DNA from: Paracoccus liaowanqingii | GTDB lineage: Bacteria > Pseudomonadota > Alphaproteobacteria > Rhodobacterales > Rhodobacteraceae | DNA length: 64,000 nucleotides | Reading direction: 5' to 3' | Assembly: GCF_004683865.2 (NCBI RefSeq) | Contig: NZ_CP038439.1 | Coordinates: 1,962,501-2,026,500 of the forward strand | Part shown: positions 1 to 64,000 of the stretch, one piece after another | Position numbering within the stretch: the first letter of the stretch is position 1 | Layout of the letters: each line of letters begins with the position of its first letter | The notes under the pieces: generated by a model | Told to the model about the DNA's origin: nothing | The model's input: only the letters and a program-made list of their open reading frames with translations | The model's database searches: none | Position numbers and translations under genes: made by a program

Positions 1-154
1 CGCCGACCGCATCCTTGTCCTGTCCGAGGGGCGCATCCTGGCCGACGGCCCGCCCGACGCCGCGCTGACCGAGGCCGTGCTGGCCCGCGCCTTTCGCGTG
101 GGCGCCCGGATCGACCGCTCGGGCCCCGCGCCGCGCTTTTCCTTCCATCTGTGA
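1..154 (+). CDS. ABC transporter ATP-binding protein, C-terminal end (partial)
   Basis: Only the last 50 residues are in the window. They read in one open frame to a TGA and contain ADRILVLSEGRILADGPP, the typical post-H-loop stretch of FecE/BtuD-type ATPases, where D-R-I-x-V-L-x-x-G-R is followed by a G-P/D-P turn. The gene lies 22 bases upstream of a periplasmic binding protein and a FecCD-type permease, so it is most likely the ATPase of that importer. The Walker motifs lie outside the window and cannot be checked. The order ATPase, binding protein, permease is less common than binding protein, permease, ATPase. Confidence 0.8.
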   Translation, partial: ADRILVLSEGRILADGPPDAALTEAVLARAFRVGARIDRSGPAPRFSFHL

Positions 155-176
155 CGATCTCCGAAAGGACCGCCCC

Positions 177-1109
177 GTGATCCGCTCGTCCCTTGCCGCC
201 CTGCTGCTGTCGGCCCCCGCCGCGCTGGCCCATCCCGTGACCGTGCAAAGCTGCGACCGTCAGGTGACCTTCGACGCGGCCCCGGCGCGCGCCGTGTCCA
301 ACGACGTGAACCTGACCGAGATGATGCTGGTCCTGGGCCTGCGCGACCGGATGGTGGGCTATACCGGCATCTCGGGCTGGAAGACGCTGGACGACCGGAC
401 GCGCGACGGCGTGGCCGAACTGCCCGAGCTGTCGGCCCGCTATCCTAGCAAGGAGGTGCTGGCCGGGGCGGGCACGGATTTCTTCTTCGCGGGCTGGAAC
501 TACGGCATGACGGTCGGCGGCGAGGTCACGCCCGACACGCTGGCCCCCTTCGGCATCGCCGTCTACGAGCTGACCGAAAGCTGCATCCATCTGGGCCCGC
601 GAAACGCATCCGGCATGGAGGACATGTATGGCGACATCCTCAACCTGGGCCGCATCTTCGGGGTCGATGACCGCGCGCAGGCGCTGGTGGACGGATGGCG
701 CACCGAGCTGGCGGCGCTGACCGAAGGGGCGGAGCGCGGAGCCCCGCTGCGCGTCTTCGTCTATGACAGCGGCACCGAGGCGCCCTTCACGGCCGGCGCG
801 CATGGCATGCCGACCGCGCTGATCGAGGCCGCGGGCGGGCGCAACATCATGGACGACCTGCCCAAGAGCTGGGCCGAGATCAGCTGGGAGCCGGTGGCCG
901 ACCGCGATCCGCAGGTCATCGTGATCGTCGACTATGGCGACGTGACGGCGGACCAGAAGATCGACTTCCTGCGGACCAATCCCGCACTGGCGGGGATCGA
1001 CGCGGTCCGGAACGACCGCTTCGTCGTCCTGGACTATGTCGAGGCGACGCCCGGCCCCCGCAACATCCGCGCCGTCGAGAAGCTGGTCGCGGGCTTTTCG
1101 GGGGACTGA
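177..1109 (+). CDS. Periplasmic binding protein of an iron-chelate/cobalamin-type ABC importer
   Basis: 310 residues from a GTG preceded by GAAAGGA. The N-terminus is a signal peptide (RSSLAALLLSAPAALAHP, cleavage after about residue 18), so the product should be periplasmic. The body has the FepB/BtuF/TroA-helical-backbone layout: an early R-A-V-S-N segment followed by a helix, a central G-R-I-F-G-V region and a late D-P-Q-V-I-V-I-V-D-Y strand before the C-terminal lobe. It presents the ligand to the permease encoded 3 bases downstream. The ligand (ferric siderophore, haem or corrinoid) cannot be told from sequence alone. I see no Fur-like site in the short upstream gap, and the gene is probably cotranscribed with the upstream ATPase. 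Confidence 0.85.
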   Translation: MIRSSLAALLLSAPAALAHPVTVQSCDRQVTFDAAPARAVSNDVNLTEMMLVLGLRDRMVGYTGISGWKTLDDRTRDGVAELPELSARYPSKEVLAGAGTDFFFAGWNYGMTVGGEVTPDTLAPFGIAVYELTESCIHLGPRNASGMEDMYGDILNLGRIFGVDDRAQALVDGWRTELAALTEGAERGAPLRVFVYDSGTEAPFTAGAHGMPTALIEAAGGRNIMDDLPKSWAEISWEPVADRDPQVIVIVDYGDVTADQKIDFLRTNPALAGIDAVRNDRFVVLDYVEATPGPRNIRAVEKLVAGFSGD

Positions 1110-1112
1110 GCG

Positions 1113-2159
1113 ATGGCCGACACCACCGCGATCCTGACCGCGCAGCGCCGGGGGCTGAGGCTGGGCCTGGGCACCGTCCTGGTGACGGTGCTGGTCATGG
1201 CCATCGGCATGGCCGTGTCGGTGGGGGCGGTCGCGGTGCCCCTGTCCACGGTCTGGGGCGTGGTGCTGGACCGCCTGGTGCCGGGCCTGGTCACTCCGGA
1301 CTGGAGCGCGGGACAGGCCAGCATCGTCTGGCAGATCCGCCTGCCCCGCGCGATCCTGGCGGGGCTGGTGGGCGCGGGTCTGGGCCTGGTGGGCGCGGCG
1401 CTGCAGGCGGTGACGCGCAACCCGCTGGCCGATCCGCATCTGCTGGGGATCTCGTCGGGCGGGGCCTTCGGGGCGATCGCGGCGCTGCTTCACACGGGGA
1501 TGTTCCTCGGCGCGCTGACCGTGCCGGTGATGTCCTTCGGCGGCGCGCTGCTGGCCACGGTGCTGGTCCTGGGCACGGCGCGGATGGCGGGGGCGGGCAG
1601 CGCCGACCGGCTGGTCCTGACCGGCGTGGCGGTCAGCTTCGTCATCATGGCCTGCGCCAACATCCTGATCTTTCTGGGCGATCCGCGCGCCACGCATACG
1701 GTGGTCTTCTGGATGCTGGGGGGCCTCGGTCTGGCGCAATGGTCCCATCTTCTGTGGCCGCTGGCCGTGCTGGTCCCCTGCGGGCTGTGGCTGTGGGCGC
1801 AGGCCGGGCGGCTGAACGCCATGAGCCTGGGCGACGAGACCGCCGCCAGCCTGGGGCTGGAGGTCGGGCGCTTTTGCCTGACCGTTTTCGTGGCGGGGGC
1901 GCTGATCACCGGGATCATGGTGGCCTTTTCAGGACTGATCGGGTTCGTCGGCCTGATGATGCCGCATCTGGTGCGGCTGGTCCTGGGGGGCGAAAATGCC
2001 CGGGTGCTGCCGGGCTCGGCCTTCGCGGGCGCGGTCTTCCTGATCTGCGCCGATGCGCTGGCCCGGGTGGCGATGGCCCCCGAGGACATCCCCATCGGCG
2101 TCGTCACCGGCCTGATCGGCGGGGTGTTCTTCCTGTGGATCATGTCCCGCCGCCCGTGA
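1113..2159 (+). CDS. FecCD-family ABC importer permease
   Basis: 348 residues, the usual length for FecCD/BtuC permeases. It is very hydrophobic, with about ten membrane spans. The family landmarks are present: R-L-P-R-A-I-L-A-G-L-V-G-A-G-L-G early, then N-P-L-A-D-P-x-L-L-G-I-S-S-G-G-A-F-G, and near the C-terminus G-L-I-G-F-V-G-L-M-M-P-H-L-V-R with the coupling helix. It starts 3 bases after the binding-protein stop, so the two are surely cotranscribed. It would form the homodimeric membrane channel for the importer whose ATPase ends at position 154. After this gene about 190 bases carry nothing convincing before the Mla operon. Confidence 0.92.
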   Translation: MADTTAILTAQRRGLRLGLGTVLVTVLVMAIGMAVSVGAVAVPLSTVWGVVLDRLVPGLVTPDWSAGQASIVWQIRLPRAILAGLVGAGLGLVGAALQAVTRNPLADPHLLGISSGGAFGAIAALLHTGMFLGALTVPVMSFGGALLATVLVLGTARMAGAGSADRLVLTGVAVSFVIMACANILIFLGDPRATHTVVFWMLGGLGLAQWSHLLWPLAVLVPCGLWLWAQAGRLNAMSLGDETAASLGLEVGRFCLTVFVAGALITGIMVAFSGLIGFVGLMMPHLVRLVLGGENARVLPGSAFAGAVFLICADALARVAMAPEDIPIGVVTGLIGGVFFLWIMSRRP

Positions 2160-2346
2160 TCCGCCGCCGCTGACCCCTCGATGCGAACGGCCTTGCCGCA
2201 GGGGCGGCAGGCGCCTAGACCGGAGGCAGCCCCAAGGGTTGCACGCCGGGCGGGCCGATCCGGATCACGGGGGCACGTCCCCGCGCGGGGCATCACCACG
2301 GCCAAGGACGACTGCGGATGTCATCACCAATCCCCCGCGCCCCGCA

Positions 2347-3435
2347 ATGACGCAGCCCACGGCGCCCCGGTCCGATCTGACGGTCGCGGTCGAGGGCGAC
2401 TGCCTGACGCTTGGCGGCGATCTGGTCGTCTGGTCCCTGCCCCGCCTGCCCGACACCCCTGCCGCGCGGATCGACCTGTCGGGCCTGTCGCGGATGGACA
2501 CCGCCGGCGCGTGGGAGCTGGCGCAGCGCCGCGACCGGGGCGCCACGCTGAGCGGCCTTTCGGACCACCATCAGGGCCTTCTGGACACGGTGACGGCGGC
2601 CCTGCCGGAGGCGGATGATGCCCAGCCCGCCCCCGCCCGCTGGCGCCGCATCCTCGAGGCGACCGGCGTCCGGGTGATGGGCGCGCTGCGCTATCTGGTC
2701 GAGCTGGCCGAGTATCTGGGCCGCGTGCTGGCGGCCATGGCGCGGGGGCTGCGCCATCCCTCGCGCTTCCCGATGACAGCGCTGGTCCACCATGCGCAGG
2801 AGACCGGGCTGCGCGCCGTGCCCATCGTCGCCGTCATGTCCTTCCTGATCGGGGTGGTGCTGGCCTTCCAGGGATCGGACCAGCTGCGCCAGTTCGGGGC
2901 CGAGGTCTTCGTCGTCGACCTGATCGCCATTTCCATCCTGCGCGAACTGGGCATCCTGCTGACCGCCATCGTGGTGGCGGGGCGCACGGCCTCGGCGCTG
3001 ACGGCCTCGATCGGGTCGATGAAGATGCGCCAAGAGATTGATGCCATGCGCACTTTGGGCCTGGACCCCGACCTGGTGCTGATCCTGCCGCGGGTGCTGG
3101 CGCTGGTCGTCATGCTGCCGATCCTGGGGCTGGTTTCGGCGCTGATGGGGCTGCTGGGCGGGGCGGTGATGTCCTGGGTCGAGCTGGGCATCTCGCCCTC
3201 GGTCTTTCTGGCGCGGCTCTCCGACGTCAGCGTGACCCACGCCATCGTGGGCCTCTCCAAGGCCCCGGTCTTCGCGGTCATCATCGGGGTGATCGGCTGC
3301 CATGCCGGGATGCAGGTCGGCAAGGATGCGGAATCGCTCGGGCGGATGACCTCGTCCGCGGTGGTCAGCGCGATCTTTGCGGTCATCATCGCCGATGCGG
3401 CCTTCTCGATCTTCTTCGCGCAGGTGGGGCTGTGA
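2347..3435 (+). CDS. MlaE-type ABC permease with N-terminal STAS-like domain
   Basis: 362 residues when started at the ATG at 2347. The frame stays open further upstream from a TTG at 2239, but that extension is arginine/proline-rich and looks non-coding. Residues about 10-90 form a STAS-like domain (R-I-D-L-S-G-L-S-R-M-D-T-A-G), a known accessory of many MlaE homologues. The rest is the MlaE permease fold: G-V-V-L-A-F-Q-G, then R-E-L-G-I-L-L-T-A-I-V-V-A-G-R-T-A-S-A, then M-K-x-x-Q-E-I-D-A-M-R-T-L-G-L-D-P. It should sit in the inner membrane and move phospholipids together with the MlaF and MlaD proteins encoded next. Its stop overlaps the MlaF start (GTGA), indicating one operon. No strong ribosome binding site is visible, so the start is uncertain. 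Confidence 0.88.
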   Translation: MTQPTAPRSDLTVAVEGDCLTLGGDLVVWSLPRLPDTPAARIDLSGLSRMDTAGAWELAQRRDRGATLSGLSDHHQGLLDTVTAALPEADDAQPAPARWRRILEATGVRVMGALRYLVELAEYLGRVLAAMARGLRHPSRFPMTALVHHAQETGLRAVPIVAVMSFLIGVVLAFQGSDQLRQFGAEVFVVDLIAISILRELGILLTAIVVAGRTASALTASIGSMKMRQEIDAMRTLGLDPDLVLILPRVLALVVMLPILGLVSALMGLLGGAVMSWVELGISPSVFLARLSDVSVTHAIVGLSKAPVFAVIIGVIGCHAGMQVGKDAESLGRMTSSAVVSAIFAVIIADAAFSIFFAQVGL

Positions 3436-4199
3436 GCGAGGATCCCGTCGTCCGCGTCCGGGGGCTGCGCACCCAGTTCGGCACCCATGTCGTGCATGAG
3501 GGGCTGGATCTGGACCTGAGGCGCGGCGAGATCCTGGGCGTCGTCGGCGGATCGGGCACCGGCAAGTCGGTGCTGCTGCGCGCCATCGTGGGGCTGGAGG
3601 CCGCACAGGCGGGCGAGATCGACGTGCTGGGCCAGCGCATCGGCAGCCTGTCGGGTGCGGACAGGCGGGCGCTGGAACAGCGATGGGGCGTGATGTTTCA
3701 GGACGGCGCGTTGTTCTCGTCCCTGACCGTGCGCGAGAATGTCGAGGTGCCGCTGAACGCCGTTCCCGGCCTGACCGACGCGCAACGGCGGGGACTGGCA
3801 GAGCTGAAGGTCAGCATGGCCGGGCTGCCGTGGAAGGCCAACGAGAATTTCCCCTCGGACCTCTCGGGAGGGATGCGTAAGCGGGCCGGGCTGGCCCGCG
3901 CGCTGGCGCTGGACCCCGAGATCCTGTTTCTGGACGAACCCACCGCCGGGCTGGACCCGATCGGCGCCACCGCATTCGACAGGCTGATCGTCACGCTGCG
4001 CGACGCGCTGAACCTGTCGGTCTTTCTGGTCACGCATGACCTGGACACGCTGCATGCCTGCTGCGACCGCGTGGCCGTCCTGGCCGAACGCAAGGTCCTG
4101 ACGACCGGCACCATGGACGAGATGCTGGGCGTCGATCACCCTTGGGTGCATGAATATTTCCACGGCCCCCGGGCGCGTGCCGCCGTGAAGAAGGACTGA
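3432..4199 (+). CDS. MlaF-type ABC ATPase
   Basis: 255 residues from a GTG that overlaps the preceding stop. Complete nucleotide-binding domain: Walker A G-G-S-G-T-G-K-S near residue 40, Q-loop F-Q-D-G-A-L-F-S-S-L, signature L-S-G-G-M-R-K-R, Walker B I-L-F-L-D-E-P-T-A-G-L-D-P-I-G-A and H-loop V-T-H-D-L. The signature variant G-G-M-R-K-R and the P-I-G-A after the D-loop are typical of MlaF/Ttg2A-type ATPases of MCE transport systems. Together with the upstream MlaE and downstream MlaD it forms the inner-membrane core of a retrograde or anterograde lipid transporter that maintains outer-membrane asymmetry. Confidence 0.93.
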   Translation: MSEDPVVRVRGLRTQFGTHVVHEGLDLDLRRGEILGVVGGSGTGKSVLLRAIVGLEAAQAGEIDVLGQRIGSLSGADRRALEQRWGVMFQDGALFSSLTVRENVEVPLNAVPGLTDAQRRGLAELKVSMAGLPWKANENFPSDLSGGMRKRAGLARALALDPEILFLDEPTAGLDPIGATAFDRLIVTLRDALNLSVFLVTHDLDTLHACCDRVAVLAERKVLTTGTMDEMLGVDHPWVHEYFHGPRARAAVKKD

Positions 4200-4203
4200 C
4201 GCG

Positions 4204-5451
4204 ATGGAAACCAAGGCCAATTACGCCCTGATCGGCGCCTTCACCCTGGCGGGGTTCCTGGGGATCCTGGGCTTCGTTTTGTGGTTCGCGCAGCTGCAGC
4301 TGGACCGGCAGTTCGCCTATTACGACGTCTATTTCCCCGAGGTCTCGGGGCTTGGCCCCTCGTCCGAGGTGCGCTTTGCCGGTCTGGCGGTGGGCCGGGT
4401 CGTCGACATGCAGCTGGCGCCGGACAATCCGCTGCCGGTCCGGGTCCGGCTGGAGGTGACACTGGACACGCCCATCCGTGCCGACAGCACGGCCGCGCTG
4501 GAGGTGCAGGGCGTCACCGGCGTGGCGCTGGTCGCGGTCAGCGCCGGATCGTCCCGCACGCCCCTGCTGCGCGATGCGGACACGTCCGAGGTGCCGGTCA
4601 TCGCCTCCAGCCGCTCGGCGCTGCAGACGCTGACCGACGAGGGACCGCAGATCATCGAGCGCCTCGGTCTGGTGGCCGAGCAGCTGACCCTGATCCTTGG
4701 AGAGGAAAATCAGGCCCGTGTGACGGCAATCCTCGACAATGTCGAACGGTCCAGCGGCAATCTGGATCAGGCGCTGGACGATGTGGCGACGGCGACCCAA
4801 GCCATCTCGACCGCCGCCACGGGCATCGCGGCCTTCGGCGGGCAGATGGACGGGCTCAGCCGCAGCGCGGGCACCACGCTGGACCGCTTTGCCGACGCCG
4901 CCACCCGGGCCGAGACGACGCTGGCCGCCGCGACCGCCACGCTGGAGGGGGTGGACGGCTATGTCTCGGGCGACCTGACGACCCTGACCCAGCAGCTGGA
5001 ACGCAGCGCCGCCGGGCTGACCACGCTGACCGAGCGCGCCGATGCCAGCCTGGACGGGCTGGACACCGCGCTGGCCTCGGGGACACGGGCCTTCGACGCA
5101 GCCGAGACGGTCGTCACCCGCGACCTCGCCCCGGTGGCCGGTGATCTGCGCGCCACGCTGGCCGCGCTGAACGGCGCGCTGGCCCGCCTGCCCGACGACC
5201 TGCCGCAGATCAGCGCCAGCCTGCGCCAGGCGGCGGACGCGGCGTCGGCGGCCTTCACCTCGCTGCGCGGGGTGGTCGAGGGCGCGGGCGGGCCGGTCCA
5301 ATCCTTCGCGGGCGAGACGCTGCCCCAGATCGGCCGTCTCAGTCAGGACATGCGCGCGCTGGTCGAGAACATGAGCCAGCTTGTCTCGACCCTACGCCGC
5401 GACCCCACGCAGCTTCTGTCCGGCCCCCGGACCCCCGAATTCCGCAGATGA
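4204..5451 (+). CDS. MlaD/MCE-domain lipid transport protein
   Basis: 415 residues. Starts M-E-T-K-A-N-Y-A-L-I-G-A-F with one N-terminal membrane anchor (residues about 8-30), as in MlaD. The MCE domain follows at about residues 38-125 (Y-F-P-E-V-S-G-L-G-P-S-S-E-V-R-F-A-G-L-A-V-G-R-V; then V-Q-G-V-T-G-V-A-L-V). The long C-terminal part (about 150-400) is Ala/Thr/Leu-rich, low in aromatic residues and helical, longer than the short tail of E. coli MlaD. It is more like the PqiB/LetB or Mycobacterium Mce style of helical extension. It starts 4 bases after mlaF and its TGA overlaps an ATG of the next frame. It would bridge the permease and the periplasm. Confidence 0.9.
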   Translation: METKANYALIGAFTLAGFLGILGFVLWFAQLQLDRQFAYYDVYFPEVSGLGPSSEVRFAGLAVGRVVDMQLAPDNPLPVRVRLEVTLDTPIRADSTAALEVQGVTGVALVAVSAGSSRTPLLRDADTSEVPVIASSRSALQTLTDEGPQIIERLGLVAEQLTLILGEENQARVTAILDNVERSSGNLDQALDDVATATQAISTAATGIAAFGGQMDGLSRSAGTTLDRFADAATRAETTLAAATATLEGVDGYVSGDLTTLTQQLERSAAGLTTLTERADASLDGLDTALASGTRAFDAAETVVTRDLAPVAGDLRATLAALNGALARLPDDLPQISASLRQAADAASAAFTSLRGVVEGAGGPVQSFAGETLPQIGRLSQDMRALVENMSQLVSTLRRDPTQLLSGPRTPEFRR

Positions 5452-5459
5452 GGTTACCC

Positions 5460-6074
5460 ATGCGCCTGCCCCTGATCCTGCTGATCGCGACCCTGCCGGG
5501 CTGCGGCGCGCTCTCCGCCCTGCAGGGAGAGCCCGACCGCGACCTGTTCGAGCTGCGCCCGCCCCCGGCTTTTACCTGCAGCCGCTCGCGGGTGGGGGAA
5601 CTGGTGGTCGAGCCGCCCAAGGCCCGCGCCACGCTGGACAGCAACCGCATCATGATCCGCCCCTCGGCGCTGCAGACGCAATACCTGCCGGATGCCGAAT
5701 GGGGCGACACCGTGCCCGCGATGCTGCAGCGCCTGCTGGTGCAAAGCCTGGGCGCGACGGGCGCCTACGGCCATGTGGGCCGCGCGCCCCTGGGTCTGTC
5801 GGGCGACGTGGCGCTGATCAGCGAGATCGGCGACTTCAACGCCGAGCTGGCCCCCGAGGGCGCCCTGGTGCGCCTCACTGTCGAGGCGCAGATGGTCAGC
5901 GAGATGGACGCCCAGGTCGTCTCTCGCGCCAGCTTCTCGGCTGCGGTCCCTGCCGCCGGCACCCGCACCGCCGATCTGATCCCGGCCTTCGACACGGCCT
6001 CGCAGCAGCTGGTCGCGCAGATGACGGAATGGGCAGTCCGCGCCTCGGGCGTCGGTCCCGGCGGCTGCAGCTGA
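5460..6074 (+). CDS. ABC-type transport auxiliary lipoprotein (MCE operon)
   Basis: 204 residues from the ATG at 5460, which has GAGGT five bases upstream. An in-frame ATG at 5448 overlaps the mlaD stop but has no such site. The N-terminus is a lipoprotein signal with lipobox L-P-G-C (Cys at residue 14). The rest matches the ABC_trans_aux (PqiC-like) lipoproteins that accompany MCE operons: a conserved V-E-P-P...L-D-S-N-R-I-M-I-R strand, then Q-Y-L-P-D-A-E-W-G-D-T-V-P-A-M-L-Q-R-L-L-V-Q-S-L. It is probably anchored in the outer membrane, contacting the MlaD tail. It is the last gene of the four-gene operon; 74 bases separate it from the acetate kinase fusion. Confidence 0.85.
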   Translation: MRLPLILLIATLPGCGALSALQGEPDRDLFELRPPPAFTCSRSRVGELVVEPPKARATLDSNRIMIRPSALQTQYLPDAEWGDTVPAMLQRLLVQSLGATGAYGHVGRAPLGLSGDVALISEIGDFNAELAPEGALVRLTVEAQMVSEMDAQVVSRASFSAAVPAAGTRTADLIPAFDTASQQLVAQMTEWAVRASGVGPGGCS

Positions 6075-6148
6075 CGGGCGTCACGCAAAATTAACGAACC
6101 GCCGCTAAAGCCGACGATGCCCCTGTTACCGCAAAGGATTTCCTGCCC

Positions 6149-7933
6149 ATGCGCGTTCTCGTCTTCAATGCAGGCAGTTCCAGCCTGAAGTTCGGCCTGT
6201 TCGACGGCGACCGGCAGGTCTTCAAGGGCAGCTTCGACCGCTTCCGCGAGGGGGGCTGCGATGTGGCCTTCGAGGGCGCGGACGGTCCGCCCGAACAGGG
6301 CCGGGCGCCGCATGCCGATCTGGCGGCGGCCATCGCGGCGGTGCCGGGCGTTCTGGCCGAACGCGGCCTGGCGGGGATCGACGCGGTGGGCCACCGGCTG
6401 GCGCATGGCGGGACCGAATTCACCGGCCCGGCGAAGATCGACGAGGCCGTCATCGCCCGGATCGAGGCGCTGACGCCGCTGGCGCCGCTGCACAACCCCG
6501 CCATGCTGGAGGGGCTGCGCCTGGCCTCGCACATTTGGCCCGATGTGCCGCAGGTCGCGGTCTTCGACACCAGCTTTCATTTGACCAACCCGGCCCGCGC
6601 CACCACCTATGCCGTGCCCGCCGCCTGGCGCGACGCCGGGCTGCGCCGCTTCGGCTTTCACGGCACCTCGCACAAATACGTGGCGCAGCGGGCAGCCGAG
6701 GCGCTTGGCCAGCCGTTGTCCGACCTGCGGATCATCAGCGTGCATCTGGGCAACGGCGCCAGCGCCTGCGCGGTGCAATACGGGGCCAGCATCGACAGCT
6801 CGATGGGCATGACGCCCTTGGAGGGGCTGGTGATGGGCACCCGCTCGGGCGACATCGACCCCGGGGCCTTCGGATTCCTGCAGCGCCATCTGGGGCTGGA
6901 CGTGGCGGCCATCGAAGCCGCCCTTTATTCCGACAGCGGGCTGAAGGGGCTGACCGGCAGCCCGGACATGCGCGATGTCGAGGATCGCGCCGCCGCGGGC
7001 GATGCGGCGGCGCAGCTGGCGATCAACCTCTATGCCTATCGGGTGCGCAAGTATCTGGGCGGCTATGCGGCGGCGATGGGCGGCGTGGATGCGGTCGTCT
7101 TCACGGGGGGCATCGGGCAGAACTCGGCCTCGATGCGGCGGCGGATCTGCGACGGGCTGTCCTTCATGGGGCTGATGCTGGACGATGACCGCAACCGCGC
7201 GCCCGACCTGTCCGACCGCGCCGCGCCGCAGATCCAGGCGCAGGGCAGCCGCGTGGCCGTGGTGGTGACCGAGACGGCCGAGCAGCTGATGATCGCGCAC
7301 GAGGTCCGTACGCTGCTGGACCGTCCCGCCCTGACCCCGCGCCCGGTCCCGGTCGCCGTGTCGGGTCGCCACGTGCATCTGTCGGCCGAGACGGTGCGCG
7401 CGCTGTTCGGCGCCGATTATCGCCTGACCGAGGGCGCGCCCCTGCGCCAGCCCGGCAACTGGGTCGCCGAGGAGCGTGTGACGCTGGAAGGCCCCAAGGG
7501 CCGGCTGGAGCGCGTGGCGATCCTGGGTCCGCTGCGCCCGCGCACCCAGATCGAGGTGTCGCGCACCGACAGCTTCGCCTTGGGCATCGACGCCCCCGTC
7601 CGCAACAGCGGCCAGCTGGAGGGGACGCCAAAGGTCCGCCTGATCGGCCCGCAGGGCGCGTTCGAGACGGACGGCCTGATCGTCGCGGCCCGCCATGTCC
7701 ACACCAACCCCACCGACGCGGCGGCGATGGGCCTGTCGGATGGCGAGATGGTCGAGATCGAGGTGCAAGGCGCGGACGGCCGGGGCCTGGTCTTTGCCCA
7801 TACGCTGGTGCGCGTCGCCGCCGGCACGGTGACCGAGATGCATATCGACACCGACGAGGCCAATGCCGCCGGCATCTCGGGCCATGTCGACGGCGCCGTG
7901 GTGCCGCATGTGCAGGCACTGCCGAAGGGCTGA
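6149..7933 (+). CDS. Acetate kinase fused to PduL-type phosphate acyltransferase
   Basis: 594 residues, far longer than the roughly 400 of acetate kinases. Residues 1-390 are a complete AckA/propionate kinase: N-A-G-S-S-S-L-K-F, H-R-L-A-H-G-G, F-D-T-S-F-H, G-F-H-G-T-S-H-K-Y, H-L-G-N-G-A-S, S-M-G-M-T-P-L-E-G-L and F-T-G-G-I-G-Q-N-S. From about residue 398 the same frame continues as PduL: S-G-R-H-V-H-L-S with metal-ligand histidines 408 and 410, a second R-H-V-H-T at 516-518, and a final G-H-V-D-G-A-V-V. PduL makes acyl-phosphate from acyl-CoA; AckA then makes ATP and acetate (or propionate). The fusion would join both steps of overflow metabolism, or acetate activation in reverse. No classical Pta is in the window. 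There is no stop or frameshift at the joint. Confidence 0.93.
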   Translation: MRVLVFNAGSSSLKFGLFDGDRQVFKGSFDRFREGGCDVAFEGADGPPEQGRAPHADLAAAIAAVPGVLAERGLAGIDAVGHRLAHGGTEFTGPAKIDEAVIARIEALTPLAPLHNPAMLEGLRLASHIWPDVPQVAVFDTSFHLTNPARATTYAVPAAWRDAGLRRFGFHGTSHKYVAQRAAEALGQPLSDLRIISVHLGNGASACAVQYGASIDSSMGMTPLEGLVMGTRSGDIDPGAFGFLQRHLGLDVAAIEAALYSDSGLKGLTGSPDMRDVEDRAAAGDAAAQLAINLYAYRVRKYLGGYAAAMGGVDAVVFTGGIGQNSASMRRRICDGLSFMGLMLDDDRNRAPDLSDRAAPQIQAQGSRVAVVVTETAEQLMIAHEVRTLLDRPALTPRPVPVAVSGRHVHLSAETVRALFGADYRLTEGAPLRQPGNWVAEERVTLEGPKGRLERVAILGPLRPRTQIEVSRTDSFALGIDAPVRNSGQLEGTPKVRLIGPQGAFETDGLIVAARHVHTNPTDAAAMGLSDGEMVEIEVQGADGRGLVFAHTLVRVAAGTVTEMHIDTDEANAAGISGHVDGAVVPHVQALPKG

Positions 7934-8140
7934 CGGGGAGGTTGGGGGGGGCGTGTCCGGCGCCCTTGGTGGTCGCCTCGGCGCGGCCCTGTCGGCCTGA
8001 CCCGCGCGTTGCCCGGCAATCATGTCGGGCAGCGAGGCGGGGGCGGATCGTCGGAGCGCCAGCGTCAGGCGCCCGATGCGGGTGCCGACACCATCAAGGC
8101 CTTGCGATGGCGGGGCTTGGGGCGACCGCGACGTCCTGCG

Positions 8141-8605
8141 TCAGGAACGCCCCTCGGACGCCCGGTCCTTTCGCACACGCGCAGTCGTGACGGGACAGGG
8201 CTGGCCGTCGAAGAAGACCTGCAGGATCCGTTCGAAGACCTCCCCGCCCCCCGCCCCCGCGAACAGCGTCGCGGAGGAGCGCAGCTTGGCGGCGTCGATC
8301 GACCCGAAGATGCCTTCGGCAGAGCTGTCCTCATGCGCCAGCACGGCGCCGGCGCAGGCCCGCAGGCGCGGGCCCAGGACCGGATGAGCCAGATAGCGCC
8401 GCGCCTCGTCCAGATCCGCGATGCCGTAATGCCGCGCCATGGAGGATTGCCCCAGCCCGCGCAGCTGCGGGAAGATGAACCACATCCAGTGGCTCTGCTT
8501 GCGGCCCCGGGTCAGCTCGGCCAGCGCGATGTCATGGCCGTCCTTCTGCGCGGCCACGAAGCGGTCCAGTGCGGCGGGGTCGTCGGTCTGGGACTGGCGG
8601 GGCAT
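8141..8605 (-). CDS. DUF1810 family protein
   Basis: 154 residues. Clear family marks: D-R-F-V-A-A-Q, G-R-K-Q-S-H-W-M-W-F-I-F-P-Q-L-R-G-L-G, then H-Y-G-I-A-D-L-D-E-A and L-G-P-R-L-R-A-C. This small, soluble, probably cytosolic family has no firmly established function that I know; the conserved SHWMWFxFPQ block suggests a binding site. It stands alone: the upstream neighbour is the convergent AckA-PduL gene, with about 200 empty bases between them, and the downstream region holds the broken MFS gene. The start ATG has AGAAGGAG about 10 bases upstream on the minus strand. Confidence 0.88.
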   Translation of the reverse strand: MPRQSQTDDPAALDRFVAAQKDGHDIALAELTRGRKQSHWMWFIFPQLRGLGQSSMARHYGIADLDEARRYLAHPVLGPRLRACAGAVLAHEDSSAEGIFGSIDAAKLRSSATLFAGAGGGEVFERILQVFFDGQPCPVTTARVRKDRASEGRS

Positions 8606-8659
8606 GGGGGGCTCCTTCTGAAGGTCCGGATGAGGTGACAGGGCGGTCTAGGCGCGGGG

Positions 8660-9877
8660 TCAGCGGTGCGGCAGCTCGGGCCGGATACGGGCGGCGATGA
8701 TGCTGCACAGCACCACCATCAGCGCGCACCATGCACCCAGAAACAGGCATTGCGTCGGAAAATCGACCCCGGCATCGATCAGAAGTCCGGTGATCCCGGG
8801 CCCGATGGCGGTCGAGATCACCATGATCGTCGTGGCCAGCGACCGGATCGCGCCCAGATGGGCGGTGCCGTAGAGCACGGGGAACAGCACGCCCCACAGC
8901 GACCCGGCCATGCCCTGGGTGATCCCCACCACCGCCAGCGCGACATACCAGCCTGCGACACCCTCGGCCGGGCCGATCAGGGTCACGCCGATCCCCATCG
9001 GCAGGACCAGAAGCGGCAGCAGCCGCAGCGCGCCGAAGCGGTCCGCCGCCCATCCCGCCCCGAAGGCCGCCAGGATAGTCGTCACGCCGAAGGCCGTGTA
9101 GCCCGGCGCCATCTGGGTCAGGGTCCAGCCCTTGACCTGCGCGACATGGGCCTGATGGAAGAAGATCACCGTCGCGATGAAGCCCGGCGTCAGCAGCACC
9201 GGCAGCAGCGCGGGCAGCAGCCAGTGGCCCGCCGCATCGCGCCTGCGCCATTGCCGCCCCTGCAGGCCCGGCCGCTCGACCCGGGCGGCGTGAAGGACCG
9301 GGTCGCGCCCCTCGGACAGAAGGATCGCCAGCAGCGGCGCGACGACCAGCAGCAGCACCGCCGCGACGACCAGCCAGGTGGCCTGCCACCCGACCGCGCC
9401 GATCAGCAGCACGACCAGCAGCGGCACGACGATCTCTCCGGCGGGATGGCCCAGATTGGTGATCGACACGGCTTGCCCGCGCCGCGCCTCGAACCAGCGG
9501 CCCATGGCGGTCATCGCGATATGGCTGAACATCCCCTGCCCGCAGAAGCGCAGCCCGAACAGCACGATCCCGAGCGCCAGCACCGAGGGCGCCTAGGCCA
9601 TCCCGATCGCCGCCGCCCCGAAGATCAGCGCGGCCAGCGGGGCCAGCCGCGACAGGGGCACGCTGTCGGCCAGCGATCCCTTCCAGAACATCAGCGCCGC
9701 CGCCGCCAGCGTGGCCACCGTGTAGAGGCTGCCCCAGCTGCCATCCGTCAGCCCGTGGCGGTCCTTGATGAACTCGGCGAACAGCGAGATGAACCAGGTC
9801 TGCCCGAAGGCCGAGGCGAAGGTCAGCAGCAGCCCGGCCCCCAGCCAGCGAAGATTGTCGCGAAGAAACGGGATCAT
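8660..9877 (-). pseudogene. MFS transporter split by an in-frame amber codon
   Basis: Read from the ATG at 9877, the frame gives a normal MFS N-terminus (M-I-P-F-L-R-D-N-L-R-W-L-G and several membrane spans), then meets TAG at 9593-9595 in the context A-I-G-M-A-stop-A-L-G-S. It continues in the same frame to 8660 with the rest of a roughly 405-residue, twelve-span carrier (G-M-F-S-H-I-A-M-T-A-M-G-R-W-F-E-A-R-R-G-Q). No other lesion is visible. The simplest view is a single nonsense mutation, for instance CAG or TGG to TAG. The 307-codon downstream part could start at an internal ATG at 9583 but would lack two or three spans. A sequencing error or suppression cannot be excluded. Substrate unknown. 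Confidence 0.8.
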
Positions 9878-9990
9878 GCGCAGGGACCGATCGGGGGCTG
9901 GGGCGGGAAAGATGCAGGGAGTGCAAGCCCGCATCTGTGGCATGACGGCGGCGGCCCTGCAATTGCTCAAGACCCCCGCACCCGCGGGAC

Positions 9991-10016
9991 GCGGCGCCCG
10001 ACCTTCGGGGCGCCGC
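9991..10016. terminator. GC-rich hairpin after the Usp gene
   Basis: Perfect 9-base inverted repeat GCGGCGCCC / GGGCGCCGC with an 8-base loop, 10 bases beyond the stop of the minus-strand Usp gene. No T-run follows on either strand, so it may only slow or protect transcript ends. Confidence 0.4.
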
Positions 10017-10026
10017 CCGGGCGGTC

Positions 10027-10881
10027 TCAGCGATACATCAGGACCGGGATCCTGACGGCCTGGACCATCGTGGTGGTGGTCGATCCGATGATCAGGCTGC
10101 GGATGCGGGAATGGCCGTAGGCGCCCATGACCAGCAGGCCGAAGCCCTCGGCGGAGGCCACCGACTGCAACACGTCCTCGGGCTCGCCCGGCGCGATCCG
10201 CGTGTCTGCGGTCAGGCCCGCGGCCCCCAGGATGCGCACTGCATCGTCCAGCTTGCCGCGCAGCGCGGGCGTGGGCTCGCCCACATAGAGCAGCGTGATC
10301 TGCAGCCCCTGGAAGACCGGGCTGACCGACATGCGCTGGACCGCCTTCTGGGCCGAGGCGCTGCCGTCGAAGGCCACCAGCACGCGGCCGATGGGCGCGA
10401 AGGCGCGCGAGGCCACGAAGACCGGGACCTTGGAGGCGCGCACGATGCGTTCCAGGTTCGAGCCCAGATGCGCCGTGGCGTATTCCGCCCCCTCGCCACA
10501 CTTGCCGATGACGATGGCGCGCAGGTCGGGCTCGGCCTCCTGGACGGCCTCCAGGATGTCGCCCTTGCGCAGATGCGGGGTGACCTGGCCCACGCCCTTT
10601 GCCTGCAGGATCGCCTGCGCATCCTCCAGGATGGCGCGGCCCCGGGCCTGGGCAAGCCGGGCGCGGCTTTCGTCGGCGCTGGCCAGCTCCTCCAGCAGGG
10701 CCGAGCGGGCGCCGAGCGTCAGCGCCCCGGACAGGTTCTGGGTCGACCCGATTTCGCGCCGGCCCAGCACGTGCATCACGTCGACCGAGGCCCTCAGGCG
10801 GGCCGCGATCCAGGCGGTGTGGTGGCAGACGCTTTCCGAATAGGCCGAGCCGTCGACCAGTGCGAGTATTCTGTCGGTCAT
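10027..10881 (-). CDS. Tandem universal stress protein (two Usp domains)
   Basis: 284 residues, twice the length of a single UspA. Domain 1 (about 1-145) begins R-I-L-A-L-V-D-G-S-A-Y-S; its C-terminal nucleotide-binding loop is degenerate. Domain 2 (about 155-284) begins R-V-L-V-A-F-D-G-S and ends with G-A-Y-G-H-S-R-I-R-S-L-I-I-G-S-T, which fits the ATP-binding G-2x-G-9x-G-S/T motif. Cytosolic. It follows the SulP gene by 13 bases on the same strand, so both are probably one transcript. SulP-Usp pairs are recurrent in bacteria, suggesting a stress or bicarbonate/sulfate-linked role, but no direct function can be assigned. Confidence 0.9.
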   Translation of the reverse strand: MTDRILALVDGSAYSESVCHHTAWIAARLRASVDVMHVLGRREIGSTQNLSGALTLGARSALLEELASADESRARLAQARGRAILEDAQAILQAKGVGQVTPHLRKGDILEAVQEAEPDLRAIVIGKCGEGAEYATAHLGSNLERIVRASKVPVFVASRAFAPIGRVLVAFDGSASAQKAVQRMSVSPVFQGLQITLLYVGEPTPALRGKLDDAVRILGAAGLTADTRIAPGEPEDVLQSVASAEGFGLLVMGAYGHSRIRSLIIGSTTTTMVQAVRIPVLMYR

Positions 10882-10894
10882 GATCTTCCCTCCC

Positions 10895-12391
10895 TCAATG
10901 CGACATCAGCTTGTCGAGCGCGCCGGGCTTGTCGTGGATGGCCAGCCTGTCGACCAGCGTCTCGGACGCTTCGTTCATGCCGATCAGCTCGACCTCGGCC
11001 CCGTCGCGGCGGAACTTGAGGATCGCCATGTCCAGCGCCTGCACGGAACTGATGTCCCAGATATGCGCGCCGGTGACATCGATGACGACTTTCTCGACCG
11101 CCTCCTTGAAGTCGAAGGCCTCGGCGAAATCCTCGGCTGAGCCATAGAACAGCTGCCCCTCGACCCGATAGGTGCGGGTGCGCCCGTCCTGGGACAGACT
11201 GGAGCGGATGCGGAACAGCTGCGCGATCTTGGCGGCGAAGAAGATCCCCGACAGCATTACGCCGACCAGCACGCCGATGGCCAGGTTGTGGGTGTAGACC
11301 ACCGTCACCACCGTCGCGATCATCACCACCGAGGAGGACCGGGGATGGGTCCTCAGGTTGCCGATCGAGGACCAGCTGAACGTGCCGATCGACACCATGA
11401 TCATGATCGCGACCAGCGCCGGCATCGGGATCCGCGCGACAAGATCGCCCAGGCCCACGACCAGGATCAGCAGCACGACGCCTGCGGTGAAGCAGGACAG
11501 CCGCCCGCGCCCGCCGGATTTGACGTTGATGATCGACTGCCCGATCATCGCGCAGCCCGCCATGCCGCCGATGAAGCCGGTGGCGGTGTTGGCGATGCCT
11601 TGGCCGATGCATTCCTGGTTGCGGTCGGACTTGGTGTCGGTCAGGTCGTCAACGATGTTCTGCGTCATCAGGCTTTCCAGCAGCCCTACGATGGCCACGG
11701 CGATCGAATAGGGCAGGATGATCTGCAGCGTGGTCAGGTTCAGCGGGATGTCCGGGATCAGGAAGACCGGCAGCGTGTCGGGCAGCGCGCCCATGTCGCC
11801 CACCGTGCGCACGTCCCAGCCCATCAGCGTGACCAGCAGCGTCAGCACGACGATGGTAACAAGCGGCGAGGGGATCGCCGTCGTCAGGCGCGGCACCAGG
11901 TAGATGATCGCCAGCCCCGCGGCCACCAGCGCATAGGTGAGCCAGGTGACGCCGGGCACCGACAGGTCCAGCTCGGTCAGCTGCGCCATGAAGATCAGGA
12001 TTGCCAGCGCGTTTACGAAGCCGGTCATCACCGATTTCGAGACATAGCGCATGAAGCGCCCCAGCTTCAGCAGCCCTGCGCCGATCTGGATCAGGCCCGC
12101 CAGCACGGTGGCGGCCAGCAGATACTCCAGCCCGTGCTCGCGCACCAGCGTGATCATCAGCACGGCAGTGGCCGCGGTCGCGGCCGAGATCATCCCGGGC
12201 CGGCCGCCCACGAAGGCGATCAGCACGGCGATGGAGAAGCTGGCGTAAAGCCCCACGCGGGGGTCGACGCCGGCGATGATGGAAAAGGCGATGGCCTCGG
12301 GGATCAGGGCCAGGGCCACGACAAGTCCCGCCAGCAGGTCGCCGCGGATGTTGCCGAACCATTGGTTGCGGTATTCGGAAAGTGAGATCAT
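10895..12391 (-). CDS. SulP-family anion transporter with C-terminal STAS domain
   Basis: 498 residues. N-terminal membrane domain of ten or more spans (about 15-390) with SulP marks: [25 protein letters not shown], and [17 protein letters not shown] cytosolic STAS domain follows (about 400-498; [15 protein letters not shown]). The substrate may be sulfate, bicarbonate or a dicarboxylate; the sequence does not decide. It lies 13 bases upstream of the Usp gene. A possible 55-residue ORF ends 3 bases before its start and could be translationally coupled to it. Confidence 0.93.
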
Positions 12392-12394
12392 GAA

Positions 12395-12562
12395 TTATCC
12401 AAAACCCTGCATCGGCTGGCCATTCGAAAGGCGGTCCGGCATGTCTGTCTCAGGGTCGATCAAAGGATTGTCCGGCGGATCGGCGGCCGGAAGAGCCACC
12501 CGGGCTTTCACCGGGTCCTTGCGCTTGATCGTGTCATAGACGGAAAGGCGCCGCGGGATCAA
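12395..12562 (-). CDS. Possible small ORF abutting sulP
   Basis: A 55-residue frame from a TTG at 12562, with CAGGAA about 8-10 bases upstream, to a TAA that ends 3 bases before the SulP ATG. The product is polar ([14 protein letters not shown] in the first third; [14 protein letters not shown] later), with no membrane segment. Its codon use is plausible and its position tight against sulP suggests a leader or coupled small protein. It is also the only candidate in the 330-base gap 12392-12721. I do not recognise it and it could be chance. Confidence 0.3.
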
Positions 12563-12721
12563 CCGGCTTGTTCCTGAAAATCGCCCTGCCGGACCCGGTC
12601 TGCCCGCATCGGGGCAGAAAGGACGGGGTCGCCCGGGCGGCACAGGGCACCGTCACCTGCCCCAGTTAGGGTCGGTTGGCCCGGTGGCGGGACGCAGTTT
12701 GCCGCAGCGCGGACGGCAGGA

Positions 12722-13993
12722 TCAGATCAGGAAGATGTCGTCGGCGATGTCCTCGGCGGTCAGGCCGCGCCCGTCGAGGGCGATCCGGTCGCCGCCGCCG
12801 AAAAGCAGCACCACGCCCGACGACGTCTCGCGGATGACATCGCCATAGAACTCCGCGACCGAGCGGGACATCAGCGCATCGTCGATGAGCAGGCGGTCGA
12901 TGCCCGGCTGATAGTCGGCGATCCGGTCGGCGCCGTCCCCCTCGTGGAAGACGAAGGTGTCGCGCCCGCTGCCGCCGACCAGCAGGTCGTTGCCGCGCGC
13001 GCCGATCAGGGTGTCGTTGCCCGCCCCCCCGCGCAGGGTGTCCGAGCCGGGACCACCGTGGAGATAGTCGAAGCCCGCGCCGCCATCCATCCGGTCATTC
13101 CCGGGGCCGCCCAGCAGGGTGTCGTGCCCCGCCCCGCCGGTCAGCGTATCGTTGCCGGCGCCGCCGCGCAGCAGGTCGTGGCCGTTGCCGCCGACAAGGC
13201 GGTCGTCGCCGCGCTGCCCGTCCAGCGTGTCGTTGCCATTGCCGCCCACCAGAAGATCGGCGCCCAGGCCGCCGATCAGCCGGTCATGGCCCGCGCCGCC
13301 GTACAGCGTGTCGTGGCCCGCACCGCCGGCCATCCAGTCGTCCCCGGCGCCGCCCCGGGCCAGGTCGGAGGTCGCGCCGAGGCGGAAATCATCCGCACCT
13401 GCCGTCCCCTCGACCGCACGCCCTCCGGGCGAGGACTGCCGCACGGCGCCGTCGAAGACCTCGTCCAGCCAGTCCCCCCGGCTGTCGACATCCGCGACCA
13501 GCGCGGGCTCGGCGGTCACCGGGAACAGCCCCGTGTCCAGCGCGGGCTGGCCCGTGGTGCGGCCGAAATTCTGCGTGGCCATCAGGACCGTGTGGCCCTG
13601 GAAATTCCCGACCTCCAGCCCGATGCCGATATATTCCATCCGGGGCGAGACGATGTTCTCGTAATGGCTGGGGCTGTCCATCAGGTTGCGGTGCAGCTGC
13701 CTGACCTCGTCGCGCAGATCGCCGCCGCCGCTGATCCCGACATAGGCCAGGTTCTCGGCCGTGCCCCAGCTTTGCCCGTACATGGGAAAGCCCGCCTGCT
13801 CGATCCGCGCGGAGGCGGAGGATCCCCTGGCGCCCGAATGCGAGAAGACGTCAGCATCCAGCATCCAGCGGCTGTGGGCATCGGCGGATTCGTTCAGCGA
13901 CCGTGCGATCCGCAAGGGAGCCAGACCCAGATCGGCGCGGGTCTGGTTGACCAGGCTGACAAAATAGCGCTCGTCCGCGGTGGCAAGGCTCAT
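12722..13993 (-). CDS. CAP-domain protein with RTX calcium-binding repeats
   Basis: 423 residues from the ATG at 13993, which has GAGGGG 8 bases upstream. The frame extends upstream to 14143 but that part looks non-coding. Residues about 8-150 form a CAP/SCP domain (L-V-N-Q-T-R; H-S-R-W-M-L-D; F-S-H-S-G; W-G-T-A-E-N-L-A-Y; M-D-S-P-S-H-Y-E-N-I-V), the bacterial type also called YkwD. Residues about 225-365 hold roughly fourteen glycine/aspartate nonapeptides of the form G-G-x-G-x-D-x-L-x. No signal peptide is present, and an aspartate/isoleucine-rich C-terminus is typical of type I secretion substrates. It is probably exported and folded by calcium outside the cell. No dedicated type I ATPase lies next to it. 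The RND genes upstream are a different export class. Confidence 0.85.
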   Translation of the reverse strand: MSLATADERYFVSLVNQTRADLGLAPLRIARSLNESADAHSRWMLDADVFSHSGARGSSASARIEQAGFPMYGQSWGTAENLAYVGISGGGDLRDEVRQLHRNLMDSPSHYENIVSPRMEYIGIGLEVGNFQGHTVLMATQNFGRTTGQPALDTGLFPVTAEPALVADVDSRGDWLDEVFDGAVRQSSPGGRAVEGTAGADDFRLGATSDLARGGAGDDWMAGGAGHDTLYGGAGHDRLIGGLGADLLVGGNGNDTLDGQRGDDRLVGGNGHDLLRGGAGNDTLTGGAGHDTLLGGPGNDRMDGGAGFDYLHGGPGSDTLRGGAGNDTLIGARGNDLLVGGSGRDTFVFHEGDGADRIADYQPGIDRLLIDDALMSRSVAEFYGDVIRETSSGVVLLFGGGDRIALDGRGLTAEDIADDIFLI

Positions 13994-14057
13994 CCGGGTG
14001 TCCCCTCTGAAAGACCGACGTGACACCGCGACGCGCGACTCATGCTCTGGTTGTTCT

Positions 14058-14067
14058 AGTCTAGACT
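14058..14067. promoter_or_regulatory. 10-base perfect palindrome upstream of the RTX gene
   Basis: AGTCTAGACT, self-complementary, about 65 bases upstream of the RTX start, in an AT-richer stretch. It could be an operator or part of the promoter; no regulator can be named. Confidence 0.3.
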
Positions 14068-14192
14068 TATGCTCGTGCACGGCAACGAGGTTTGGCCCGA
14101 CCGTGGCCCGACTTACAGCGCATTCGACCGAATTTCCAGACACGGCTGCGGGAGCGGCGTCCGGATCCGGGATGGGCGGTCAGGGCCAGCCG

Positions 14193-17100
14193 TCAGGCCG
14201 TCCCCTCCCCGGCCAGCGCCTTGTCGACCGCCTCGCTGGCCTGGCCCTTGCGCGAGGTCAGGGGTGCCAGCAGCGTATAGAGCAGCGGGATCACCACGAC
14301 GATCAGCACGCTGGAAAAGGCGAGCCCGCCCAGGATCACCAGCCCGATGGCGACCCGGCTTTCCGCGCCCGCGCCGGTGGCCAGCACCAAGGGCACGGCG
14401 CCCAGCAGGGTCGAGGCCACGGTCATCATGATCGCGCGCAGACGCGAGGTGGCGCCCTCGATCGCCGCCTCGCGGACATCCTTGCCCTCGTCGCGCAGCT
14501 GGTTGGCGAACTCGACGATCAGGATGCCGTTCTTGGCCATCAGGCCGATCAGCAGCACCATCCCGACCTGGCTGTAGATGTTGAGCGATTGCCCCGTCAG
14601 GAACAGAGTTCCGAGCGCGCCCGTGACCCCGAGGGGGATGGGCAGGATGATGATCAGCGGATGGACAAAGCTTTCGAATTGCGCCGCCAGCACCAGGAAG
14701 ACGATCAGGACCGCCAGCCCGAAGGCAAAGATCAGCGCGCCGGACGAATCCTGCAGTTCTCGGGCCTGGCCGTCCAGGGTCATGGTCGCCTCGACCGGCA
14801 GCTCCTCGGCGGCGGCCTCCTCGACGAAGGCGATGGCGCTGCCCAGATCGTAGCCGTCGGCCAGACCGGCCGACAGCTCGACCGAGGGAAGGCGGTCGAA
14901 GCGGTAGAGGGCGGGCGGCCCGGCATCGTCCTCGATCGTCACCAGCCCGGCCAAGGGGACCAGCTGGCCCGAATCCGTGCGGATGAAGCTGGCTTGGATG
15001 TCCTGCGGCGAGACGCGGTCGGCATCCTCGGCCTGCACGATCACCGGATACTGGCGGCCATCCTCGGTGAACTCGCTGACCTCGGCCGAGGCGAACAGCA
15101 CCTGCAGCGCCTCGGACACGTCCGCCGCATCCAGGCCCAGGTCGCGGACCCGGTCGCGATCCACCGTCACGCGATAGCCGGGCTGGTTCGGCTCGTAGGC
15201 GTTCTGGACGTTCACCAGTTGGTCGTTGCCCTCCATTGCCCGCTGCATCAGGGTGGCCCATTCGATCACCTCGGCGCGGTTCGGGCCGCCCACTTGGATC
15301 TGCAGCGGGCTGCCCGCGCCGCGCAGGCCCAGGCCCGCCGGGCTGTCCACGCGGATGTCCGCGGCGCTGATCTGCTGCAGCCGGGGTTCGATGCGGTCGA
15401 TCACCTCGAACTGCGATTCGTCCCGGTCGCCCCATTCCGCCAGCCGGACGATCACGAAGGCGCGGTTCAGATCGCCGTAGCGGCCCACGATGGAGGTGAT
15501 GCCGGTGGCGCTGCCGTCCTCGATCAGGGGCTGCAGGATCGTCTCGACTTCGGTCACGACCGCATCGGTATAGCTGAGGTTCACGCCGATGGGTCCGTCG
15601 ACATTGATGAAGAAGATGCCGCGGTCCTCCTCAGGCGTCAGCTCCGACGGCAGCCGGTCGAAGAGCGGCCATGACAGCGCGCCCAGAAAGGCCACCACGC
15701 CCAGCACCAGCCACGGCAGCGCCAGCACCATCCCCAGCAGCTTGCGGAACCCCGTCTCGACGGCGGCAAAGACGCGGTCCACGAGGCGCCCGAACCAGCC
15801 CGGCGTCTGGTCCTTGCGCAGAAGCCGCGAGGCCAGCAGCGGCGCCAGCGACAGGGCGACGAAGCTGGACACGATCACCGCGACGGCCAGGGTGATGCCG
15901 AATTCGGTGAACAGGCGCCCCGCCTCGCCCTCCAGCAGCGAGATGGGGACGAAGACCGAAACGAGGACGGCGGTGGTCGCGATGACCGCGAAGGTCACCT
16001 GACGCGATCCGTTGGCGGCGGCGGCCAGGGGGTCCTCGCCATTTTCCACCCGGCGCTGGACGTTCTCCAGCACGACGATGGCGTCGTCGACGACCAGACC
16101 GATGGCCAGGATCAGCGCGAAGAGCGTCAGGATGTTGATCGAGAAGCCGAACAGCGCCAGCCCCGCGCAGGCGCCCACGACGGCGACCGGGATCGTCACC
16201 GCCGGGACCAGCGTCGCGCGCAGCGAGCCCAGAAACAGTGCGATCACCGCGACGACCAGGGCGGTGGTGATGCCCAAGGTGACCAGCACCTCGCGGATCG
16301 AGGCGCGGATGAAGACGGCGTCGTCGCTGGCGACGGTCAGCTGGGTCCCCGGCGGCAGGCTGGCGCGCAGGTCGGGCAGCAATGCCTCGACCGCGGCCGA
16401 AATCTCGACCGTGTTCGATTGCGACTGGCGCAGGACCGACAGGCCCACCGCCGACTGGAAATCGGCGCGCAGGATCGAGCTGTCATCCTCGACGCCCCGT
16501 TCCACCCGCGCGACCTCGCCCAAGGTCACCGGGAAATCCGCCGTCCCGCCGACCGAGATGCTTTCGAATTCCGCCGGTTCGGACAGCCGCGTGTCGGTGC
16601 GGATTTGGAACTGGCGCGAGGTCGTCTCCAGCGCCCCGGCGGGCAGTTCGATGTTGTTGCGCTCCAGCGCCTCGATAACCTCGGAGGTGGTGACGTTGCG
16701 GGCCGCCAAGGCGCGGCGGTCCAGCCAGATGCGCATGGCATAGGCCTGCTCGCCCTCGATGGTGACATCGGCCACGCCGTTGATCGTGGCGATCCGGTCG
16801 ACCAGATAGCGGTCCGCGAAATCCGTCAGGTCCGAGGCCGACTGCCGTTCGCTGGTCAGGCTGAGGCGGATCACCGGGTCGCCCTGATCGTCGCTTTTCG
16901 CCACGGTCGGATCCTCGGCCTGCAGCGGCAGGTCGCCCGAGATCCGGGCCACTTCGGCCCGCACGTCATTGGCGGCGACGTCGATGTCGACGCCGGTCTC
17001 GAACTCGATCACCGTCCGGCTGTTGCCGCGCGCGCTGTCCGACGAGATGGTGCGGATGCCCGAGATGCCCGACACCGCGCCCTCGATCACCGTGGCGATC

Positions 17101-17285
17101 TCGGCATCGACCACCTCGGGGGCGGCGCCTTCATAGGGCACGTTGATGGTGACATTCGCGGTGTCCACGTCGGGCAGTTCGCGCACCGGCAGCGACAGGA
17201 CCGCCGCGGTGCCGCCGACCAGGATCAGCAGGTTGGCGACGATGGCCAGGACGGGGCGGCGCAGGCACAGTTCCGACAGGGTCAT
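14193..17285 (-). CDS. RND-family multidrug efflux permease (AcrB-like)
   Basis: 1030 residues, normal for HAE-1 RND pumps. N-terminus M-T-L-S-E-L-C-L-R-R-P-V-L-A-I-V-A-N, the first membrane span, then a large periplasmic porter domain, spans 2-7 near the middle, a second periplasmic loop and spans 8-12 at the end. Motifs include L-A-I-G-L-V-V-D-D-A-I-V-V-L-E-N in span 4, with the charged residues of the proton relay, and G-L-M-A-K-N-G-I-L-I-V-E-F-A-N in span 10. It exports small amphiphilic compounds by proton antiport. The GTG/ATG-type overlap with the adaptor (17282-17285) shows a two-gene operon. No outer-membrane channel is encoded beside it, so it likely uses a TolC from elsewhere. The substrate is unknown. 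Confidence 0.94.
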   Translation of the reverse strand: MTLSELCLRRPVLAIVANLLILVGGTAAVLSLPVRELPDVDTANVTINVPYEGAAPEVVDAEIATVIEGAVSGISGIRTISSDSARGNSRTVIEFETGVDIDVAANDVRAEVARISGDLPLQAEDPTVAKSDDQGDPVIRLSLTSERQSASDLTDFADRYLVDRIATINGVADVTIEGEQAYAMRIWLDRRALAARNVTTSEVIEALERNNIELPAGALETTSRQFQIRTDTRLSEPAEFESISVGGTADFPVTLGEVARVERGVEDDSSILRADFQSAVGLSVLRQSQSNTVEISAAVEALLPDLRASLPPGTQLTVASDDAVFIRASIREVLVTLGITTALVVAVIALFLGSLRATLVPAVTIPVAVVGACAGLALFGFSINILTLFALILAIGLVVDDAIVVLENVQRRVENGEDPLAAAANGSRQVTFAVIATTAVLVSVFVPISLLEGEAGRLFTEFGITLAVAVIVSSFVALSLAPLLASRLLRKDQTPGWFGRLVDRVFAAVETGFRKLLGMVLALPWLVLGVVAFLGALSWPLFDRLPSELTPEEDRGIFFINVDGPIGVNLSYTDAVVTEVETILQPLIEDGSATGITSIVGRYGDLNRAFVIVRLAEWGDRDESQFEVIDRIEPRLQQISAADIRVDSPAGLGLRGAGSPLQIQVGGPNRAEVIEWATLMQRAMEGNDQLVNVQNAYEPNQPGYRVTVDRDRVRDLGLDAADVSEALQVLFASAEVSEFTEDGRQYPVIVQAEDADRVSPQDIQASFIRTDSGQLVPLAGLVTIEDDAGPPALYRFDRLPSVELSAGLADGYDLGSAIAFVEEAAAEELPVEATMTLDGQARELQDSSGALIFAFGLAVLIVFLVLAAQFESFVHPLIIILPIPLGVTGALGTLFLTGQSLNIYSQVGMVLLIGLMAKNGILIVEFANQLRDEGKDVREAAIEGATSRLRAIMMTVASTLLGAVPLVLATGAGAESRVAIGLVILGGLAFSSVLIVVVIPLLYTLLAPLTSRKGQASEAVDKALAGEGTA

Positions 17286-18412
17286 TGGCGGGTCCCGTCG
17301 GCGGCGGCGGTGTCGGCCGTCTCCTCCTCAGGAGCTTCGCCACCCTCGTCCTCGGGTTCGACCGCGTCGCCGTCCTCGATGGCTTGCAGGCCGGTGGTGA
17401 TCACCGTCTCGCCCGCCTCCAGCCCCTCCAGGATCTCGACCGCGCCATCCTGCAGCAGGCCGGTCCGCACGGTCCGTTCGCGCGCCTGGCCCTCCTCGGG
17501 GACGAAGACGATGGCCTCGTCGCCGATATTCACGATGGCCAGTTCCGGCACGGTGACCGAAGTCCGGGTCTCCAGCGTCAGGTCGACATTCATCAGCATG
17601 CCCGTGGTCAGCGTCCCGTCCGCATTGTCGAACAGCCCGCGCACCTCGAAGAAGCGCGCGACCGGATCGATCCGCGTGCCGACGGTGGACAGCTCGCCCG
17701 TGAAGACCCGGTCGCTGCCCGCGCCGGTGGCCTGCAGCGCCTGCCCCGTCTCGACCTGCAGGAACAGGGATTCGGGCAGGTTGAAGATGATCTCGATCCG
17801 CGACAGGTCGTCCAGCGTCGTGATCACGTCGGTGGGCTCCAGCCGACGGCCGGTCTCGATGTCGGTCAGCCCCACCGTGCCCGCGAAGGGCGCGGTGATC
17901 CGACGGTCGTCGACCTCGATCCGGGCGGCGTCCAGTTCGGCCTGCGCCAGGTCCAGATCGGCCAGCGCCGTGTCCAAGGACGCATCCGCCGCCACGTTGC
18001 GGTCCGACAGCTCGCGCGTCCGGTCCGCCGTCGCCTGCGCGTCCCCAAGCCGCGCCTCGACCTGCCGCAGGGCGGCGCGTTCGGCCCGGTCGTCCAGCTG
18101 GACCAGGCCGTACCCTGCCTCGACCCGCGTGCCGCTCGGGATGTCGAAGGAGGCGACCACCCCCGCCGTGCGCGGCAGGATGTCGCCCGAGCGGATGGCC
18201 CGCGTGTTCCCGACCGCCGAGAACTGCTCGACGATCTCGGCCTCTTCGGCCAAGGCGGTGCGGACCGTCTGAGCCTCGGGGCCCGCATCGCCCTCGTCGC
18301 CGGCCTCCTCGCCCATGATCCGGTCGACCATCGGCCCGCCGAAGCCAAGTGCCGCGCCGATCCCCAAGGCGACCGCCAGCACGCACGTGATCGCCAAGAT
18401 GCCCTTGCGCAT
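17282..18412 (-). CDS. RND efflux periplasmic adaptor (HlyD/AcrA-like)
   Basis: 376 residues. One N-terminal membrane anchor (G-I-L-A-I-T-C-V-L-A-V-A-L-G-I-G), no lipobox. Then the usual order: barrel-sandwich/lipoyl halves (G-D-I-L-P-R-T-A-G-V-V and I-T-A-P-F-A-G-T-V-G-L), a coiled-coil hairpin between them (about 105-165), a beta-barrel, and a membrane-proximal domain. The acidic C-terminal tail (E-D-E-G-G-E-A-P-E-E-E) is longer than usual. It overlaps the RND permease start by 4 bases. The 240 bases between it and the divergent A-T-R enzyme gene presumably hold both promoters; no TetR-type regulator is adjacent. Confidence 0.93.
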   Translation of the reverse strand: MRKGILAITCVLAVALGIGAALGFGGPMVDRIMGEEAGDEGDAGPEAQTVRTALAEEAEIVEQFSAVGNTRAIRSGDILPRTAGVVASFDIPSGTRVEAGYGLVQLDDRAERAALRQVEARLGDAQATADRTRELSDRNVAADASLDTALADLDLAQAELDAARIEVDDRRITAPFAGTVGLTDIETGRRLEPTDVITTLDDLSRIEIIFNLPESLFLQVETGQALQATGAGSDRVFTGELSTVGTRIDPVARFFEVRGLFDNADGTLTTGMLMNVDLTLETRTSVTVPELAIVNIGDEAIVFVPEEGQARERTVRTGLLQDGAVEILEGLEAGETVITTGLQAIEDGDAVEPEDEGGEAPEEETADTAAADGTRQ

Positions 18413-18654
18413 GCGTTTTTCCCCTTGTGCGGCACAATCGCCGCGTCACCGGGGCAAGTCATGTTCCCCGCAAGAGTTCCTGCCGGGATCTCTACGATTG
18501 CGTTACGGATCCGGTGCCTGCCCCCGGGTGGAGCAACCGGGACTGGCCTCTGCCGCAGACAGGACCGCCGTCGCGTGACACTTGGCCGCATCGCCGCGTC
18601 GGGCGGGGCGGCACCCGCCCGCGCCTGCGGTGGACAAACCCGGGCAACTCTCCT

Positions 18655-21543
18655 ATGCGAACGACCGAACACGACCTTTCAGTGAGCATTTCCGACATGT
18701 CCAGATCCGTCGAGACGACCGCCACCGACGACCCGATGGCGCCTGCGGAGCTGGTGCCTGCGGAGCTGGTCCGCGCCTGTCACGCCCACCATGACCGCCT
18801 CGCGCTCTGCGACCGGGATCACCGGCTGAGCTATGGCCAGCTGGCGGAGTTCGTCCAGGTGCTGCAGGGCCAGCTGTCCGGCGACGGTCCCGTGGCGCTG
18901 TTCGGCGCCCCCGGCAGCCTGCTGGCGGCGGCGGCGGTGACCTGCGTCATCGGCGGGCGGCCCTTCGTGCATCTGGATCCCGCCATGCCGCAGGCGGTGC
19001 TGACCAACATCGTCGCCGAGCTTGGGGTCGCGACCATCGTGACCTGCCAGCCCCCCGCGCCGGATCAGCTGCCAAGGGCCTGCCGCATCATCGACGCGCA
19101 GACCTGCCTCGACCGGCGCCCGCCCGACGGCGTGGGACCGCTGGCGGCGGCGGATGTGCGCCCGACCGACATCATCTATCTGGTCGCCACCTCGGGCACG
19201 ACCGGGCGGCCCAAATGCATCCCCGTCACCCATGACGCCGCCTGGCTGTCCTATCGATGGCGCGACGGCTTCACCCCCTATGATCCGTCCATGACGGTGG
19301 GCATCTACATCTTCGCCATCTGGGAGATGTTCCGGCCGCTGCGGATGGGCGCCCAGCTGCAGTTTCCCGGCCTGAACGACCTGATGTCGCCGCAGGCGCT
19401 GGTCGCGTTCCTGTCGCGCCACGGCATCGACGAGATGCTGTTCACCCCGTCCTTCTTCGAGAAGACCCTCGGCGGCATCGACCCGGAGATCGGGGCCGCG
19501 CTGCCCCTGCGCCGCGTGGTGCTGAACGGAGAGGTCGTCAGCGACCGGCTGGTGGCCGAGGCGAAAAGGAGGCTGCCCGGCACCGCGCTGTGGAACCTCT
19601 ACAGCATCTGCGAGACCCATGACATCAGCATCACCCGGCTGGACGGCGTCCCCGCCCCGGCCGAGGGGGTCTCGGTGGGCGTGGCGATGCCGCATCTGCA
19701 GGCCGTGGTTCTGGACGACGGGGACCGGCCCTGCGCGCCGGGCCAGCCGGGCCTGCTGCATTTCGAGGGGCCGCGCATGCTGGGCCCGGGCTATGTGAAC
19801 CGCCCCGAGGAGACCGAACAACGCTTCCGGATGCTGACCTTGGACGGGGCGGACCGGCGACTGTATGACACCGGCGACCGGGGCTATGTCACCGAGGACG
19901 GCCGAATCCATGTGCTGGGGCGCATCGCGCATATGCTGAAGCTGCGCGGCCACAGCATCCAGACGCGCGAACTGACCGAGACGCTGGCCGCGCATCTGGC
20001 CTTTGGGCAGTCGATCCCCTGGGTGCAGCAGGTCGAGGGCCCGGGACAGGTGCTGGTGGTCTATTACACCGCCGACGCCGCGCAGAGGGCGCGCAATGCC
20101 GATGCCTGGACCCTGGGCACGGACTGGCAGCGGATGCCGCAGGCGCTGGCCCTGGCCCTGCAGCAGGTCCTGCCGCGCTATTGCATCCCGACCTGGCTGG
20201 CCCGGCTGGACGAGATTCCGATCAACCCGGTCTCGGGCAAGTGCGACTTCAAGGCGCTGCCGCCTGTGCCATCCGAGGACGGGGGCGCGGACGGCGCGCA
20301 TGACCTCCCCACCCTGACCTGCGCCGCGCGGATCCTGGGCGGTGCCGCCCGCAGCATCGACCCCGCCCGGTCCTTCCACGATCAGGGCGGCGACTCGCTG
20401 ATGTGCGTCGACCTGATCCTGTCGCTGGAGGCGGCCTATGGGCGCCCGGTGGATTTCGAATGGGCGCTGAACCTGCCGCTGGCGCGGCTGCATGCGCTGC
20501 TGACGACCGAGGCCGCGGCCTCCACCCCGCCGGCCAGCGTCCGGAAGGCCGGGATCCTGCTGACCGGCGCCACGGGCTTTCTGGGCGGACATGTTCTGGC
20601 CGAGGCCGCCCGCCATCTGCCAGAGGGTCAGGTGATCTACTGCCTGGTGCGCCCCCGCACCCATGATCCGGCAGTCCGTCTGGCCGACCGGGCCGCCGCG
20701 CTCGGCGTGCCGCAGGATCGCTTCGTTATCGTGGCGGGCGCGATCGAGGATCCGCGCTTCGGGCTGGATCCCGCGACCTACGCCGATCTGGCCCATCGTG
20801 TCTCCTCGGTCGTCCATTGCGCCGCGACCGTCAACCTGGCGGTCGACCGCGACCGGATGGAGGCCTGGTCGCAGGCGGGGATCGCGACGATCCTGCAGTT
20901 CTGCCGCGACGCGGGCGCGCCGCTGGCCTTTTCCAGCTCGACCTCGATCTTTCCCGACCGCGGCGGGCCCCATCCCGAAGGCCCCGCGACGGCCTTCGAG
21001 GGGATCTCGGGCTATGGCGCGGCCAAGATCGCGGCGGAGCGGGCCATCGCGCACGCGGGGATCGACGCCCTGATCCTGCGCCTGCCGTCGCTTTATGATC
21101 TGGAGGCGCCGAATCCGAAGGACATCTACGAGACGATCCTGCAGGCCTGCCAGCGGTCGGGACGGGTGCCGCAAGGCCTGTGCTTCCGGATGACGGATGT
21201 GCGGGCGGCGGCGCGGCTTCTGCTGCAATCCGTCCCCGAGGGCGTGACCCATGCCAACCTGATCGGCGACGCGGCCGTCACCTGGCCGCAGGACGCGCCG
21301 TCCCTGCCCACGATCCCGCGGGCCGCCTGGCTGGACATGGCCCCCCTGACCCCGGTCGAGCGACGGCTGCTGCAGGACGCCCCCGGCACGCTGCAGGCGG
21401 ATGCCGCCTATGACACGGCCACGGCGCAGCGCCTCTGGTCCGCGCTCGGGCCCTATGGGCAGGTCTCGGACCCGGCGGCGCTGCTGGCGCGGCGCCTTCA
21501 GCCCGAATTGGTGCCGGAGGCTACCACAGCGATCCCGCGTTGA
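18655..21543 (+). CDS. Stand-alone adenylation-carrier-thioester reductase (NRPS-like A-T-R)
   Basis: About 962 residues from the ATG at 18655; other starts at 18682 (GTG) and 18697 (ATG) are possible and none has a strong ribosome site. Domain order: adenylation (about 45-530) with A3 A-T-S-G-T-T-G-R-P-K, A5 N-L-Y-S-I-C-E-T-H-D, A7 Y-D-T-G-D-R-G-Y, A8 G-R-I-A-H-M-L-K-L-R-G-H and A10 N-P-V-S-G-K-C-D; carrier with D-Q-G-G-D-S-L, Ser581 as the phosphopantetheine site; SDR-type reductase (from about 632) with G-A-T-G-F-L-G-G and catalytic Tyr787 and Lys791 (Y-G-A-A-K). It should activate a carboxylic or amino acid, load it and release it reductively as aldehyde or alcohol, as in carboxylic acid reductases or Lys2. 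No condensation domain and no phosphopantetheinyl transferase are nearby. Its end overlaps the convergent SDR by 23 bases. Confidence 0.88.
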   Translation: MRTTEHDLSVSISDMSRSVETTATDDPMAPAELVPAELVRACHAHHDRLALCDRDHRLSYGQLAEFVQVLQGQLSGDGPVALFGAPGSLLAAAAVTCVIGGRPFVHLDPAMPQAVLTNIVAELGVATIVTCQPPAPDQLPRACRIIDAQTCLDRRPPDGVGPLAAADVRPTDIIYLVATSGTTGRPKCIPVTHDAAWLSYRWRDGFTPYDPSMTVGIYIFAIWEMFRPLRMGAQLQFPGLNDLMSPQALVAFLSRHGIDEMLFTPSFFEKTLGGIDPEIGAALPLRRVVLNGEVVSDRLVAEAKRRLPGTALWNLYSICETHDISITRLDGVPAPAEGVSVGVAMPHLQAVVLDDGDRPCAPGQPGLLHFEGPRMLGPGYVNRPEETEQRFRMLTLDGADRRLYDTGDRGYVTEDGRIHVLGRIAHMLKLRGHSIQTRELTETLAAHLAFGQSIPWVQQVEGPGQVLVVYYTADAAQRARNADAWTLGTDWQRMPQALALALQQVLPRYCIPTWLARLDEIPINPVSGKCDFKALPPVPSEDGGADGAHDLPTLTCAARILGGAARSIDPARSFHDQGGDSLMCVDLILSLEAAYGRPVDFEWALNLPLARLHALLTTEAAASTPPASVRKAGILLTGATGFLGGHVLAEAARHLPEGQVIYCLVRPRTHDPAVRLADRAAALGVPQDRFVIVAGAIEDPRFGLDPATYADLAHRVSSVVHCAATVNLAVDRDRMEAWSQAGIATILQFCRDAGAPLAFSSSTSIFPDRGGPHPEGPATAFEGISGYGAAKIAAERAIAHAGIDALILRLPSLYDLEAPNPKDIYETILQACQRSGRVPQGLCFRMTDVRAAARLLLQSVPEGVTHANLIGDAAVTWPQDAPSLPTIPRAAWLDMAPLTPVERRLLQDAPGTLQADAAYDTATAQRLWSALGPYGQVSDPAALLARRLQPELVPEATTAIPR
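18741..18770 (+). repeat. Perfect 15-base tandem duplication inside the A-T-R N-terminus
   Basis: GCCTGCGGAGCTGGT occurs twice without a gap, encoding P-A-E-L-V twice. It is in frame and lies before the adenylation domain, so copy changes would be tolerated. Confidence 0.85.
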
Positions 21544-22294
21544 CCTGATAGTCGGCCATCGTCATCGCGCGGGCCGCGTCGCTGGCGAGGAAGGCGGCCA
21601 GACCGGCGATCTCGTCGGGCTGCACCAGCGCGCCCTGCGGGTTCGAGGCCTCGTAGGTCGCGCGGACCTCGGCCTCGGACAGCCCGCCCTTGGCCATGTC
21701 CTGGGCGATGAACTGCTGCAGCATCTCGGTCTCGACCCAGGTGGGGCTGATGCTGTTGCAGGTGATGCCATGCGCCGCGCCCTCCAGGCTGACGCAGCGG
21801 CCCAGACCCAGCAGGCCCGCCTTGGACGCGCAATAGGCGGCGTTGTCGGCCATCCCCTGATGCGCCGCGACCGAGGCGATGTTGATGATCCGCCCCCACT
21901 TATGCCTGGTCATCAGGGGCATCACCGCCCGGATCATCTTGAAGGCGCCGGTCAGGTTCGTGTCGATCTGGTCGTCCCAGACCGCATCGGAATGCCCGAT
22001 CACCGCCGCCTCGTCATAGACGCCGGCGGCGTTGACCAGCACGTCGACCCGCCCCTGCGCCGCCACGACCGCATCGACGAAGGCTGCCACGCTGTCGGAC
22101 TGCCGGACATCCAGCGCCCGCACGACGACCGGCCCGCCGAAGGCCGCGCGCAGCTTTTCCTGGAACGAGGGATCGTCGCCGCGCCGGGCGCCCACATGGA
22201 CGATCATGCCCTCGGCCACGAAGCGGCGGGCGATCGCGTATCCGATGCCGGACAGCCCGCCGGTGACGATCGCGATCTTCTGTGTGGTGCTCAT
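21521..22294 (-). CDS. SDR-family dehydrogenase, 3-hydroxybutyrate dehydrogenase-like
   Basis: 257 residues from the ATG at 22294, chosen because the extension to 22357 is not family-like and AGGTTGACC lies just upstream. Classical SDR: T-G-G-L-S-G-I-G near residue 10 for NAD(P), N-A-A-G-V-Y, I-N-I-A-S-V-A with catalytic Ser region, and Y-C-A-S-K catalytic Tyr/Lys. The end M-A-D-Y-Q-V-N-A-G-S-L-W and the Q-D-E-I-A-G-L-A-A-F-L type helix fit 3-hydroxybutyrate or related alcohol dehydrogenases. The exact substrate is uncertain. It converges with and overlaps the A-T-R enzyme. If that enzyme releases an aldehyde or ketone the two could be linked, but the opposite strands give no proof. Confidence 0.8.
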   Translation of the reverse strand: MSTTQKIAIVTGGLSGIGYAIARRFVAEGMIVHVGARRGDDPSFQEKLRAAFGGPVVVRALDVRQSDSVAAFVDAVVAAQGRVDVLVNAAGVYDEAAVIGHSDAVWDDQIDTNLTGAFKMIRAVMPLMTRHKWGRIINIASVAAHQGMADNAAYCASKAGLLGLGRCVSLEGAAHGITCNSISPTWVETEMLQQFIAQDMAKGGLSEAEVRATYEASNPQGALVQPDEIAGLAAFLASDAARAMTMADYQVNAGSLW

Positions 22295-22672
22295 CTGGTC
22301 AACCTGTTCCGTCAGATCCGGGTGTCCCGCGCCCCGGGGGGCACGCGCGAACGGCACCGTGGCGCCGAAAGATGCGGCCCTTATGACGGGGCCACGGGGT
22401 GACGTTCAACCGGAAATCCCCGAGGGGCCGTCCCCGATCCCGGCGCCATGGCGGACGGCATCGGCCCGACCGACCGGACCATGCCGCCGTCTGCCACGGG
22501 ACTGCGCAGCGACGGCGCCGATACGCACGCGCAAATCGTTCCGCCCTGCAATCATAAGTTGAAACGTTATCAATCACCTGCCGGTTTCTAGACATGGCCT
22601 GCCATCGTCCTTAATATCTTGGGAAACCAGCAGATCCAGTTCAGGCCTCCCAAGCTGCTGGCGGAGATGACG
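22295..22672. other. Intergenic region between SDR and AAA-ATPase genes
   Basis: 378 bases between divergent genes. No ORF with coding character. The last 120 bases (from about 22540) are AT-richer, with TTGAAACGTTATCAATCA near 22558, and probably hold the promoter of the AAA gene. I cannot assign boxes. Confidence 0.5.
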
Positions 22673-25087
22673 ATGGACGATGCGCCCCAAACACCGTCCT
22701 GTTCGTGCTTCCGGTCCCCGCCGGAAGCGGGCCTGATGTTTATCACGCCGGCCCATCACGACATCCTGGCGATGGTCCGGGCCTGGCGGATCGGCGACCG
22801 GCCCGTCCTGGTGCTGACCGGCGACGGCGGGACCGGCAAGACCACCTTCGCCCGCAAGTTGGCCGCCACCTTTGGGGCGACCATGCAGGTCGGCCTGCTG
22901 GATCTTGGCAAGACGCAGCCAACCGACCTGCGGCGCGCGGTGCCGGAGGCCTTCGGGTCCGACGTCCGGGTTTTGGTCGAAGATCCCCTGGCCAGCCACG
23001 ACCGGTTCATGGCCGAATCCCTGGCCTCGGGTCGGCGGCGGCTGCTGATCGTGGACGAGGCGCAGCATCTGTCCGGACCGGCGCTGACCTATCTGGAACA
23101 GCTGACCACCCCGCCCCGCAGCGGGTTGCCGGTGTTCTACGTCGTGCTGATCGGCGCGCCGGGGCTGGATGCGATGCCCGCCCAGCCCGACCACCCTGCA
23201 CTGCACGACCGGATCGGCGGGCGGTTGCACCTGTCGCCCTTCACCGAGGCGCAGACCGCTGCCTATGTCGATCACCGCCTGCGCATGGCGAACTGCGCCT
23301 GCCCCGTCGGCGACATGACCTTCGACAGCTCGCGGCTGGAGCTGCTGCACGAGGCCTCGGGAGGGCGCCCCAAGATCATCAACCGCTTGGTTCAGCGATA
23401 CCTGTTCGATCCCGTCCGGGCCGGGGTCGCCGCCAAGATCGCGCGGCCCGTGGAGCAGGCTTCGCCCGCCGCCCCGGTCGCGGAGGAACCCGCACCTCTG
23501 CCACCGGTCGTGGCGAAGCCCGCGCCTCTGCCGCCGGTCGTGGTCGACCACCGGCAGGCTCCCCTTCCGCAGGCGCAGGTCGAAGATCCGCAGACGCTGC
23601 CTCGGCCGGAAGTCATCGAGGACCGGCAGCCCCCCCTCCCGCTGCCCGTGGTCGAAGACAGGGAAGCGCCCCTTCCGCAGGCGCCGGTTGAAGAGCCGCA
23701 GGCGCTGCCTCGGCCGGAAATCATCAAGGACCGGCAGGCCCCTCCTCCGCCGGTCGTGGTCGAAGACCGTCAGCCCCGGCTTCCGCCGGCGCATGTCGAA
23801 CATCGGCAGGTGCTGCCTCGGCCGGACGCGGCCAGGGAGAAGCCGACCACCGCCCCGTCCTTCGTCACCCGGGAAAGGCCGGTGCCCCTGCCCCCGGTCC
23901 TGTCGAAGCCAGCGCCCGTGCCGCCCGTCGTCGTGGACGACAAGTCGCCTCCGCGACCGGCTGCGGCGAAGGAAAGACCGCAACCCGTCCCGGCCCGGAA
24001 TGGGCCCGTGCCGGTGCAGACGGCCGTGACCAAGCGCAAGCCGGCGGCCCTGCAGTCCGTGGCCAAGGAAAGGCCCGCGCTTGCGCAGCCCGCCCCGCCC
24101 CGTCCCGAGGGGCGCAGGACGCTGCCCTCGAAACCGGCAGCCGTGCCGATGGCTCTGGTCGTCAAGCCCGCGCGGACAGAGCCCTCTGCCACGCCCGCGC
24201 CTGCCGCGCGCCCGTCTCCGGTCCGGGTGGCGCCCTCGATCGCGCCCCCGCGGCCGGAACCGGTCGATCATCCCGAGAGGACCAGGGGCCGTGGTCTGCA
24301 CTGGGGACTGGCCGGCGCGGCCGGGCTGGGCCTTGCGGCCGCCGCGGTGATGGTCCTAGGACCCACCGCCGATCAGCCCGCGCCGATGGAGGTCGCAGCC
24401 CCTGCCCCGGTCGCCGCGCCCGCCGCCGAACCCGCGCCCCCGGCCCCCGAGCCGACGCCCGAGCCGGTCGCGGTCGCGCCCGTTCCCGAGCCCGCCCCCG
24501 AGGCGGTCGTGCCGCCGCCGGTCCCCGGCCTGCGCGGCGCCAGCATCGATCCGGTGCCCGACGCCGATGCCCTGCTGACCGAGGCCCTGGTCGCCGGCGG
24601 CACGGATCCCGAACAGGCGGCGCAGCTTTACACGCGCGCCGCGCTGTGGGGGAATGCGCGGGCCGCCTATTACCTGGGCCAGCTTTACGAGACCGGCATC
24701 GGGGTGCCGCAAAACCCGGACCGCGCACGGGCCGCCTATGCGCTGGCGCTGGAGGTGGACGGCGCTGCCGCCCGGCTGGACGCGCTGGAGGGCCGCAGCG
24801 GCTCCGGCATCGCAGTGGAGGCAGCACCCGTGCCCGTGTCCCAGATGGTGATCACGACCGGCCAGACCGAGCTGCACTGGCGCGATCCCGAAGGCGCGGT
24901 CGCCGCGCAGTTCTTGGTGGAGTTCGTCCCTGCAGGGGAAAGCGAGGACATCCGGCAGGCCGAGACCGTGCTGCCCGCCCTGCTGCTGGCGGAGCGCGTC
25001 ACCCGCTGGCGGGTCAGCGCCCTCGGCCCCGACGGATCGGCGGGGACGGCGTCGGAATGGTCCTATCCCGACGCGGCCCTTCCCTGA
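22673..25087 (+). CDS. ExeA-like AAA ATPase with proline-rich linker, membrane span and Sel1-like region
   Basis: 804 residues from the ATG at 22673 (GGAG six bases upstream; a TTG at 22619 is an alternative). Residues about 20-250 are an ExeA/GspA-type AAA domain: Walker A G-D-G-G-T-G-K-T at 50-57, Walker B L-L-I-V-D-E-A-Q-H near 124-132, and a sensor region G-G-R-P-K-I-I-N. Next comes a long proline-rich linker with 36-residue repeats, one membrane span (about 545-565, G-L-A-G-A-A-G-L-G-L-A-A-A-A-V-M-V-L-G), a second Pro/Ala stretch, a Sel1/TPR-like pair of helices (A-R-A-A-Y-Y-L-G-Q-L-Y-E-T-G-I-G-V) and a short beta-rich end. The ATPase would face the cytosol and the Sel1 part the periplasm, coupling ATP use to an envelope task. 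The real function is unknown. Confidence 0.8.
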   Translation: MDDAPQTPSCSCFRSPPEAGLMFITPAHHDILAMVRAWRIGDRPVLVLTGDGGTGKTTFARKLAATFGATMQVGLLDLGKTQPTDLRRAVPEAFGSDVRVLVEDPLASHDRFMAESLASGRRRLLIVDEAQHLSGPALTYLEQLTTPPRSGLPVFYVVLIGAPGLDAMPAQPDHPALHDRIGGRLHLSPFTEAQTAAYVDHRLRMANCACPVGDMTFDSSRLELLHEASGGRPKIINRLVQRYLFDPVRAGVAAKIARPVEQASPAAPVAEEPAPLPPVVAKPAPLPPVVVDHRQAPLPQAQVEDPQTLPRPEVIEDRQPPLPLPVVEDREAPLPQAPVEEPQALPRPEIIKDRQAPPPPVVVEDRQPRLPPAHVEHRQVLPRPDAAREKPTTAPSFVTRERPVPLPPVLSKPAPVPPVVVDDKSPPRPAAAKERPQPVPARNGPVPVQTAVTKRKPAALQSVAKERPALAQPAPPRPEGRRTLPSKPAAVPMALVVKPARTEPSATPAPAARPSPVRVAPSIAPPRPEPVDHPERTRGRGLHWGLAGAAGLGLAAAAVMVLGPTADQPAPMEVAAPAPVAAPAAEPAPPAPEPTPEPVAVAPVPEPAPEAVVPPPVPGLRGASIDPVPDADALLTEALVAGGTDPEQAAQLYTRAALWGNARAAYYLGQLYETGIGVPQNPDRARAAYALALEVDGAAARLDALEGRSGSGIAVEAAPVPVSQMVITTGQTELHWRDPEGAVAAQFLVEFVPAGESEDIRQAETVLPALLLAERVTRWRVSALGPDGSAGTASEWSYPDAALP
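23558..23845 (+). repeat. Degenerate 108-base repeats encoding a proline-rich linker
   Basis: Two full 36-codon units start at 23558 and 23666, and a partial third at 23774. Each unit carries L-P-Q-A-x-V-E-x-P-Q-x-L-P-R-P-E and then V-V-E-D-R. They sit in the cytosolic linker of the AAA protein. Confidence 0.8.
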
Positions 25088-26152
25088 TCAGCAGCCGACG
25101 GCGGCGCAGATGCTGCGGCGATAGGCGGCGTTCGCCTCGCTGTCGGTGGGGGCGGCCTGGGGCTGAGGGGCCTCGGGCGCCGGGGGCGTGCAGCTGCTGA
25201 CATAGCCCGGATCGATGCCCCGGTTGACGCAGGCCGCGATGTCCCATCCGGTCGGAATGTCGCCCAGATCGACGGACTGCCACTTGGGGTGGCCCTCCTC
25301 GCGCAGCGTGTCGATGTTCGTCAGGATCAGCGAGGACAGGTCCGACACTCCCCGGCAGCTGGCCTGATGATAGGCGTTGCCGCGCGCGTCGTATTCATAG
25401 GTCATCAGCACGGCCTTGACCGTCACCAGCTCGACCGGATCGGGCTGGAAGTCGTAGGTTCCCCCCGGCAGGGTCGCGGGCGCATAGACCGCCTGCAGGG
25501 TCGCGTCCTGGATGGGCAGCAGGTGGAACTGCTCGGCATCGATGTCATTCTCGGAATAGATCGCGGCGGGGGCGCCGGCGATGTAGAAGAAGGCGTCGAT
25601 CTCTCCGGCCTCCAGCTGCGGCAGCGCGTCGGCCGGGGCGATGGGCAGCGCCTCGGCCAGCTCGATCCCCGCCAGGGACAGCATCAGCGAAGCGGTCAGG
25701 AAGGTGCCGCTGTCCTCGACCCCGATGGCCACGCGCTTGTCGGCCAGCCCCCCGAAATCCGCGATGTCGCGGCGTGCCAGGATATGGACCTCCTCCTCGT
25801 AGAGCGGAAAGGCGATGCGCACGCCCGCGATGGCCCGTGCCACCCCCGGATCGTCGCCCGAAAACGTCTGCATGTATTCCAGCACATCGTTCTGCACGAT
25901 GCCGAACTGCGTGTTCGGACGCTGCCGCACGGCCAGGAAATTCTCCAGCGAGCCCGCGGATTCCACCACCTCCAGATCCCGCCCGCATTGCTGCATCAGC
26001 CCGTTCAGGTCGCGCCCGATCTGGATGTAGGTTCCGGTCGGGGACCCGGTCACGATGGTCATCGGCGCATCCTGCGCGGATGCCGGGGCCGCCATGCCGA
26101 GCGCGGCGACGATCACGAGGGTCAGGCGGGCCAGAGGCTTGGAATGTCGCAT
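25088..26152 (-). CDS. TAXI-family periplasmic solute-binding protein with cysteine-bearing C-terminal extension
   Basis: 354 residues from the ATG at 26152 (GGAAAG upstream; an in-frame ATG at 26170 is less good). Signal peptide to about residue 25 (A-A-P-A-S-A-Q). The TAXI fold is clear: I-V-T-G-S-P-T-G-T-Y-I-Q-I-G-R-D at the start, F-G-I-V-Q-N-D-V-L-E-Y, A-I-G-V-E-D-S-G-T and E-A-G-E-I-D-A-F-F-Y-I-A-G-A-P. TAXI proteins usually deliver substrates to TRAP transporters, but no TRAP membrane gene is in the window. The C-terminal 60 residues are an extra Cys/Pro-rich tail ending S-I-C-A-A-V-G-C. It lies 26 bases after the coiled-coil gene, on the same strand. It may serve as a sensor or binding subunit of a non-TRAP system. 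Confidence 0.85.
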   Translation of the reverse strand: MRHSKPLARLTLVIVAALGMAAPASAQDAPMTIVTGSPTGTYIQIGRDLNGLMQQCGRDLEVVESAGSLENFLAVRQRPNTQFGIVQNDVLEYMQTFSGDDPGVARAIAGVRIAFPLYEEEVHILARRDIADFGGLADKRVAIGVEDSGTFLTASLMLSLAGIELAEALPIAPADALPQLEAGEIDAFFYIAGAPAAIYSENDIDAEQFHLLPIQDATLQAVYAPATLPGGTYDFQPDPVELVTVKAVLMTYEYDARGNAYHQASCRGVSDLSSLILTNIDTLREEGHPKWQSVDLGDIPTGWDIAACVNRGIDPGYVSSCTPPAPEAPQPQAAPTDSEANAAYRRSICAAVGC

Positions 26153-26178
26153 TGTCGTTTCTTTCCGCATGATGGGTT

Positions 26179-27564
26179 TCAGCATCCTCCCAGCTCGCTC
26201 ACGAGGACCAGCAGCGACTGACGGTTGATCGGGTTCTGCACCTCGCGCAACGCGTCGATGGTGCAATGCCCTTCGATCAGCAGGTCGCGCAGCCGCGCGC
26301 GCTGGTCGGGCGAGGCGGGCAGTCCGGGCACGACGGCCAAGGTCGCGCCGACCTGCGCCGCATCGCGCGGCTGAAGGGTCACGCCGTCCAGGGGGGCCGC
26401 CGCGGCGACCTCCTCGGGTGCCGGGGCCTCGGGGGCCGCCGCACCTGCCGGTTCGGGGGTCTCGGAGTCTGCGGTCGCGACCTCCGCAGGTTCCGGGACG
26501 ACCTCGGGCTCCGGTTGCGCCGCGGCTAGGGCGGCGTCGCGGGCCTGCGTCAGGTCGTCCAGCTCGGCCGTCAGTGTCCGGACCTGCACCTGCAGGTCTG
26601 CGGCCTGGCTTTCCTGGGCGGCGATCTGGTCGGCCAATTCCTGGGACCCGGCCACCTCGGCCTGCAGGGTCTCGCGCTGCGCGCTCAGGTCTTCCAGCTC
26701 GGCGGTCCGGTCCGAAATCTGCGCTTGGATCGCCTCCAGCTCGGCCTGCCGCGCCGGAATATCCTCGTCCAACCGCCCGGCGGCGGTGGCGATCTCCGCC
26801 TCCAGGTTCGTCAGCCGCTCGGTCTGCTCCTGTTCGGAGGCGCCGAGGTCCTGGAGCCTTTCGGACAGCCGAGCCTCTTCGGCGCGCGCCGTTTCAAGCT
26901 GCTCGGACAGGGCGCTGTCCTCGGCGCGGGCCGTCTCAAGCCGTTCGGACAGTTCGCCGGATTCGGCACGGGCCGCCTCCAGCTGCCCGGACAGGGCGCT
27001 GTCCTCGGCACGGGCCGTCTCCAGCCGTTCGGACAGTTCGCTGGATTCGGCACGGGCCGCCTCCAGCTGCTCGGCCAGACGGGCGTCCTCGGCGCGCGCC
27101 GCCTCGACCCGGCCCGAGAGATCCGCCAGCGCCGCGGTCATGGCCTCGAAATCGGCCTGATGCTGGGCGCGTTCGGCCTCGGCCTGCTCGGTCTGCGTCG
27201 CCATCTCGACCGTCAGGGCCTCGGATGCGGTCTGCTGCGCGGCGCGTTCCGCCTCAGCCTCGGCGATCGCCGCGCGCAATTGGTCTTCCTGCGCCTGCAG
27301 CACCGTCACGCTGGTCTGCTGCTCCTCCAGTGCCGCGGCCGTCTCGGCAACCTGGCTCTCCAGATCGGCCAGTTCGGCCCGCGCGCCGTCAAGCCGGCCC
27401 TCCATGCCGGAGGTTTCGGATTCCATGGTGGCGATGATCTCGCGCAGGCTCTGGGCCTGCGCGGCAAGGTCCTGCGGCGTCTCTTGGGCCATCCCTGCGC
27501 CCGACGTCCACAGCAGACCCGCAACAGCCCAAACGGACAGGGAAAGACCAGACTTACCATTCAC
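26179..27564 (-). CDS. Exported coiled-coil protein, unknown function
   Basis: 461 residues from a GTG at 27564, with GGGGAG eight bases upstream. The upstream extension of the frame lacks any such site. A signal peptide or anchor (S-L-S-V-W-A-V-A-G-L-L-W-T-S-G-A-G-M-A-Q) is followed by an almost continuous coiled coil (about 30-330), rich in Glu, Ala, Gln and Leu with heptad spacing and internal repeats. A Pro/Glu/Ala linker and a compact end (A-L-R-E-V-Q-N-P-I-N-R-Q-S-L-L-V-L-V) finish with G-G-C. A second Cys lies in E-G-H-C-T-I-D, so a disulfide in the C-terminal domain is likely. It precedes the TAXI gene in an apparent operon. It is not recognisable as a known family; possibly a periplasmic scaffold. 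Confidence 0.75.
   Translation of the reverse strand: MNGKSGLSLSVWAVAGLLWTSGAGMAQETPQDLAAQAQSLREIIATMESETSGMEGRLDGARAELADLESQVAETAAALEEQQTSVTVLQAQEDQLRAAIAEAEAERAAQQTASEALTVEMATQTEQAEAERAQHQADFEAMTAALADLSGRVEAARAEDARLAEQLEAARAESSELSERLETARAEDSALSGQLEAARAESGELSERLETARAEDSALSEQLETARAEEARLSERLQDLGASEQEQTERLTNLEAEIATAAGRLDEDIPARQAELEAIQAQISDRTAELEDLSAQRETLQAEVAGSQELADQIAAQESQAADLQVQVRTLTAELDDLTQARDAALAAAQPEPEVVPEPAEVATADSETPEPAGAAAPEAPAPEEVAAAAPLDGVTLQPRDAAQVGATLAVVPGLPASPDQRARLRDLLIEGHCTIDALREVQNPINRQSLLVLVSELGGC
26899..27066 (-). repeat. Two 84-base tandem units in the coiled-coil gene
   Basis: Each unit encodes 28 residues (four heptads) of the form L-E-A-A-R-A-E-S-x-E-L-S-E-R then L-E-T-A-R-A-E-D-S-A-L-S. 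The 14-residue halves are themselves similar. Near identity at the DNA level indicates recent duplication. Confidence 0.8.
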
Positions 27565-27589
27565 CAGACATACTCCCCAATAGCCGCCG

Positions 27590-27617
27590 ATGATGCGGTG
27601 AAACGATGGTTTGTCAA
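27590..27617 (-). promoter_or_regulatory. Candidate promoter of the coiled-coil/TAXI operon
   Basis: On the minus strand TTGACA (27617-27612), a 16-base spacer and CATCAT (27595-27590), about 25 bases before the GTG start. The -35 is perfect and the -10 matches four of six. Confidence 0.35.
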
Positions 27618-27912
27618 GGTGAACCGACCCTTTTGGTACGGAGAAAGGGCCCAACCGGAGGGGTGAAATCGAACGCAAGCGCAATTCACTAGCGCGTTGG
27701 TTGAAGGCCGTGAATCATAAACATTTTATGGTTGAATATGAAGGATGTAGCCTTGCTTTGCTCGGCAATAGACCGACAAGATCCTGCATTAAGACCTTTC
27801 ATGTCCCGCATATTTTCAAGTCTTCCGATTTACCTGCCTTTCACCGTCTAAATGTTTTCACCATTCCTCATTCCTATTCGATCTTTATATTCCCTCAAAA
27901 ATCACCACCGTT

Positions 27913-27935
27913 ATCTGCAGATCAAATCTGCAGAT
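27913..27935. promoter_or_regulatory. Doubled palindrome ATCTGCAGAT, likely operator
   Basis: The self-complementary 10-mer ATCTGCAGAT occurs at 27913-27922 and again at 27926-27935, separated by CAA (13-base period). It lies about 92 bases upstream of the plus-strand candidate promoter, inside the AT-rich region. The spacing suggests cooperative binding of dimeric regulators; none can be named. Confidence 0.5.
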
Positions 27936-28026
27936 GTATTAATGGGAATAGGTCCGGAGATTTTTCGGCACTCACGATTTATTTTTCCCTCATTAACCTT
28001 AAATATAAACTGTACATCTCATAAAA

Positions 28027-28055
28027 TTGACATGTCCTGCCCTGAAAAATACCGT
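28027..28055 (+). promoter_or_regulatory. Candidate promoter of the lipoprotein/ABC operon
   Basis: TTGACA at 28027-28032, a 17-base spacer, and TACCGT at 28050-28055. Perfect -35, weak -10. The lipoprotein start lies 73 bases downstream. Confidence 0.4.
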
Positions 28056-28127
28056 CCTTGCAGTTTCAGGCAGTTCCGGAAGAAGGGGTCTGCATCACAA
28101 TCCTCAAAGAATAACGGAGAGACAGCC

Positions 28128-28526
28128 GTGATTTACGACATGTTCAGAAAGCCGAAGGCGCTTGGAATAGCCGCGCTTCTCAGCGTCGCCTTGGTCGCTG
28201 GTTGTATCGAGGACGATCTCGATACGGATTTCGAAGACAACAGCCCGACAAGTTTCACGCCGCTCCTGCCACAGACGACGGAATGTCCATCGGCCTGCCT
28301 GAACATCGATGTCACGACGACACGCGGAATTCCTCCGGCCTGCGCGTCCCAATGCCCCAACGTCCAGACCTCGACCCAGTGCCTCGCGGCGGGCGGGGCC
28401 TACAACGTCTATGTCCAGAACGGCAGGGCGGGCGCCGATGCGGGGACGCTTGCCCAGCTCTACTCGCAGTACCGGGCGCAGGCCGGGCTGACGCTCGATG
28501 TGGTCCGACGCCTCGGATGCGGGTGA
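28128..28526 (+). CDS. Small cysteine-rich lipoprotein, unknown function
   Basis: 132 residues from a GTG with GGAGAG six to seven bases upstream; the longer frame from 27852 runs through AT-rich non-coding DNA. Lipoprotein signal A-L-L-S-V-A-L-V-A-G-C, lipid-modified Cys near residue 24, followed by an acidic stretch. The mature part has six further cysteines in a dense pattern (C-P-S-A-C, P-A-C-A-S-Q-C-P, T-Q-C-L, and the final L-G-C-G), so several disulfides are likely in the periplasm. It lies 10 bases upstream of an ABC ATPase and probably belongs to that exporter as substrate, receptor or accessory. I do not recognise the family. Confidence 0.75.
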   Translation: MIYDMFRKPKALGIAALLSVALVAGCIEDDLDTDFEDNSPTSFTPLLPQTTECPSACLNIDVTTTRGIPPACASQCPNVQTSTQCLAAGGAYNVYVQNGRAGADAGTLAQLYSQYRAQAGLTLDVVRRLGCG

Positions 28527-28536
28527 TCGCGGCCCC

Positions 28537-29244
28537 ATGACCTCGGAACCTCTGGTCGAGATGCGGCGGGTCGTCCGCCGGATCACGGCGGGGTCCGACA
28601 GCATTGCCATCGTCAGGGATGTCGATCTGACCGTGCTGCGGGGGCAGTCCCTGGCCATCCTGGGGGCCTCGGGGTCGGGCAAGTCGTCGCTGCTGGAGCT
28701 GATCGGTACGCTCAGCCGGCCCACATCGGGTCGGGTGCTGTTCGATGGCGCGGACCTGTCGGCGATGCCCGAGCGCGGGATCCTGGCGCTCCGCCGGCGC
28801 CGGATCGGTTTCGTCTTTCAAAGCGCGAACCTGATCGACCACCTGACCGCCGCCGCGAACGTGGCCTTGCCGCTGGCTTATGCGGGCGTTGCGCGCAGCG
28901 CCCGCCCGGCACGCGTCCGGCACTGGCTGGACAGGGTCGGCATCGGCCCTCTCGCCTCGCGCCCCGTCGCGCGCCTGTCCGGAGGAGAGCGGCAGCGCGT
29001 GGCCATCGCACGCGCGCTCGTCAACGAGCCCGACCTGATCCTGGCCGACGAGCCCACCGGCAGCCTGGATCAGGCCACCGGGCAAGAGATCATGCGGCTG
29101 CTGGTCGGACTGGCGCAGCAACGGCGCGCGCTGGTCGTCGTCACCCATGACATGGCGCATGTCCGACAGTTCGACCGGGTGGCGCGGATGGATCTGGGAC
29201 GCCTGATCGCGATGGACCATGCTGCAGATCCTTGCGGCGCATAA
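28537..29244 (+). CDS. LolD/MacB/DevA-type ABC ATPase
   Basis: 235 residues from the ATG at 28537; a GTG at 28498 would overlap the lipoprotein gene. Walker A G-A-S-G-S-G-K-S near residue 48, Q-loop [13 protein letters not shown], signature L-S-G-G-E-R-Q-R, Walker [13 protein letters not shown] and H-loop V-T-H-D-M. The A-N-L-x-x-x-L-T and D-E-P-T-G-S/N-L-D pattern is that of the LolD/MacB subfamily, which drives mechanotransmission exporters rather than classical transport. Its end overlaps the start of the FtsX-like permease by 26 bases, so they are translationally coupled. Confidence 0.92.
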
Positions 29245-30376
29245 GCCCTCGCGGCTGCTGTTCGCGGTCCTGACGCTGTCGATCGCCATCCTTGGGATCG
29301 TCACCAACTATGCGCTGTCGCATGACGCGATTCGTGCGTTTCAGGCCCAGCTGGCGCTGAAGGATGACGACCAGTTCCTGCTGACCGGGCAGCTGTCCGA
29401 CATGCAGGCCGCGACCCGAAACCGCCATGACAGCGCGGCCTTCGACGCCCGGATCGATCGGATCCTGGACCAGATCCTGCCCGTCGATGTCGAGGTGCAT
29501 GTCCTGCGGATCCGGACCAGCCGCCAGATCACCGACGCGGGATCGCATCCCGTGAGGCTGGTCCAGGCGCGCCGGGACTTTCTTGCCGGCCTCGATGCCG
29601 CGCCGCTGCCCGGGCCGGCATGGGACGAGAGCCATGGGCTGTGCCTGCTGGGCGGATCCGTCGCGCGGCATTCGGGGGACAGCGGCGCCTTGGATCTGGA
29701 CGGGCGCCGATGCCCGATCGTCGGGACCATCGACCTGCCGGAACTTCCGCCCTTCCTTGGACTGAACGAGGCGGTCTTCATCGCCAACGGGATCGACGAG
29801 CTGGCCACCGATCTGGCGGTTGGCTGGACGATCCACCTGCGGGCACCGGCGGGCACCCTGAGCGACACTGCCTTGCGTGCCCATCTGAATCCCGTCTTCG
29901 ACCTGGCCTACCTGACCATCTGGTCGGGGGCGGATGTCGTTGCCCGGGCCGAGCGGCTGATCGCCATCGTCCGCCTGATCGCGAATGGGCTTGGCGTCGT
30001 CATCCTGCTGGTGGGCGGCGCCTCCATCGCCTCGCTCATGTCCTTTTCCATTGCCGAACGCGCGCGCGAGATCGCGGTCAAGCGCACGATCGGCGCCAGC
30101 CGGGGACAGATCCTGCGCGAGATCATGGCCGAGGCGATGCTGATCGGCCTGATCTCCTGCGCAATCGGGACCGTCGCGGGTTCGGCCCTGGCGCTGCACC
30201 TGAAGGCGCCGCTAGCCGAGTTCCTCGCGGTCGGCCTGACCGAGGTCGGCCGCCCATCGGTCTGGCCGGTCGTCAAGGCGGTGGCGCAGGTCCTGATCCT
30301 CTGCGCGCTGGCGGGCGCGATCCCCGGCTGGCGGGCCGCGACCCGCGATCCCGCCGCGGTGCTGCGCGCGGCCTGA
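29219..30376 (+). CDS. FtsX/DevC/MacB-like ABC permease
   Basis: 385 residues. One N-terminal span (about 12-30, F-A-V-L-T-L-S-I-A-I-L-G-I-V), a periplasmic region of about 210 residues, then three spans near 255-280, 305-330 and 350-370. The conserved cytosolic link S-I-A-E-R-A-R-E-I-A-V-K-R-T-I-G-A-S-R-G-Q-I before the third span is typical of FtsX-fold permeases, as is the last R-D-P-A-A-V-L-R. This is the topology of DevC, LolC and MacB without an attached ATPase. The partner ATPase is directly upstream. The missing adaptor and outer-membrane components are probably the convergent genes at 31317-33838. Confidence 0.9.
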   Translation: MLQILAAHKPSRLLFAVLTLSIAILGIVTNYALSHDAIRAFQAQLALKDDDQFLLTGQLSDMQAATRNRHDSAAFDARIDRILDQILPVDVEVHVLRIRTSRQITDAGSHPVRLVQARRDFLAGLDAAPLPGPAWDESHGLCLLGGSVARHSGDSGALDLDGRRCPIVGTIDLPELPPFLGLNEAVFIANGIDELATDLAVGWTIHLRAPAGTLSDTALRAHLNPVFDLAYLTIWSGADVVARAERLIAIVRLIANGLGVVILLVGGASIASLMSFSIAERAREIAVKRTIGASRGQILREIMAEAMLIGLISCAIGTVAGSALALHLKAPLAEFLAVGLTEVGRPSVWPVVKAVAQVLILCALAGAIPGWRAATRDPAAVLRAA

Positions 30377-30396
30377 CCCGGCCCCATCGGATCCGA

Positions 30397-31320
30397 TCAC
30401 GGGCAATCCGCCCGGGTCAGCACCCGGACGGTCGAGATCGGGCTGGGCGGCGGGGGCGGCGCGCCATCACCACCGAGACCGATCATCGGAGCGGGGGCGA
30501 ATTCCACGATCACGGGCGCATCCATTGACAGCGTGCGGAACAGTCCTGACAGCTGTGATGAAAAATACCTGTCCGTCGCACCCCGACGGCTTTCCCTCAT
30601 GTCGGTGCTGCCCGGCCCGACCAGGTCGAACTGTCCCAGCAGCGATCCATCGGGCAGTTCGTCGAGGATCAGCGTTCCGCCCGCCCCGACCGTGTCGAAC
30701 TGTCCGACCACCGTGGCGACCCCGTCGATCATGCGGGTGGCGATCACCATGCCGACCAGGGCGTTCGGCACATAGCGGGCATAGTTCAACGTGCCTGCGT
30801 CGAAGCTGTAGCGCCCCGGACCCCGATAGTCGTAGATCACGAAGGACAGCGAATAGCCCGTGCCCGTGTCTTCGGAAAACTGGAAGGCCATCGCGGTGCC
30901 GTCTTTCAGGTGGTTTTCGGACACGACATGGCAGCGGGTCACGCGCAGCGCCTCGGCGAGGGGGTGGCCGGCGTCCGTCTCCAGCCGCGCGCCCACCTCG
31001 TAGGTCATCTTCCCTTGGGCATCGGGCTGCGATGCTATCGGGTCCAGTTGCCGGTTCGTCTGCCCGAAGACGACACCGACGAACTGCCCCAGAGGTGCGT
31101 CGAGAAGCCGTTCGGCCTCGAGATCGGGAAGGGGTGGAGGATCGCCGGCGAACATCGACCGGATGGTCCGGGCCAGCATTTGGTCGGGATCGGTCTGCGG
31201 CAGGGCGAACCAGTCGGGACGCTGCAGCGCCTCGCGCAGATCGGCGGGCGGGGTGTCTTGGGCGTGCGCCAGGGTGGACATGAGCACGAAGGACAGCGCG
31301 GCAAGGGCAGGTTTCATCAT
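30397..31320 (-). CDS. Secreted protein of unknown function in the export cluster
   Basis: 307 residues from the ATG at 31320, which overlaps the stop of the TolC-like gene (ATGATGA). The open frame continues upstream to 32613 only as a shadow of that gene. Signal peptide L-A-A-L-S-F-V-L-M-S-T-L-A-H-A-Q. No membrane span. The mature part has a helical start, a cysteine in V-T-R-C-H-V, a glycine-rich beta-like region with two similar strands (V-V-G-Q-F-D-T-V-G and L-L-G-Q-F-D-L-V-G), a Pro-rich stretch and a last D-C-P. I do not recognise a family. Coupling to the TolC-like and adaptor genes suggests an envelope component or the exported product of the system. Confidence 0.75.
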   Translation of the reverse strand: MMKPALAALSFVLMSTLAHAQDTPPADLREALQRPDWFALPQTDPDQMLARTIRSMFAGDPPPLPDLEAERLLDAPLGQFVGVVFGQTNRQLDPIASQPDAQGKMTYEVGARLETDAGHPLAEALRVTRCHVVSENHLKDGTAMAFQFSEDTGTGYSLSFVIYDYRGPGRYSFDAGTLNYARYVPNALVGMVIATRMIDGVATVVGQFDTVGAGGTLILDELPDGSLLGQFDLVGPGSTDMRESRRGATDRYFSSQLSGLFRTLSMDAPVIVEFAPAPMIGLGGDGAPPPPPSPISTVRVLTRADCP

Positions 31321-32669
31321 CGGGCAGAGCCTTTCCTGGGTCTGGGGGCCGCCATGTCGATGAGCCGGGCAGTGGTGCCGGGGTCGGAGGCCGTGTGAGC
31401 GTCGATCGGGGCGCAGAGCAGCGCCAGGGTCATCCCGGCCCGCCGATGGGCCAGCGTGGCGCGGGCCAAGTGCAGGCGCGCCTGCCGGGCTTGGTGCCGG
31501 GCCTCGCAACTGGCCGGATCCGCAGCGTCCTCGGCCAGGGCACGCCGCGCCTCGCCGATCCGGGTGGCGGCCTGGGCACGGGCGAAGTCGGCCTCGGACA
31601 GCTGCCGGTCGAAACTGCGGCGGTTGCGCTCGGCGGTCAGGGCAAGGTCCAGCAGCGCCTGACGGGCCGCCTGAACCGTGCGCTGGCCGTCGCTCTGCGC
31701 CACCACCGGAACCAGGACCGAGATCAGCCCGCCCAGATCCAGCCCGCGCGTCGGCGAGATATCTGCCGGCAGGGCGATGTCGACGCGGCCGAACCGTTGC
31801 AGCCTCGCGACCCGCAGCGCGCCCACGGCCCCCTCCAGCAGCAGCCGGTCGCGCAGGGCGCTGCCCGAGCGCGCATAGCAGGCCGCGCGCGACAGGTCGG
31901 GCGGGACCGGCGCCACGGCCTGCAACGGGTCCAGTCCCGGAGCGATCCGTGCCGTCTCGGCGATCCCCGCCCGGTAAAGCACGTTGCGCCGCAGCGACTG
32001 GACGGATCGTTCCGCGACCTCGACCTGCTGCCTGCGCGACGCGATCATCTGTTGGCCCACCTGAATCTCCGCCGGGCTGATCGTGCCCAGTTCCAACTCG
32101 ACCTGCGCCGCCTCGCTGCGACAGGAGGCCAGGTCCAGCTCGGCCTGAACCTCCTGCCGGGTCAGGATGGCGTCCTCGTGCTGAAGGTAGGCGTCGAACA
32201 GCGCGCCGGCCGCCTCGGCCTGCGCAAGGCCCGCCTGGACCGGCAGGAACCGCTCGGCAGCCTTCATGCTTTCCGCGCCGCCCGCCGAGAAAAGCGCCGC
32301 CGCCAGATCCCAGTTCAGCGCGACCGATGCATCGCCCGGTCCCGCGTCGAGGCCCCCCTGACGCAGGGACGCCTGCCGCCGCAGGGCCAATGACAGGCGC
32401 GGGGCCGTCGCCGCGCGGCGGGCATCCAGCTGCAGCCGCGCGCCCGCTTCCTCCAGTCGCGCCGACAGGAAATCCGGTCCCCGGATCCGGGCCGAGGCCA
32501 GCAAAGCCGCGGGGCCGAGCGGTGCACCCGGATCGGCGCCGGGCCCCCGCACCATCTCGGCATGGACCGCATCGATGCCCTCGGTGGCCGCGACCAGCAT
32601 CGGCCGGGCGCATCCGGCCAGTGCCAGCAGCAGGGTCAGGGACAGGGCGGTGACAGCAATCGAGGTCAT
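31317..32669 (-). CDS. TolC-like outer-membrane efflux lipoprotein
   Basis: 450 residues from the ATG at 32669, which overlaps the adaptor stop. The frame upstream (to 33077) is the adaptor in another frame. Lipoprotein signal with lipobox L-A-G-C near residue 20, as in OprM/CusC types. The body is mostly long helices with the repeated pattern of outer-membrane factors: A-A-T-A-P-R-L-S-L-A-L near the first half, A-G-L-A-Q-A-E-A-A-G-A-L-F-D-A-Y, a second half with Q-R-T-V-Q-A-A-R-Q-A-L-L-D-L-A-L. It should trimerise into the outer-membrane tunnel for the adaptor and FtsX-like pair. Homology is weak and inferred from topology and context. Confidence 0.8.
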   Translation of the reverse strand: MTSIAVTALSLTLLLALAGCARPMLVAATEGIDAVHAEMVRGPGADPGAPLGPAALLASARIRGPDFLSARLEEAGARLQLDARRAATAPRLSLALRRQASLRQGGLDAGPGDASVALNWDLAAALFSAGGAESMKAAERFLPVQAGLAQAEAAGALFDAYLQHEDAILTRQEVQAELDLASCRSEAAQVELELGTISPAEIQVGQQMIASRRQQVEVAERSVQSLRRNVLYRAGIAETARIAPGLDPLQAVAPVPPDLSRAACYARSGSALRDRLLLEGAVGALRVARLQRFGRVDIALPADISPTRGLDLGGLISVLVPVVAQSDGQRTVQAARQALLDLALTAERNRRSFDRQLSEADFARAQAATRIGEARRALAEDAADPASCEARHQARQARLHLARATLAHRRAGMTLALLCAPIDAHTASDPGTTARLIDMAAPRPRKGSAR

Positions 32670-33838
32670 GGCGGGGCGATCCGGTCGCCCTCGACCAAGC
32701 CGCCGGTCACTTCGACATGGGGGGGATCGACGATCCCGGTGGTGACGACGACCCGCTGCGGTGGGCCCGTGCCAAGGCGAAGGCCAAGGGTCTGATCGCC
32801 CTCCTGCGTCAGATAGGCCAGGGGAACGGCCAGCACATCCCGCGTCGCGACGTCGCGGAACAGGCAGACGATGTCGCTGCCGATGAGGACCTGCCCGTGG
32901 GGGTCGTCGAAGCCCAGCAGGAACTGGAAGCGGTCCTTGTCCCAGGGGGACGCATCCTCGCGCAGGGTCACGCGCAGGATCTGCGCCGCGCGTTCCCGGC
33001 CATCCGGGGTCAGGATGCCGGCAGAGCCCCTGCGCATCCGGTCCGCCTCGCTCGCGGTCATCCCGACCCGCGACCATCGCCGCCGCGGCTGCGAGACGGA
33101 GGCGACATGCGTCCCCGCCCGGATCGTCGCGGTCCCGGCCCGCGCCAGTTGCGGATCGAGAAAGCTGATCTCGCCCGCCACGGGGCTGACGATCCGCGTC
33201 TGCTCAAGCTGCTCCTCCAACCGCGCGACCGCGATCCGGGCATCCATCCGAGCGGCTTGCAGCTCGACCAGCTGCAATTCGGTCTCCATCTCGAAGATCG
33301 AGGTGGCGGTGACCTGTCGGGTCAATTCGTCCTCCACCTGGCGCAAGGCTTCGGTGCTGTCCCGGGTCCGCTGTTCGGACAGGCGGCCCTCGTCCGCCAG
33401 GCCAAGCGCGCGGCCATGCGCCTCACGGGCTTCGGTCAGCTTCCGCTCGATCGCGGCCAGATCCAAGGACTGAAGCTGCCGCCGGGCCTGGGTCAAGGGC
33501 CCCTCGATCTGCGCCATCCGGGTCGCGACCGTCTGCGAGCGGCTGCGCGCCAGACCAAGGTCCCGCCGCAACTGCGTGCCGTCATAGCGTGCCAGCACGG
33601 CTCCCTCCGCGACGGCCTGCCCCATTGGGGCCAACCATTCCAGCCGGCCGTCCAAGGGTGCGATGATCTGATAAGGATCGCCCGGCTCTGCCAGACAGGT
33701 CCGTTCCAGCCGGTGGTAGAGGTCCCTTCGACCGACGCGATGTTCCTCGGGCGCGGCCGACATAGCCGACGCGATCAGGAGGACAGCCCCTGCGATGGCA
33801 CACGTGGTAAGATGCCCGGAAGGACCCGTCCCTGTCAT
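32666..33838 (-). CDS. HlyD/DevB-like periplasmic adaptor
   Basis: 390 residues. N-terminal signal or anchor (T-C-A-I-A-G-A-V-L-L-I-A-S-A-M). Lipoyl half I-I-A-P-L-D-G-R-L-E-W-L-A-P-M-G-Q-A-V, then a long coiled-coil hairpin (about 90-220), the second half I-V-S-P-V-A-G-E-I-S-F and a beta-barrel with D-R-F-Q-F-L-L-G-F. This is the layout of adaptors that pair with MacB/DevC permeases. It is first of three minus-strand genes joined by 4-base overlaps (adaptor, TolC-like, secreted protein), which converge with the plus-strand lipoprotein-ATPase-permease operon. Together they have every part of a tripartite exporter, split over two facing operons. Confidence 0.85.
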   Translation of the reverse strand: MTGTGPSGHLTTCAIAGAVLLIASAMSAAPEEHRVGRRDLYHRLERTCLAEPGDPYQIIAPLDGRLEWLAPMGQAVAEGAVLARYDGTQLRRDLGLARSRSQTVATRMAQIEGPLTQARRQLQSLDLAAIERKLTEAREAHGRALGLADEGRLSEQRTRDSTEALRQVEDELTRQVTATSIFEMETELQLVELQAARMDARIAVARLEEQLEQTRIVSPVAGEISFLDPQLARAGTATIRAGTHVASVSQPRRRWSRVGMTASEADRMRRGSAGILTPDGRERAAQILRVTLREDASPWDKDRFQFLLGFDDPHGQVLIGSDIVCLFRDVATRDVLAVPLAYLTQEGDQTLGLRLGTGPPQRVVVTTGIVDPPHVEVTGGLVEGDRIAPP

Positions 33839-34166
33839 TCATCCCCCTCTCCCCACGTGAGTGCCGGGCCCGGTTTCACCTGCAGGGCACTTTCCGGCAC
33901 TTTTCCATCACGACCGGAGAGTTTCAGCATCGAGTTGAGAATTCGTTAACGGCCTGATCGGGAAACGCAAAAGTTTCGCCGAACGCATCTTTTTTTGCCC
34001 GAGCCAATTGCTGGACCAAGGCCACATCAGAGCCGTCGCAAACAGAGGTCAGGCTTCGATGGCCGAATGCCTTGCATGACGTCAGTCAATTTACGTTGCG
34101 TTAAGACCTGTGTGCTACCTCCTGTGGGACGCAGGACGCTTTTTTGCGAACCAGAAAGGAATTCCG
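33839..34166. other. AT-richer intergenic region with palindrome TGACGTCA
   Basis: 328 bases between divergent genes, visibly AT-richer than the surroundings. No coding ORF. Contains the 8-base palindrome TGACGTCA at 34077-34084, followed directly by a further GTCA, about 80 bases before the small gene. Probably the shared promoter region. Confidence 0.5.
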
Positions 34167-34376
34167 ATGATCCCAGGACCCTCCGATCCCTGTTGGCAAC
34201 GTGCCATCTGTACCGAGAAGGATCTGTCCGCCGCTTCGCTTGCGACGAAGATCCTCGTGTCGCGGTTGCGGCAGGAAACAAGGTCGAACCCGGCCACGGT
34301 GAACGAGAAGATCGCGGAATTGCGCAAGTACTTCGAGAAATACACGTTTGCCGCCAAAGACATCGCCTTGTTCTGA
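34167..34376 (+). CDS. Small helical protein, unknown function
   Basis: 69 residues from an ATG with AAAGGA seven bases upstream. Soluble, mostly helical and basic in the middle (T-K-I-L-V-S-R-L-R-Q-E-T-R), then E-K-I-A-E-L-R-K-Y-F-E-K-Y-T-F and a hydrophobic end D-I-A-L-F. Two cysteines early (P-C-W-Q-R-A-I-C). No known domain is apparent. It lies 16 bases before the 331-residue gene and surely shares its transcript. Base composition of both is lower in GC than the neighbours, suggesting acquisition as a unit. Confidence 0.7.
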   Translation: MIPGPSDPCWQRAICTEKDLSAASLATKILVSRLRQETRSNPATVNEKIAELRKYFEKYTFAAKDIALF

Positions 34377-34392
34377 AGGGGAAGGAAAAAAG

Positions 34393-35388
34393 ATGAAAAA
34401 TGCAATGATGACGATCGCCGAAGTCTCCGACAGGATCAACGACGGGGCAGTTCTGGTCCTTGCCGGGTCCGAACAGGCCCTGTCCTCCCTGCCCAAGGGG
34501 AAATGGATCGGGGGAACATCGGTCTATTTCGTGACCGATACCGGCGGCCGCGTCGACCGGGACAACGTGCACGTGACCGAAATCATGGAAGCGACCGATG
34601 CCCGGACGGCCGTCTATCAGGGAGAGGACTTGGCGAACCTGACCACGAACAGGTTCGAGGGCGGCGTGTCGATGATCCTCATTCCGGCCTTCTCGGCCGC
34701 GCATGCCGAGTTTGCCATCCATGGGGCATCATATCCGGGGCTGTTCGACCAGCCGCTGATGGGCTGGATCACAGGCGTGCATCTGGACGACCTCGGTCGC
34801 GCGACGCCCAAGATCTTCGATGGCGCCACGGGAATGATGCACGAGGAAGGCGCCGCCCTTCTTCACGTTGCACTTGCCGACGGAGGGCAAGCCGAACTGG
34901 ACATTCTCAACCTGTTCATTCCCGACAGCGCGGCCGACAGTATCGTGTTCACCGACACCGGATTTGCCGCCTCACGGGCAATCGTCAACGGTGAGGAAAC
35001 CGATTTTCCCGCCTATGTGAAGAAATTTGATCTGGACACCCGTTTGCCGTTGGTGGCCGACTACGCGGGTGCGATGGTCAATGTCTCCTTCCAGGCAGTG
35101 AATGATAATGACGTCCAGTTCTACGCACCGGTGATCGCCGGAGTGACCTATCGCCTTGCAAAATCACCCGGCGCCTATGCCGATGCATTTGCAAGCCATA
35201 CCACTGACGAAGGTGCCACTTCGCTTTCGTGCAATTGCATCCTGAATTATCTCTACGGTGAACTTGAGGGCAATACGACAGGCAGCTTCACCGGCCCAGC
35301 CACATTTGGTGAGGTAGCGTATGTTTTGCTCAATCAGACTTTGGTCAAATTGGACATCCGCTCAGAACGGGAATGCGCAGCGGCGTGA
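34393..35388 (+). CDS. Uncharacterised protein, possibly DUF6976-like
   Basis: 331 residues from the ATG at 34393 (AAGGAAAAAAG upstream). Soluble, no signal peptide. Notable segments: V-L-A-G-S-E-Q-A-L-S-S-L-P-K-G-K-W-I-G-G-T near the N-terminus, G-W-I-T-G-V-H-L-D-D-L-G, K-I-F-D-G-A-T-G, D-T-R-L-P-L-V-A-D-Y-A-G-A-M-V-N-V-S, and near the end S-C-N-C-I-L-N-Y-L-Y-G-E-L-E-G. The layout recalls uncharacterised alphaproteobacterial proteins that I associate with DUF6976, and the Cys-containing C-terminal block resembles FIST-type sensor domains. Both links are from memory and unverified. Third-position GC is lower than in flanking genes. Role unknown; the partner is the 69-residue protein. Confidence 0.7.
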   Translation: MKNAMMTIAEVSDRINDGAVLVLAGSEQALSSLPKGKWIGGTSVYFVTDTGGRVDRDNVHVTEIMEATDARTAVYQGEDLANLTTNRFEGGVSMILIPAFSAAHAEFAIHGASYPGLFDQPLMGWITGVHLDDLGRATPKIFDGATGMMHEEGAALLHVALADGGQAELDILNLFIPDSAADSIVFTDTGFAASRAIVNGEETDFPAYVKKFDLDTRLPLVADYAGAMVNVSFQAVNDNDVQFYAPVIAGVTYRLAKSPGAYADAFASHTTDEGATSLSCNCILNYLYGELEGNTTGSFTGPATFGEVAYVLLNQTLVKLDIRSERECAAA

Positions 35389-35434
35389 TTTCTAGTATGA
35401 CAATGTGAACTTAACTGTCCGTGAGACTCGGTAT

Positions 35435-35451
35435 TTGGTCCAGTGAACCAG
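35435..35451. promoter_or_regulatory. Dyad TTGGT-N7-ACCAG (copy 1)
   Basis: TTGGT CCAGTGA ACCAG. The TGGT-N7-ACCA core resembles operators of FadR-subfamily GntR regulators. A second copy with the same spacing lies 75 bases downstream. Confidence 0.4.
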
Positions 35452-35509
35452 CAACTGTATCCCTTATGCGATCGAAGGCGTCCATTTCTGACGACTTTTA
35501 CATAGGGCG

Positions 35510-35526
35510 TTGGTAAGGTTGACCAG
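35510..35526. promoter_or_regulatory. Dyad TTGGT-N7-ACCAG (copy 2)
   Basis: TTGGT AAGGTTG ACCAG, at the point where similarity to CoA-transferase has ended. Same arms and spacer length as copy 1, different spacer sequence, which favours a protein-binding site over a simple duplication. Confidence 0.4.
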
Positions 35527-35539
35527 TTTCCGGGCGGCC

Positions 35540-35705
35540 GCCGACGTTCAGTCCCGTCGGGCTGCCGGTCGCCAGGAAGCGGTCGATCAGCGCGTGGATC
35601 AGCTCGATCGGCGCGCCCGATCCGCCGAAACCGCCGATCATCACCGTGGCGCCGTCGCCGATCCCGGCGGTCGCGTCAGCCATAACGTGATATGCGTTTG
35701 TCCAT
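35540..35705 (-). pseudogene. N-terminal remnant of 3-oxoacid/3-oxoadipate CoA-transferase subunit A
   Basis: Starting at the ATG at 35705 (GGAGGA upstream on the minus strand) the frame reads M-D-K-R-I-S-R-Y and then breaks. After a shift it continues as M-A-D-A-T-A-G-I-G-D-G-A-T-V-M-I-G-G-F-G-G, then P-I-E-L-I-H-A-L-I-D, and A-T-G-S-P-T-G-L-N-V. This is the typical start of CoA-transferase family I alpha subunits such as PcaI or AtoD. After L-N-V similarity stops, so about four fifths of the gene and the whole beta subunit are missing. The frameshift and truncation show decay. The start signals remain intact. Confidence 0.75.
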
Positions 35706-35809
35706 GAAGGCTCCTCCGTATGAAGACGGATCAGACCTCACCGACCCCCTGCGCCCTGGGATATGTTCGCGTCTTGAGCCTTGTTCACATGCCGGGTATT
35801 CGTGGTCGC

Positions 35810-35845
35810 ATGGCGAGCAGGACGGATATCATCGGTTCGCTCGGT
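35810..35845 (+). pseudogene. Possible remnant of an IclR/PcaR-type regulator start
   Basis: Reads M-A-S-R-T-D-I-I-G-S-L-G-K-G-L, which resembles the S-L-x-K/R-G-L start of IclR-family pca regulators. Similarity ends within a dozen codons. It is divergent from the CoA-transferase remnant, as pcaR and pcaI often are. The match is short, so this is only a suggestion. Confidence 0.3.
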
Positions 35846-36064
35846 AAGGGATTGTGCTGCGATAGACCGGACCGATTGCCGGTTCTCTTGCACTCGGCCT
35901 TGCAGGCGCGGTCGAGATCGGTCCCGGTTGCGCCCTGAAGCCTTATGGTCCGGCTGCCAAGCGGCGGGGCAGACCCGGGTGACCGCGGCGGCTGGCATCA
36001 GGCCTGTCAAACCGTGGGCAAATCTCAAAGCAGGACCGACGGCATGTCGGCGGACCGGTCCGCG

Positions 36065-37402
36065 TCAGAGGTCCGCGTAGAGCTGCCATTCGATGTCGGT
36101 GACATGATCCGCCACCCGCGCGCATTCGTGCCGCTTGATCGCGGCCAGCGCGATCTGCAGGTCCGGCCCCAGGATGCGGCGCATCCGGTCCGAGGCGGCA
36201 AAGGCCGCGATCGCCTCGGCCCAGCTCTGCGGCAGGGACGGCGCGCCCTCCGCCGAGGCTTCGGGACCCGGATCCGCCCGCGTCTCGAGCCCGTCCAAGG
36301 CGGTGCCCAGAATCACGGCGGCGACCAGATAGGGGTTGGCGTCCACGCCCGCCACGCGATGTTCGAAATGGCGCGATGCCGGGCTGCCGCCCGGGATGCG
36401 CAGGGCCACGTTGCGGTCGTCATAGCCCCAGCTGTTCGCGGCGGGCGAATAGATCGCACCCTCCAGCCTGCGCCATGAATTCAGCGTCGGGCCCAGTACA
36501 AGCATCGTCTCGGCCATGGCACCGCGCACACCGCCAATTGCCTGCAACATCAGATCCGAGGTCACGCCGTCCTTATCTGCGAACAGGTTGGTTCCCTGAC
36601 AAGGATCAGTCAGAGAGAGATGCAGATGCATCCCCGACCCCGAACGCCCGGCAAAGGGCTTGGGCATGAAGCAGGCCCGCATGCCGAAGCGCCGCGCGGT
36701 GCTGCGCAGGATCTGCTTGGCCAGCACGATGTCATCAGCGGCCCGCGCCAGGTCGCGATAGCGCAGCGTCAGCTCGAACTGGCCCTGCGCATATTCCGAG
36801 ATCAGCGTCTCGAGCGGCAGATCGAAGCTGGCCGCCGCCGCATAGACGGCATCGAAGAAGGGCGACATCTCGTCCAGCTCGTCGACCGACATGCAGTTCG
36901 TCGACGACATGCGCCGCCCGCCCATCGGCGCGCGGGCGGGGCCGCCTGCGGCATCCAGCAGGTAGAATTCCAGCTCCAGCGCGCCCATCGGCTGGAACCC
37001 CATGCCGCGGGCGCGGGCGATCTGGGCCATCATCGCGCCGCGCGGATCATGGGGCACGGGCGCGCCGTCCGGCCCGAACATCTGCAGCAGCACCAGGCCG
37101 CGCCCGTTGGGCTGGCGCCCGAGCGTGCCCGCCACCGGCCAGCACAGGCTGTCGCCGCCGCCGTCATCCTGCGTCGCGATGGCGCCCGCGACATCATTGC
37201 CCTCGATATCCTGTGCAAACAGCGATGCGGGCATGCCGCGTCCCTCGCGGAACAGGCCCGCCAGCTCGTGGCGGCGGATCATCTTGCCGCGCCCGATGCC
37301 GTGCAGGTCGGCCAGCGAGATGTCGATGGCCTCCACGCGCGGATGGGCGTCGAGGAAGGACTGCGCCTCGTCGGTCGGCGATCCGGTGGGCGACAGGGTC
37401 AC
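36065..37402 (-). CDS. Glutamine-synthetase-family ligase, gamma-glutamylpolyamine synthetase-like
   Basis: 445 residues from a GTG at 37402 that overlaps the stop of the aminotransferase (GTGA). GS-III/PuuA layout: beta-grasp start with I-S-L-A-D-L-H-G-I-G-R-G-K-M-I, then M-G-A-L-E-L-E-F-Y-L-L-D, E-Y-A-Q-G-Q-F-E-L, C-F-M-P-K-P-F-A-G-R-S-G-S-G-M-H-L-H-L-S, and E-H-R-V-A-G-V-D-A-N-P-Y-L. The G-S-G-M-H-x-H metal/ATP motif and the R-x-P-G-G region are intact, so it should be active. It would join glutamate to a polyamine or other amine, the first step of the Puu-type route. Its operon with a putrescine-type aminotransferase, SDR and GntR regulator supports amine catabolism. The exact amine is unknown. 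Confidence 0.88.
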   Translation of the reverse strand: MTLSPTGSPTDEAQSFLDAHPRVEAIDISLADLHGIGRGKMIRRHELAGLFREGRGMPASLFAQDIEGNDVAGAIATQDDGGGDSLCWPVAGTLGRQPNGRGLVLLQMFGPDGAPVPHDPRGAMMAQIARARGMGFQPMGALELEFYLLDAAGGPARAPMGGRRMSSTNCMSVDELDEMSPFFDAVYAAAASFDLPLETLISEYAQGQFELTLRYRDLARAADDIVLAKQILRSTARRFGMRACFMPKPFAGRSGSGMHLHLSLTDPCQGTNLFADKDGVTSDLMLQAIGGVRGAMAETMLVLGPTLNSWRRLEGAIYSPAANSWGYDDRNVALRIPGGSPASRHFEHRVAGVDANPYLVAAVILGTALDGLETRADPGPEASAEGAPSLPQSWAEAIAAFAASDRMRRILGPDLQIALAAIKRHECARVADHVTDIEWQLYADL

Positions 37403-38775
37403 GATGGCCGCCCCAGCTGCGCCTGCGTCAGGTCCAGCACGCGCCAGGCCTTCTCGACCAGCTCGTCGGCCTCGGCATGGGTCAGGACCAGCGGTGGCGA
37501 GACCACCATCCGGTCGCCCACGGCGCGCATGATCAGCCCGTTCGCGAAGGCATGCTCGCGGCACATCATGCCGACGCCCAGATCGTCGTCGAAGGCCCGC
37601 CGCGCGCCCTTGTCCGCGCACAGCTGGATGGCGCCGATCAGGCCGGTCATCACCGCCTCGCCCACCAGTGGGTGATCGGCCAGAGCGCGCCACTTGCCCT
37701 GCAGATAGGGGCCGATGTCATCGGCCACGCGGTCGACGATGCCTTCCGAGCGCAGGATGCCCAGATTGGCGATGGCGGCTGCACAGGCCGCCGGATGGCC
37801 GGAATAGGTGTAGCCATGGGCGAACTCGCCGCCCTTGGCGCTCAGCACCTCGGCCACGCGGTCGGACACGCCCACCGCCCCCATCGGGATGTAGCCCGAG
37901 GTCAGCCCCTTGGCCATCGTCATGAAATCGGGCGTGGTGCCGTAGGTCTGGCAGCCGAACCACGATCCCGTGCGCCCGAAGCCGCAGATCACCTCGTCCG
38001 AGATCAGCATCACCCCGCGCTCGGTCAGCCCCGCCGACAGCGCGGGCCAGTAGGTGTCCGGCGGGATGATGACCCCGCCCGCGCCCATGATGGGTTCCGC
38101 GATGAAGCCCGCCACGCGATGCGCGCCGATCCCGTCGATCAGCGCCAGCGTGTCGCGGGCGACCTTCAGGCCGAACTCCTCGGGCGACAGGTCGCCGCCC
38201 TCGGCCCACCAGGCGGGGCGCGGCGCGTGCAGGATGTTGCCCACCGGCAGTCCGGGCTGGGCATGCATGAAGCCGAACCCCCCCACGGCGGAGGCCGCCA
38301 CGGTGGAGCCGTGATAGGCGCCCTGCCGCGAGACGATGATGGTGCGGTCGGGCTGGCCCATCACCGCCCAGTAATGCGCGATCATCCGGAAGATCGTGTC
38401 ATTCGCGTCCGAGCCGGACCCGGTGAAGAAGAACCGGTTGATATGGTCGGGCGTGACCTGCGACAGCAGGTGGCCCAGCTCGATCACCGGCGGGTGGCTG
38501 GTCTGGAAGAAGGTGTTGTAGAAGGGCAACTGCCGCAGCTGGCGGGCGACGGCATCCGCGATCTCGGGGCGGCCATAGCCGATTGCCACGCACCACAGGC
38601 CCGCCATCCTGTCCAGGATGCGGTTGCCGTCGCTGTCGGTCAGGTGAACCCCGTCCGCATGGGTGATGATGCGCGCGCCCTTGGCGTTCAGTCCGGCCGC
38701 ATCGGTGAAGGGATGCAGGTGATGCGCCGCGTCCATGGCGCGCAGGCTTTCGGTCGAATTGAGCAGCGTCGTCAT
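37399..38775 (-). CDS. Class III aminotransferase, putrescine/polyamine-pyruvate type
   Basis: 458 residues from the ATG at 38775 with AAGGAG upstream. The longer frame to 39243 is the shadow of the SDR gene. PLP fold type I: R-M-A-G-L-W-C-V-A-I-G-Y-G-R start region, [12 protein letters not shown] for phosphate binding, S-R-Q-G-A-Y-H-G-S, L-I-S-D-E-V-I-C-G-F-G-R-T-G with the PLP-contacting Asp, and A-K-G-L-T-S-G-Y-I-P with the Schiff-base lysine. Best fits the SpuC/beta-alanine-pyruvate group. It shares 4-base overlaps with both the SDR upstream and the ligase downstream. Confidence 0.9.
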   Translation of the reverse strand: MTTLLNSTESLRAMDAAHHLHPFTDAAGLNAKGARIITHADGVHLTDSDGNRILDRMAGLWCVAIGYGRPEIADAVARQLRQLPFYNTFFQTSHPPVIELGHLLSQVTPDHINRFFFTGSGSDANDTIFRMIAHYWAVMGQPDRTIIVSRQGAYHGSTVAASAVGGFGFMHAQPGLPVGNILHAPRPAWWAEGGDLSPEEFGLKVARDTLALIDGIGAHRVAGFIAEPIMGAGGVIIPPDTYWPALSAGLTERGVMLISDEVICGFGRTGSWFGCQTYGTTPDFMTMAKGLTSGYIPMGAVGVSDRVAEVLSAKGGEFAHGYTYSGHPAACAAAIANLGILRSEGIVDRVADDIGPYLQGKWRALADHPLVGEAVMTGLIGAIQLCADKGARRAFDDDLGVGMMCREHAFANGLIMRAVGDRMVVSPPLVLTHAEADELVEKAWRVLDLTQAQLGRPS

Positions 38776-39506
38776 GTCAGGTCTCCTTGGGTGGCAATGG
38801 CGGCCAGCGTGCTGCCGCCGTCGATGGGCAGGGCCGCGCCGGTGATGAACTGGGCCGCGTCCGACAGCAGGAACGCCACCGCAGAGGCGATGTCCCGGGC
38901 CCGGGCGACGCGGCCCAGAGGGATGGTCGTACCGAACCGGGCCAGCGTGGCGCCGCGGGCGGCGCCGGTCTGGCCTGCCGCCAGCATGGGCGTGTCGGTG
39001 TCGCCGGGGCAGACGGCGTTGACGCGGATGCCCTCGCGCGCATGGTCCAGCGCCATGCAGCGGGTCAGCTGCACCACGCCCGCCTTGGCGACGCCGTAGG
39101 CCACCGCGCCGGGCGCCGCGATCAGCCCCCAGTCCGAGGCGATGTTGACGATCGCCCCACCGCCCTCGCGGCCCACCGGGTCCAGCACCGCGCGCGACAT
39201 GCGGAACGTCGCGCCCAGGTTCAGGTCGATCACCCGCGCCCAATCGGCGTCCGAGGTCTGATCGGCACGTCCCCGCCCCAGCACCCCCGCCGCATTGACC
39301 AGCCCGGTCACCGGGCCCATCGCCTGCGCAGCCGCGACGATCCGGTCAGGGGACAGGGGGTCCGACAGATCGGCGGACAGGAACCGCGCACCGGCCGCCA
39401 CGGTCTTGGGCGCCGTGCGCGCGACCAGCAGCGGCGGCCCCGGCAGCAGCGCCGCGAGGGCCGCGCCGATGCCCGAGCTTGCCCCGGTGATGATGGTGAC
39501 GCTCAT
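38772..39506 (-). CDS. SDR-family oxidoreductase
   Basis: 244 residues from the ATG at 39506. Classical SDR: I-I-T-G-A-S-S-G-I-G at the N-terminus, N-A-A-G-V-L, I-V-N-I-A-S-D-W-G, Y-G-V-A-K with catalytic Tyr and Lys, N-A-V-C-P-G-D-T-D-T-P, and the end F-I-T-G-A-A-L-P-I-D-G-G. Lies second in a four-gene minus-strand operon (GntR, SDR, aminotransferase, ligase), joined on both sides by ATGA overlaps. It probably oxidises or reduces an aldehyde or alcohol intermediate of the same amine pathway. The substrate cannot be read from the sequence. Confidence 0.88.
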   Translation of the reverse strand: MSVTIITGASSGIGAALAALLPGPPLLVARTAPKTVAAGARFLSADLSDPLSPDRIVAAAQAMGPVTGLVNAAGVLGRGRADQTSDADWARVIDLNLGATFRMSRAVLDPVGREGGGAIVNIASDWGLIAAPGAVAYGVAKAGVVQLTRCMALDHAREGIRVNAVCPGDTDTPMLAAGQTGAARGATLARFGTTIPLGRVARARDIASAVAFLLSDAAQFITGAALPIDGGSTLAAIATQGDLT

Positions 39507-40201
39507 GGCGCGGCCTCGAACGCGCCATGCTCCAGCAGGAGCGCGGCACCCGCGGCGATGTCGCGGCGCATGGCCGCGCCCGCCGCGACGCCGTCGCCGC
39601 GCGACAGGGCGGCGGCCACCTCCTCGTGGTAATCCAGCTCCAGGATGCCCGAGAGCGCGCCCTCGAACTTGCCCGCGAACTGGCGCAGGAAGGGGCCGAC
39701 CTGCAGCCACAGCGTCTCGATCAGGAAGATCAGCGCGTCCGAGCCCGAGGCGCGATAGACCAGGAACTTGAACTCGTAGTTCTGTTCCAGATAGCTGTCG
39801 ATGTCCTGATCCAGCGCGGCCTGCGTCAGCGCCGCCCCCGCCTGCCGGATGGCGCGCAGATGCGCCTCGGACGCGGCCCCGGCGGCCAGCTCTGCCGCCC
39901 GCCCCTCGCAGGTCACGCGCGCGGCCATCAGGTCGGCGAACCGCGCCCGGTCCATGCGCGGCAGGATCATCGAGCCGTTGGGCAGCGCCTCGAGCGCGCG
40001 CAGCGATTGCAGCCGGGCCAAGGCCGCCCGCACCGGCATGTCGGAACAGCCCAGCTCGGCCGCGACCTTGCGCGAGGTCAGCTTGCGCCCCGGCGGGATG
40101 CGGCCCGCCATCAGCGCTCGGGTCAGCTGGCGATAGACCTGCTCGTGCACCGGCACCGTCTCCAGCGCATCCAGACCGAGGGACATGGGCCGCGCGCTCA
40201 T
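39503..40201 (-). CDS. GntR-family regulator (FCD/VanR type)
   Basis: 232 residues. N-terminal winged helix-turn-helix (about 15-80: V-Y-R-Q-L-T-R-A-L-M-A-G-R-I-P-P-G, then R-K-V-A-A-E-L-G-C-S-D-M-P-V-R-A-A-L) and an all-helical FCD ligand domain with the usual acidic/His metal-type residues (F-L-D-Y-H-E-E-V region). First gene of the amine operon and divergent from the dehydrogenase operon at 40438. It most likely represses one or both from two adjacent dyads at 40335-40357. Confidence 0.9.
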   Translation of the reverse strand: MSARPMSLGLDALETVPVHEQVYRQLTRALMAGRIPPGRKLTSRKVAAELGCSDMPVRAALARLQSLRALEALPNGSMILPRMDRARFADLMAARVTCEGRAAELAAGAASEAHLRAIRQAGAALTQAALDQDIDSYLEQNYEFKFLVYRASGSDALIFLIETLWLQVGPFLRQFAGKFEGALSGILELDYHEEVAAALSRGDGVAAGAAMRRDIAAGAALLLEHGAFEAAP

Positions 40202-40334
40202 GCGGCGCTCTGCCCGACCACCGGGGCCGGCAGAGCGGCAGCACCAAGACCTGCCGCCCGCCCCGCCGTTCCGCCGACCCTGTGATTTCGCTGCATCGAT
40301 CTTTCCTTATCCGTCGTCCCAGATCTCCCATTTT

Positions 40335-40357
40335 TTGCGATCGCAATCAAGATTGAT
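40335..40357. promoter_or_regulatory. Two adjoining dyads, likely GntR operator
   Basis: TTGCGATCGCAA (12-base perfect palindrome, 40335-40346) followed at once by ATCAA-GA-TTGAT (40346-40357). It sits mid-way in the AT-rich gap between the divergent GntR and dehydrogenase genes, the usual place for an autoregulated operator. Confidence 0.5.
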
Positions 40358-40437
40358 CTTTTATTCTTCTAATAATAGGGCTTGATTTGTGCCCTTGATG
40401 GCTGCAATTCTGCGATCACGTCAGACAGGGCTCGCCG

Positions 40438-41349
40438 ATGCAGGGCACCAAGATCGCCATTCTGGGACTGGGGCTGATCGGCGCCGCATGGGCTGCGCTG
40501 TTCGTCCATCACGGCGCCCAGGTCGCGGCCTGGGACCCCGATGCCGCCGCCCGCGACGGTCTGGCGGACCGCATGGCCACCCCCCTGCGGCAGCTGGCCC
40601 AGATCACCGGGCACCCCGCGCGCGGCAGGCTCGAGGTCACCGGGGATCTGCCCCGCGCGCTGGACGGTGCGGTGCTGATCCAGGAAAACGCCCCCGAGAA
40701 ACCCGCGCTGAAACACGCTCTCTACGTGCAGGTCGAGGCGATCAGCGACGCGACCATCGCCTCGTCGGCTTCGGGCCTGTGCTGGACCGATCTGGCCCCG
40801 GGGCTGACGAATCCCGCGCAGCTGATCACCGCGCATCCGTTCAACCCGCCGCATCTGGTGCCGCTGGTCGAGACCTACGGCGCAAATCCCGCCCGCCTGG
40901 ACCGGGCCGAGGCGATCTATCGCGCCGCCGGTCGCGTGCCGGTGCGGTTGCAGAGACCCGCCACCGGCCATATCGCCAACCGCCTGGCCTCGGCGCTGTG
41001 GCGCGAGGCGGTGCATCTCGTGGCCGAGGGCATCGCCGACGTGGCCGCCGTCGATGCCGCGCTGGTTCACGGGCCGGGGCTGCGCTGGTCGGTGATGGGC
41101 GCGCATATGGCCTATCATCTGGGCGGCGGCCCCGGCGGGATGGCGGCCTATCTGGACCATCTCGGCCCCAGCCAGGAACGCCGATGGGCCGATCTGGGCG
41201 CGCCCTCGCTGACCCCGCAGGTCCGCGCCGCCCTGACCGCCGGCATCGCCGCCGAGGCCGATGGCCGCGACATCCTCACGCTGGAGGCCGCGCGCGACGC
41301 GGCCCTGATCGCCGTGCTGCACGCCCGCACCGCCACCGGACATCTGTAA
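40438..41349 (+). CDS. 3-hydroxyacyl-CoA dehydrogenase-family enzyme (carnitine dehydrogenase-like)
   Basis: 303 residues. N-terminal Rossmann fold I-A-I-L-G-L-G-L-I-G-A-A-W-A with the NAD motif, then I-Q-E-N-A-P-E, S-S-A-S-G-L (catalytic Ser region) and A-H-P-F-N-P-P-H-L-V-P-L-V-E with the catalytic His-Glu pair. C-terminal helices G-H-I-A-N-R-L and G-P-G-L-R-W-S-V-M-G-A-H. This H-P-F-N-P-P and G-P-G-L-R-W pattern is that of the L-carnitine 3-dehydrogenase/lambda-crystallin group rather than the fatty-acid enzymes. It is probably NAD-dependent and oxidises a hydroxy acid. It is first of three plus-strand genes with an aminotransferase and a DUF3237 protein. Confidence 0.85.
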   Translation: MQGTKIAILGLGLIGAAWAALFVHHGAQVAAWDPDAAARDGLADRMATPLRQLAQITGHPARGRLEVTGDLPRALDGAVLIQENAPEKPALKHALYVQVEAISDATIASSASGLCWTDLAPGLTNPAQLITAHPFNPPHLVPLVETYGANPARLDRAEAIYRAAGRVPVRLQRPATGHIANRLASALWREAVHLVAEGIADVAAVDAALVHGPGLRWSVMGAHMAYHLGGGPGGMAAYLDHLGPSQERRWADLGAPSLTPQVRAALTAGIAAEADGRDILTLEAARDAALIAVLHARTATGHL

Positions 41350-41361
41350 AGGACCGCCATC

Positions 41362-42756
41362 ATGGACGACCGCGCCAACATCTCGCTTGCCGACATGGAC
41401 CGGGAGGCGCTGTTCCACCCCGTCTCCTCCATCCACGACCTGCAGACCAAGGGGCCGGTAATCTATACCGGCGCCCACGGCGTCGAGGTCACGCGCGAGG
41501 GTGGCCAGACGCTGATCGACATGGGTGCGGGGCTGTGGTGCGTGAACGTGGGCTATGGCCGCCCGGAACTGGTGGCCGCCGGCGCGCAGGCCATGCAGGA
41601 CCTGAGCTTTCAGCATTTCTTCGGCGGCGCCTCGGCCGAGCCCACGATCCGGCTGGCCGACCGGCTGCTGGGCCTCTTCAACGAGACGGTGCCGGGCGCC
41701 GACATGGCGCGGGTGTTCTTCGGCTGCTCTGGCTCGGACGCCAATGACACCGCGCTGAAACTGGTGATCTATTACAACAATCTGCGCGGGCTTCCTGCCA
41801 AGAAAAAGGTGATTTCGCGCAAGGGGGCTTACCACGGGCTGACCTATGCCGCGACCAGCCTAACGGGGATCGAGGGCTATCACACCGCGTTCGATCTGCC
41901 GATGCCGGGCGTGCTGCACACCAGCTGCCCGCACCATTACGCCTTCGCCCATGACGGCGAATCCGAGGCCGCCTTCACCGACCGCCTGATCGCGGAAATG
42001 GAAGCGATGATCGAACGCGAGGGGGCCGACACCGTCGCCGCCTTCATCGCCGAACCGGTGATGGGCACGGGTGGGGTCTTCCTGCCGCCGGCGGGCTATT
42101 TCGACCGGGTGCAGCAGGTGCTGGACCGCCACGACATCCTGCTGATCGCCGACGAGGTCATCACCGGCTTCGGCCGCACCGGCAACTGGTTCGGCAGCCA
42201 GACCTATGGCCTGCGCCCCGACATCGTGTCGCTGGCCAAGGGGCTGACCTCGGCCTATTTCCCGATGTCGGCATCCATCGTGTCGCGCCGCATTTGGGAG
42301 GTGCTGGCGGGCGCGTCCGAAAGGATGGGCGCGCTGATGCACGGCTTCACCTATTCCGGCCATCCGGTCGGCGCGGCCATCGCCATGGCGAACCTGGACC
42401 TGATGGAGGCCGAGGACATGCCCGCAAATGCCGCCCGCCTCGGCCCGGTGCTGCTGGAGGCGCTGCGGTCCAAGGTCGGCGATCACCCGCTGGTGGGCGA
42501 CATCCGCGGCGTGGGCCTGATGGCGGCGGTCGAGTTCGTGGCCGACCGCGCCACCCGCGCCCGCCTGCCCGCCGGGGCCCACAAGCTGGTGGCGGGTCAT
42601 GCGATGGCCGAGGGCGTGCTGACCCGCGCCCTGCCCTTCCTGCCCGTCACCTCGATGTCGCCGCCCTTGTCCATCACCGAAGGCCAGATCGACGAGGCCA
42701 CCACCCGCTATGCCCGCGCGCTGGAGGCCGCGACGCCCGAGATGCGGGCGCTGTGA
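41362..42756 (+). CDS. Class III aminotransferase (second copy type)
   Basis: 464 residues. All the PLP motifs: [55 protein letters not shown] and [10 protein letters not shown] with the lysine. Related to but clearly distinct from the aminotransferase at 37399, so not a recent duplication. It starts 12 bases after the dehydrogenase stop. The set points to breakdown of an amino or hydroxy-amino acid; the substrate is unknown. Confidence 0.9.
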
Positions 42757-42840
42757 GGATCGGCATCCTGCACGGCGCGGCCCCCGATCAGGCGCGCTCC
42801 GACAACAGGATCGCCGATCTCTTCCATCACGACAGGAGCC

Positions 42841-43308
42841 ATGATGCGCATCACCTCTCTGGGGGCCAAGGCCGATCTGCCGCAGCCCCGGCTTGAGTTC
42901 GCCCTGTCGATCCGCGCCGATCTGGGGCCTGCGGTCGAATTCACCACCGCGCATGGGCTGACCCGCGCGATGTTCCCCATCACCGGCGGGCAGATCGCGG
43001 GGCCGGACTGGCGGGCGACCATCCTGCCCGGCGGCGCCGATTTCGCGACCGGCCTACCCGATGGCAGCTATGCGATCGAGGCGCGCTATTTCGCGCAGAC
43101 CCCGGACGGGATCACCCTGTCGGTGCTGAATGCGGGGCGGATGTGGGCGCAGCCCGACGGATCCTTCGACGGGCGCACGCGGGCCGAGATCCAGGCACCC
43201 GGGGGGCCGCTGGCCTGGCTGACCGACGCGGTGCTGTTCGGCACCGCCCATGCGGCGGCGGATGACGACGACCATGTCTGGATCGAACTGTGGCGGGCGG
43301 TGCTCTAG
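42841..43308 (+). CDS. DUF3237 family protein
   Basis: 155 residues from the first of two adjacent ATG codons, with AGGAG upstream. Family marks: L-E-F-A-L-S-I-R-A-D-L-G-P, F-P-I-T-G-G-Q-I-A-G-P, I-L-P-G-G-A-D-F, and Y-F-A-Q-T-P-D-G. A small beta-barrel-type protein without known catalysis; members often sit in aromatic or amino-compound degradation operons. Third in the plus-strand operon, 84 bases after the aminotransferase. It ends 17 bases before the convergent amidohydrolase. Confidence 0.85.
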   Translation: MMRITSLGAKADLPQPRLEFALSIRADLGPAVEFTTAHGLTRAMFPITGGQIAGPDWRATILPGGADFATGLPDGSYAIEARYFAQTPDGITLSVLNAGRMWAQPDGSFDGRTRAEIQAPGGPLAWLTDAVLFGTAHAAADDDDHVWIELWRAVL

Positions 43309-43325
43309 TCCGCCCGCCACAGCGA

Positions 43326-44996
43326 TCAGGCATCGGCCTCGAAGGTGATGCGCCCGTCGCAGACAGTCAGGCGCGGGGTCATGGCCGCGATGGCCTCGGG
43401 CGCCATGTCATGGGGGTCCTGGGGCAAAAGCACCAGATCGGCCAGCATGCCGGGCCGGATCCGGCCCACCCGGTCTTCGGCAAAGCCCGCGCGGGCGCCG
43501 CGCCAGGTATAGCCCTCCAGCAGCTCGTCCAAGCTCACGCGCTGGTCCGGCATCGGTGGCCCCCAGGGCTTGCGCTGCAGCGCGGTGCCGATGGACAGCA
43601 GCGGCTCGACCGGCACGATGGGCCAGTCCGAGGCAAAGCAGTAGTCCACCCCCGTGTCCAGGATCCGCCGCCAAGCATAGGCCAGCGGCCAGCGATCTGG
43701 GCCGATGGCCGAGGCGGCGGGTTCGATCCCCTCGCCACGCACGCCCGGCGGATGCAGCGGCTGGATCGAGGCGATGACGCCCAAGGCCGCCAGGCGCGGC
43801 AGGTCCTGCTCGGTGATCAGTTCGATATGCTCGATCCGGTGGCGGCTGTCGCGTTCGCCATTTGCGTCGCGGGCGGCCTGATACCCGTCCAGCGTGATGC
43901 GCACCGCGCCGTCACCGATGGCATGGACGCTGATCTGCAGCCCGCGCCGGTCGGCCTCGATCGCCGCCTCTCGGAAGGCGCGGTCGGAAAACAGCGGCGT
44001 GCCCTTGTGGCCGGGGCGGTCGGCATAGTCATCGACAAAGACCGCCGTGCCGCTTTCGATCACCCCGTCGACGAAGATCTTGATCCGGCCGCAGGACAGC
44101 ATCGGGTCGTCGAACTCGGCACTGATCGCACAGGCCTCGTCCAGCGCGGACAGGGGCTTGTCGGCGGTCAGGTGATAGGGCACCTCGACGCGGGCCAGCA
44201 GATCGCCCGCCTCGCGGATCTCGCGCAGCAGATCCAGCGTATAGCGGTTGCCGTCCATGTTGTGGATCGAGGTGATGCCGGCGGCGGCGCAATGGCGCAG
44301 ACCGGCGCGGATCATCTCCATGTCCTCGGCACGTTCCTCGGGCGTGGGGGGGCTGGAGGGTTCGCGCCCCGACATGCCCAGCATCTCGCGCCCGCCGGTG
44401 GTGCGCAGGTCCAGGACCGGCCCGAAGGCGCCCTTTTCGTGCAGCGCGCCGCTGGCCTTTCCGTCATCGCCCATGACGACCTCGTTGCCGTCCTCCATCC
44501 GGGCGCCGTCCAGCAGGCCGGCCCGGCCCAGCGCCACGGTATTGGCCCATGCGGTATGGAAATCGAAGGCCATGACGATCACCGGCCGGTCGGCGATGAT
44601 CTCGTCCAGCGCATGCCGGTCGGGCTTGGCATCGCCCCCCAGGATGTCATAGGGCGCGCCCTGACAGATCAGCAGCCCCTCGTCGGGCTTGTCCCTGGCA
44701 TAGTCGCGGATGGCGGTCGACAACGCGTCCCGGCCCCGGACATCCGCCAGCTGCAGCAGCGTCAGCCCGGCGCCGCCGCTGAACAGGTGCAGATGCGATT
44801 CGACGAAGCCCGGCAGCAGCGCGCCGCCCTTTGCGTCGATGATGCGGGTGTCGGGACCGGCCAGCGCCATGATCTCGGCGTCATCGCCGACAGCGGCGAT
44901 GCGGTCGCCCGCCACGGCCACGGCCTGCGCAGGGGGCGCGTCCGCATCCATCGTCAGCACCCGCGCATTGCGGATCACCAGGGTGGTCGTGTCCAT
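43326..44996 (-). CDS. Amidohydrolase (YtcJ-like)
   Basis: 556 residues from the ATG at 44996; the upstream frame is non-coding. Amidohydrolase 3 family: composite-domain start V-I-R-N-A-R-V-L-T-M-D, metal motif F-V-E-S-H-L-H-L-F near residue 70, then S-I-H-N-M-D-G-N, K-I-F-V-D-G-V-I-E-S, I-S-V-H-A-I-G-D-G-A-V, R-I-E-H-I-E-L-I and C-F-A-S-D-W-P-I-V-P. No signal peptide, so cytosolic. It hydrolyses an unknown amide or formamide. It follows the TetR gene by 11 bases on the same strand. The neighbouring Pot-type transporter is divergent, so uptake and hydrolysis may be co-controlled. Confidence 0.9.
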   Translation of the reverse strand: MDTTTLVIRNARVLTMDADAPPAQAVAVAGDRIAAVGDDAEIMALAGPDTRIIDAKGGALLPGFVESHLHLFSGGAGLTLLQLADVRGRDALSTAIRDYARDKPDEGLLICQGAPYDILGGDAKPDRHALDEIIADRPVIVMAFDFHTAWANTVALGRAGLLDGARMEDGNEVVMGDDGKASGALHEKGAFGPVLDLRTTGGREMLGMSGREPSSPPTPEERAEDMEMIRAGLRHCAAAGITSIHNMDGNRYTLDLLREIREAGDLLARVEVPYHLTADKPLSALDEACAISAEFDDPMLSCGRIKIFVDGVIESGTAVFVDDYADRPGHKGTPLFSDRAFREAAIEADRRGLQISVHAIGDGAVRITLDGYQAARDANGERDSRHRIEHIELITEQDLPRLAALGVIASIQPLHPPGVRGEGIEPAASAIGPDRWPLAYAWRRILDTGVDYCFASDWPIVPVEPLLSIGTALQRKPWGPPMPDQRVSLDELLEGYTWRGARAGFAEDRVGRIRPGMLADLVLLPQDPHDMAPEAIAAMTPRLTVCDGRITFEADA

Positions 44997-45007
44997 GATC
45001 GGATCTT

Positions 45008-45700
45008 TCAACAGGATTGTTTCAGGGTGGGGGCGGCCAGGAAGCCGTCCTCGAAGATCTGCCGCGCCAGAGGCTTGATGCGGGCCTCCAGGACGGCCTG
45101 ATGCTGGTCCAGCGTCGCCTCCGGGTCGCGGATCAGCTCGAGGAAGGCGGCGTTCCACACATCGAAGAACAGCCGCCCCAGCTGCGCCGGATCGGGATCG
45201 TCCCTACAGCGCAGCCGCAAGTCATAGGTGGCCATGAAGCCCACGACCGAACAGACCAGCTGGTCGTTGATGGCCGAGTATTCGCGCGACAGGTCCGTAT
45301 CGGGATGCCGGATGACCGAGGCTTCGGCATAACGCCAGACGCGCTTGCCCGCGATCTCCAGCGTGCGGGCGGTGACCTGACCCAGCATGTCGGTCAGGAT
45401 GGTGGCAAAGCCTGCATCCGTGCGCGGGTCCATGGCGGTGTCCGTCTCGCGGAACTTCCGCGAGCCTTCCGCGATCATCGCGATCAGGATGCCGTCCTTG
45501 GTGCCGAAGTAGTTGAACAGCGTCGGCGGAGAGACCTGCGTGGCCTCGGCCAGTTCGGCCATGGTCGTGGCGTCGATGCCGTTCTGGCCGAACAGCCGCG
45601 CGGCATGGCGCAGGATCTGCGCGCGGCGCTGCGCCTTCTTGCGGTCGCGCAGGCCCGGCAGGGGGGCCATGTCGGCTGCCTGTTGCACCGGCATCTCCAT
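45008..45700 (-). CDS. TetR-family regulator
   Basis: 230 residues from the ATG at 45700; a GTG directly before it is possible. Helix-turn-helix at about 20-65 (R-R-A-Q-I-L-R-H-A-A-R-L-F-G, then A-E-L-A-E-A-T-Q-V-S-P-P-T-L-F-N-Y-F-G-T-K), typical of TetR. The C-terminal ligand domain is not classifiable. Divergent from the PotABCD-like operon, with a long inverted repeat in between, so it probably controls both that operon and its own operon with the amidohydrolase. Confidence 0.9.
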   Translation of the reverse strand: MEMPVQQAADMAPLPGLRDRKKAQRRAQILRHAARLFGQNGIDATTMAELAEATQVSPPTLFNYFGTKDGILIAMIAEGSRKFRETDTAMDPRTDAGFATILTDMLGQVTARTLEIAGKRVWRYAEASVIRHPDTDLSREYSAINDQLVCSVVGFMATYDLRLRCRDDPDPAQLGRLFFDVWNAAFLELIRDPEATLDQHQAVLEARIKPLARQIFEDGFLAAPTLKQSC

Positions 45701-45704
45701 CACG

Positions 45705-45726
45705 AAACTTTTCTCTGTAAACTTTT
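45705..45726. repeat. Direct repeat AAACTTTT, 14-base period
   Basis: AAACTTTT at 45705-45712 and 45719-45726, just before the TetR start and next to the inverted repeat. It may be an extra protein-binding element. Confidence 0.35.
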
Positions 45727-45728
45727 TT

Positions 45729-45752
45729 ATTGACTAAAATATTTGTGTCAAT
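45729..45752. promoter_or_regulatory. 24-base inverted repeat, probable TetR operator
   Basis: ATTGACTAAAAT / ATTTGTGTCAAT, 10 of 12 positions paired. Contains a TTGACT that could serve as -35 for the transporter operon, so repressor binding would block it. Located between the divergent TetR and ATPase genes. Confidence 0.6.
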
Positions 45753-45795
45753 ACCAATCTTCGGACAGATCGCGTCACTGCAAGGGCCCTGCCAG

Positions 45796-46863
45796 ATGAT
45801 CCAGCTGAAATCCGTCTCCAAGATCTATGGCGCGGGCGCCGGTGCGGTCACCGCCCTGTCGGATGTCAGCCTGACCGTCGCCGAGAACGAGTTCTTCACC
45901 CTTCTGGGCCCCTCGGGCTGCGGCAAGACCACGCTGCTGCGCCTGCTGGCGAGGTTCGAGGTGCCCAGCACGGGCGCCATCGTGCTGGACGGCGCCGACA
46001 TCGCCGATCTGCCGCCCCACCGGCGGCCCATCAACACGGTGTTCCAGAACTATGCGCTGTTTCCGCACATGACGGTCGCGCAGAACATCGCCTTTGGGCT
46101 GCAATCGCTTGGCCGTCCCCGCGCCGCCGTCAAGGCCCGCGTGGCCGAGATGCTGGCGCTGGTCGCAATGGAGCATCTGGCCGACCGCAGGATCGCCGCC
46201 ATGTCGGGGGGCCAGCAGCAGCGCGTGGCGCTGGCCCGCGCGCTGGCGCCCGCGCCGCGCATCCTGCTGCTGGACGAGCCCCTGTCAGCGCTGGACCTGA
46301 AGCTGCGCCGGCAGATGCAGATGGGACTCAAGCGCCTGCAGGCCGAGACGGGCATCACCTTCGTCTTCGTGACCCATGACCAGGAGGAGGCGCTGACCAT
46401 GTCCGACCGCATCGCCGTCATGGGCGCGGGGCGGTTGCAGCAGGTCGCCACGCCCCGCGACCTGTACGACCGCCCGGCCAACCGCTTCGTCGCGGGCTTC
46501 ATCGGCGAGGGGAACTTCCTGCCCGTCCATGTCCACGGCCATGACGGGGCGCAGGCGCGGGTGACAATCGCCGGCACCGATCTTGCCCTGCCGACGGATG
46601 CCCTACCCCCGGGCGAGCTGCACGCGATGATCCGCCCCGAGCGGATCTGCCTGTCGCCCTCGGCCCGGGGGTTGCCGCTGGCGGGGATCGTCGAGAACCT
46701 CGTCTATCTCGGCACCGACACGCATCTGCATCTGCGTCTGGAGGGCGGCGCGCAGATCACCGCGCGCATCGCCAACGGCGACCCGCATCTGCAGGGGCTG
46801 ACGCCGGGCATGCCCGCCACGCTGAACGTCCCCCCCGACGCCCTGCGTCTGGTGCCCGCATGA
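45796..46863 (+). CDS. Spermidine/putrescine-type ABC importer ATPase
   Basis: 355 residues from the ATG at 45796 (AAGGG upstream; the frame is open from 45730). Walker [10 protein letters not shown]-loop [11 protein letters not shown], signature M-S-G-G-Q-Q-Q-R, Walker [13 protein letters not shown] and H-loop V-T-H-D-Q-E-E-A. The C-terminal TOBE domain (about 275-355; M-I-R-P-E-R-I-C-L) is typical of PotA/CUT1-like importers. First of four cotranscribed genes (ATPase, two permeases, binding protein). Confidence 0.93.
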
Positions 46864-47783
46864 GCGCCGGGCCCGCCACCGCCGAGGCCCGCCAGACCCG
46901 CCGGTCGGCCCGCGCCCGCTGGTGGCTGGCCACGCCCGCCCTGCTGACCATCGCGGCGCTGTCGCTGCTGCCCTTGTGCATCGTCATCCTCTATTCGGTG
47001 CTGGAGCGCGACAGCTATGGCGGCGTCCTCTGGGCGCTGTCGGGCGAGGCCTGGGTCGAGGTGTTCTTCCAGCGCGACATCTTCGACGGCACCCTCGCCC
47101 CGGCCGAGGCGCATCTGGCGATCCTGTGGCGATCGGTGCGGCTGGCCCTGATCACCACCGGGCTGACGCTGCTGATCGGCGTGCCCACCGCCTATTTCAT
47201 CGGCACCCGGCCCGCGCAGACCCGCAACCTGTGGCTCTTCGCGATCACCGTGCCCTTCTGGACCTCGCTTCTGATCCGCATCATCGCCATCGGAGAGCTG
47301 ATCCGCCGCGACGGACTGGTCAACGCGGCGCTGCTGCAGCTGGGGCTGATCGAGGAACCCCTGCAGATGCTGTTCACCGATTTCGCCATCGGGCTGGGGA
47401 TGACCTATGTCTATCTGCCGCTGATGGTGCTGCCGGTCTATGCCGCCGTGCAGCGGCTGGACCCGCGCCTGCTGGAGGCGGCCTACGACCTCTACGCCTC
47501 GCGCGCGCGGACCTTCCGGCGGGTGATCCTGCCGCTGATCCGGCCCGGGGTGATCGCCGGATCGCTGCTGGTCTTTATCCCCGCGCTTGGCGATTACGTC
47601 ACGCCGCGCGTGCTGGGCGGCGGGTCGAACCTGATGATCGGCAACCTGATCGAGCTGCAGTTCGGGCAGGGCCGCAACTGGCCCCTGGGTGCGGCGCTGG
47701 CCCTGACGCTGATGGTGCTGATCGGGCTGGCGCTGATCCCCTGCGCGCGGCTGCTGCGCGGCAAGGCGGCACCCCATGGCTAG
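46860..47783 (+). CDS. PotB-type permease
   Basis: 307 residues; start overlaps the ATPase stop (ATGA). Six spans, extra long N-terminal cytosolic part. The EAA loop [22 protein letters not shown] near residue 200 contacts the ATPase. [10 protein letters not shown] and [10 protein letters not shown] match PotB/PotH. It overlaps PotC by 8 bases. Confidence 0.92.
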
Positions 47784-48576
47784 GCGCTTCGATCCCCGGA
47801 CCCTGCCCGGCTTCGGCGCCATCGCGGCGCTGGCCTTCGCGCTGCTCTATCTGCCGCTGATCGTGCTGGTCGCCTATTCCTTCAACGCGGGCGACCTGAT
47901 CGGCCGGTGGGAGGGACTGTCGTGGCGCTGGTACGCGCAGGCGCTGGACAACGCCGCCATCCAGGACGCGGCGCTGCGCTCGCTGGTGCTGGCGCTGGTC
48001 GCGGCGGCGCTGTCGACCGCGCTGGCGGTGCTGGCGGCGCTGGCCACCACGCGGGCCGATCAGTTCCGCCCCCGCCACGCCATCGCCGCCGTCGTCAACC
48101 AGCCGCTGGTGGTGCCCGAGATCGTCATGGCGGTCGCGCTGCTGCTGCTCTTCTCGATGGTGCGGCAGGCCACCGGGCTGTCGGGCATGGGCTATCTGCT
48201 GGCCGCCCACGTGACCTTCTGCATCCCCTTCGCCTACCTGCCCGTCCGCGCCCGGCTGGAGGGGATGGATGCGAACCTCGAACGCGCTGCGGCCGATCTT
48301 TATGCCAGCCCGCTGTCGGTCTTTCGCCGCATCACCCTGCCGCTGCTGGCGCCGGGCATCCTGGCGGGCTTCATGCTGGCCTTCGTCATCTCGCTGGACA
48401 ACGTGGTGATCTCGCAATTCATCAAGACGGCCGGGCAGGAGACGCTGCCCACCTACATGCTGGGCCAGCTGCGCCGCGGCATCTCGGCCGAGATCTATGC
48501 CGTGTCCACGATGCTGGTGGGCCTCAGCCTGCTGATCCTGACCCTGTCCTTTCTCGTGAACCGCAGGCGGCCCTGA
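47776..48576 (+). CDS. PotC-type permease
   Basis: 266 residues. Six spans; Y-L-P-L-I-V-L-V-A-Y-S-F-N near the N-terminus is the hallmark of PotC/PotI, and the EAA loop is L-E-R-A-A-A-D-L-Y-A-S-P-L-S-V-F-R-R-I. S-L-D-N-V-V-I-S-Q-F near the end is also typical (usual S-L-D-D). Pairs with the preceding permease. The substrate is likely a polyamine or a related cation. Confidence 0.92.
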   Translation: MARRFDPRTLPGFGAIAALAFALLYLPLIVLVAYSFNAGDLIGRWEGLSWRWYAQALDNAAIQDAALRSLVLALVAAALSTALAVLAALATTRADQFRPRHAIAAVVNQPLVVPEIVMAVALLLLFSMVRQATGLSGMGYLLAAHVTFCIPFAYLPVRARLEGMDANLERAAADLYASPLSVFRRITLPLLAPGILAGFMLAFVISLDNVVISQFIKTAGQETLPTYMLGQLRRGISAEIYAVSTMLVGLSLLILTLSFLVNRRRP

Positions 48577-48600
48577 CCGCCCCATCCCGAAGGAGATCCG

Positions 48601-49620
48601 ATGAACCGCATCCTCGCCGGCCTTGCCGCCCTGACCGCCACCCCGGCCCTGGCCGAGGGAGAACTGCACATCTTCAACTGGGGCAACTACACCCCGCCCG
48701 AGCTGATCGAGAAGTTCCAGGACACCTACGACGTCCTCGTGACCGTCACCGAATATGACAGCAACGACGCGGCCCTGGCCAAGATCCGCGCGGGCGGGCA
48801 TGGCTTCGACATCGTGGTGCCGACCTCCAGCTTCCTGCCGATCTGGATCGCGCAGGATCTGCTGCTGCAGACCAACCCGGGCCAGATGGAGAATGCCGGC
48901 AACATCCTGCCCGAATGGGCCGATCCCGAATGGGACCCGGGCCGCGTCTATACAGCGCCCTGGCAATGGGGCACGACCGGCATCCTGGTCCATACCGGCA
49001 GCTATGCGGGCGATATCAACACCTCGGCCATCTTCCTCGACCCGCCCGAGGAACTGCGCGGCCGCATCAATGTCGTCCCCGAGATGCAGGACATCATGAA
49101 CCTGGCTGTCATGTATTACGGCGGAGAGATCTGCAGCGCCGACATGGACATCCTGCGTCAGGTCCGCGACGGCATGCTGGCCGCCAAGCCCTTCTGGACC
49201 GGCATCGACTATCCCCCCTTCGAGACGCTGATCAACGAGGACATCCTGGCCTCGACCTTCTGGAACGGCGCCTCGGGGCGGATCCGCGCGGCGAACCCGG
49301 ACTTCGCCTATGGCTATCCGCGCGAGGGCTTTCCGATCTGGATGGAGAACGTCGCGGTGCTGGCCGATGCCCGCAATCCCGACAACGCCAAGCTGTTCCA
49401 GAACTTCGTGATGGATCCCGAGAATGCGGCGATCATCTCGAACTACCTGCGCTATGCCAATGCGATCGCGGGGTCCGAGGACTTCATGGACCCCGACCTG
49501 ATCGATGCCCCCGAACTGGTCATCCCCGAGGATCTGCAGGCCTCGGCCCAGACCGCGCGGCTGTGCGAGCCTGCGACGCAGGACATCTATACCCGCATCT
49601 GGACCGAAGTGCTGCGATAG
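48601..49620 (+). CDS. PotD/PotF-type periplasmic binding protein
   Basis: 339 residues, GAAGGAGA upstream of the ATG. Signal peptide ends near A-L-A-E-G. The mature start L-H-I-F-N-W-G-N-Y-T-P-P is the family hallmark. Other marks: E-Y-D-S-N-D-A-A-L-A-K, F-D-I-V-V-P-T-S-S-F, N-V-V-P-E-M-Q-D. The usual aromatic and acidic box for diamines is partly visible (the N-W-G, the E of N-E-D), but specificity cannot be assigned. Last gene of the PotABCD-like operon; the next frame is a broken gene of another transporter. Confidence 0.92.
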   Translation: MNRILAGLAALTATPALAEGELHIFNWGNYTPPELIEKFQDTYDVLVTVTEYDSNDAALAKIRAGGHGFDIVVPTSSFLPIWIAQDLLLQTNPGQMENAGNILPEWADPEWDPGRVYTAPWQWGTTGILVHTGSYAGDINTSAIFLDPPEELRGRINVVPEMQDIMNLAVMYYGGEICSADMDILRQVRDGMLAAKPFWTGIDYPPFETLINEDILASTFWNGASGRIRAANPDFAYGYPREGFPIWMENVAVLADARNPDNAKLFQNFVMDPENAAIISNYLRYANAIAGSEDFMDPDLIDAPELVIPEDLQASAQTARLCEPATQDIYTRIWTEVLR

Positions 49621-49707
49621 GCCTCGCCGTCCCGCTGCCCGACGCCGCCCCCGACCGGGCGGCGTCTGCCGTTTCAGCGGGCAGATCGACACGAGGGTGC
49701 GCCACGC

Positions 49708-50206
49708 CAAAATCTTTTCTCTATTTTTCTATCCGACGCTGGGGCAGGATGCGGCCGCCGCGATGGGCCGTGACATCCGGCTGGCGCTGAACCCCTTCCT
49801 GGCGGGCGTGGCCACGCTGACCATGATCTATGGCGCCTTCGCCTGCGAGGTCTATCGCGCCGCCTATCTGGCCGTGCCCTCGGGCCAGACCGAGGCCGCG
49901 TAGGCGCTTGGCCTGCCACCGCGCATCGCCTTCCGCAAGGTGATCCTGCCGCAGATGATGCGGCTGGCCCTGCCGGGTCTGGGCAAGGTCTGGATGGTGC
50001 TGGTCAAGGCGACCTCGCTGATCTCGCTGATCCAGCTGCCGGAGCTGATGCGCAACGCCGACATCGCCGCGCGCCCCACCCGCCAGCCCTTCACCTTCTT
50101 CCTGCTGGCCTGTCTGGTCTATCTGGCCATCACGCTGGTCTCGATGGCCGTGCAGGCGCGGCTGGAACACCGCGCCGCGCGTGGCCTGGTCGGGGGGCCC
50201 CTCTGA
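49708..50206 (+). pseudogene. Truncated amino-acid ABC permease (HisQ/GlnP-type) with in-frame amber codon
   Basis: From about 49708 the frame reads as the C-terminal half of a HisQ-type permease: N-P-F-L-A-G-V-A-T-L-T, Y-G-A-F-A-C-E-V-Y-R-A-A-Y-L-A-V-P, then S-G-Q-T-E-A-A-stop-A-L-G-L-P, where the family normally has E-A-A-x-A-L-G. TAG is at 49901-49903; the frame continues to 50206 with V-I-L-P-Q-M-M-R-L and a normal end. The N-terminal half (about 100 residues) and any start are missing. The binding-protein and ATPase genes of this importer are absent too. The stop overlaps the next permease start (TGATG), so the pair was once intact. Decay by deletion plus nonsense mutation. Confidence 0.85.
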
Positions 50207-50925
50207 TGGGTTTCGTCCTCGAGGCCCTGCCGCGCTTTGCCGAGGCCGCCTGGATCAACCTGCAGTTGGCCGCGATCAGCTGCGTGCTCGGGTTCCTGAT
50301 CGCGCTGCCGGTGGCGCTGGCGCGGCTGTCCGACAGCCTGATCCTGCGCGGCCTGTCCACGGCCTATGTGCTGTTCTTTCGCGGCACGCCGCTTCTGGCG
50401 CAGATCTTCCTGATCTATTACGGCGCGGGCCAGTTCCGCCCGACGCTGGACAGCCTCGGGCTGTGGGGCCTGTTCCGCGACCCGTGGTTCTGCGCCATCC
50501 TGACGCTGACGCTGAACACCGGCGCCTACACCTCCGAGATCCTGCGCGGCGCCATCACCGCCATCCCCAAGGGCGAGATCGAGGCCGCGCGCGCCCTGGG
50601 CTTCGGCCGCTGGCTGCGGCTGCGTCTGGTGGTGATGCCGCGCGCGATCCGCATCGCTTGGCCGGCCTACACGAACGAGGTGGTATATCAGATCCAGGCG
50701 ACCTCGCTGGTCTCGGTCATCACCATCATGGACATCACCGGCGTCGCCCGCGCCATCGGCACCCGCGACTTCCGCTTCTACGAGGCCTTCGGCATGGCCG
50801 ACTTGTTCTATCTGGTGCTGGTCTATGCCGTGCTGCTGATCGCCGGGCGGATCGAGCATCGGCTGAGCGCCCATACCCGCCGCACCCCCGGCCCCGCCCG
50901 GCCGATCCCCGACCTGACCCGCTGA
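50206..50925 (+). CDS. Amino-acid ABC permease (HisM-type), likely orphaned
   Basis: 239 residues. Polar amino-acid transporter permease with five spans: A-W-I-N-L-Q-L-A-A-I-S, R-G-T-P-L-L-A-Q-I-F-L-I-Y-Y-G, and the EAA loop I-E-A-A-R-A-L-G-F-G-R-W-L-R-L-R-L-V-V-M-P. Intact, but its partner permease is broken and no cognate ATPase or binding protein is in the window. It may be nonfunctional unless it pairs with a complex encoded elsewhere. The gamma-glutamyltransferase gene starts 18 bases downstream. Confidence 0.88.
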   Translation: MGFVLEALPRFAEAAWINLQLAAISCVLGFLIALPVALARLSDSLILRGLSTAYVLFFRGTPLLAQIFLIYYGAGQFRPTLDSLGLWGLFRDPWFCAILTLTLNTGAYTSEILRGAITAIPKGEIEAARALGFGRWLRLRLVVMPRAIRIAWPAYTNEVVYQIQATSLVSVITIMDITGVARAIGTRDFRFYEAFGMADLFYLVLVYAVLLIAGRIEHRLSAHTRRTPGPARPIPDLTR

Positions 50926-50942
50926 CCACAAGGACCCGCCCC

Positions 50943-52520
50943 ATGCGCGACTTCCAGACCCCCGGCCGCTCGGCCGTCCGCACCACGCAGGCGATGGTGG
51001 CGACCTCTCATCCCCTGTCCACGCTGGCCGCGCTGGACGTGCTGCGCGAGGGCGGCACGGCGATGGACGCCGCCATCTGCGCGGCCGCCGTGCAGGCGGT
51101 GGTCGAGCCGCAATCGACCGGCATCGGCGGCGACTGCTTCGTGCTGCACTGCCCCGGCGGGGGCGACCGGGTGCTGGGGCTGAACGGTTCGGGCCGTGCG
51201 CCGGGCCGGGCCTCCATCAAGGCGCTGCGGGGCATGGGCCTGACCCAGATGCCGACCTTCGGCCCCCACTCCGTCACCACGCCGGGCGCGATCGACGCCT
51301 GGTTCCGCCTGTCGGCCGATTACGGGCGCCTGCCCATGGCGCGGCTGCTGGAACCCGCCATCGCCCATGCCGAGGACGGCTATGTCATCCATGACCGCGT
51401 GGCCTATGACTGGCAGATCGCCGCCCCCCGTCTGGCCGAGGATCCGGCCAGCGCCGCGATCTTCCTGCCCGGGAGCGCGGCCCCGCAGGTCGGCGACCGG
51501 TACCGCCAACCCGCCCTGGCCCAGACCCTGCGCACCATCGCGCAAGCCGGGCGCGCGGCGTTCTATGACGGCGATCTGGCGCGGGCGATGGTCGCGCATC
51601 TGCAATCCCTGGGCGGGATGCATGATCCGGCCGATTGGGCGGCAACCCGCAGTGATGCGGTCACGCCAATCTCGACCCTCTATCGCGGCTATCAGGTCCA
51701 TCAGGTGCCGCCCAACAACCAGGGCCTGACCGCGCTGGTCATGCTGGACATCCTGTCGGGCTTCGACCTGGCGGCCCTGGACCCCGACGGCCCCGAGCGC
51801 ATGCATCTGGAGATTGAGGCCGCACGCCTGGCCTATGCGGACCGCGACCGCCATCTGGGCGAGGATGCGGGCCTGGCCGCCCGCCCGCTGGCCCCGGGTC
51901 ACGCGCCCGGCCTGCGGGCGGCCATCCATCCCGACCGCCGCATCCAGAGCCTGCCCGGACCGGAGTTGGCGACCAGCGACACCGTCTATGTCAGCGTCGT
52001 GGACCGCGACCGTAACGCGGTCAGCTCCATCAATTCGACCTATCATTCCTTCGGCGCGGGCATCACCTGCCCCCAGACGGGCATCATTTTCCAGAACCGG
52101 GGCGCCAGCTTCCGGCTGGATGCGGCCCATTCCAACGCGCTGGCCCCGCGCAAGCGGCCCCTGCACACGATCATGCCGGGCATGGTCACCAAGGACGGCC
52201 ATGCCGTCATGCCCTACGGGGTGATGGGCGGCGATTACCAGCCGGCCCGGCATGTGCATCTGCTGGCCAACCTGCTGGATTACGGGATGGACTTGCAACA
52301 GGCCATCGACCACCCCCGCGCCTTCCATGACGGCCGGGTGGTCCAGGTCGAGCGCGGCGTGCCGGCCCGGACCATCGCCGGCCTGCAGGATCTGGGCCAC
52401 GAGGTCGCCTGCGCGGCCGAGCCGCATGGCGGCGCGCAGGCCATCTGGATCGACCGTGAACGCGGCACCCTGACCGGCGCCTCGGACCCGCGCAAGGACG
52501 GGATCGCCCTGGGCTACTGA
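50943..52520 (+). CDS. Gamma-glutamyltransferase family protein
   Basis: 525 residues from the ATG at 50943. N-terminal nucleophile hydrolase of the GGT family: A-M-V-A-T-S-H-P-L-S-T-L-A, G-G-T-A-M-D-A-A-I, G-G-D-C-F-V-L, and the self-cleavage site A-T-S-D-T-V-Y-V-S-V-V-D, with the nucleophilic Thr expected near residues 347-350. No signal peptide, so it is probably the cytosolic clade (as in ywrD-like enzymes). It would split gamma-glutamyl bonds, which fits the gamma-glutamyl ligase at 36065. It overlaps the convergent GntR by 7 bases. Confidence 0.88.
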   Translation: MRDFQTPGRSAVRTTQAMVATSHPLSTLAALDVLREGGTAMDAAICAAAVQAVVEPQSTGIGGDCFVLHCPGGGDRVLGLNGSGRAPGRASIKALRGMGLTQMPTFGPHSVTTPGAIDAWFRLSADYGRLPMARLLEPAIAHAEDGYVIHDRVAYDWQIAAPRLAEDPASAAIFLPGSAAPQVGDRYRQPALAQTLRTIAQAGRAAFYDGDLARAMVAHLQSLGGMHDPADWAATRSDAVTPISTLYRGYQVHQVPPNNQGLTALVMLDILSGFDLAALDPDGPERMHLEIEAARLAYADRDRHLGEDAGLAARPLAPGHAPGLRAAIHPDRRIQSLPGPELATSDTVYVSVVDRDRNAVSSINSTYHSFGAGITCPQTGIIFQNRGASFRLDAAHSNALAPRKRPLHTIMPGMVTKDGHAVMPYGVMGGDYQPARHVHLLANLLDYGMDLQQAIDHPRAFHDGRVVQVERGVPARTIAGLQDLGHEVACAAEPHGGAQAIWIDRERGTLTGASDPRKDGIALGY

Positions 52521-53212
52521 GCGGAGCCCGCGACCGCCATCGCGCGCAGGTCGCGCCGCGCCTCCATCAGGTCGACCACATTGGTCCGGGGGTCGGCGAT
52601 ATAGGCGGTGATGACCTGGGTCGCGCAGGCCTCGTCGCGGGCACAGACCGCCTCGACCAGGGCGCGATGTTCGGCACGCGCCGCCTGCCAGTTGTCCAGG
52701 GCCGTCAGGTCCATCCAGACATAGACCTGGCAGCGGTCCAGCAGGTCGTGGACGATCCGCGCCAGCATCCGGTTGTCGTCTGCCTCGGCGATGGTGCGAT
52801 GCACCTTCATCCCCAGCTGGAACTCGCGCAGCTTGAAGCGCGGATCCTGATCGGCCAGACCGTCGCGTTCCGTGATGATGGCCCGCAGCGCCTGATGATG
52901 ACTGTCGGATGCGTGACGGCAGGCCAGCAACACCGCCTGCACCTCCAGCGTGGCGCGCAGATCGAAGGCCTCGCGCGCGGTCCGGGCATCGAAGCACGCG
53001 ATGGCATAGCCGCTTTTCGCGCGCCCCTCGACCAGCCCGTCGCGTTCCAGACGGTTCAGCGCCTCCCGGATCGGGGTGCGGCTGACGCCGAGACGCTCGG
53101 TCAACTCGGCTTCGGTCACGCGGGCGCCGGGGGGCAGCTGCCCGGTGATGATCAGCGACTTGACCGCGTCATAGGTGGAATGGCGAAGCCGGATGGGGCT
53201 GGTCGGGCGCAT
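52514..53212 (-). CDS. GntR-family regulator (FCD type)
   Basis: 232 residues. Winged helix-turn-helix at about 10-75 (S-L-I-I-T-G-Q-L-P-P-G-A-R-V-T-E, L-T-E-R-L-G-V-S-R-T-P-I-R-E-A-L-N-R-L) and FCD ligand domain. The end converges with the gamma-glutamyltransferase gene, which it probably controls together with the transporter. TGGTACCC, 19 bases upstream of its start, is close to the TGGTACCA-like half sites of this family. Confidence 0.9.
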   Translation of the reverse strand: MRPTSPIRLRHSTYDAVKSLIITGQLPPGARVTEAELTERLGVSRTPIREALNRLERDGLVEGRAKSGYAIACFDARTAREAFDLRATLEVQAVLLACRHASDSHHQALRAIITERDGLADQDPRFKLREFQLGMKVHRTIAEADDNRMLARIVHDLLDRCQVYVWMDLTALDNWQAARAEHRALVEAVCARDEACATQVITAYIADPRTNVVDLMEARRDLRAMAVAGSAQ

Positions 53213-53444
53213 GGTCGCGATCCTGTCTGCTGGTACCCGATCCTAGCGCGGAATGCCTGCCAAGGGCAAACCGTCCCCACGCATCCGGCCGGTCCGGATC
53301 CCCTTGCGCGGTGATGGCCGCGAGGGGGATCGCTTGGCCACGCATGATCCCACCATGATCGCAGAGCTACACCTGTGTCACGATGAGACATGATGCCCCA
53401 CACCTCGGCCCTGACTTCAGGATCCCACCACAGGCACCCTCGAC

Positions 53445-54149
53445 ATGAGACAGCCCCCTCCTCCGCGGATCGCATTGGTGCATGCGTTGGAGGAGTCGGT
53501 CGCGCCCATTCGCGACGCCTTCGCGCGCCTCTGGCCCGAGGCGCGGACGGCCGATGTGCTCGATGCCTCCCTGTCGGCGGATCTGGCAGCGGCAGGCCGC
53601 CTTGACGCCGCGATGACGGACCGGTTCCGGGCCCTGGGCCGCTATGTCGCCGCCGGCAGCGGGGTGCAGCCTGCGGATGCGGTGCTGTTCACCTGCTCGG
53701 CCTTCGGTCCCGCCATCGATGCGGTGCGGGCCGACCTGTCGGTGCCCGTCCTGCGCCCGAACGAGGCCGCCTTTGCCCAGGCCCTTGAACTGGGCCGTCG
53801 AATCGCGCTGATCGTGACCTTCCCGCCCTCGCTGCCCGCGCTCACAAAGGAACTGCACCAGATGGCATCCGCGGCAGGCGCGAGCGTGCAGGTCATGCCG
53901 GTCCTGGCGGAGGGGGCCTTGGCAGCCTTGAAGGCGGGCGACGCGGCAGCGCATGATGCCGCGGTCGTCGCGGCCTGCGGCGCGCTCGGGTCTCAGGATC
54001 TGCTGCTGTTGGGACAGTTCAGCCTAGCCCGGGCAGCACCGGCCCTGCGGGCGACACTGTCCTGCCCGGTCCTGACGACACCCGAGAGCGCCGTGAGGGA
54101 CATCCGGGCGCGCCTTTCGGGCGGTCCGGATCCGACGGGCGTGCCGTGA
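53445..54149 (+). CDS. Aspartate/glutamate racemase-family protein
   Basis: 234 residues. Asp/Glu/hydantoin racemase fold: I-A-L-V-H-A-L-E-E-S, L-F-T-C-S-A-F-G-P-A-I with the first catalytic-type Cys, I-A-L-I-V-T-F-P-P-S, and L-L-L-G-Q-F-S where the second Cys motif (usually G-C) should be. A further Cys lies at L-S-C-P-V-L-T-T-P. With only one catalytic cysteine it may be a decarboxylase, isomerase or inactive relative. Monocistronic, followed by a strong terminator. Divergent from the GntR gene. Confidence 0.8.
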   Translation: MRQPPPPRIALVHALEESVAPIRDAFARLWPEARTADVLDASLSADLAAAGRLDAAMTDRFRALGRYVAAGSGVQPADAVLFTCSAFGPAIDAVRADLSVPVLRPNEAAFAQALELGRRIALIVTFPPSLPALTKELHQMASAAGASVQVMPVLAEGALAALKAGDAAAHDAAVVAACGALGSQDLLLLGQFSLARAAPALRATLSCPVLTTPESAVRDIRARLSGGPDPTGVP

Positions 54150-54242
54150 TCCGACCGGATCGGCTGCATCTTCCGCAGCACCCTCCGCTCAGGCGCTGCA
54201 CCCGATCGGCTGGCGCGGGGCCCCGAGAAGCGACGGCAAGAG

Positions 54243-54280
54243 ACACGCCCGGCCCGTGACGGGCCGGGCGTGTGGGCTTT
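54243..54280. terminator. Strong bidirectional terminator
   Basis: Perfect 14-base stem ACACGCCCGGCCCG / CGGGCCGGGCGTGT with a three-base loop, then GGGCTTT on the plus strand. Lies between the converging racemase and aztD genes. Confidence 0.8.
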
Positions 54281-54292
54281 AGGTGGCGGCCG

Positions 54293-55540
54293 TCAGTGGA
54301 CGACGCCGCTACCACCGGCGACGGCGATGTTGTAGGGCGTGCCCTCGACCGCGATCGTGCCCAGTTCCGACAGATCCTCGGTCGAGATGCGGCGGATCAG
54401 GCCGGCATTCGGGTCGGTCACGACGATCTGGTCCCCGGCCATGGCGATACGGGGGCGGGCGTCGTTCCAGTGGCCGTCCATCGAATAGGGCGCGGTGATA
54501 CGGGCCGAAGCCGCGATCTCTCCGGCCAGCCTGTCGATGCGGTGCAGGCTGCCATCCTCGGTCAGGACATAGGCATGGGCGGGCTTGACCGGGTCCAGCG
54601 CGAAATCCACCCGGCGGAAGGGCAGCGAGATGCGGGTGAAATGCGGCTCGTCCGCGGGGTCGATGACGACCAGCCCGTCGGGGCCGTGATTGCCCAGGAA
54701 CATCTGGATCGCGTTCGAGCTCAGGATCGTGCCGGTGGTCACGTCCTGCGGCAGATCGGCGGGGTATCCTAGCATCTCAAACTGCGGGCCGTCCCCGCCG
54801 CCGGTGACGGTCAGCACACTCTCCTTGCAGCCCTCGACCAGATAGGCGCCCGAGAAGGCCTCGCCATGGATGCCGGTGCAGGTGGCCAGATCGCCGGTGG
54901 CATTGCCTTGGGCGTCGATTGCCTGCAGGCCAAGCCGCGGGACGGAGGCGTCGCCCGTCACCTCCTCGTCCGAGGCGACGGTGGACAGCCACACGTCGCC
55001 CATCGGCGCGACAAATCCGTGATGGGCGCGGGACTGCGGGACGGTCTGCGGCGCGATCTGGCCCCGGGCCAGCGCCGCGCCGTCGATGACCTCGGCATAG
55101 CCCCCCTGGTCGTAGTTGATGACGATCCTGCCGTCGTGATCGACCAGGTGGAAGGGGCGCGGGCCGGTCAGGACCGTGTCGATGTCCTCGGGGTCGGTGA
55201 CCTCGATATCGGCATGATCGCCGTGATCCTCGAACGATATGCCGCTGTCGAAGAAATGCACCGCGTCGTCGTCCGACTGCACGGCGGCCACGACGGCCCC
55301 GCCCGCGACGGGGAACAGCTTGGTCTGGCCGGTCGGCTCGAAGCTCCAGCGGTGGTCCGGCTCGGACAGGTCGATGGCAGTGACGCGGCCTTCCGCGTGG
55401 TCGCCGACGAACAGGCGATAGAGCGTGACATCGCCGTCATGCGCATGATCGTGATCATGGTCGTGGCCGTCCTGGGCCACGGCGGCGCCGGCCAGCATCA
55501 GGGCCAGGGTGCTGGCGCCGGTGAGGGTTCTGATCGTCAT
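54293..55540 (-). CDS. aztD: AztD-like periplasmic zinc chaperone
   Basis: 415 residues. Signal peptide ends near A-V-A-Q-D, followed at once by a His/Asp-rich metal-binding run (G-H-D-H-D-H-D-H-A-H-D-G-D). The rest is a beta-propeller-like repeat fold with G-G-Y-A-E-V, H-H-G-F-V-A-P and C-T-G-I-H-G-E-A-F, as in Paracoccus denitrificans AztD, which hands zinc to AztC. Gene order aztD downstream of aztC matches. The frame is intact. It is last in the minus-strand operon and ends at the strong terminator. With aztA and aztB broken (see there) it can no longer serve a full importer from this locus, though it may still buffer zinc. Confidence 0.9.
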   Translation of the reverse strand: MTIRTLTGASTLALMLAGAAVAQDGHDHDHDHAHDGDVTLYRLFVGDHAEGRVTAIDLSEPDHRWSFEPTGQTKLFPVAGGAVVAAVQSDDDAVHFFDSGISFEDHGDHADIEVTDPEDIDTVLTGPRPFHLVDHDGRIVINYDQGGYAEVIDGAALARGQIAPQTVPQSRAHHGFVAPMGDVWLSTVASDEEVTGDASVPRLGLQAIDAQGNATGDLATCTGIHGEAFSGAYLVEGCKESVLTVTGGGDGPQFEMLGYPADLPQDVTTGTILSSNAIQMFLGNHGPDGLVVIDPADEPHFTRISLPFRRVDFALDPVKPAHAYVLTEDGSLHRIDRLAGEIAASARITAPYSMDGHWNDARPRIAMAGDQIVVTDPNAGLIRRISTEDLSELGTIAVEGTPYNIAVAGGSGVVH

Positions 55541-55567
55541 GAAGGGTCCCTTGAGGTGGAAGTCGGG

Positions 55568-56455
55568 TCAGTCGGCGGCAAGCGCCGCGGTGATGGCACG
55601 GGCAGTGTGGCGCATCATCGACAGGTAATCGGGGGCCGGACCGTCGGGCCCGGACAGGGCGTCGGAACAGAGCGTGCCGGCCAGGTCCATCCCGGTTTCG
55701 GCCGCGATCCGGTCCACAAGCCGGATGTCCGAAATGTTCTCGGCAAGGATCGCCCCGGCCTTCCGGTCGAAGATCTTGCAGATCAGGCCCGCGACATCGG
55801 CGGCCGAGGCCTCGGAGTCAGTGCTGAGGCCCTGCGGGGACAGGAAGACGATGCCGTATTCCTCCTTGAAATAGCGGAAGGCGTTATGGGCGACGACGAC
55901 GGTGCGGCGATCCTCGGGCAGGGCGCCAATGGCCGTGCGGAACTCGGCGTCCAGCGCATCTAGATCCTCGGCGTAGCGGGCGGCATTGGCGCGATAGACC
56001 TCGCACCCTTCAGCATCCGCGGCGCAGACGGCATCCGCGATGGTCGCCACATAGGCCTGTGCGCTGGGTACCGATTGACAGACATGGGGATCATGGGCGC
56101 CCGCATGCCAGATTGCCTCGTCGCCGACGTAATGGAAATGCCCGCCCGCCGGGTCCTCCAGCACATCCGCGCCGTCGGTCAGGGCGATGATGGCGGCATC
56201 GGTGCCACTGGCCGCGATCAGCCGGTCGACGAAGCCCTCCAGCTCCAGCTCAAAGGTCAGCACCCCATCGGCCCGCGCCACCACGATCGCGTCGCGCGGG
56301 CGCGGCTCGTAGAGATGCGCGTCGGCATCCGGGCCGAGCAGCACCTGCAGGTCGATGCGGTCGCCGATGATCGAGAAGGTCGCGACGACCTGCGGCGGCC
56401 CGGCCTGGACGGCGGCGGCGCTCAGCATCAGGGCTGCGAGGGAGCGGAGGATCAT
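55568..56455 (-). CDS. aztC: AztC-like periplasmic zinc-binding protein
   Basis: 295 residues from the ATG at 56455 (AAGGATACCC upstream). Signal peptide L-A-A-L-M-L-S-A-A-A-V-Q-A. Cluster A-I zinc binder: D-A-H-L-Y-E-P-R-P, H-F-H-Y, V-V-V-A-H-N-A-F-R-Y-F, and I-S-D-I-R-L near the end supply the His and Asp ligands. Near the N-terminus it reads F-S-I-I-G-D-R-I-D-L, where homologues have about eight more residues between I-G-D and R-I-D-L, so a small in-frame deletion is likely. Also L-T-F-E-L-E-L-E-G instead of the usual N-G-L-E-L/F-E-G. The reading frame is otherwise full length. It lies 27 bases before aztD. Confidence 0.88.
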   Translation of the reverse strand: MILRSLAALMLSAAAVQAGPPQVVATFSIIGDRIDLQVLLGPDADAHLYEPRPRDAIVVARADGVLTFELELEGFVDRLIAASGTDAAIIALTDGADVLEDPAGGHFHYVGDEAIWHAGAHDPHVCQSVPSAQAYVATIADAVCAADAEGCEVYRANAARYAEDLDALDAEFRTAIGALPEDRRTVVVAHNAFRYFKEEYGIVFLSPQGLSTDSEASAADVAGLICKIFDRKAGAILAENISDIRLVDRIAAETGMDLAGTLCSDALSGPDGPAPDYLSMMRHTARAITAALAAD

Positions 56456-56474
56456 GGGTATCCTTTTCCTGGGG

Positions 56475-56945
56475 TCACGCGGCCCGGTGCCGGCGCTGCG
56501 GCAGGCGAGGCACCAACAGGCCGCGCGGGCCGACAGCACCGAGACCAGATAGGCCGTCCCGGCCGACAGCGTGATCGCCGGCCCCGAGGGCAGCGACAGG
56601 TGACAGGACGGCAGCAGACCGCCGGCCGAAGAGACCGCGCCGATCGCCACGGCCAGCGCCACCATCGGGCGCGCCGACTGCGTCCAGAAGCGGGCGGCGG
56701 CCGCGGCCAGGATCATCAGCCCGACCGACAGCAGCGTGCCAAGCGCCTGGAAGCCGGCCACGAGGTTCAGCACCACGATCGCCAGAAAGCCGAAATGCAC
56801 CACCGTGCCCATCCCCGAGACCGAGCCCAGGAACAGCGGATCGAGGCACTCCGCCACCAACGCCCGCCACAGCAGGCCGAAGGCGAGGGCGGTTACCACC
56901 AGCACCAGAGCGATCAGCACGATTGCCGCATCGTCCGCCGCCCGG
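56475..56945 (-). pseudogene. aztB: AztB-type zinc permease, C-terminal remnant with frameshift
   Basis: The frame reads as the last half of an ABC-3 permease (L-V-L-V-V-T-A-L-A-F-G-L-L-W, C-L-D-P-L-F-L, H-F-G-F-L-A-I-V-V-L-N-L-V-A-G-F-Q-A-L-G-T-L-L-S-V-G-L-M). Near 56540 the sensible reading jumps to another frame (G-P-R-G-L-L-V-P-R-L-P-Q-R-R-H) and ends at 56475. The N-terminal half is gone; the remnant is joined at about 56945 to the broken ATPase. Nonfunctional as a permease. Confidence 0.85.
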
Positions 56946-57154
56946 CCGTGCAGGTGCCGCTCCTCGGCGCCAGCAGCCCGGCCATGGTCTTCAGCAGCGT
57001 GGATTTGCCCGACCGGTTCGGCCAGACGATCGCCGTCAGCGATCTCTGCGCAAACTCTCCTGTCACGTGATGGATCGCCGCATGACTGCCATAACCCGCC
57101 ATCAGATCGTCCAGCCCGACGACCGGATGGCCAAAGAGTGATAGGTGTCTTCAC
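56946..57154 (-). pseudogene. aztA: AztA-type zinc ATPase, N-terminal remnant
   Basis: About the first 60 codons remain: V-G-L-D-D-L-M-A-G-Y-G-S-H-A-A-I-H-H, T-G-E-F-A-Q-R-S-L-T-A-I-V, a Walker A mutated to W-P-N-R-S-G-K-S (usual G-P-N-G-S-G-K-S), then L-L-K-T-M-A-G-L-L-A-P-R-S-G before the junction with aztB. A frameshift near the start separates the first codons from this frame. The signature, Walker B and H-loop are deleted. Confidence 0.85.
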
Positions 57155-57174
57155 ATGGAGAGTCCCTGTGGTTC

Positions 57175-57192
57175 AATGTATAATAACATTAC
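57175..57192. promoter_or_regulatory. Zur-like operator upstream of the az operon
   Basis: AATGTATAATAACATTAC, an imperfect dyad with TGTA/TACA arms and an AT-rich centre. Its reverse complement GTAATGTTATTATACATT resembles the alphaproteobacterial Zur box (GTAATRTTATAAC type). About 20 bases upstream of the aztA remnant start. Confidence 0.55.
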
Positions 57193-57846
57193 ATATTGAG
57201 AGGCTGCATGGTCCGTTCTGTTTGTGCATCGGGCCAAGAAAATGAGGTCCGGAGTCTACGGCCCGCCACAGGGGTGGTCTGAACGACACTGGGAATGATG
57301 ATCCTGCATCAGTTTTGTTTAGGTCGTGCAAGTGCATTGCTCACTAGGAAGGAGGCTGCACCTGAAGGTCTTTGATAGCATCGTGACCACCCCAAGTCCC
57401 GGATCCAATATCCTGCCTGGCCCGATCTGGACGGCAAGAGCCGCAGCCTTTGACAGCCGAGATGGCCATCTCCCTGATGCGCCAACGCTTGGGCTGCCGT
57501 GGCTTCAAAGGTCAGCGATTGGTCGGCTTATGAAGATAACATGTTGCGCGATCTAGCCCGAGGGTCGTCAACGTGAGGGACAATCATGACGTGGGCGACT
57601 TCATCCGCGAACTTGCCGCATTGGATCGCGAACGGTGTCAGGCCCAGACGTCCCCATTTGCGTACGCGCGGGTCGGCTACAGTTGAGTGACGTCCTGACA
57701 AGTGCCTCTTGCAGAGAGTTCAAGTAGACCGTCTTCCGCCCCCGCGTCCGGTCTTTTCAGACCTGACTGGATTACGCGGGCGGGAAGTTTTCATGAGTGC
57801 CTGCCCACCAAAGACACCTGTCACCCGCACTGGGCCAGACACGAAA
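57193..57846. other. Intergenic region without a recognisable gene
   Basis: About 650 bases. A frame at 57326-57556 (76 residues) and short ones near 57590-57690 have no coding character or known motif. The lower GC in places suggests decayed genes. I see no tRNA or transposase signature. Confidence 0.5.
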
Positions 57847-57878
57847 ACGCCCGCCGAAGAACCTCCGGCGGGCGTCTT
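57844..57878 (-). terminator. Terminator of the PRC-barrel gene
   Basis: Perfect 10-base stem ACGCCCGCCG / CGGCGGGCGT (57847-57856 and 57866-57875), 9-base loop, followed on the minus strand by TTTT. About 20 bases beyond the PRC-barrel stop. Confidence 0.8.
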
Positions 57879-57896
57879 CCTGACAAACCTGATGGA

Positions 57897-58193
57897 TCAA
57901 TGCTCGTGGGTCGGCATCGCCTTGAGGTCGTCCTTGGTCCAAGTCGTCACCGCATGCACGGTGCCGGACTCGTCGCGCATCAAGTCCAGATCGCGCGCCG
58001 GCACCAAGACCGGCTTTGCGCCGATGCCCAGAAAGCCGCCGACGTCGATGACGACCTCGGTCCCCTCACCCGCGCCATGCGTGTGAGAGATGGTGCCGAC
58101 CGTCTCGTTGCCGGGGCCGTAGACGGTCGCGCCGTCCAGCACGGCCTCGGTATATTCGCTGGCGGTCAGGCGGGTGTGGTTGGAGTGGTCCAT
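57897..58193 (-). CDS. PRC-barrel domain protein
   Basis: 98 residues. PRC-barrel marks: L-D-G-A-T-V-Y-G-P-G-N-E-T-V-G-T-I-S, E-V-V-I-D-V-G-G-F-L-G-I-G-A-K-P-V, then a polar C-terminal tail. Soluble, no signal peptide; such small proteins are common in stress- and envelope-related gene sets of Rhodobacteraceae. Function unknown. Own terminator. Confidence 0.85.
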   Translation of the reverse strand: MDHSNHTRLTASEYTEAVLDGATVYGPGNETVGTISHTHGAGEGTEVVIDVGGFLGIGAKPVLVPARDLDLMRDESGTVHAVTTWTKDDLKAMPTHEH

Positions 58194-58300
58194 TCGGGTT
58201 TCCTCCTCAAGGATGTTGCCGGATCGAACGCCTGAGGCGCGATGGCGTTCCGGAAATCCGCCCGACCCACGCGGCCGTGATGGCAGGGTCGGGCCGGTCG

Positions 58301-58564
58301 TCAGGCCGAGGGCTTGCGGCGGCGCAGGGTCAGTTCCACCCCCTCGGGGCCGTCCTCGAGCCCCGGGGTGGGGCGATAGGGATGGGCGCTTTCCAGCACG
58401 ACCTCCTCGCGGTGCCCGTCCATCTCGACCACGCCCTCCAGCGGATCGCCGAGGGTGCTCTGGTCCAGATCGGCCTGTGTGCGGAAGCGGACATAGTCGC
58501 CGCCCGTCTCGACCGTTCCGGTCAGCGGCGGCATGTCCTTCAATGTCAGCGTGGCATCGGTCAT
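58301..58564 (-). CDS. Small hypothetical protein
   Basis: 87 residues from the ATG at 58564 (AAGGA nine bases upstream; the frame is open from 58588). Beta-rich, polar: T-G-T-V-E-T-G-G-D-Y-V-R-F-R-T, V-V-E-M-D-G-H-R-E-E-V-V-L-E, basic C-terminus R-R-R-K-P. I do not recognise a family. Confidence 0.6.
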   Translation of the reverse strand: MTDATLTLKDMPPLTGTVETGGDYVRFRTQADLDQSTLGDPLEGVVEMDGHREEVVLESAHPYRPTPGLEDGPEGVELTLRRRKPSA

Positions 58565-58682
58565 GGGTCTGATCCTTGCATGGGGCAAAGGGGAACGCCC
58601 CTGCGGCAGATCAGGTCCGACAATGACGGCGATCTGCCATCTTTTGCCGATGGATCGCGGTCGCTCCGCCCTGCCAATTGCA

Positions 58683-58706
58683 AAGGCCGCCCGGGAACGG
58701 GCGACC
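58683..58706 (-). terminator. Terminator of the small minus-strand gene
   Basis: Near-perfect stem GGTCGCCCG / CGGGCGGCC with TTCC loop and TTTG on the minus strand, 28 bases after the stop of the 59-residue gene. Confidence 0.7.
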
Positions 58707-58733
58707 CATCAGGTCAACAGCCGCAAGGCTCGC

Positions 58734-58913
58734 TCAAGCTTCGCTGGCCAGCAGCAGGGGCATGTGAAGGGCACCATCCCGCCGCTCGATCTGGCGGACC
58801 AGCCGCAAATACAGGGCGCGATAGCGCGTGTTGTGCTGATAGGCCGACAGGGCGGTCACGATCAGGTTCAGGTCTTCTTGCGTGGTGGTGGTCACGATCA
58901 CATCATTCCGCAC
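58734..58913 (-). CDS. Small hypothetical protein
   Basis: 59 residues from a GTG at 58913 with GGAG six bases upstream; the longer frame to 59120 is Arg-rich and non-coding in character. Soluble, helical: Q-E-D-L-N-L-I-V-T-A-L-S-A-Y, T-R-Y-R-A-L-Y-L-R-L-V-R-Q-I-E-R. Followed by a terminator. No family recognised. Confidence 0.55.
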   Translation of the reverse strand: MRNDVIVTTTTQEDLNLIVTALSAYQHNTRYRALYLRLVRQIERRDGALHMPLLLASEA

Positions 58914-59133
58914 GGTTGGCTCCGTCTGCTCTTGGTTCTGGTTCGGACCTGTCAACGGGCAACCGCCGCAGAGGTTTCCGCGTCCGTTGCGAAAAGATGA
59001 GTTGTCCCGGCCTTGTCTGGCGCGGCAAGCGTTTTTACGCTGACGGCGCGCCTCGCATGCGCGCCGTTTCGCAGGCCGGGCCGGAACCCCAGGCCGCACT
59101 GCCCGTTGTCCCGGACACAATCAGGAGAGACCC

Positions 59134-59220
59134 ATGTTCAAATTCCTCGGCGGCGCCGTCGGCATCATCTTCGTCATCGGCCTTCTTGTCGTGATCGGCA
59201 TCCTGTCGCTGATCTTCTGA
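59134..59220 (+). CDS. 28-residue membrane protein
   Basis: M-F-K-F-L-G-G-A-V-G-I-I-F-V-I-G-L-L followed by V-V-I-G-I-L-S-L-I-F. AGGAGA lies six bases before the ATG, and a strong terminator follows. One membrane span fills almost the whole protein. The clear ribosome site, strict hydrophobicity and own terminator argue for a real gene. Possible membrane regulator or stress peptide; function unknown. Confidence 0.65.
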   Translation: MFKFLGGAVGIIFVIGLLVVIGILSLIF

Positions 59221-59295
59221 TCGCACCCGGGACAGGTCTTTGGCTGTCGTCCATTCCTAGGACAGCGGTTGATCGACACGTCCTCCGGCAGGTGA

Positions 59296-59330
59296 AAAGG
59301 CCCCGCAGCACCGTCTGCGGGGCCTTTCTT
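59296..59330 (+). terminator. Strong rho-independent terminator
   Basis: Perfect 13-base stem AAAGGCCCCGCAG / CTGCGGGGCCTTT (59296-59308 and 59315-59327), 6-base loop and CTTCTT after it. Serves the 28-residue gene. Confidence 0.9.
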
Positions 59331-59462
59331 CTTGGCGGCCGGGGCCAGCGGGTGACAGGCCGCTGAGCCGCAGTCCCTCATGGACCGAAGACACCCCACT
59401 TCCTCTTTACTCGTATGGAAGTATGGCATAAAAAGAAGGTCTGCTTTCAGGATGTCCGCCGC

Positions 59463-60125
59463 ATGATCCCGATCCGCTCCGCCTCGACCGCCCAGCAGGT
59501 CCATGACTGGCTCTATCGCTGCGTGCTGCGCGGCGACCTGCTGCCCGGCATGCGCCTGTCCGAGACCGAGATCGCGGCTCAGGTCGGCCTGTCGCGTCAG
59601 CCCGTGCGCGAGGCCTTCATCCGCCTGGCCAGCGACGGCTTGGCCGAGATCCGCCCGCAGCGCGGCACCTATATCGGCCGCATCTCGGTCCGCGCGGTGC
59701 TGTCGGCCCGCCTGATCCGCGAGGCGGTGGAAAGCGATCTGGTGCGCATGGTCGCAGCCAGCCGCCCCGACCTGACGGCGATGGAGGCCGAATTGGAGCT
59801 GCAGGCTCGCGCCGACGCGGCAGGCGACGTGCCCGCCTTCGTGGAAAGCGACGACCGCTTCCACGGGGCCATGGCCGAGGCGGCGGGCCATCCCGCCGTC
59901 TGGCAGGATCTGGAACGCCTGAAGGCGCAGATGAACCGCATGCGCCACCTGTCGATGCGGGTCTTCGACCGCAGCGCGACCATCGCCCAGCACCGCGCGG
60001 TCCTGACCGCCCTGCAGGCGGGCGACGGCGACGCGGCCGAGACCGCCATCCGCACCCATCTGCGCCAGATGCTGACCGAGCTGCCGGAAATGGTGCGCAC
60101 CCATCCCGACTATTTCACCGACTGA
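59463..60125 (+). CDS. GntR-family regulator (FCD type)
   Basis: 220 residues from the ATG at 59463; the frame is open from 59415. Helix-turn-helix (V-L-R-G-D-L-L-P-G-M-R-L-S-E, A-A-Q-V-G-L-S-R-Q-P-V-R-E-A-F-I-R-L) and FCD ligand domain with conserved D-D-R-F-H and H-R-A-V-L. Probably senses a sugar acid and controls the kinase 28 bases downstream and perhaps the facing operon. Upstream TATGGAAGTATGG is a possible half-site repeat. Confidence 0.9.
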   Translation: MIPIRSASTAQQVHDWLYRCVLRGDLLPGMRLSETEIAAQVGLSRQPVREAFIRLASDGLAEIRPQRGTYIGRISVRAVLSARLIREAVESDLVRMVAASRPDLTAMEAELELQARADAAGDVPAFVESDDRFHGAMAEAAGHPAVWQDLERLKAQMNRMRHLSMRVFDRSATIAQHRAVLTALQAGDGDAAETAIRTHLRQMLTELPEMVRTHPDYFTD

Positions 60126-60153
60126 CCGCCATCCCCCACCGAAAGGCCCCCAC

Positions 60154-61065
60154 ATGACCCGCATCCTGTCCATCGGCGAGGCCATGGTCGAACTCTCTCA
60201 GGCCGACCAGCCGTCGCTGTGGCGCATGGGCTTTGCCGGCGACACGCTGAACACCGCGTGGTACCTGCGCCGCCTGCTGGGGACCGACTGGCAGGTCGGC
60301 TACCTGACCCGCGTGGGCACTGGCGACTTCTCGCGCCGGATGCTGGACTTCCTGACCGAGGCGGGGCTGGACGCCACCCATGTCCGGGCCGAGACCGACC
60401 GCGAGATCGGCCTCTACGCCATCAGCCTGGACGGGGGCGAGCGCAGCTTCGCCTATTGGCGCGACACCTCGGCCGCCCGCCGGCTGGCCGACCAGCCTCA
60501 GGTCCTAGCCGCCGCCCTGCGCGACTGCCGCCTGGCCTATCTGTCGGGCATCACCCTGGCGATCCTGCCGCCCGCCGGGCGCCAGACCCTGATGGAGGCG
60601 CTGGACACGGCCCGGGCCGCCGGCACGACCATCGTCTTCGACACCAACCTGCGCCCGCGCCTCTGGGACGACACCGCGACCATGTGCGCGGCCACGCAAG
60701 AGGCCGCGAACCGCGCCGATCTGGTCCTGCCCAGCTTCGACGACGAGGCCGCGCATTTCGGCGATGCCGATCCCGAAGCGACGCTTGGCCGCTATCTGCA
60801 GGGCGGCGCCGGACATGTGGTGGTGAAGGACGGCGGCGGCCCGATCCATTTCGGCGGCACCCAGGGCCTGGGCGTGGTCACCGACCTGCCGCGCGAGACC
60901 CCCGTCGACACGACCGCCGCCGGCGACAGCTTCAACGCGGGCTACCTTGCCGCCACCCTCACGGGCCAGGACTGCGCCACGGCGATCCTCGCGGGCCACG
61001 CCCTCAGCGCCCGGGTCATCCGCCACCACGGCGCGCTCGTCCCGCAGGCCGTTGCGCCCCTCTGA
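60154..61065 (+). CDS. kdgK: PfkB-family sugar kinase, 2-dehydro-3-deoxygluconokinase-like
   Basis: 303 residues. Ribokinase fold: G-E-A-M-V-E-L-S start, G-F-A-G-D-T-L-N-T-A-W-Y-L substrate loop, F-D-T-N-L-R-P-R-L-W, and D-T-T-A-A-G-D-S-F-N-A-G-Y with the anion hole and catalytic Asp near the end. These match KdgK, which phosphorylates 2-dehydro-3-deoxygluconate. The context supports this: GntR regulator upstream, altronate dehydratase (whose product is this sugar acid) facing it. Confidence 0.87.
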   Translation: MTRILSIGEAMVELSQADQPSLWRMGFAGDTLNTAWYLRRLLGTDWQVGYLTRVGTGDFSRRMLDFLTEAGLDATHVRAETDREIGLYAISLDGGERSFAYWRDTSAARRLADQPQVLAAALRDCRLAYLSGITLAILPPAGRQTLMEALDTARAAGTTIVFDTNLRPRLWDDTATMCAATQEAANRADLVLPSFDDEAAHFGDADPEATLGRYLQGGAGHVVVKDGGGPIHFGGTQGLGVVTDLPRETPVDTTAAGDSFNAGYLAATLTGQDCATAILAGHALSARVIRHHGALVPQAVAPL

Positions 61066-61142
61066 CCTTTCATCTTGGCGAAAATATCCCGGGGGGCATC
61101 GCGGCACGCGATGGGGGGCAGCGCCCCCCTGCCCCTCCTCCG
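61066..61142. repeat. Intergenic element with hairpins between convergent genes
   Basis: Begins with CTTTCATCTTGGCGAAAATA, then C/G-rich hairpins (GGGGGGC...GCCCCCC). Elements of this look recur between genes in Rhodobacteraceae, from memory. It probably also ends both transcripts. Confidence 0.5.
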
Positions 61143-62618
61143 TCAGACCACCGCGCCGATCTGCCAAGGCAGGAACTCGTTGTCCCCCAACCCCAGATCC
61201 TCGCTGCGCGTCGCCTCCCCCGAGGCCGTGCGCAGGATCAGATCGACGATCTCACGCCCCTTCTCCGCAATGCTCACTCCCGACAGGATGTCGCCGCAGT
61301 TCAGGTCCATGTCGTCGCGCATCGCCGCGAACAGCGCGTCGTTCGTGGCCAGCTTGATGGTCGGCGCGGGCTTCGATCCGAAGGCCGATCCGCGCCCGGT
61401 GGTGAAGACGATCAGCTGCGCCCCCCCGGCGATCTGGCCCGTGGCCGAGACGGGGTCATAGCCCGGCGTGTCCATGAAGCTCAGCCCCGGCGCGGTGATC
61501 GCCTGGCCGTAGTCCAGCACCGCGTTCAGCGGCGTGGCGCCCGCCTTGGCGACCGCGCCCAGGGATTTCTCCAGGATCGTGGTCAGCCCGCCGGCCTTGT
61601 TGCCGGGGCTGGGATTGTTGTCCAGCGACGCACCGTTCATGGCCGTATAGCCCTCCCACCAGCGCAGCCGCGCCAGCAGCTGCTCGGCCAGTTCGGGGCG
61701 GGCGGCGCGGTCCAGCAGCAGGCTTTCGGCGCCATAGATCTCGGGCGTCTCGGAGAGGACGACGGAGGTCCCCTGCGCCGCCAGCATGTCGCAGGCCACG
61801 CCAAGTGCGGGGTTGGCGGTCACGCCCGAAAACCCGTCCGAGCCGCCGCATTGCAGCCCGATCTTCAGCGCCGCCGCCGGGGCCGGCGCGCGGGTCACCG
61901 CGTTGACGGCGGGCAGCATCTCGCGGACCCGCGCCTTGATCGCCGCGATGGTGGTCCGCGTGCCGCCATTCTCCTGGATGGTCAGCCCGTGAAAGCGTGC
62001 GGCCTCGCCCAGCTCCTGCTTCATGCGGGCGATCTGCATCACCTCGCAGCCCAGCCCCACGAACAGCGCCGCCCCCACATTCGGATGCCCGGCATGGCCG
62101 GTCAGCACCCGCTGCAATGCCTGCCAGCCCGGCCCGCTGTCGGCCATCCCGCAGCCTGATCCATGGGCAAAGGCCACGACCCCGTCCACATTCGGAAAGG
62201 CCGCCAGCGCGCCCTCGATCCGCAGCTCCTCCGCCGCGCGTCGGATCACCGTGGCCGAGCAGTTGACCGTCGCCACCAGCGCGATGAAGTTGCGCGTGCC
62301 CACCTGCCCGCCCGGGCGGTGATAGCCCTGGAACGTCAGCCCCTCGCGCGGGTGACGGGCCAGCGCGGCCTCGGCCTCGGCCAGCCGGCTGCCGGGGCGA
62401 TAGTCGCGGCCATGCGCGCCGAAGGCGCAGTTGTGGCTGTGGACGTGATCGCCCGCCGCGATGGGCGCGGTGGCATAGCCGATGGTCTGGCCGTATTTCA
62501 CCACCGCAGCCCCTTGGGCGATCGCGCGGCGGGCGATCTTGTGACCGGCGGGGGCGATGCCCCGCGCGGTCAGGATCGCCACATTGTCGGCCGCGTTCAG
62601 GACCAGCGGGTCAGACAT
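61143..62618 (-). CDS. uxaA: Altronate dehydratase (UxaA)
   Basis: 491 residues from the ATG at 62618, which overlaps the reductase stop by 8 bases. N-terminal SAF domain (K-I-A-R-R-A-I-A-Q-G, H-S-H-N-C) and the large C-terminal part with G-T-R-N-F-I-A-L-V-A-T-V-N-C-S, H-G-S-G-C-G, G-L-G-C-E and G-L-Q-C-G-G-S-D-G-F-S-G. The conserved cysteines fit the Fe-dependent enzyme. Converts D-altronate to 2-dehydro-3-deoxygluconate, the substrate of the facing kinase. Confidence 0.92.
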   Translation of the reverse strand: MSDPLVLNAADNVAILTARGIAPAGHKIARRAIAQGAAVVKYGQTIGYATAPIAAGDHVHSHNCAFGAHGRDYRPGSRLAEAEAALARHPREGLTFQGYHRPGGQVGTRNFIALVATVNCSATVIRRAAEELRIEGALAAFPNVDGVVAFAHGSGCGMADSGPGWQALQRVLTGHAGHPNVGAALFVGLGCEVMQIARMKQELGEAARFHGLTIQENGGTRTTIAAIKARVREMLPAVNAVTRAPAPAAALKIGLQCGGSDGFSGVTANPALGVACDMLAAQGTSVVLSETPEIYGAESLLLDRAARPELAEQLLARLRWWEGYTAMNGASLDNNPSPGNKAGGLTTILEKSLGAVAKAGATPLNAVLDYGQAITAPGLSFMDTPGYDPVSATGQIAGGAQLIVFTTGRGSAFGSKPAPTIKLATNDALFAAMRDDMDLNCGDILSGVSIAEKGREIVDLILRTASGEATRSEDLGLGDNEFLPWQIGAVV

Positions 62619-64000
62619 CGGCCGCGGCACCCCGCGCGCCCTTGTCCCGCAACGCGCTCAGCGCCGCCGTCAGGTCGCCCGCAAAGCCCGCATCCTCGCG
62701 CAGGGCCGCCGGAAAGACCGTCGCCAGGCGCAGGAAGCCCGCCACCGTCCCGGCCGGATCGTCGCGCCAGAGGGCTGCCAGATCGGCGGCCATCGGGTCC
62801 TTGACCTCGATCGCCGCACCATCGAGGCCGGTGCCCGAGGCATAGCGCATCCACGCCGCCACCGCCAAGGTCAGCCCCGGGACGGCACGGCCCGCCGCGC
62901 GCCCCTCGGCGATCGTGCCCAGGATGCGCTGCGGCAGCTTCTGGCTGCCATCCATGGCGATCTGCCAGGTCCGGTGCCGGATGGCGGGGTTGGCATAGCG
63001 CGCGGCCAGCGCATCGGCATAGGCGCCCAGATCCTCGCCCGGAGGAGGCGTCAGCGCCGGGATGATCTCGGTTTTCCAGAGCCGGTCCACGAAGCCTGCG
63101 AAGACCGGATCGGCGGCGACCTCGGCGATCGTCTCGTGCCCTGCCAGATAGCCCAGATAGGCCAGGCTGGAATGGGTGCCGTTCAGCATCCGCAGCTTCA
63201 TGTGCTCGAAGGGCGTCACGTCACCCACCAGCTGCACGCCGACCGCGCCCAGATCGGGGCGGGCGCCGCCCACGAAATCGTCCTCGACCACCCATTGGCG
63301 GAAGGGCTCGTGCATGACAGGCGCCGCGTCGCGCGCCCCCGTCAGCGCCTCCAGCCGGTCCAGATCGGCGTCGGTGGTGGCGGGCACGATGCGGTCGACC
63401 ATGGTGGAGGGGAACGCCCCCTCGGCCTCGATCCAGGTCGCCAGGTCGGGGTCGATCAGACGCGCCAGGTCCAGCACGACGCCGCGCACCACCTTGCCGT
63501 TCTCCGGCAGGTTGTCGCAGCAGAGGACGGTGAAGGGCGAGATTCCGGCCGCGCGCCGCGCCTGCAGCGCGCGGACCAGAAAGCCGGGCGCCGATTTCGG
63601 CAGGGGGCTGTCCAGATCATGGACGATGTCGGGATGCCCGGCATTCAGCCGCCCCGTCGACGGCTCGTGGCAATAGCCCTTCTCGGTCACCGTCAGGCTG
63701 ACGATCCGCACCGAGGGCGCAGCCATCGCGTCCAGCACCGCCTGCGGATCCTCGGGCGCGACCAGCACGTCGCGCAGCACGGTGACGACCTGTGCCGTCT
63801 CGCCCTTGGGGCCCAGTTCCAGCGCGGTATAGGCCCAGCCCTGCGGACGCAGCTTGTCGCGCGTGCCCGGCGATTGCAGCGAGACGCCGGTGATGCCCCA
63901 CTCGCCGCCGGACGCGGCCATCGCCTCGGCCACGAAGATCGCGCCATGCGCGCGGAAGAACGCGCCCAAGCCCAGATGGACGATGCCCGCGGGGGCGGTG
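62611..64000 (-). CDS. Mannitol-dehydrogenase-family reductase (UxuB/UxaB-like), 5' end missing
   Basis: About 463 codons are inside the window and the frame runs off its end; the start lies beyond. It begins here G-I-V-H-L-G-L-G-A-F-F-R-A-H, the Rossmann start of the family. K-L-R-M-L-N-G-T-H-S-S-L-A-Y-L-G is the catalytic-domain hallmark (usual K-x-R-x-L-N-x-x-H). It reduces fructuronate, tagaturonate or a polyol. The altronate dehydratase downstream would favour tagaturonate reduction; sequence alone does not settle it. Confidence 0.88.
   Translation of the reverse strand, partial: TAPAGIVHLGLGAFFRAHGAIFVAEAMAASGGEWGITGVSLQSPGTRDKLRPQGWAYTALELGPKGETAQVVTVLRDVLVAPEDPQAVLDAMAAPSVRIVSLTVTEKGYCHEPSTGRLNAGHPDIVHDLDSPLPKSAPGFLVRALQARRAAGISPFTVLCCDNLPENGKVVRGVVLDLARLIDPDLATWIEAEGAFPSTMVDRIVPATTDADLDRLEALTGARDAAPVMHEPFRQWVVEDDFVGGARPDLGAVGVQLVGDVTPFEHMKLRMLNGTHSSLAYLGYLAGHETIAEVAADPVFAGFVDRLWKTEIIPALTPPPGEDLGAYADALAARYANPAIRHRTWQIAMDGSQKLPQRILGTIAEGRAAGRAVPGLTLAVAAWMRYASGTGLDGAAIEVKDPMAADLAALWRDDPAGTVAGFLRLATVFPAALREDAGFAGDLTAALSALRDKGARGAAADV

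Follow-up and report, generated by a model that had tools for sequence, protein, structure and literature searches.

The window analysed here, a stretch of 64,000 nucleotides from contig NZ_CP038439.1 of Paracoccus liaowanqingii, carries at positions 6149-7933 of the forward strand a single ATG-to-stop reading frame of 594 codons with no inner stops. The frame encodes an acetate kinase (AckA) joined to a PduL-type phosphotransacylase, and its features are the following (window coordinates, strand, description):

6149..7933, forward: ackA-pduL fusion gene, 594 aa, defined by the open reading frame, Pfam and NCBIfam, with the architecture repeated in other genomes
6155..7297, forward: acetate kinase domain, residues 3-383 (Pfam PF00871)
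7118..7120, forward: Q324, at the GIGENS position that is usually Glu (MtAckA E334), from the alignment
7316..7342, forward: interdomain linker, about residues 390-398, from the linker length in the fused loci and from pLDDT
7349..7876, forward: PduL (PTAC) domain, residues 401-576 (Pfam PF06130)
7367..7378, forward: first RHVH motif with the Zn1 ligands H408 and H410, mapped to rPduL His48 and His50
7436..7438, forward: A430, mapped to rPduL Lys70, a named CoA contact
7517..7519, forward: A457, mapped to rPduL Arg97, a named CoA contact
7691..7702, forward: second RHVH motif with the Zn2 ligands H516 and H518, mapped to rPduL His157 and His159
7841..7843, forward: H565, third Zn2 ligand, mapped to rPduL His204

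Acetate_kinase PF00871 (Pfam) covered residues 3-383 of the fusion protein (model positions 2-391 of 392, 415.7 bits, cut-off 22, E 1.9e-124) and TIGR00016 ackA (NCBIfam) scored 399.8 bits against a cut-off of 293.4, while PTAC/PduL PF06130 (Pfam) covered residues 401-576 (model positions 1-175 of 176, 221.8 bits against 25, E 6.8e-66) and NF011652 phosphate propanoyltransferase (NCBIfam) scored 227 bits against 209. The preliminary description had read the locus as complete AckA and PduL domains in one open frame and had proposed a domain search; these scores, all above the curated cut-offs, and the nearly end-to-end coverage confirm both identities. The AckA half was also matched by propionate kinase models of NCBIfam. 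In a search of solved structures, the kinase half retrieved acetate and propionate kinases, the best being acetate kinase 2iir, and the C-terminal half retrieved R. palustris PduL (5cuo). The AlphaFold model of the fusion (mean pLDDT 87.5, pTM 0.82) matched both folds, AckA (M. thermophila 1g99) and PduL (5cuo), with block means of pLDDT of 94, 86, and 89 across residues 381-410, the linker region; the weakest stretch, residues 220-234, includes the conserved loop with R232. PduL begins about 10 residues past AckA, and no N-terminal encapsulation peptide was found on it. The possibility that the C-terminal part is something other than PduL was rejected by the PF06130 score and by the 5cuo match in both the structure search and the model comparison, and an assembly or frameshift artefact was rejected by the recurrence of the fusion in other genomes (see below).

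Upstream of the fusion lies an Mla-type transport set, with 74 bases between the end of its lipoprotein gene and the fusion's start codon, and downstream, on the opposite strand, lie DUF1810, MFS, Usp, and SulP genes, with Usp and SulP at 2-4.5 kb from the fusion. A promoter scan of 5900-8200 found none, and two terminator-like sites were present in the same region (0.5, sd 0.6, in shuffles), at 6904-6922 (forward, inside the gene) and 6098-6118 (reverse); no weight is placed on these sites. An antisense open frame of 752 aa (5765-8023, reverse) runs opposite the fusion gene; long antisense open frames are common in high-GC DNA. Elsewhere in the window, the reverse strand encodes a CAP-domain protein with RTX calcium-binding repeats, perhaps secreted (12722-14143), and an AcrB-type RND pump (14193-17285).

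Mapping on the M. thermophila enzyme (MtAckA, 1g99) placed N7, S10, S12, R83, H115, D140, H171, N202, R232, and E378 of the fusion at MtAckA N7, S10, S12, R91, H123, D148, H180, N211, R241, and E384, respectively. We take N7, S10, S12, H123, D148, H180, and N211 to be catalytic. The equivalents of R91, R241, and Glu384 have been probed by mutation in other AckAs (PMC6461089). Among the fused AckA rows of our alignment, MtAckA R91, D148, H180, R241, and E384 were conserved in 73 of 73, and N7, S10, and S12 in 64 of 73, the remaining nine being gaps. The Glu position of GIGENS was Gln in three of the 73 fused rows (the window, L046, and L087) and Glu in the other 70, as it was in all 12 stand-alone AckA rows.

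For the PduL half, the roles of residues in zinc, phosphate, and CoA contacts were taken from the account of the solved R. palustris PduL (rPduL) in PMC4784909. All six zinc ligands are present (H408, H410, E469, H516, H518, and H565, at rPduL His48, His50, Glu109, His157, His159, and His204), and the two H-V-H metal motifs that had been noticed earlier were recovered as R-H-V-H, spanning residues 407-410 and 515-518. The window protein also retains the phosphate contacts Arg103 and Ser127, and the rPduL metal ligands together with Arg103, Gln107, and Ser127 are conserved in all 78 fused PduL rows. Of the six conserved CoA contacts named by Erbilgin et al. (Ser45, Lys70, Arg97, Leu99, His204, and Asn211; PMC4784909), four are conserved in the window protein, and Lys70 and Arg97 are replaced by Ala. 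Position 97 is Ala in 37 of the 78 fused rows, all assigned, by the record's title or the position in the tree, to Rhodobacterales or Rhizobiales except L070 and L088, and Arg in 11 of 11 stand-alone PduL rows. At position 70 a basic residue was found in 53 of the 78 fused rows but in only 5 of the 11 stand-alone ones (non-basic in 6), and its loss alone is therefore of little weight. Ala at both positions was found in the window, L012, L013, L014, the plasmid L098 (these four from Paracoccus), and the Rhizobium MAG L020, and two further Paracoccus rows had Thr at 70 with Ala at 97 (L016) and Arg at 70 (L018). In addition, the position of rPduL Gln77, which the same paper links to acyl preference (PMC4784909), is Asn in the window. 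Given the Gln at the GIGENS Glu and the Ala at two CoA-contact positions, one of the two activities could be weak or altered.

The survey of fusions in Rhodobacteraceae that the preliminary description called for found the AckA-PduL fusion in 6 of 295 genomes, the window's included. PF06130 was present in seven of these genomes, the seventh holding a stand-alone copy (L010), and AckA in 198; G023, the one further member of the window's genus sampled, had neither PF06130 nor PF00871. In the class sample, PF06130 matched in 2 of 337 genomes and exceeded the cut-off in the window's only. When named genomes were scanned with the PduL alignment, 73 of the best 80 of 569 relatives were fused, a share that is skewed by the similarity ranking and is not a frequency, and the seven stand-alone PduLs among these 80 were all Bacillota records. 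Within the best 80, fused loci fell in Alpha- and Gammaproteobacteria, Bacteroidota, and Myxococcota; the named carriers included Paracoccus, Pararhodobacter, Gemmobacter, Roseibaca, Mesorhizobium, Pseudohongiella, Lewinella, Neolewinella, and Sandaracinus, together with many MAGs. The linker, by one measure throughout, was 10-15 residues long in all 73 fused loci, in six of which the AckA part was clipped by a contig end (L033, L036, L044, L045, L076, and L088). One genome, G664 (L049), has long AckA frames on two contigs, C98 and C85 (620 and 621 aa), perhaps two fusions. With so many fused relatives among the best 80, and with the type noted in print in PMC4784909, the rarity of the fusion implied by the preliminary description was not borne out.

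Plasmid records matched the fusion protein in 406 cases, four of which covered at least 80% of it at one site. Intact plasmid fusions were those of Paracoccus sp. Arc7-R13 and Polaromonas naphthalenivorans. The other two, S. meliloti RU11 and S. medicae ml49, had a broken PduL part. The plasmid of Acidovorax sp. T1 (L114) had AckA only, without PduL, and G030 (L010) had PduL without an AckA partner; since copies such as these four had lost one half, the halves are not always needed together. On the two Sinorhizobium plasmids, L099 (about position 11575) and L101 (about 7575), the PduL part was split in two and the AckA part was intact, and a P-type ATPase gene adjoined the fusion on L099. The Ensifer adhaerens plasmid L110 carried a fusion remnant at 4001-4495, consisting of a short AckA tail and a partial PduL, with the remaining PduL in a different frame. 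Both intact plasmid copies, when their annotation was opened, were named 'acetate/propionate family kinase', that is, by the kinase half alone, and genomes with the fusion may therefore appear to be without phosphotransacetylase.

Trees of both domains were quick trees without bootstrap, for which domain hits below 30 bits were ignored, AckA rows shorter than 320 model positions were dropped except L106, L107, L114, and L116, and PduL rows shorter than 160 were dropped. In the AckA tree (73 fused and 12 stand-alone rows; L099 and L101 were scored as fused despite their broken PduL part), the fused/stand-alone label required three changes, and 10 of the 12 stand-alone rows lay outside the fused part. 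The two inside were L114, the Acidovorax plasmid AckA without PduL, and L109, whose stand-alone label is an artefact of an excised stretch that ended before the C-terminal part of a 621 aa frame. The fork that sets the two fused AckA groups apart from L115 and L116 was unsupported (<80), and the placement of the long rows L106, L102, and L114-L116 is unsure. In the PduL tree (78 fused and 11 stand-alone rows), the label required two changes, the odd row L010 adjoined the Gemmobacter fusions (98*), and the fused group with L010 had an SH-aLRT of 85. L010 (G030, 1468-2067) is best read as a former fusion minus its AckA half; the frame upstream of it is presumably CoxG-like, judged by eye. Tree distances of the AckA and PduL halves were correlated over 71 shared rows (r 0.77; highest of 999 permutations 0.15) and within the Rhodobacterales-Rhizobiales part (r 0.61 over 38 rows; highest of 999 permutations 0.26). 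The simplest reading of these trees would be a single ancient fusion followed by losses of one half or the other, which is not proof, because the L115/L116 fork is unsupported and the SH-aLRT of the fused PduL group is 85.

The window genome has a single PF00871 hit and a single PF06130 hit, both of which are the fusion gene. It also has two PTA_PTB hits, both in proteins with malic enzyme domains, and a PTA_PTB protein lacking such domains was not found in this genome. BMC shell protein PF00936 had no match in the whole window genome; the earlier remark that no shell genes are near thus holds genome-wide as far as this family is concerned, and a microcompartment link was rejected on this ground. 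In a set of 54 genomes (53 fusion genomes and G030), PF00936 was found in one, G632, on a contig other than that of the fusion. Phosphoketolase (XFP_N) had no match in the window genome and sulfoacetaldehyde acetyltransferase (Xsc, TIGR03457) had five, none above cut-off, and both were rejected as sources of acetyl phosphate there; among the relatives, each was above cut-off in 7 of 54 genomes.

PTA_PTB was present in 45 of the 54 genomes with 79 hits, 66 of which lay in frames of at least 750 aa, the size of the malic enzymes of the window genome, in whose two PTA_PTB proteins alone the malic enzyme domains were examined. The other 13 hits lay in frames below 700 aa (G630, G633 twice, G644, G647, G653, G656, G657 twice, G660 twice, G664, and G666); only G633 had a full-length hit in a short frame (357 aa), those of G630 and G644 were partial, and all three adjoined xsc. 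Extra stand-alone AckA was found in G633, G646, G650, G652, and G669, pieces of it in G651, G656, and G659, and a second long frame in G664. In most of the 54 genomes the fusion apparently takes the place of an absent dedicated Pta; many of these genomes are drafts or MAGs, so that the absences are soft. In the Rhodobacteraceae sample, PTA_PTB was matched at E <1e-90 in at least 48 of 295 genomes (47 times in a frame of up to 516 aa, once in one of 702 aa); among the matches listed, none of these hits was in the six fusion genomes, which are too few to show exclusion.

Gene neighbourhoods of the fusion in other genomes were predicted by a codon-score script, and the domain scan covered 46 of 135 immediate neighbours. 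These 46, on the same strand and within 200 bp, included seven P-type cation ATPases and two phosphoketolases. The gene order on the Polaromonas plasmid is fabI-fusion-DUF3141, and on the Paracoccus plasmid a phasin gene lies two genes upstream of the fusion. These neighbourhoods hint at a link to stress or storage metabolism, and the window copy is without such signs. In L012 (971-6138), a tight row runs from a 254-aa gene (SDR/FabI-like) through a P-type cation ATPase to the fusion, with the fusion's start overlapping the stop of the ATPase gene, and similar gene rows were observed in L014 and L016. On the Paracoccus plasmid L098, eutB (ethanolamine ammonia-lyase) starts at 21190, 9.4 kb after the fusion.

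From the families to which the two halves belong, we predict that the fusion is very probably a shell-free two-headed enzyme that makes up the Pta-Ack pathway of this bacterium. The PduL half, as a di-zinc phosphotransacylase, would catalyse acetyl-CoA + Pi <-> acetyl phosphate + CoA, the AckA half would catalyse acetyl phosphate + ADP <-> acetate + ATP, and the net reaction would be acetyl-CoA + ADP + Pi <-> acetate + ATP + CoA. Since this net reaction is reversible, the fusion could serve to gain ATP from surplus acetyl-CoA or to activate acetate. One point against a Pta-Ack pathway confined to this one protein is that both malic enzymes carry Pta-like domains, which in principle might have Pta activity; such domains usually lack it.

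The main acyl group of the window protein might instead be propionyl or another short acyl, as in the propanediol-type PduL/PduW pairs, with ATP recovery from propionyl-CoA or propionate uptake. The matches of the kinase half to propionate kinase models and structures, the Asn at the acyl-preference position, the eutB gene of plasmid L098, and the description of PduL as characterised with propionyl-CoA as its native substrate (PMC4784909) fit this reading. Against it, among solved structures an acetate kinase matches the kinase half best, AckA relatives usually accept both acetate and propionate, and no PF00936 shell protein was found in the window genome; we regard propionyl as an unlikely main substrate. 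Somewhat more plausible, although still doubtful, is that in many hosts the fusion mainly serves as an outlet for a set of stress or storage genes (phosphoketolase, a FabI-like reductase, a P-type cation ATPase, phasin, and DUF3141) dealing with acetyl phosphate or polyester carbon, and that the window copy retains this role despite its different neighbours. The ATPases and phosphoketolases among the scanned neighbours, the Polaromonas gene order, the Paracoccus phasin gene, and Usp and SulP downstream in the window point in this direction; however, XFP_N has no match in the window genome and reaches the cut-off in only 7 of the 54 genomes, and the window fusion's own neighbours are the Mla-type transport set and DUF1810.

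The substitutions Q324 in the kinase and A430 and A457 in PduL, and the broken or half-lost copies in other hosts, might also indicate decay or inactivity of one half in this strain, leaving a gene that works as a single enzyme. We consider this improbable, given that the metal ligands and mapped catalytic residues are all present in both halves, that the frame is intact, and that the AckA half shares 84% identity with a Paracoccus copy. Most Paracoccus-like fusions are without both basic residues (Lys70 and Arg97) in the PduL half, from which one could conceive of a composite site, in which the AckA half or a partner chain helps to hold CoA and acetyl phosphate is passed on, or of an acyl carrier other than CoA, such as an acyl-carrier protein. 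In either case the fusion would be more than two enzymes on one string, and to this we give very little credence.

As a shell-free two-headed enzyme, the fusion would condense a central energy pathway into one natural protein, in which the phosphotransacylase is of a type best known from microcompartments and here found free of a shell. If both halves are active, it would offer a test case for the channelling of acetyl phosphate, a reactive acetyl donor, by fusion, as well as a compact building block for metabolic engineering. The fusion itself is genuine, but both its architecture and the proposal of channelling have been published before: a section of Erbilgin et al. 2016 (PMC4784909) states that PF06130 regions occur in multidomain proteins mostly annotated as Acks, which are without encapsulation peptides, are proposed to replace Pta, and perhaps aid channelling by their fusion. 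Among the papers listed in our literature searches, only that one was seen to mention the fusion, and an assay of an AckA-PduL fusion was not found among them. What is added here is modest, namely the spread of the fusion, its constant linker, the shared history of its halves, its status as sole pathway in the window genome, and the changed CoA-contact residues.

The AckA-PduL proteins of Erbilgin et al. 2016 resemble the window protein in having AckA and PF06130 in one protein without an encapsulation peptide, a likeness to the window clade that is by description, as the section gives neither sequences nor the order of the parts (PMC4784909). The usual Pta is unrelated to PduL, as stated in the same paper (PMC4784909). 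Compared with stand-alone AckA (PF00871, TIGR00016; M. thermophila 1g99), the window protein has the same fold, mapped catalytic residues, and domain length, and differs in its C-terminal PduL and in Gln for Glu in GIGENS. Compared with the microcompartment PduL of R. palustris (5cuo), the fold, the two RHxH motifs, the six zinc ligands, and the phosphate contacts are the same, whereas the window protein is without encapsulation peptide or shell genes, is joined to AckA, and has Ala at Lys70 and Arg97. The usual Pta-AckA pair consists of separate proteins whose net chemistry is expected to equal that of the fusion, and the same net chemistry is expected on a Sphingobium plasmid, where an enoyl-CoA hydratase/phosphate acetyltransferase adjoins AckA as a separate protein. 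ADP-forming acetyl-CoA synthetase catalyses the identical net reaction with an unrelated protein and mechanism, and its likeness to the fusion is in function only.
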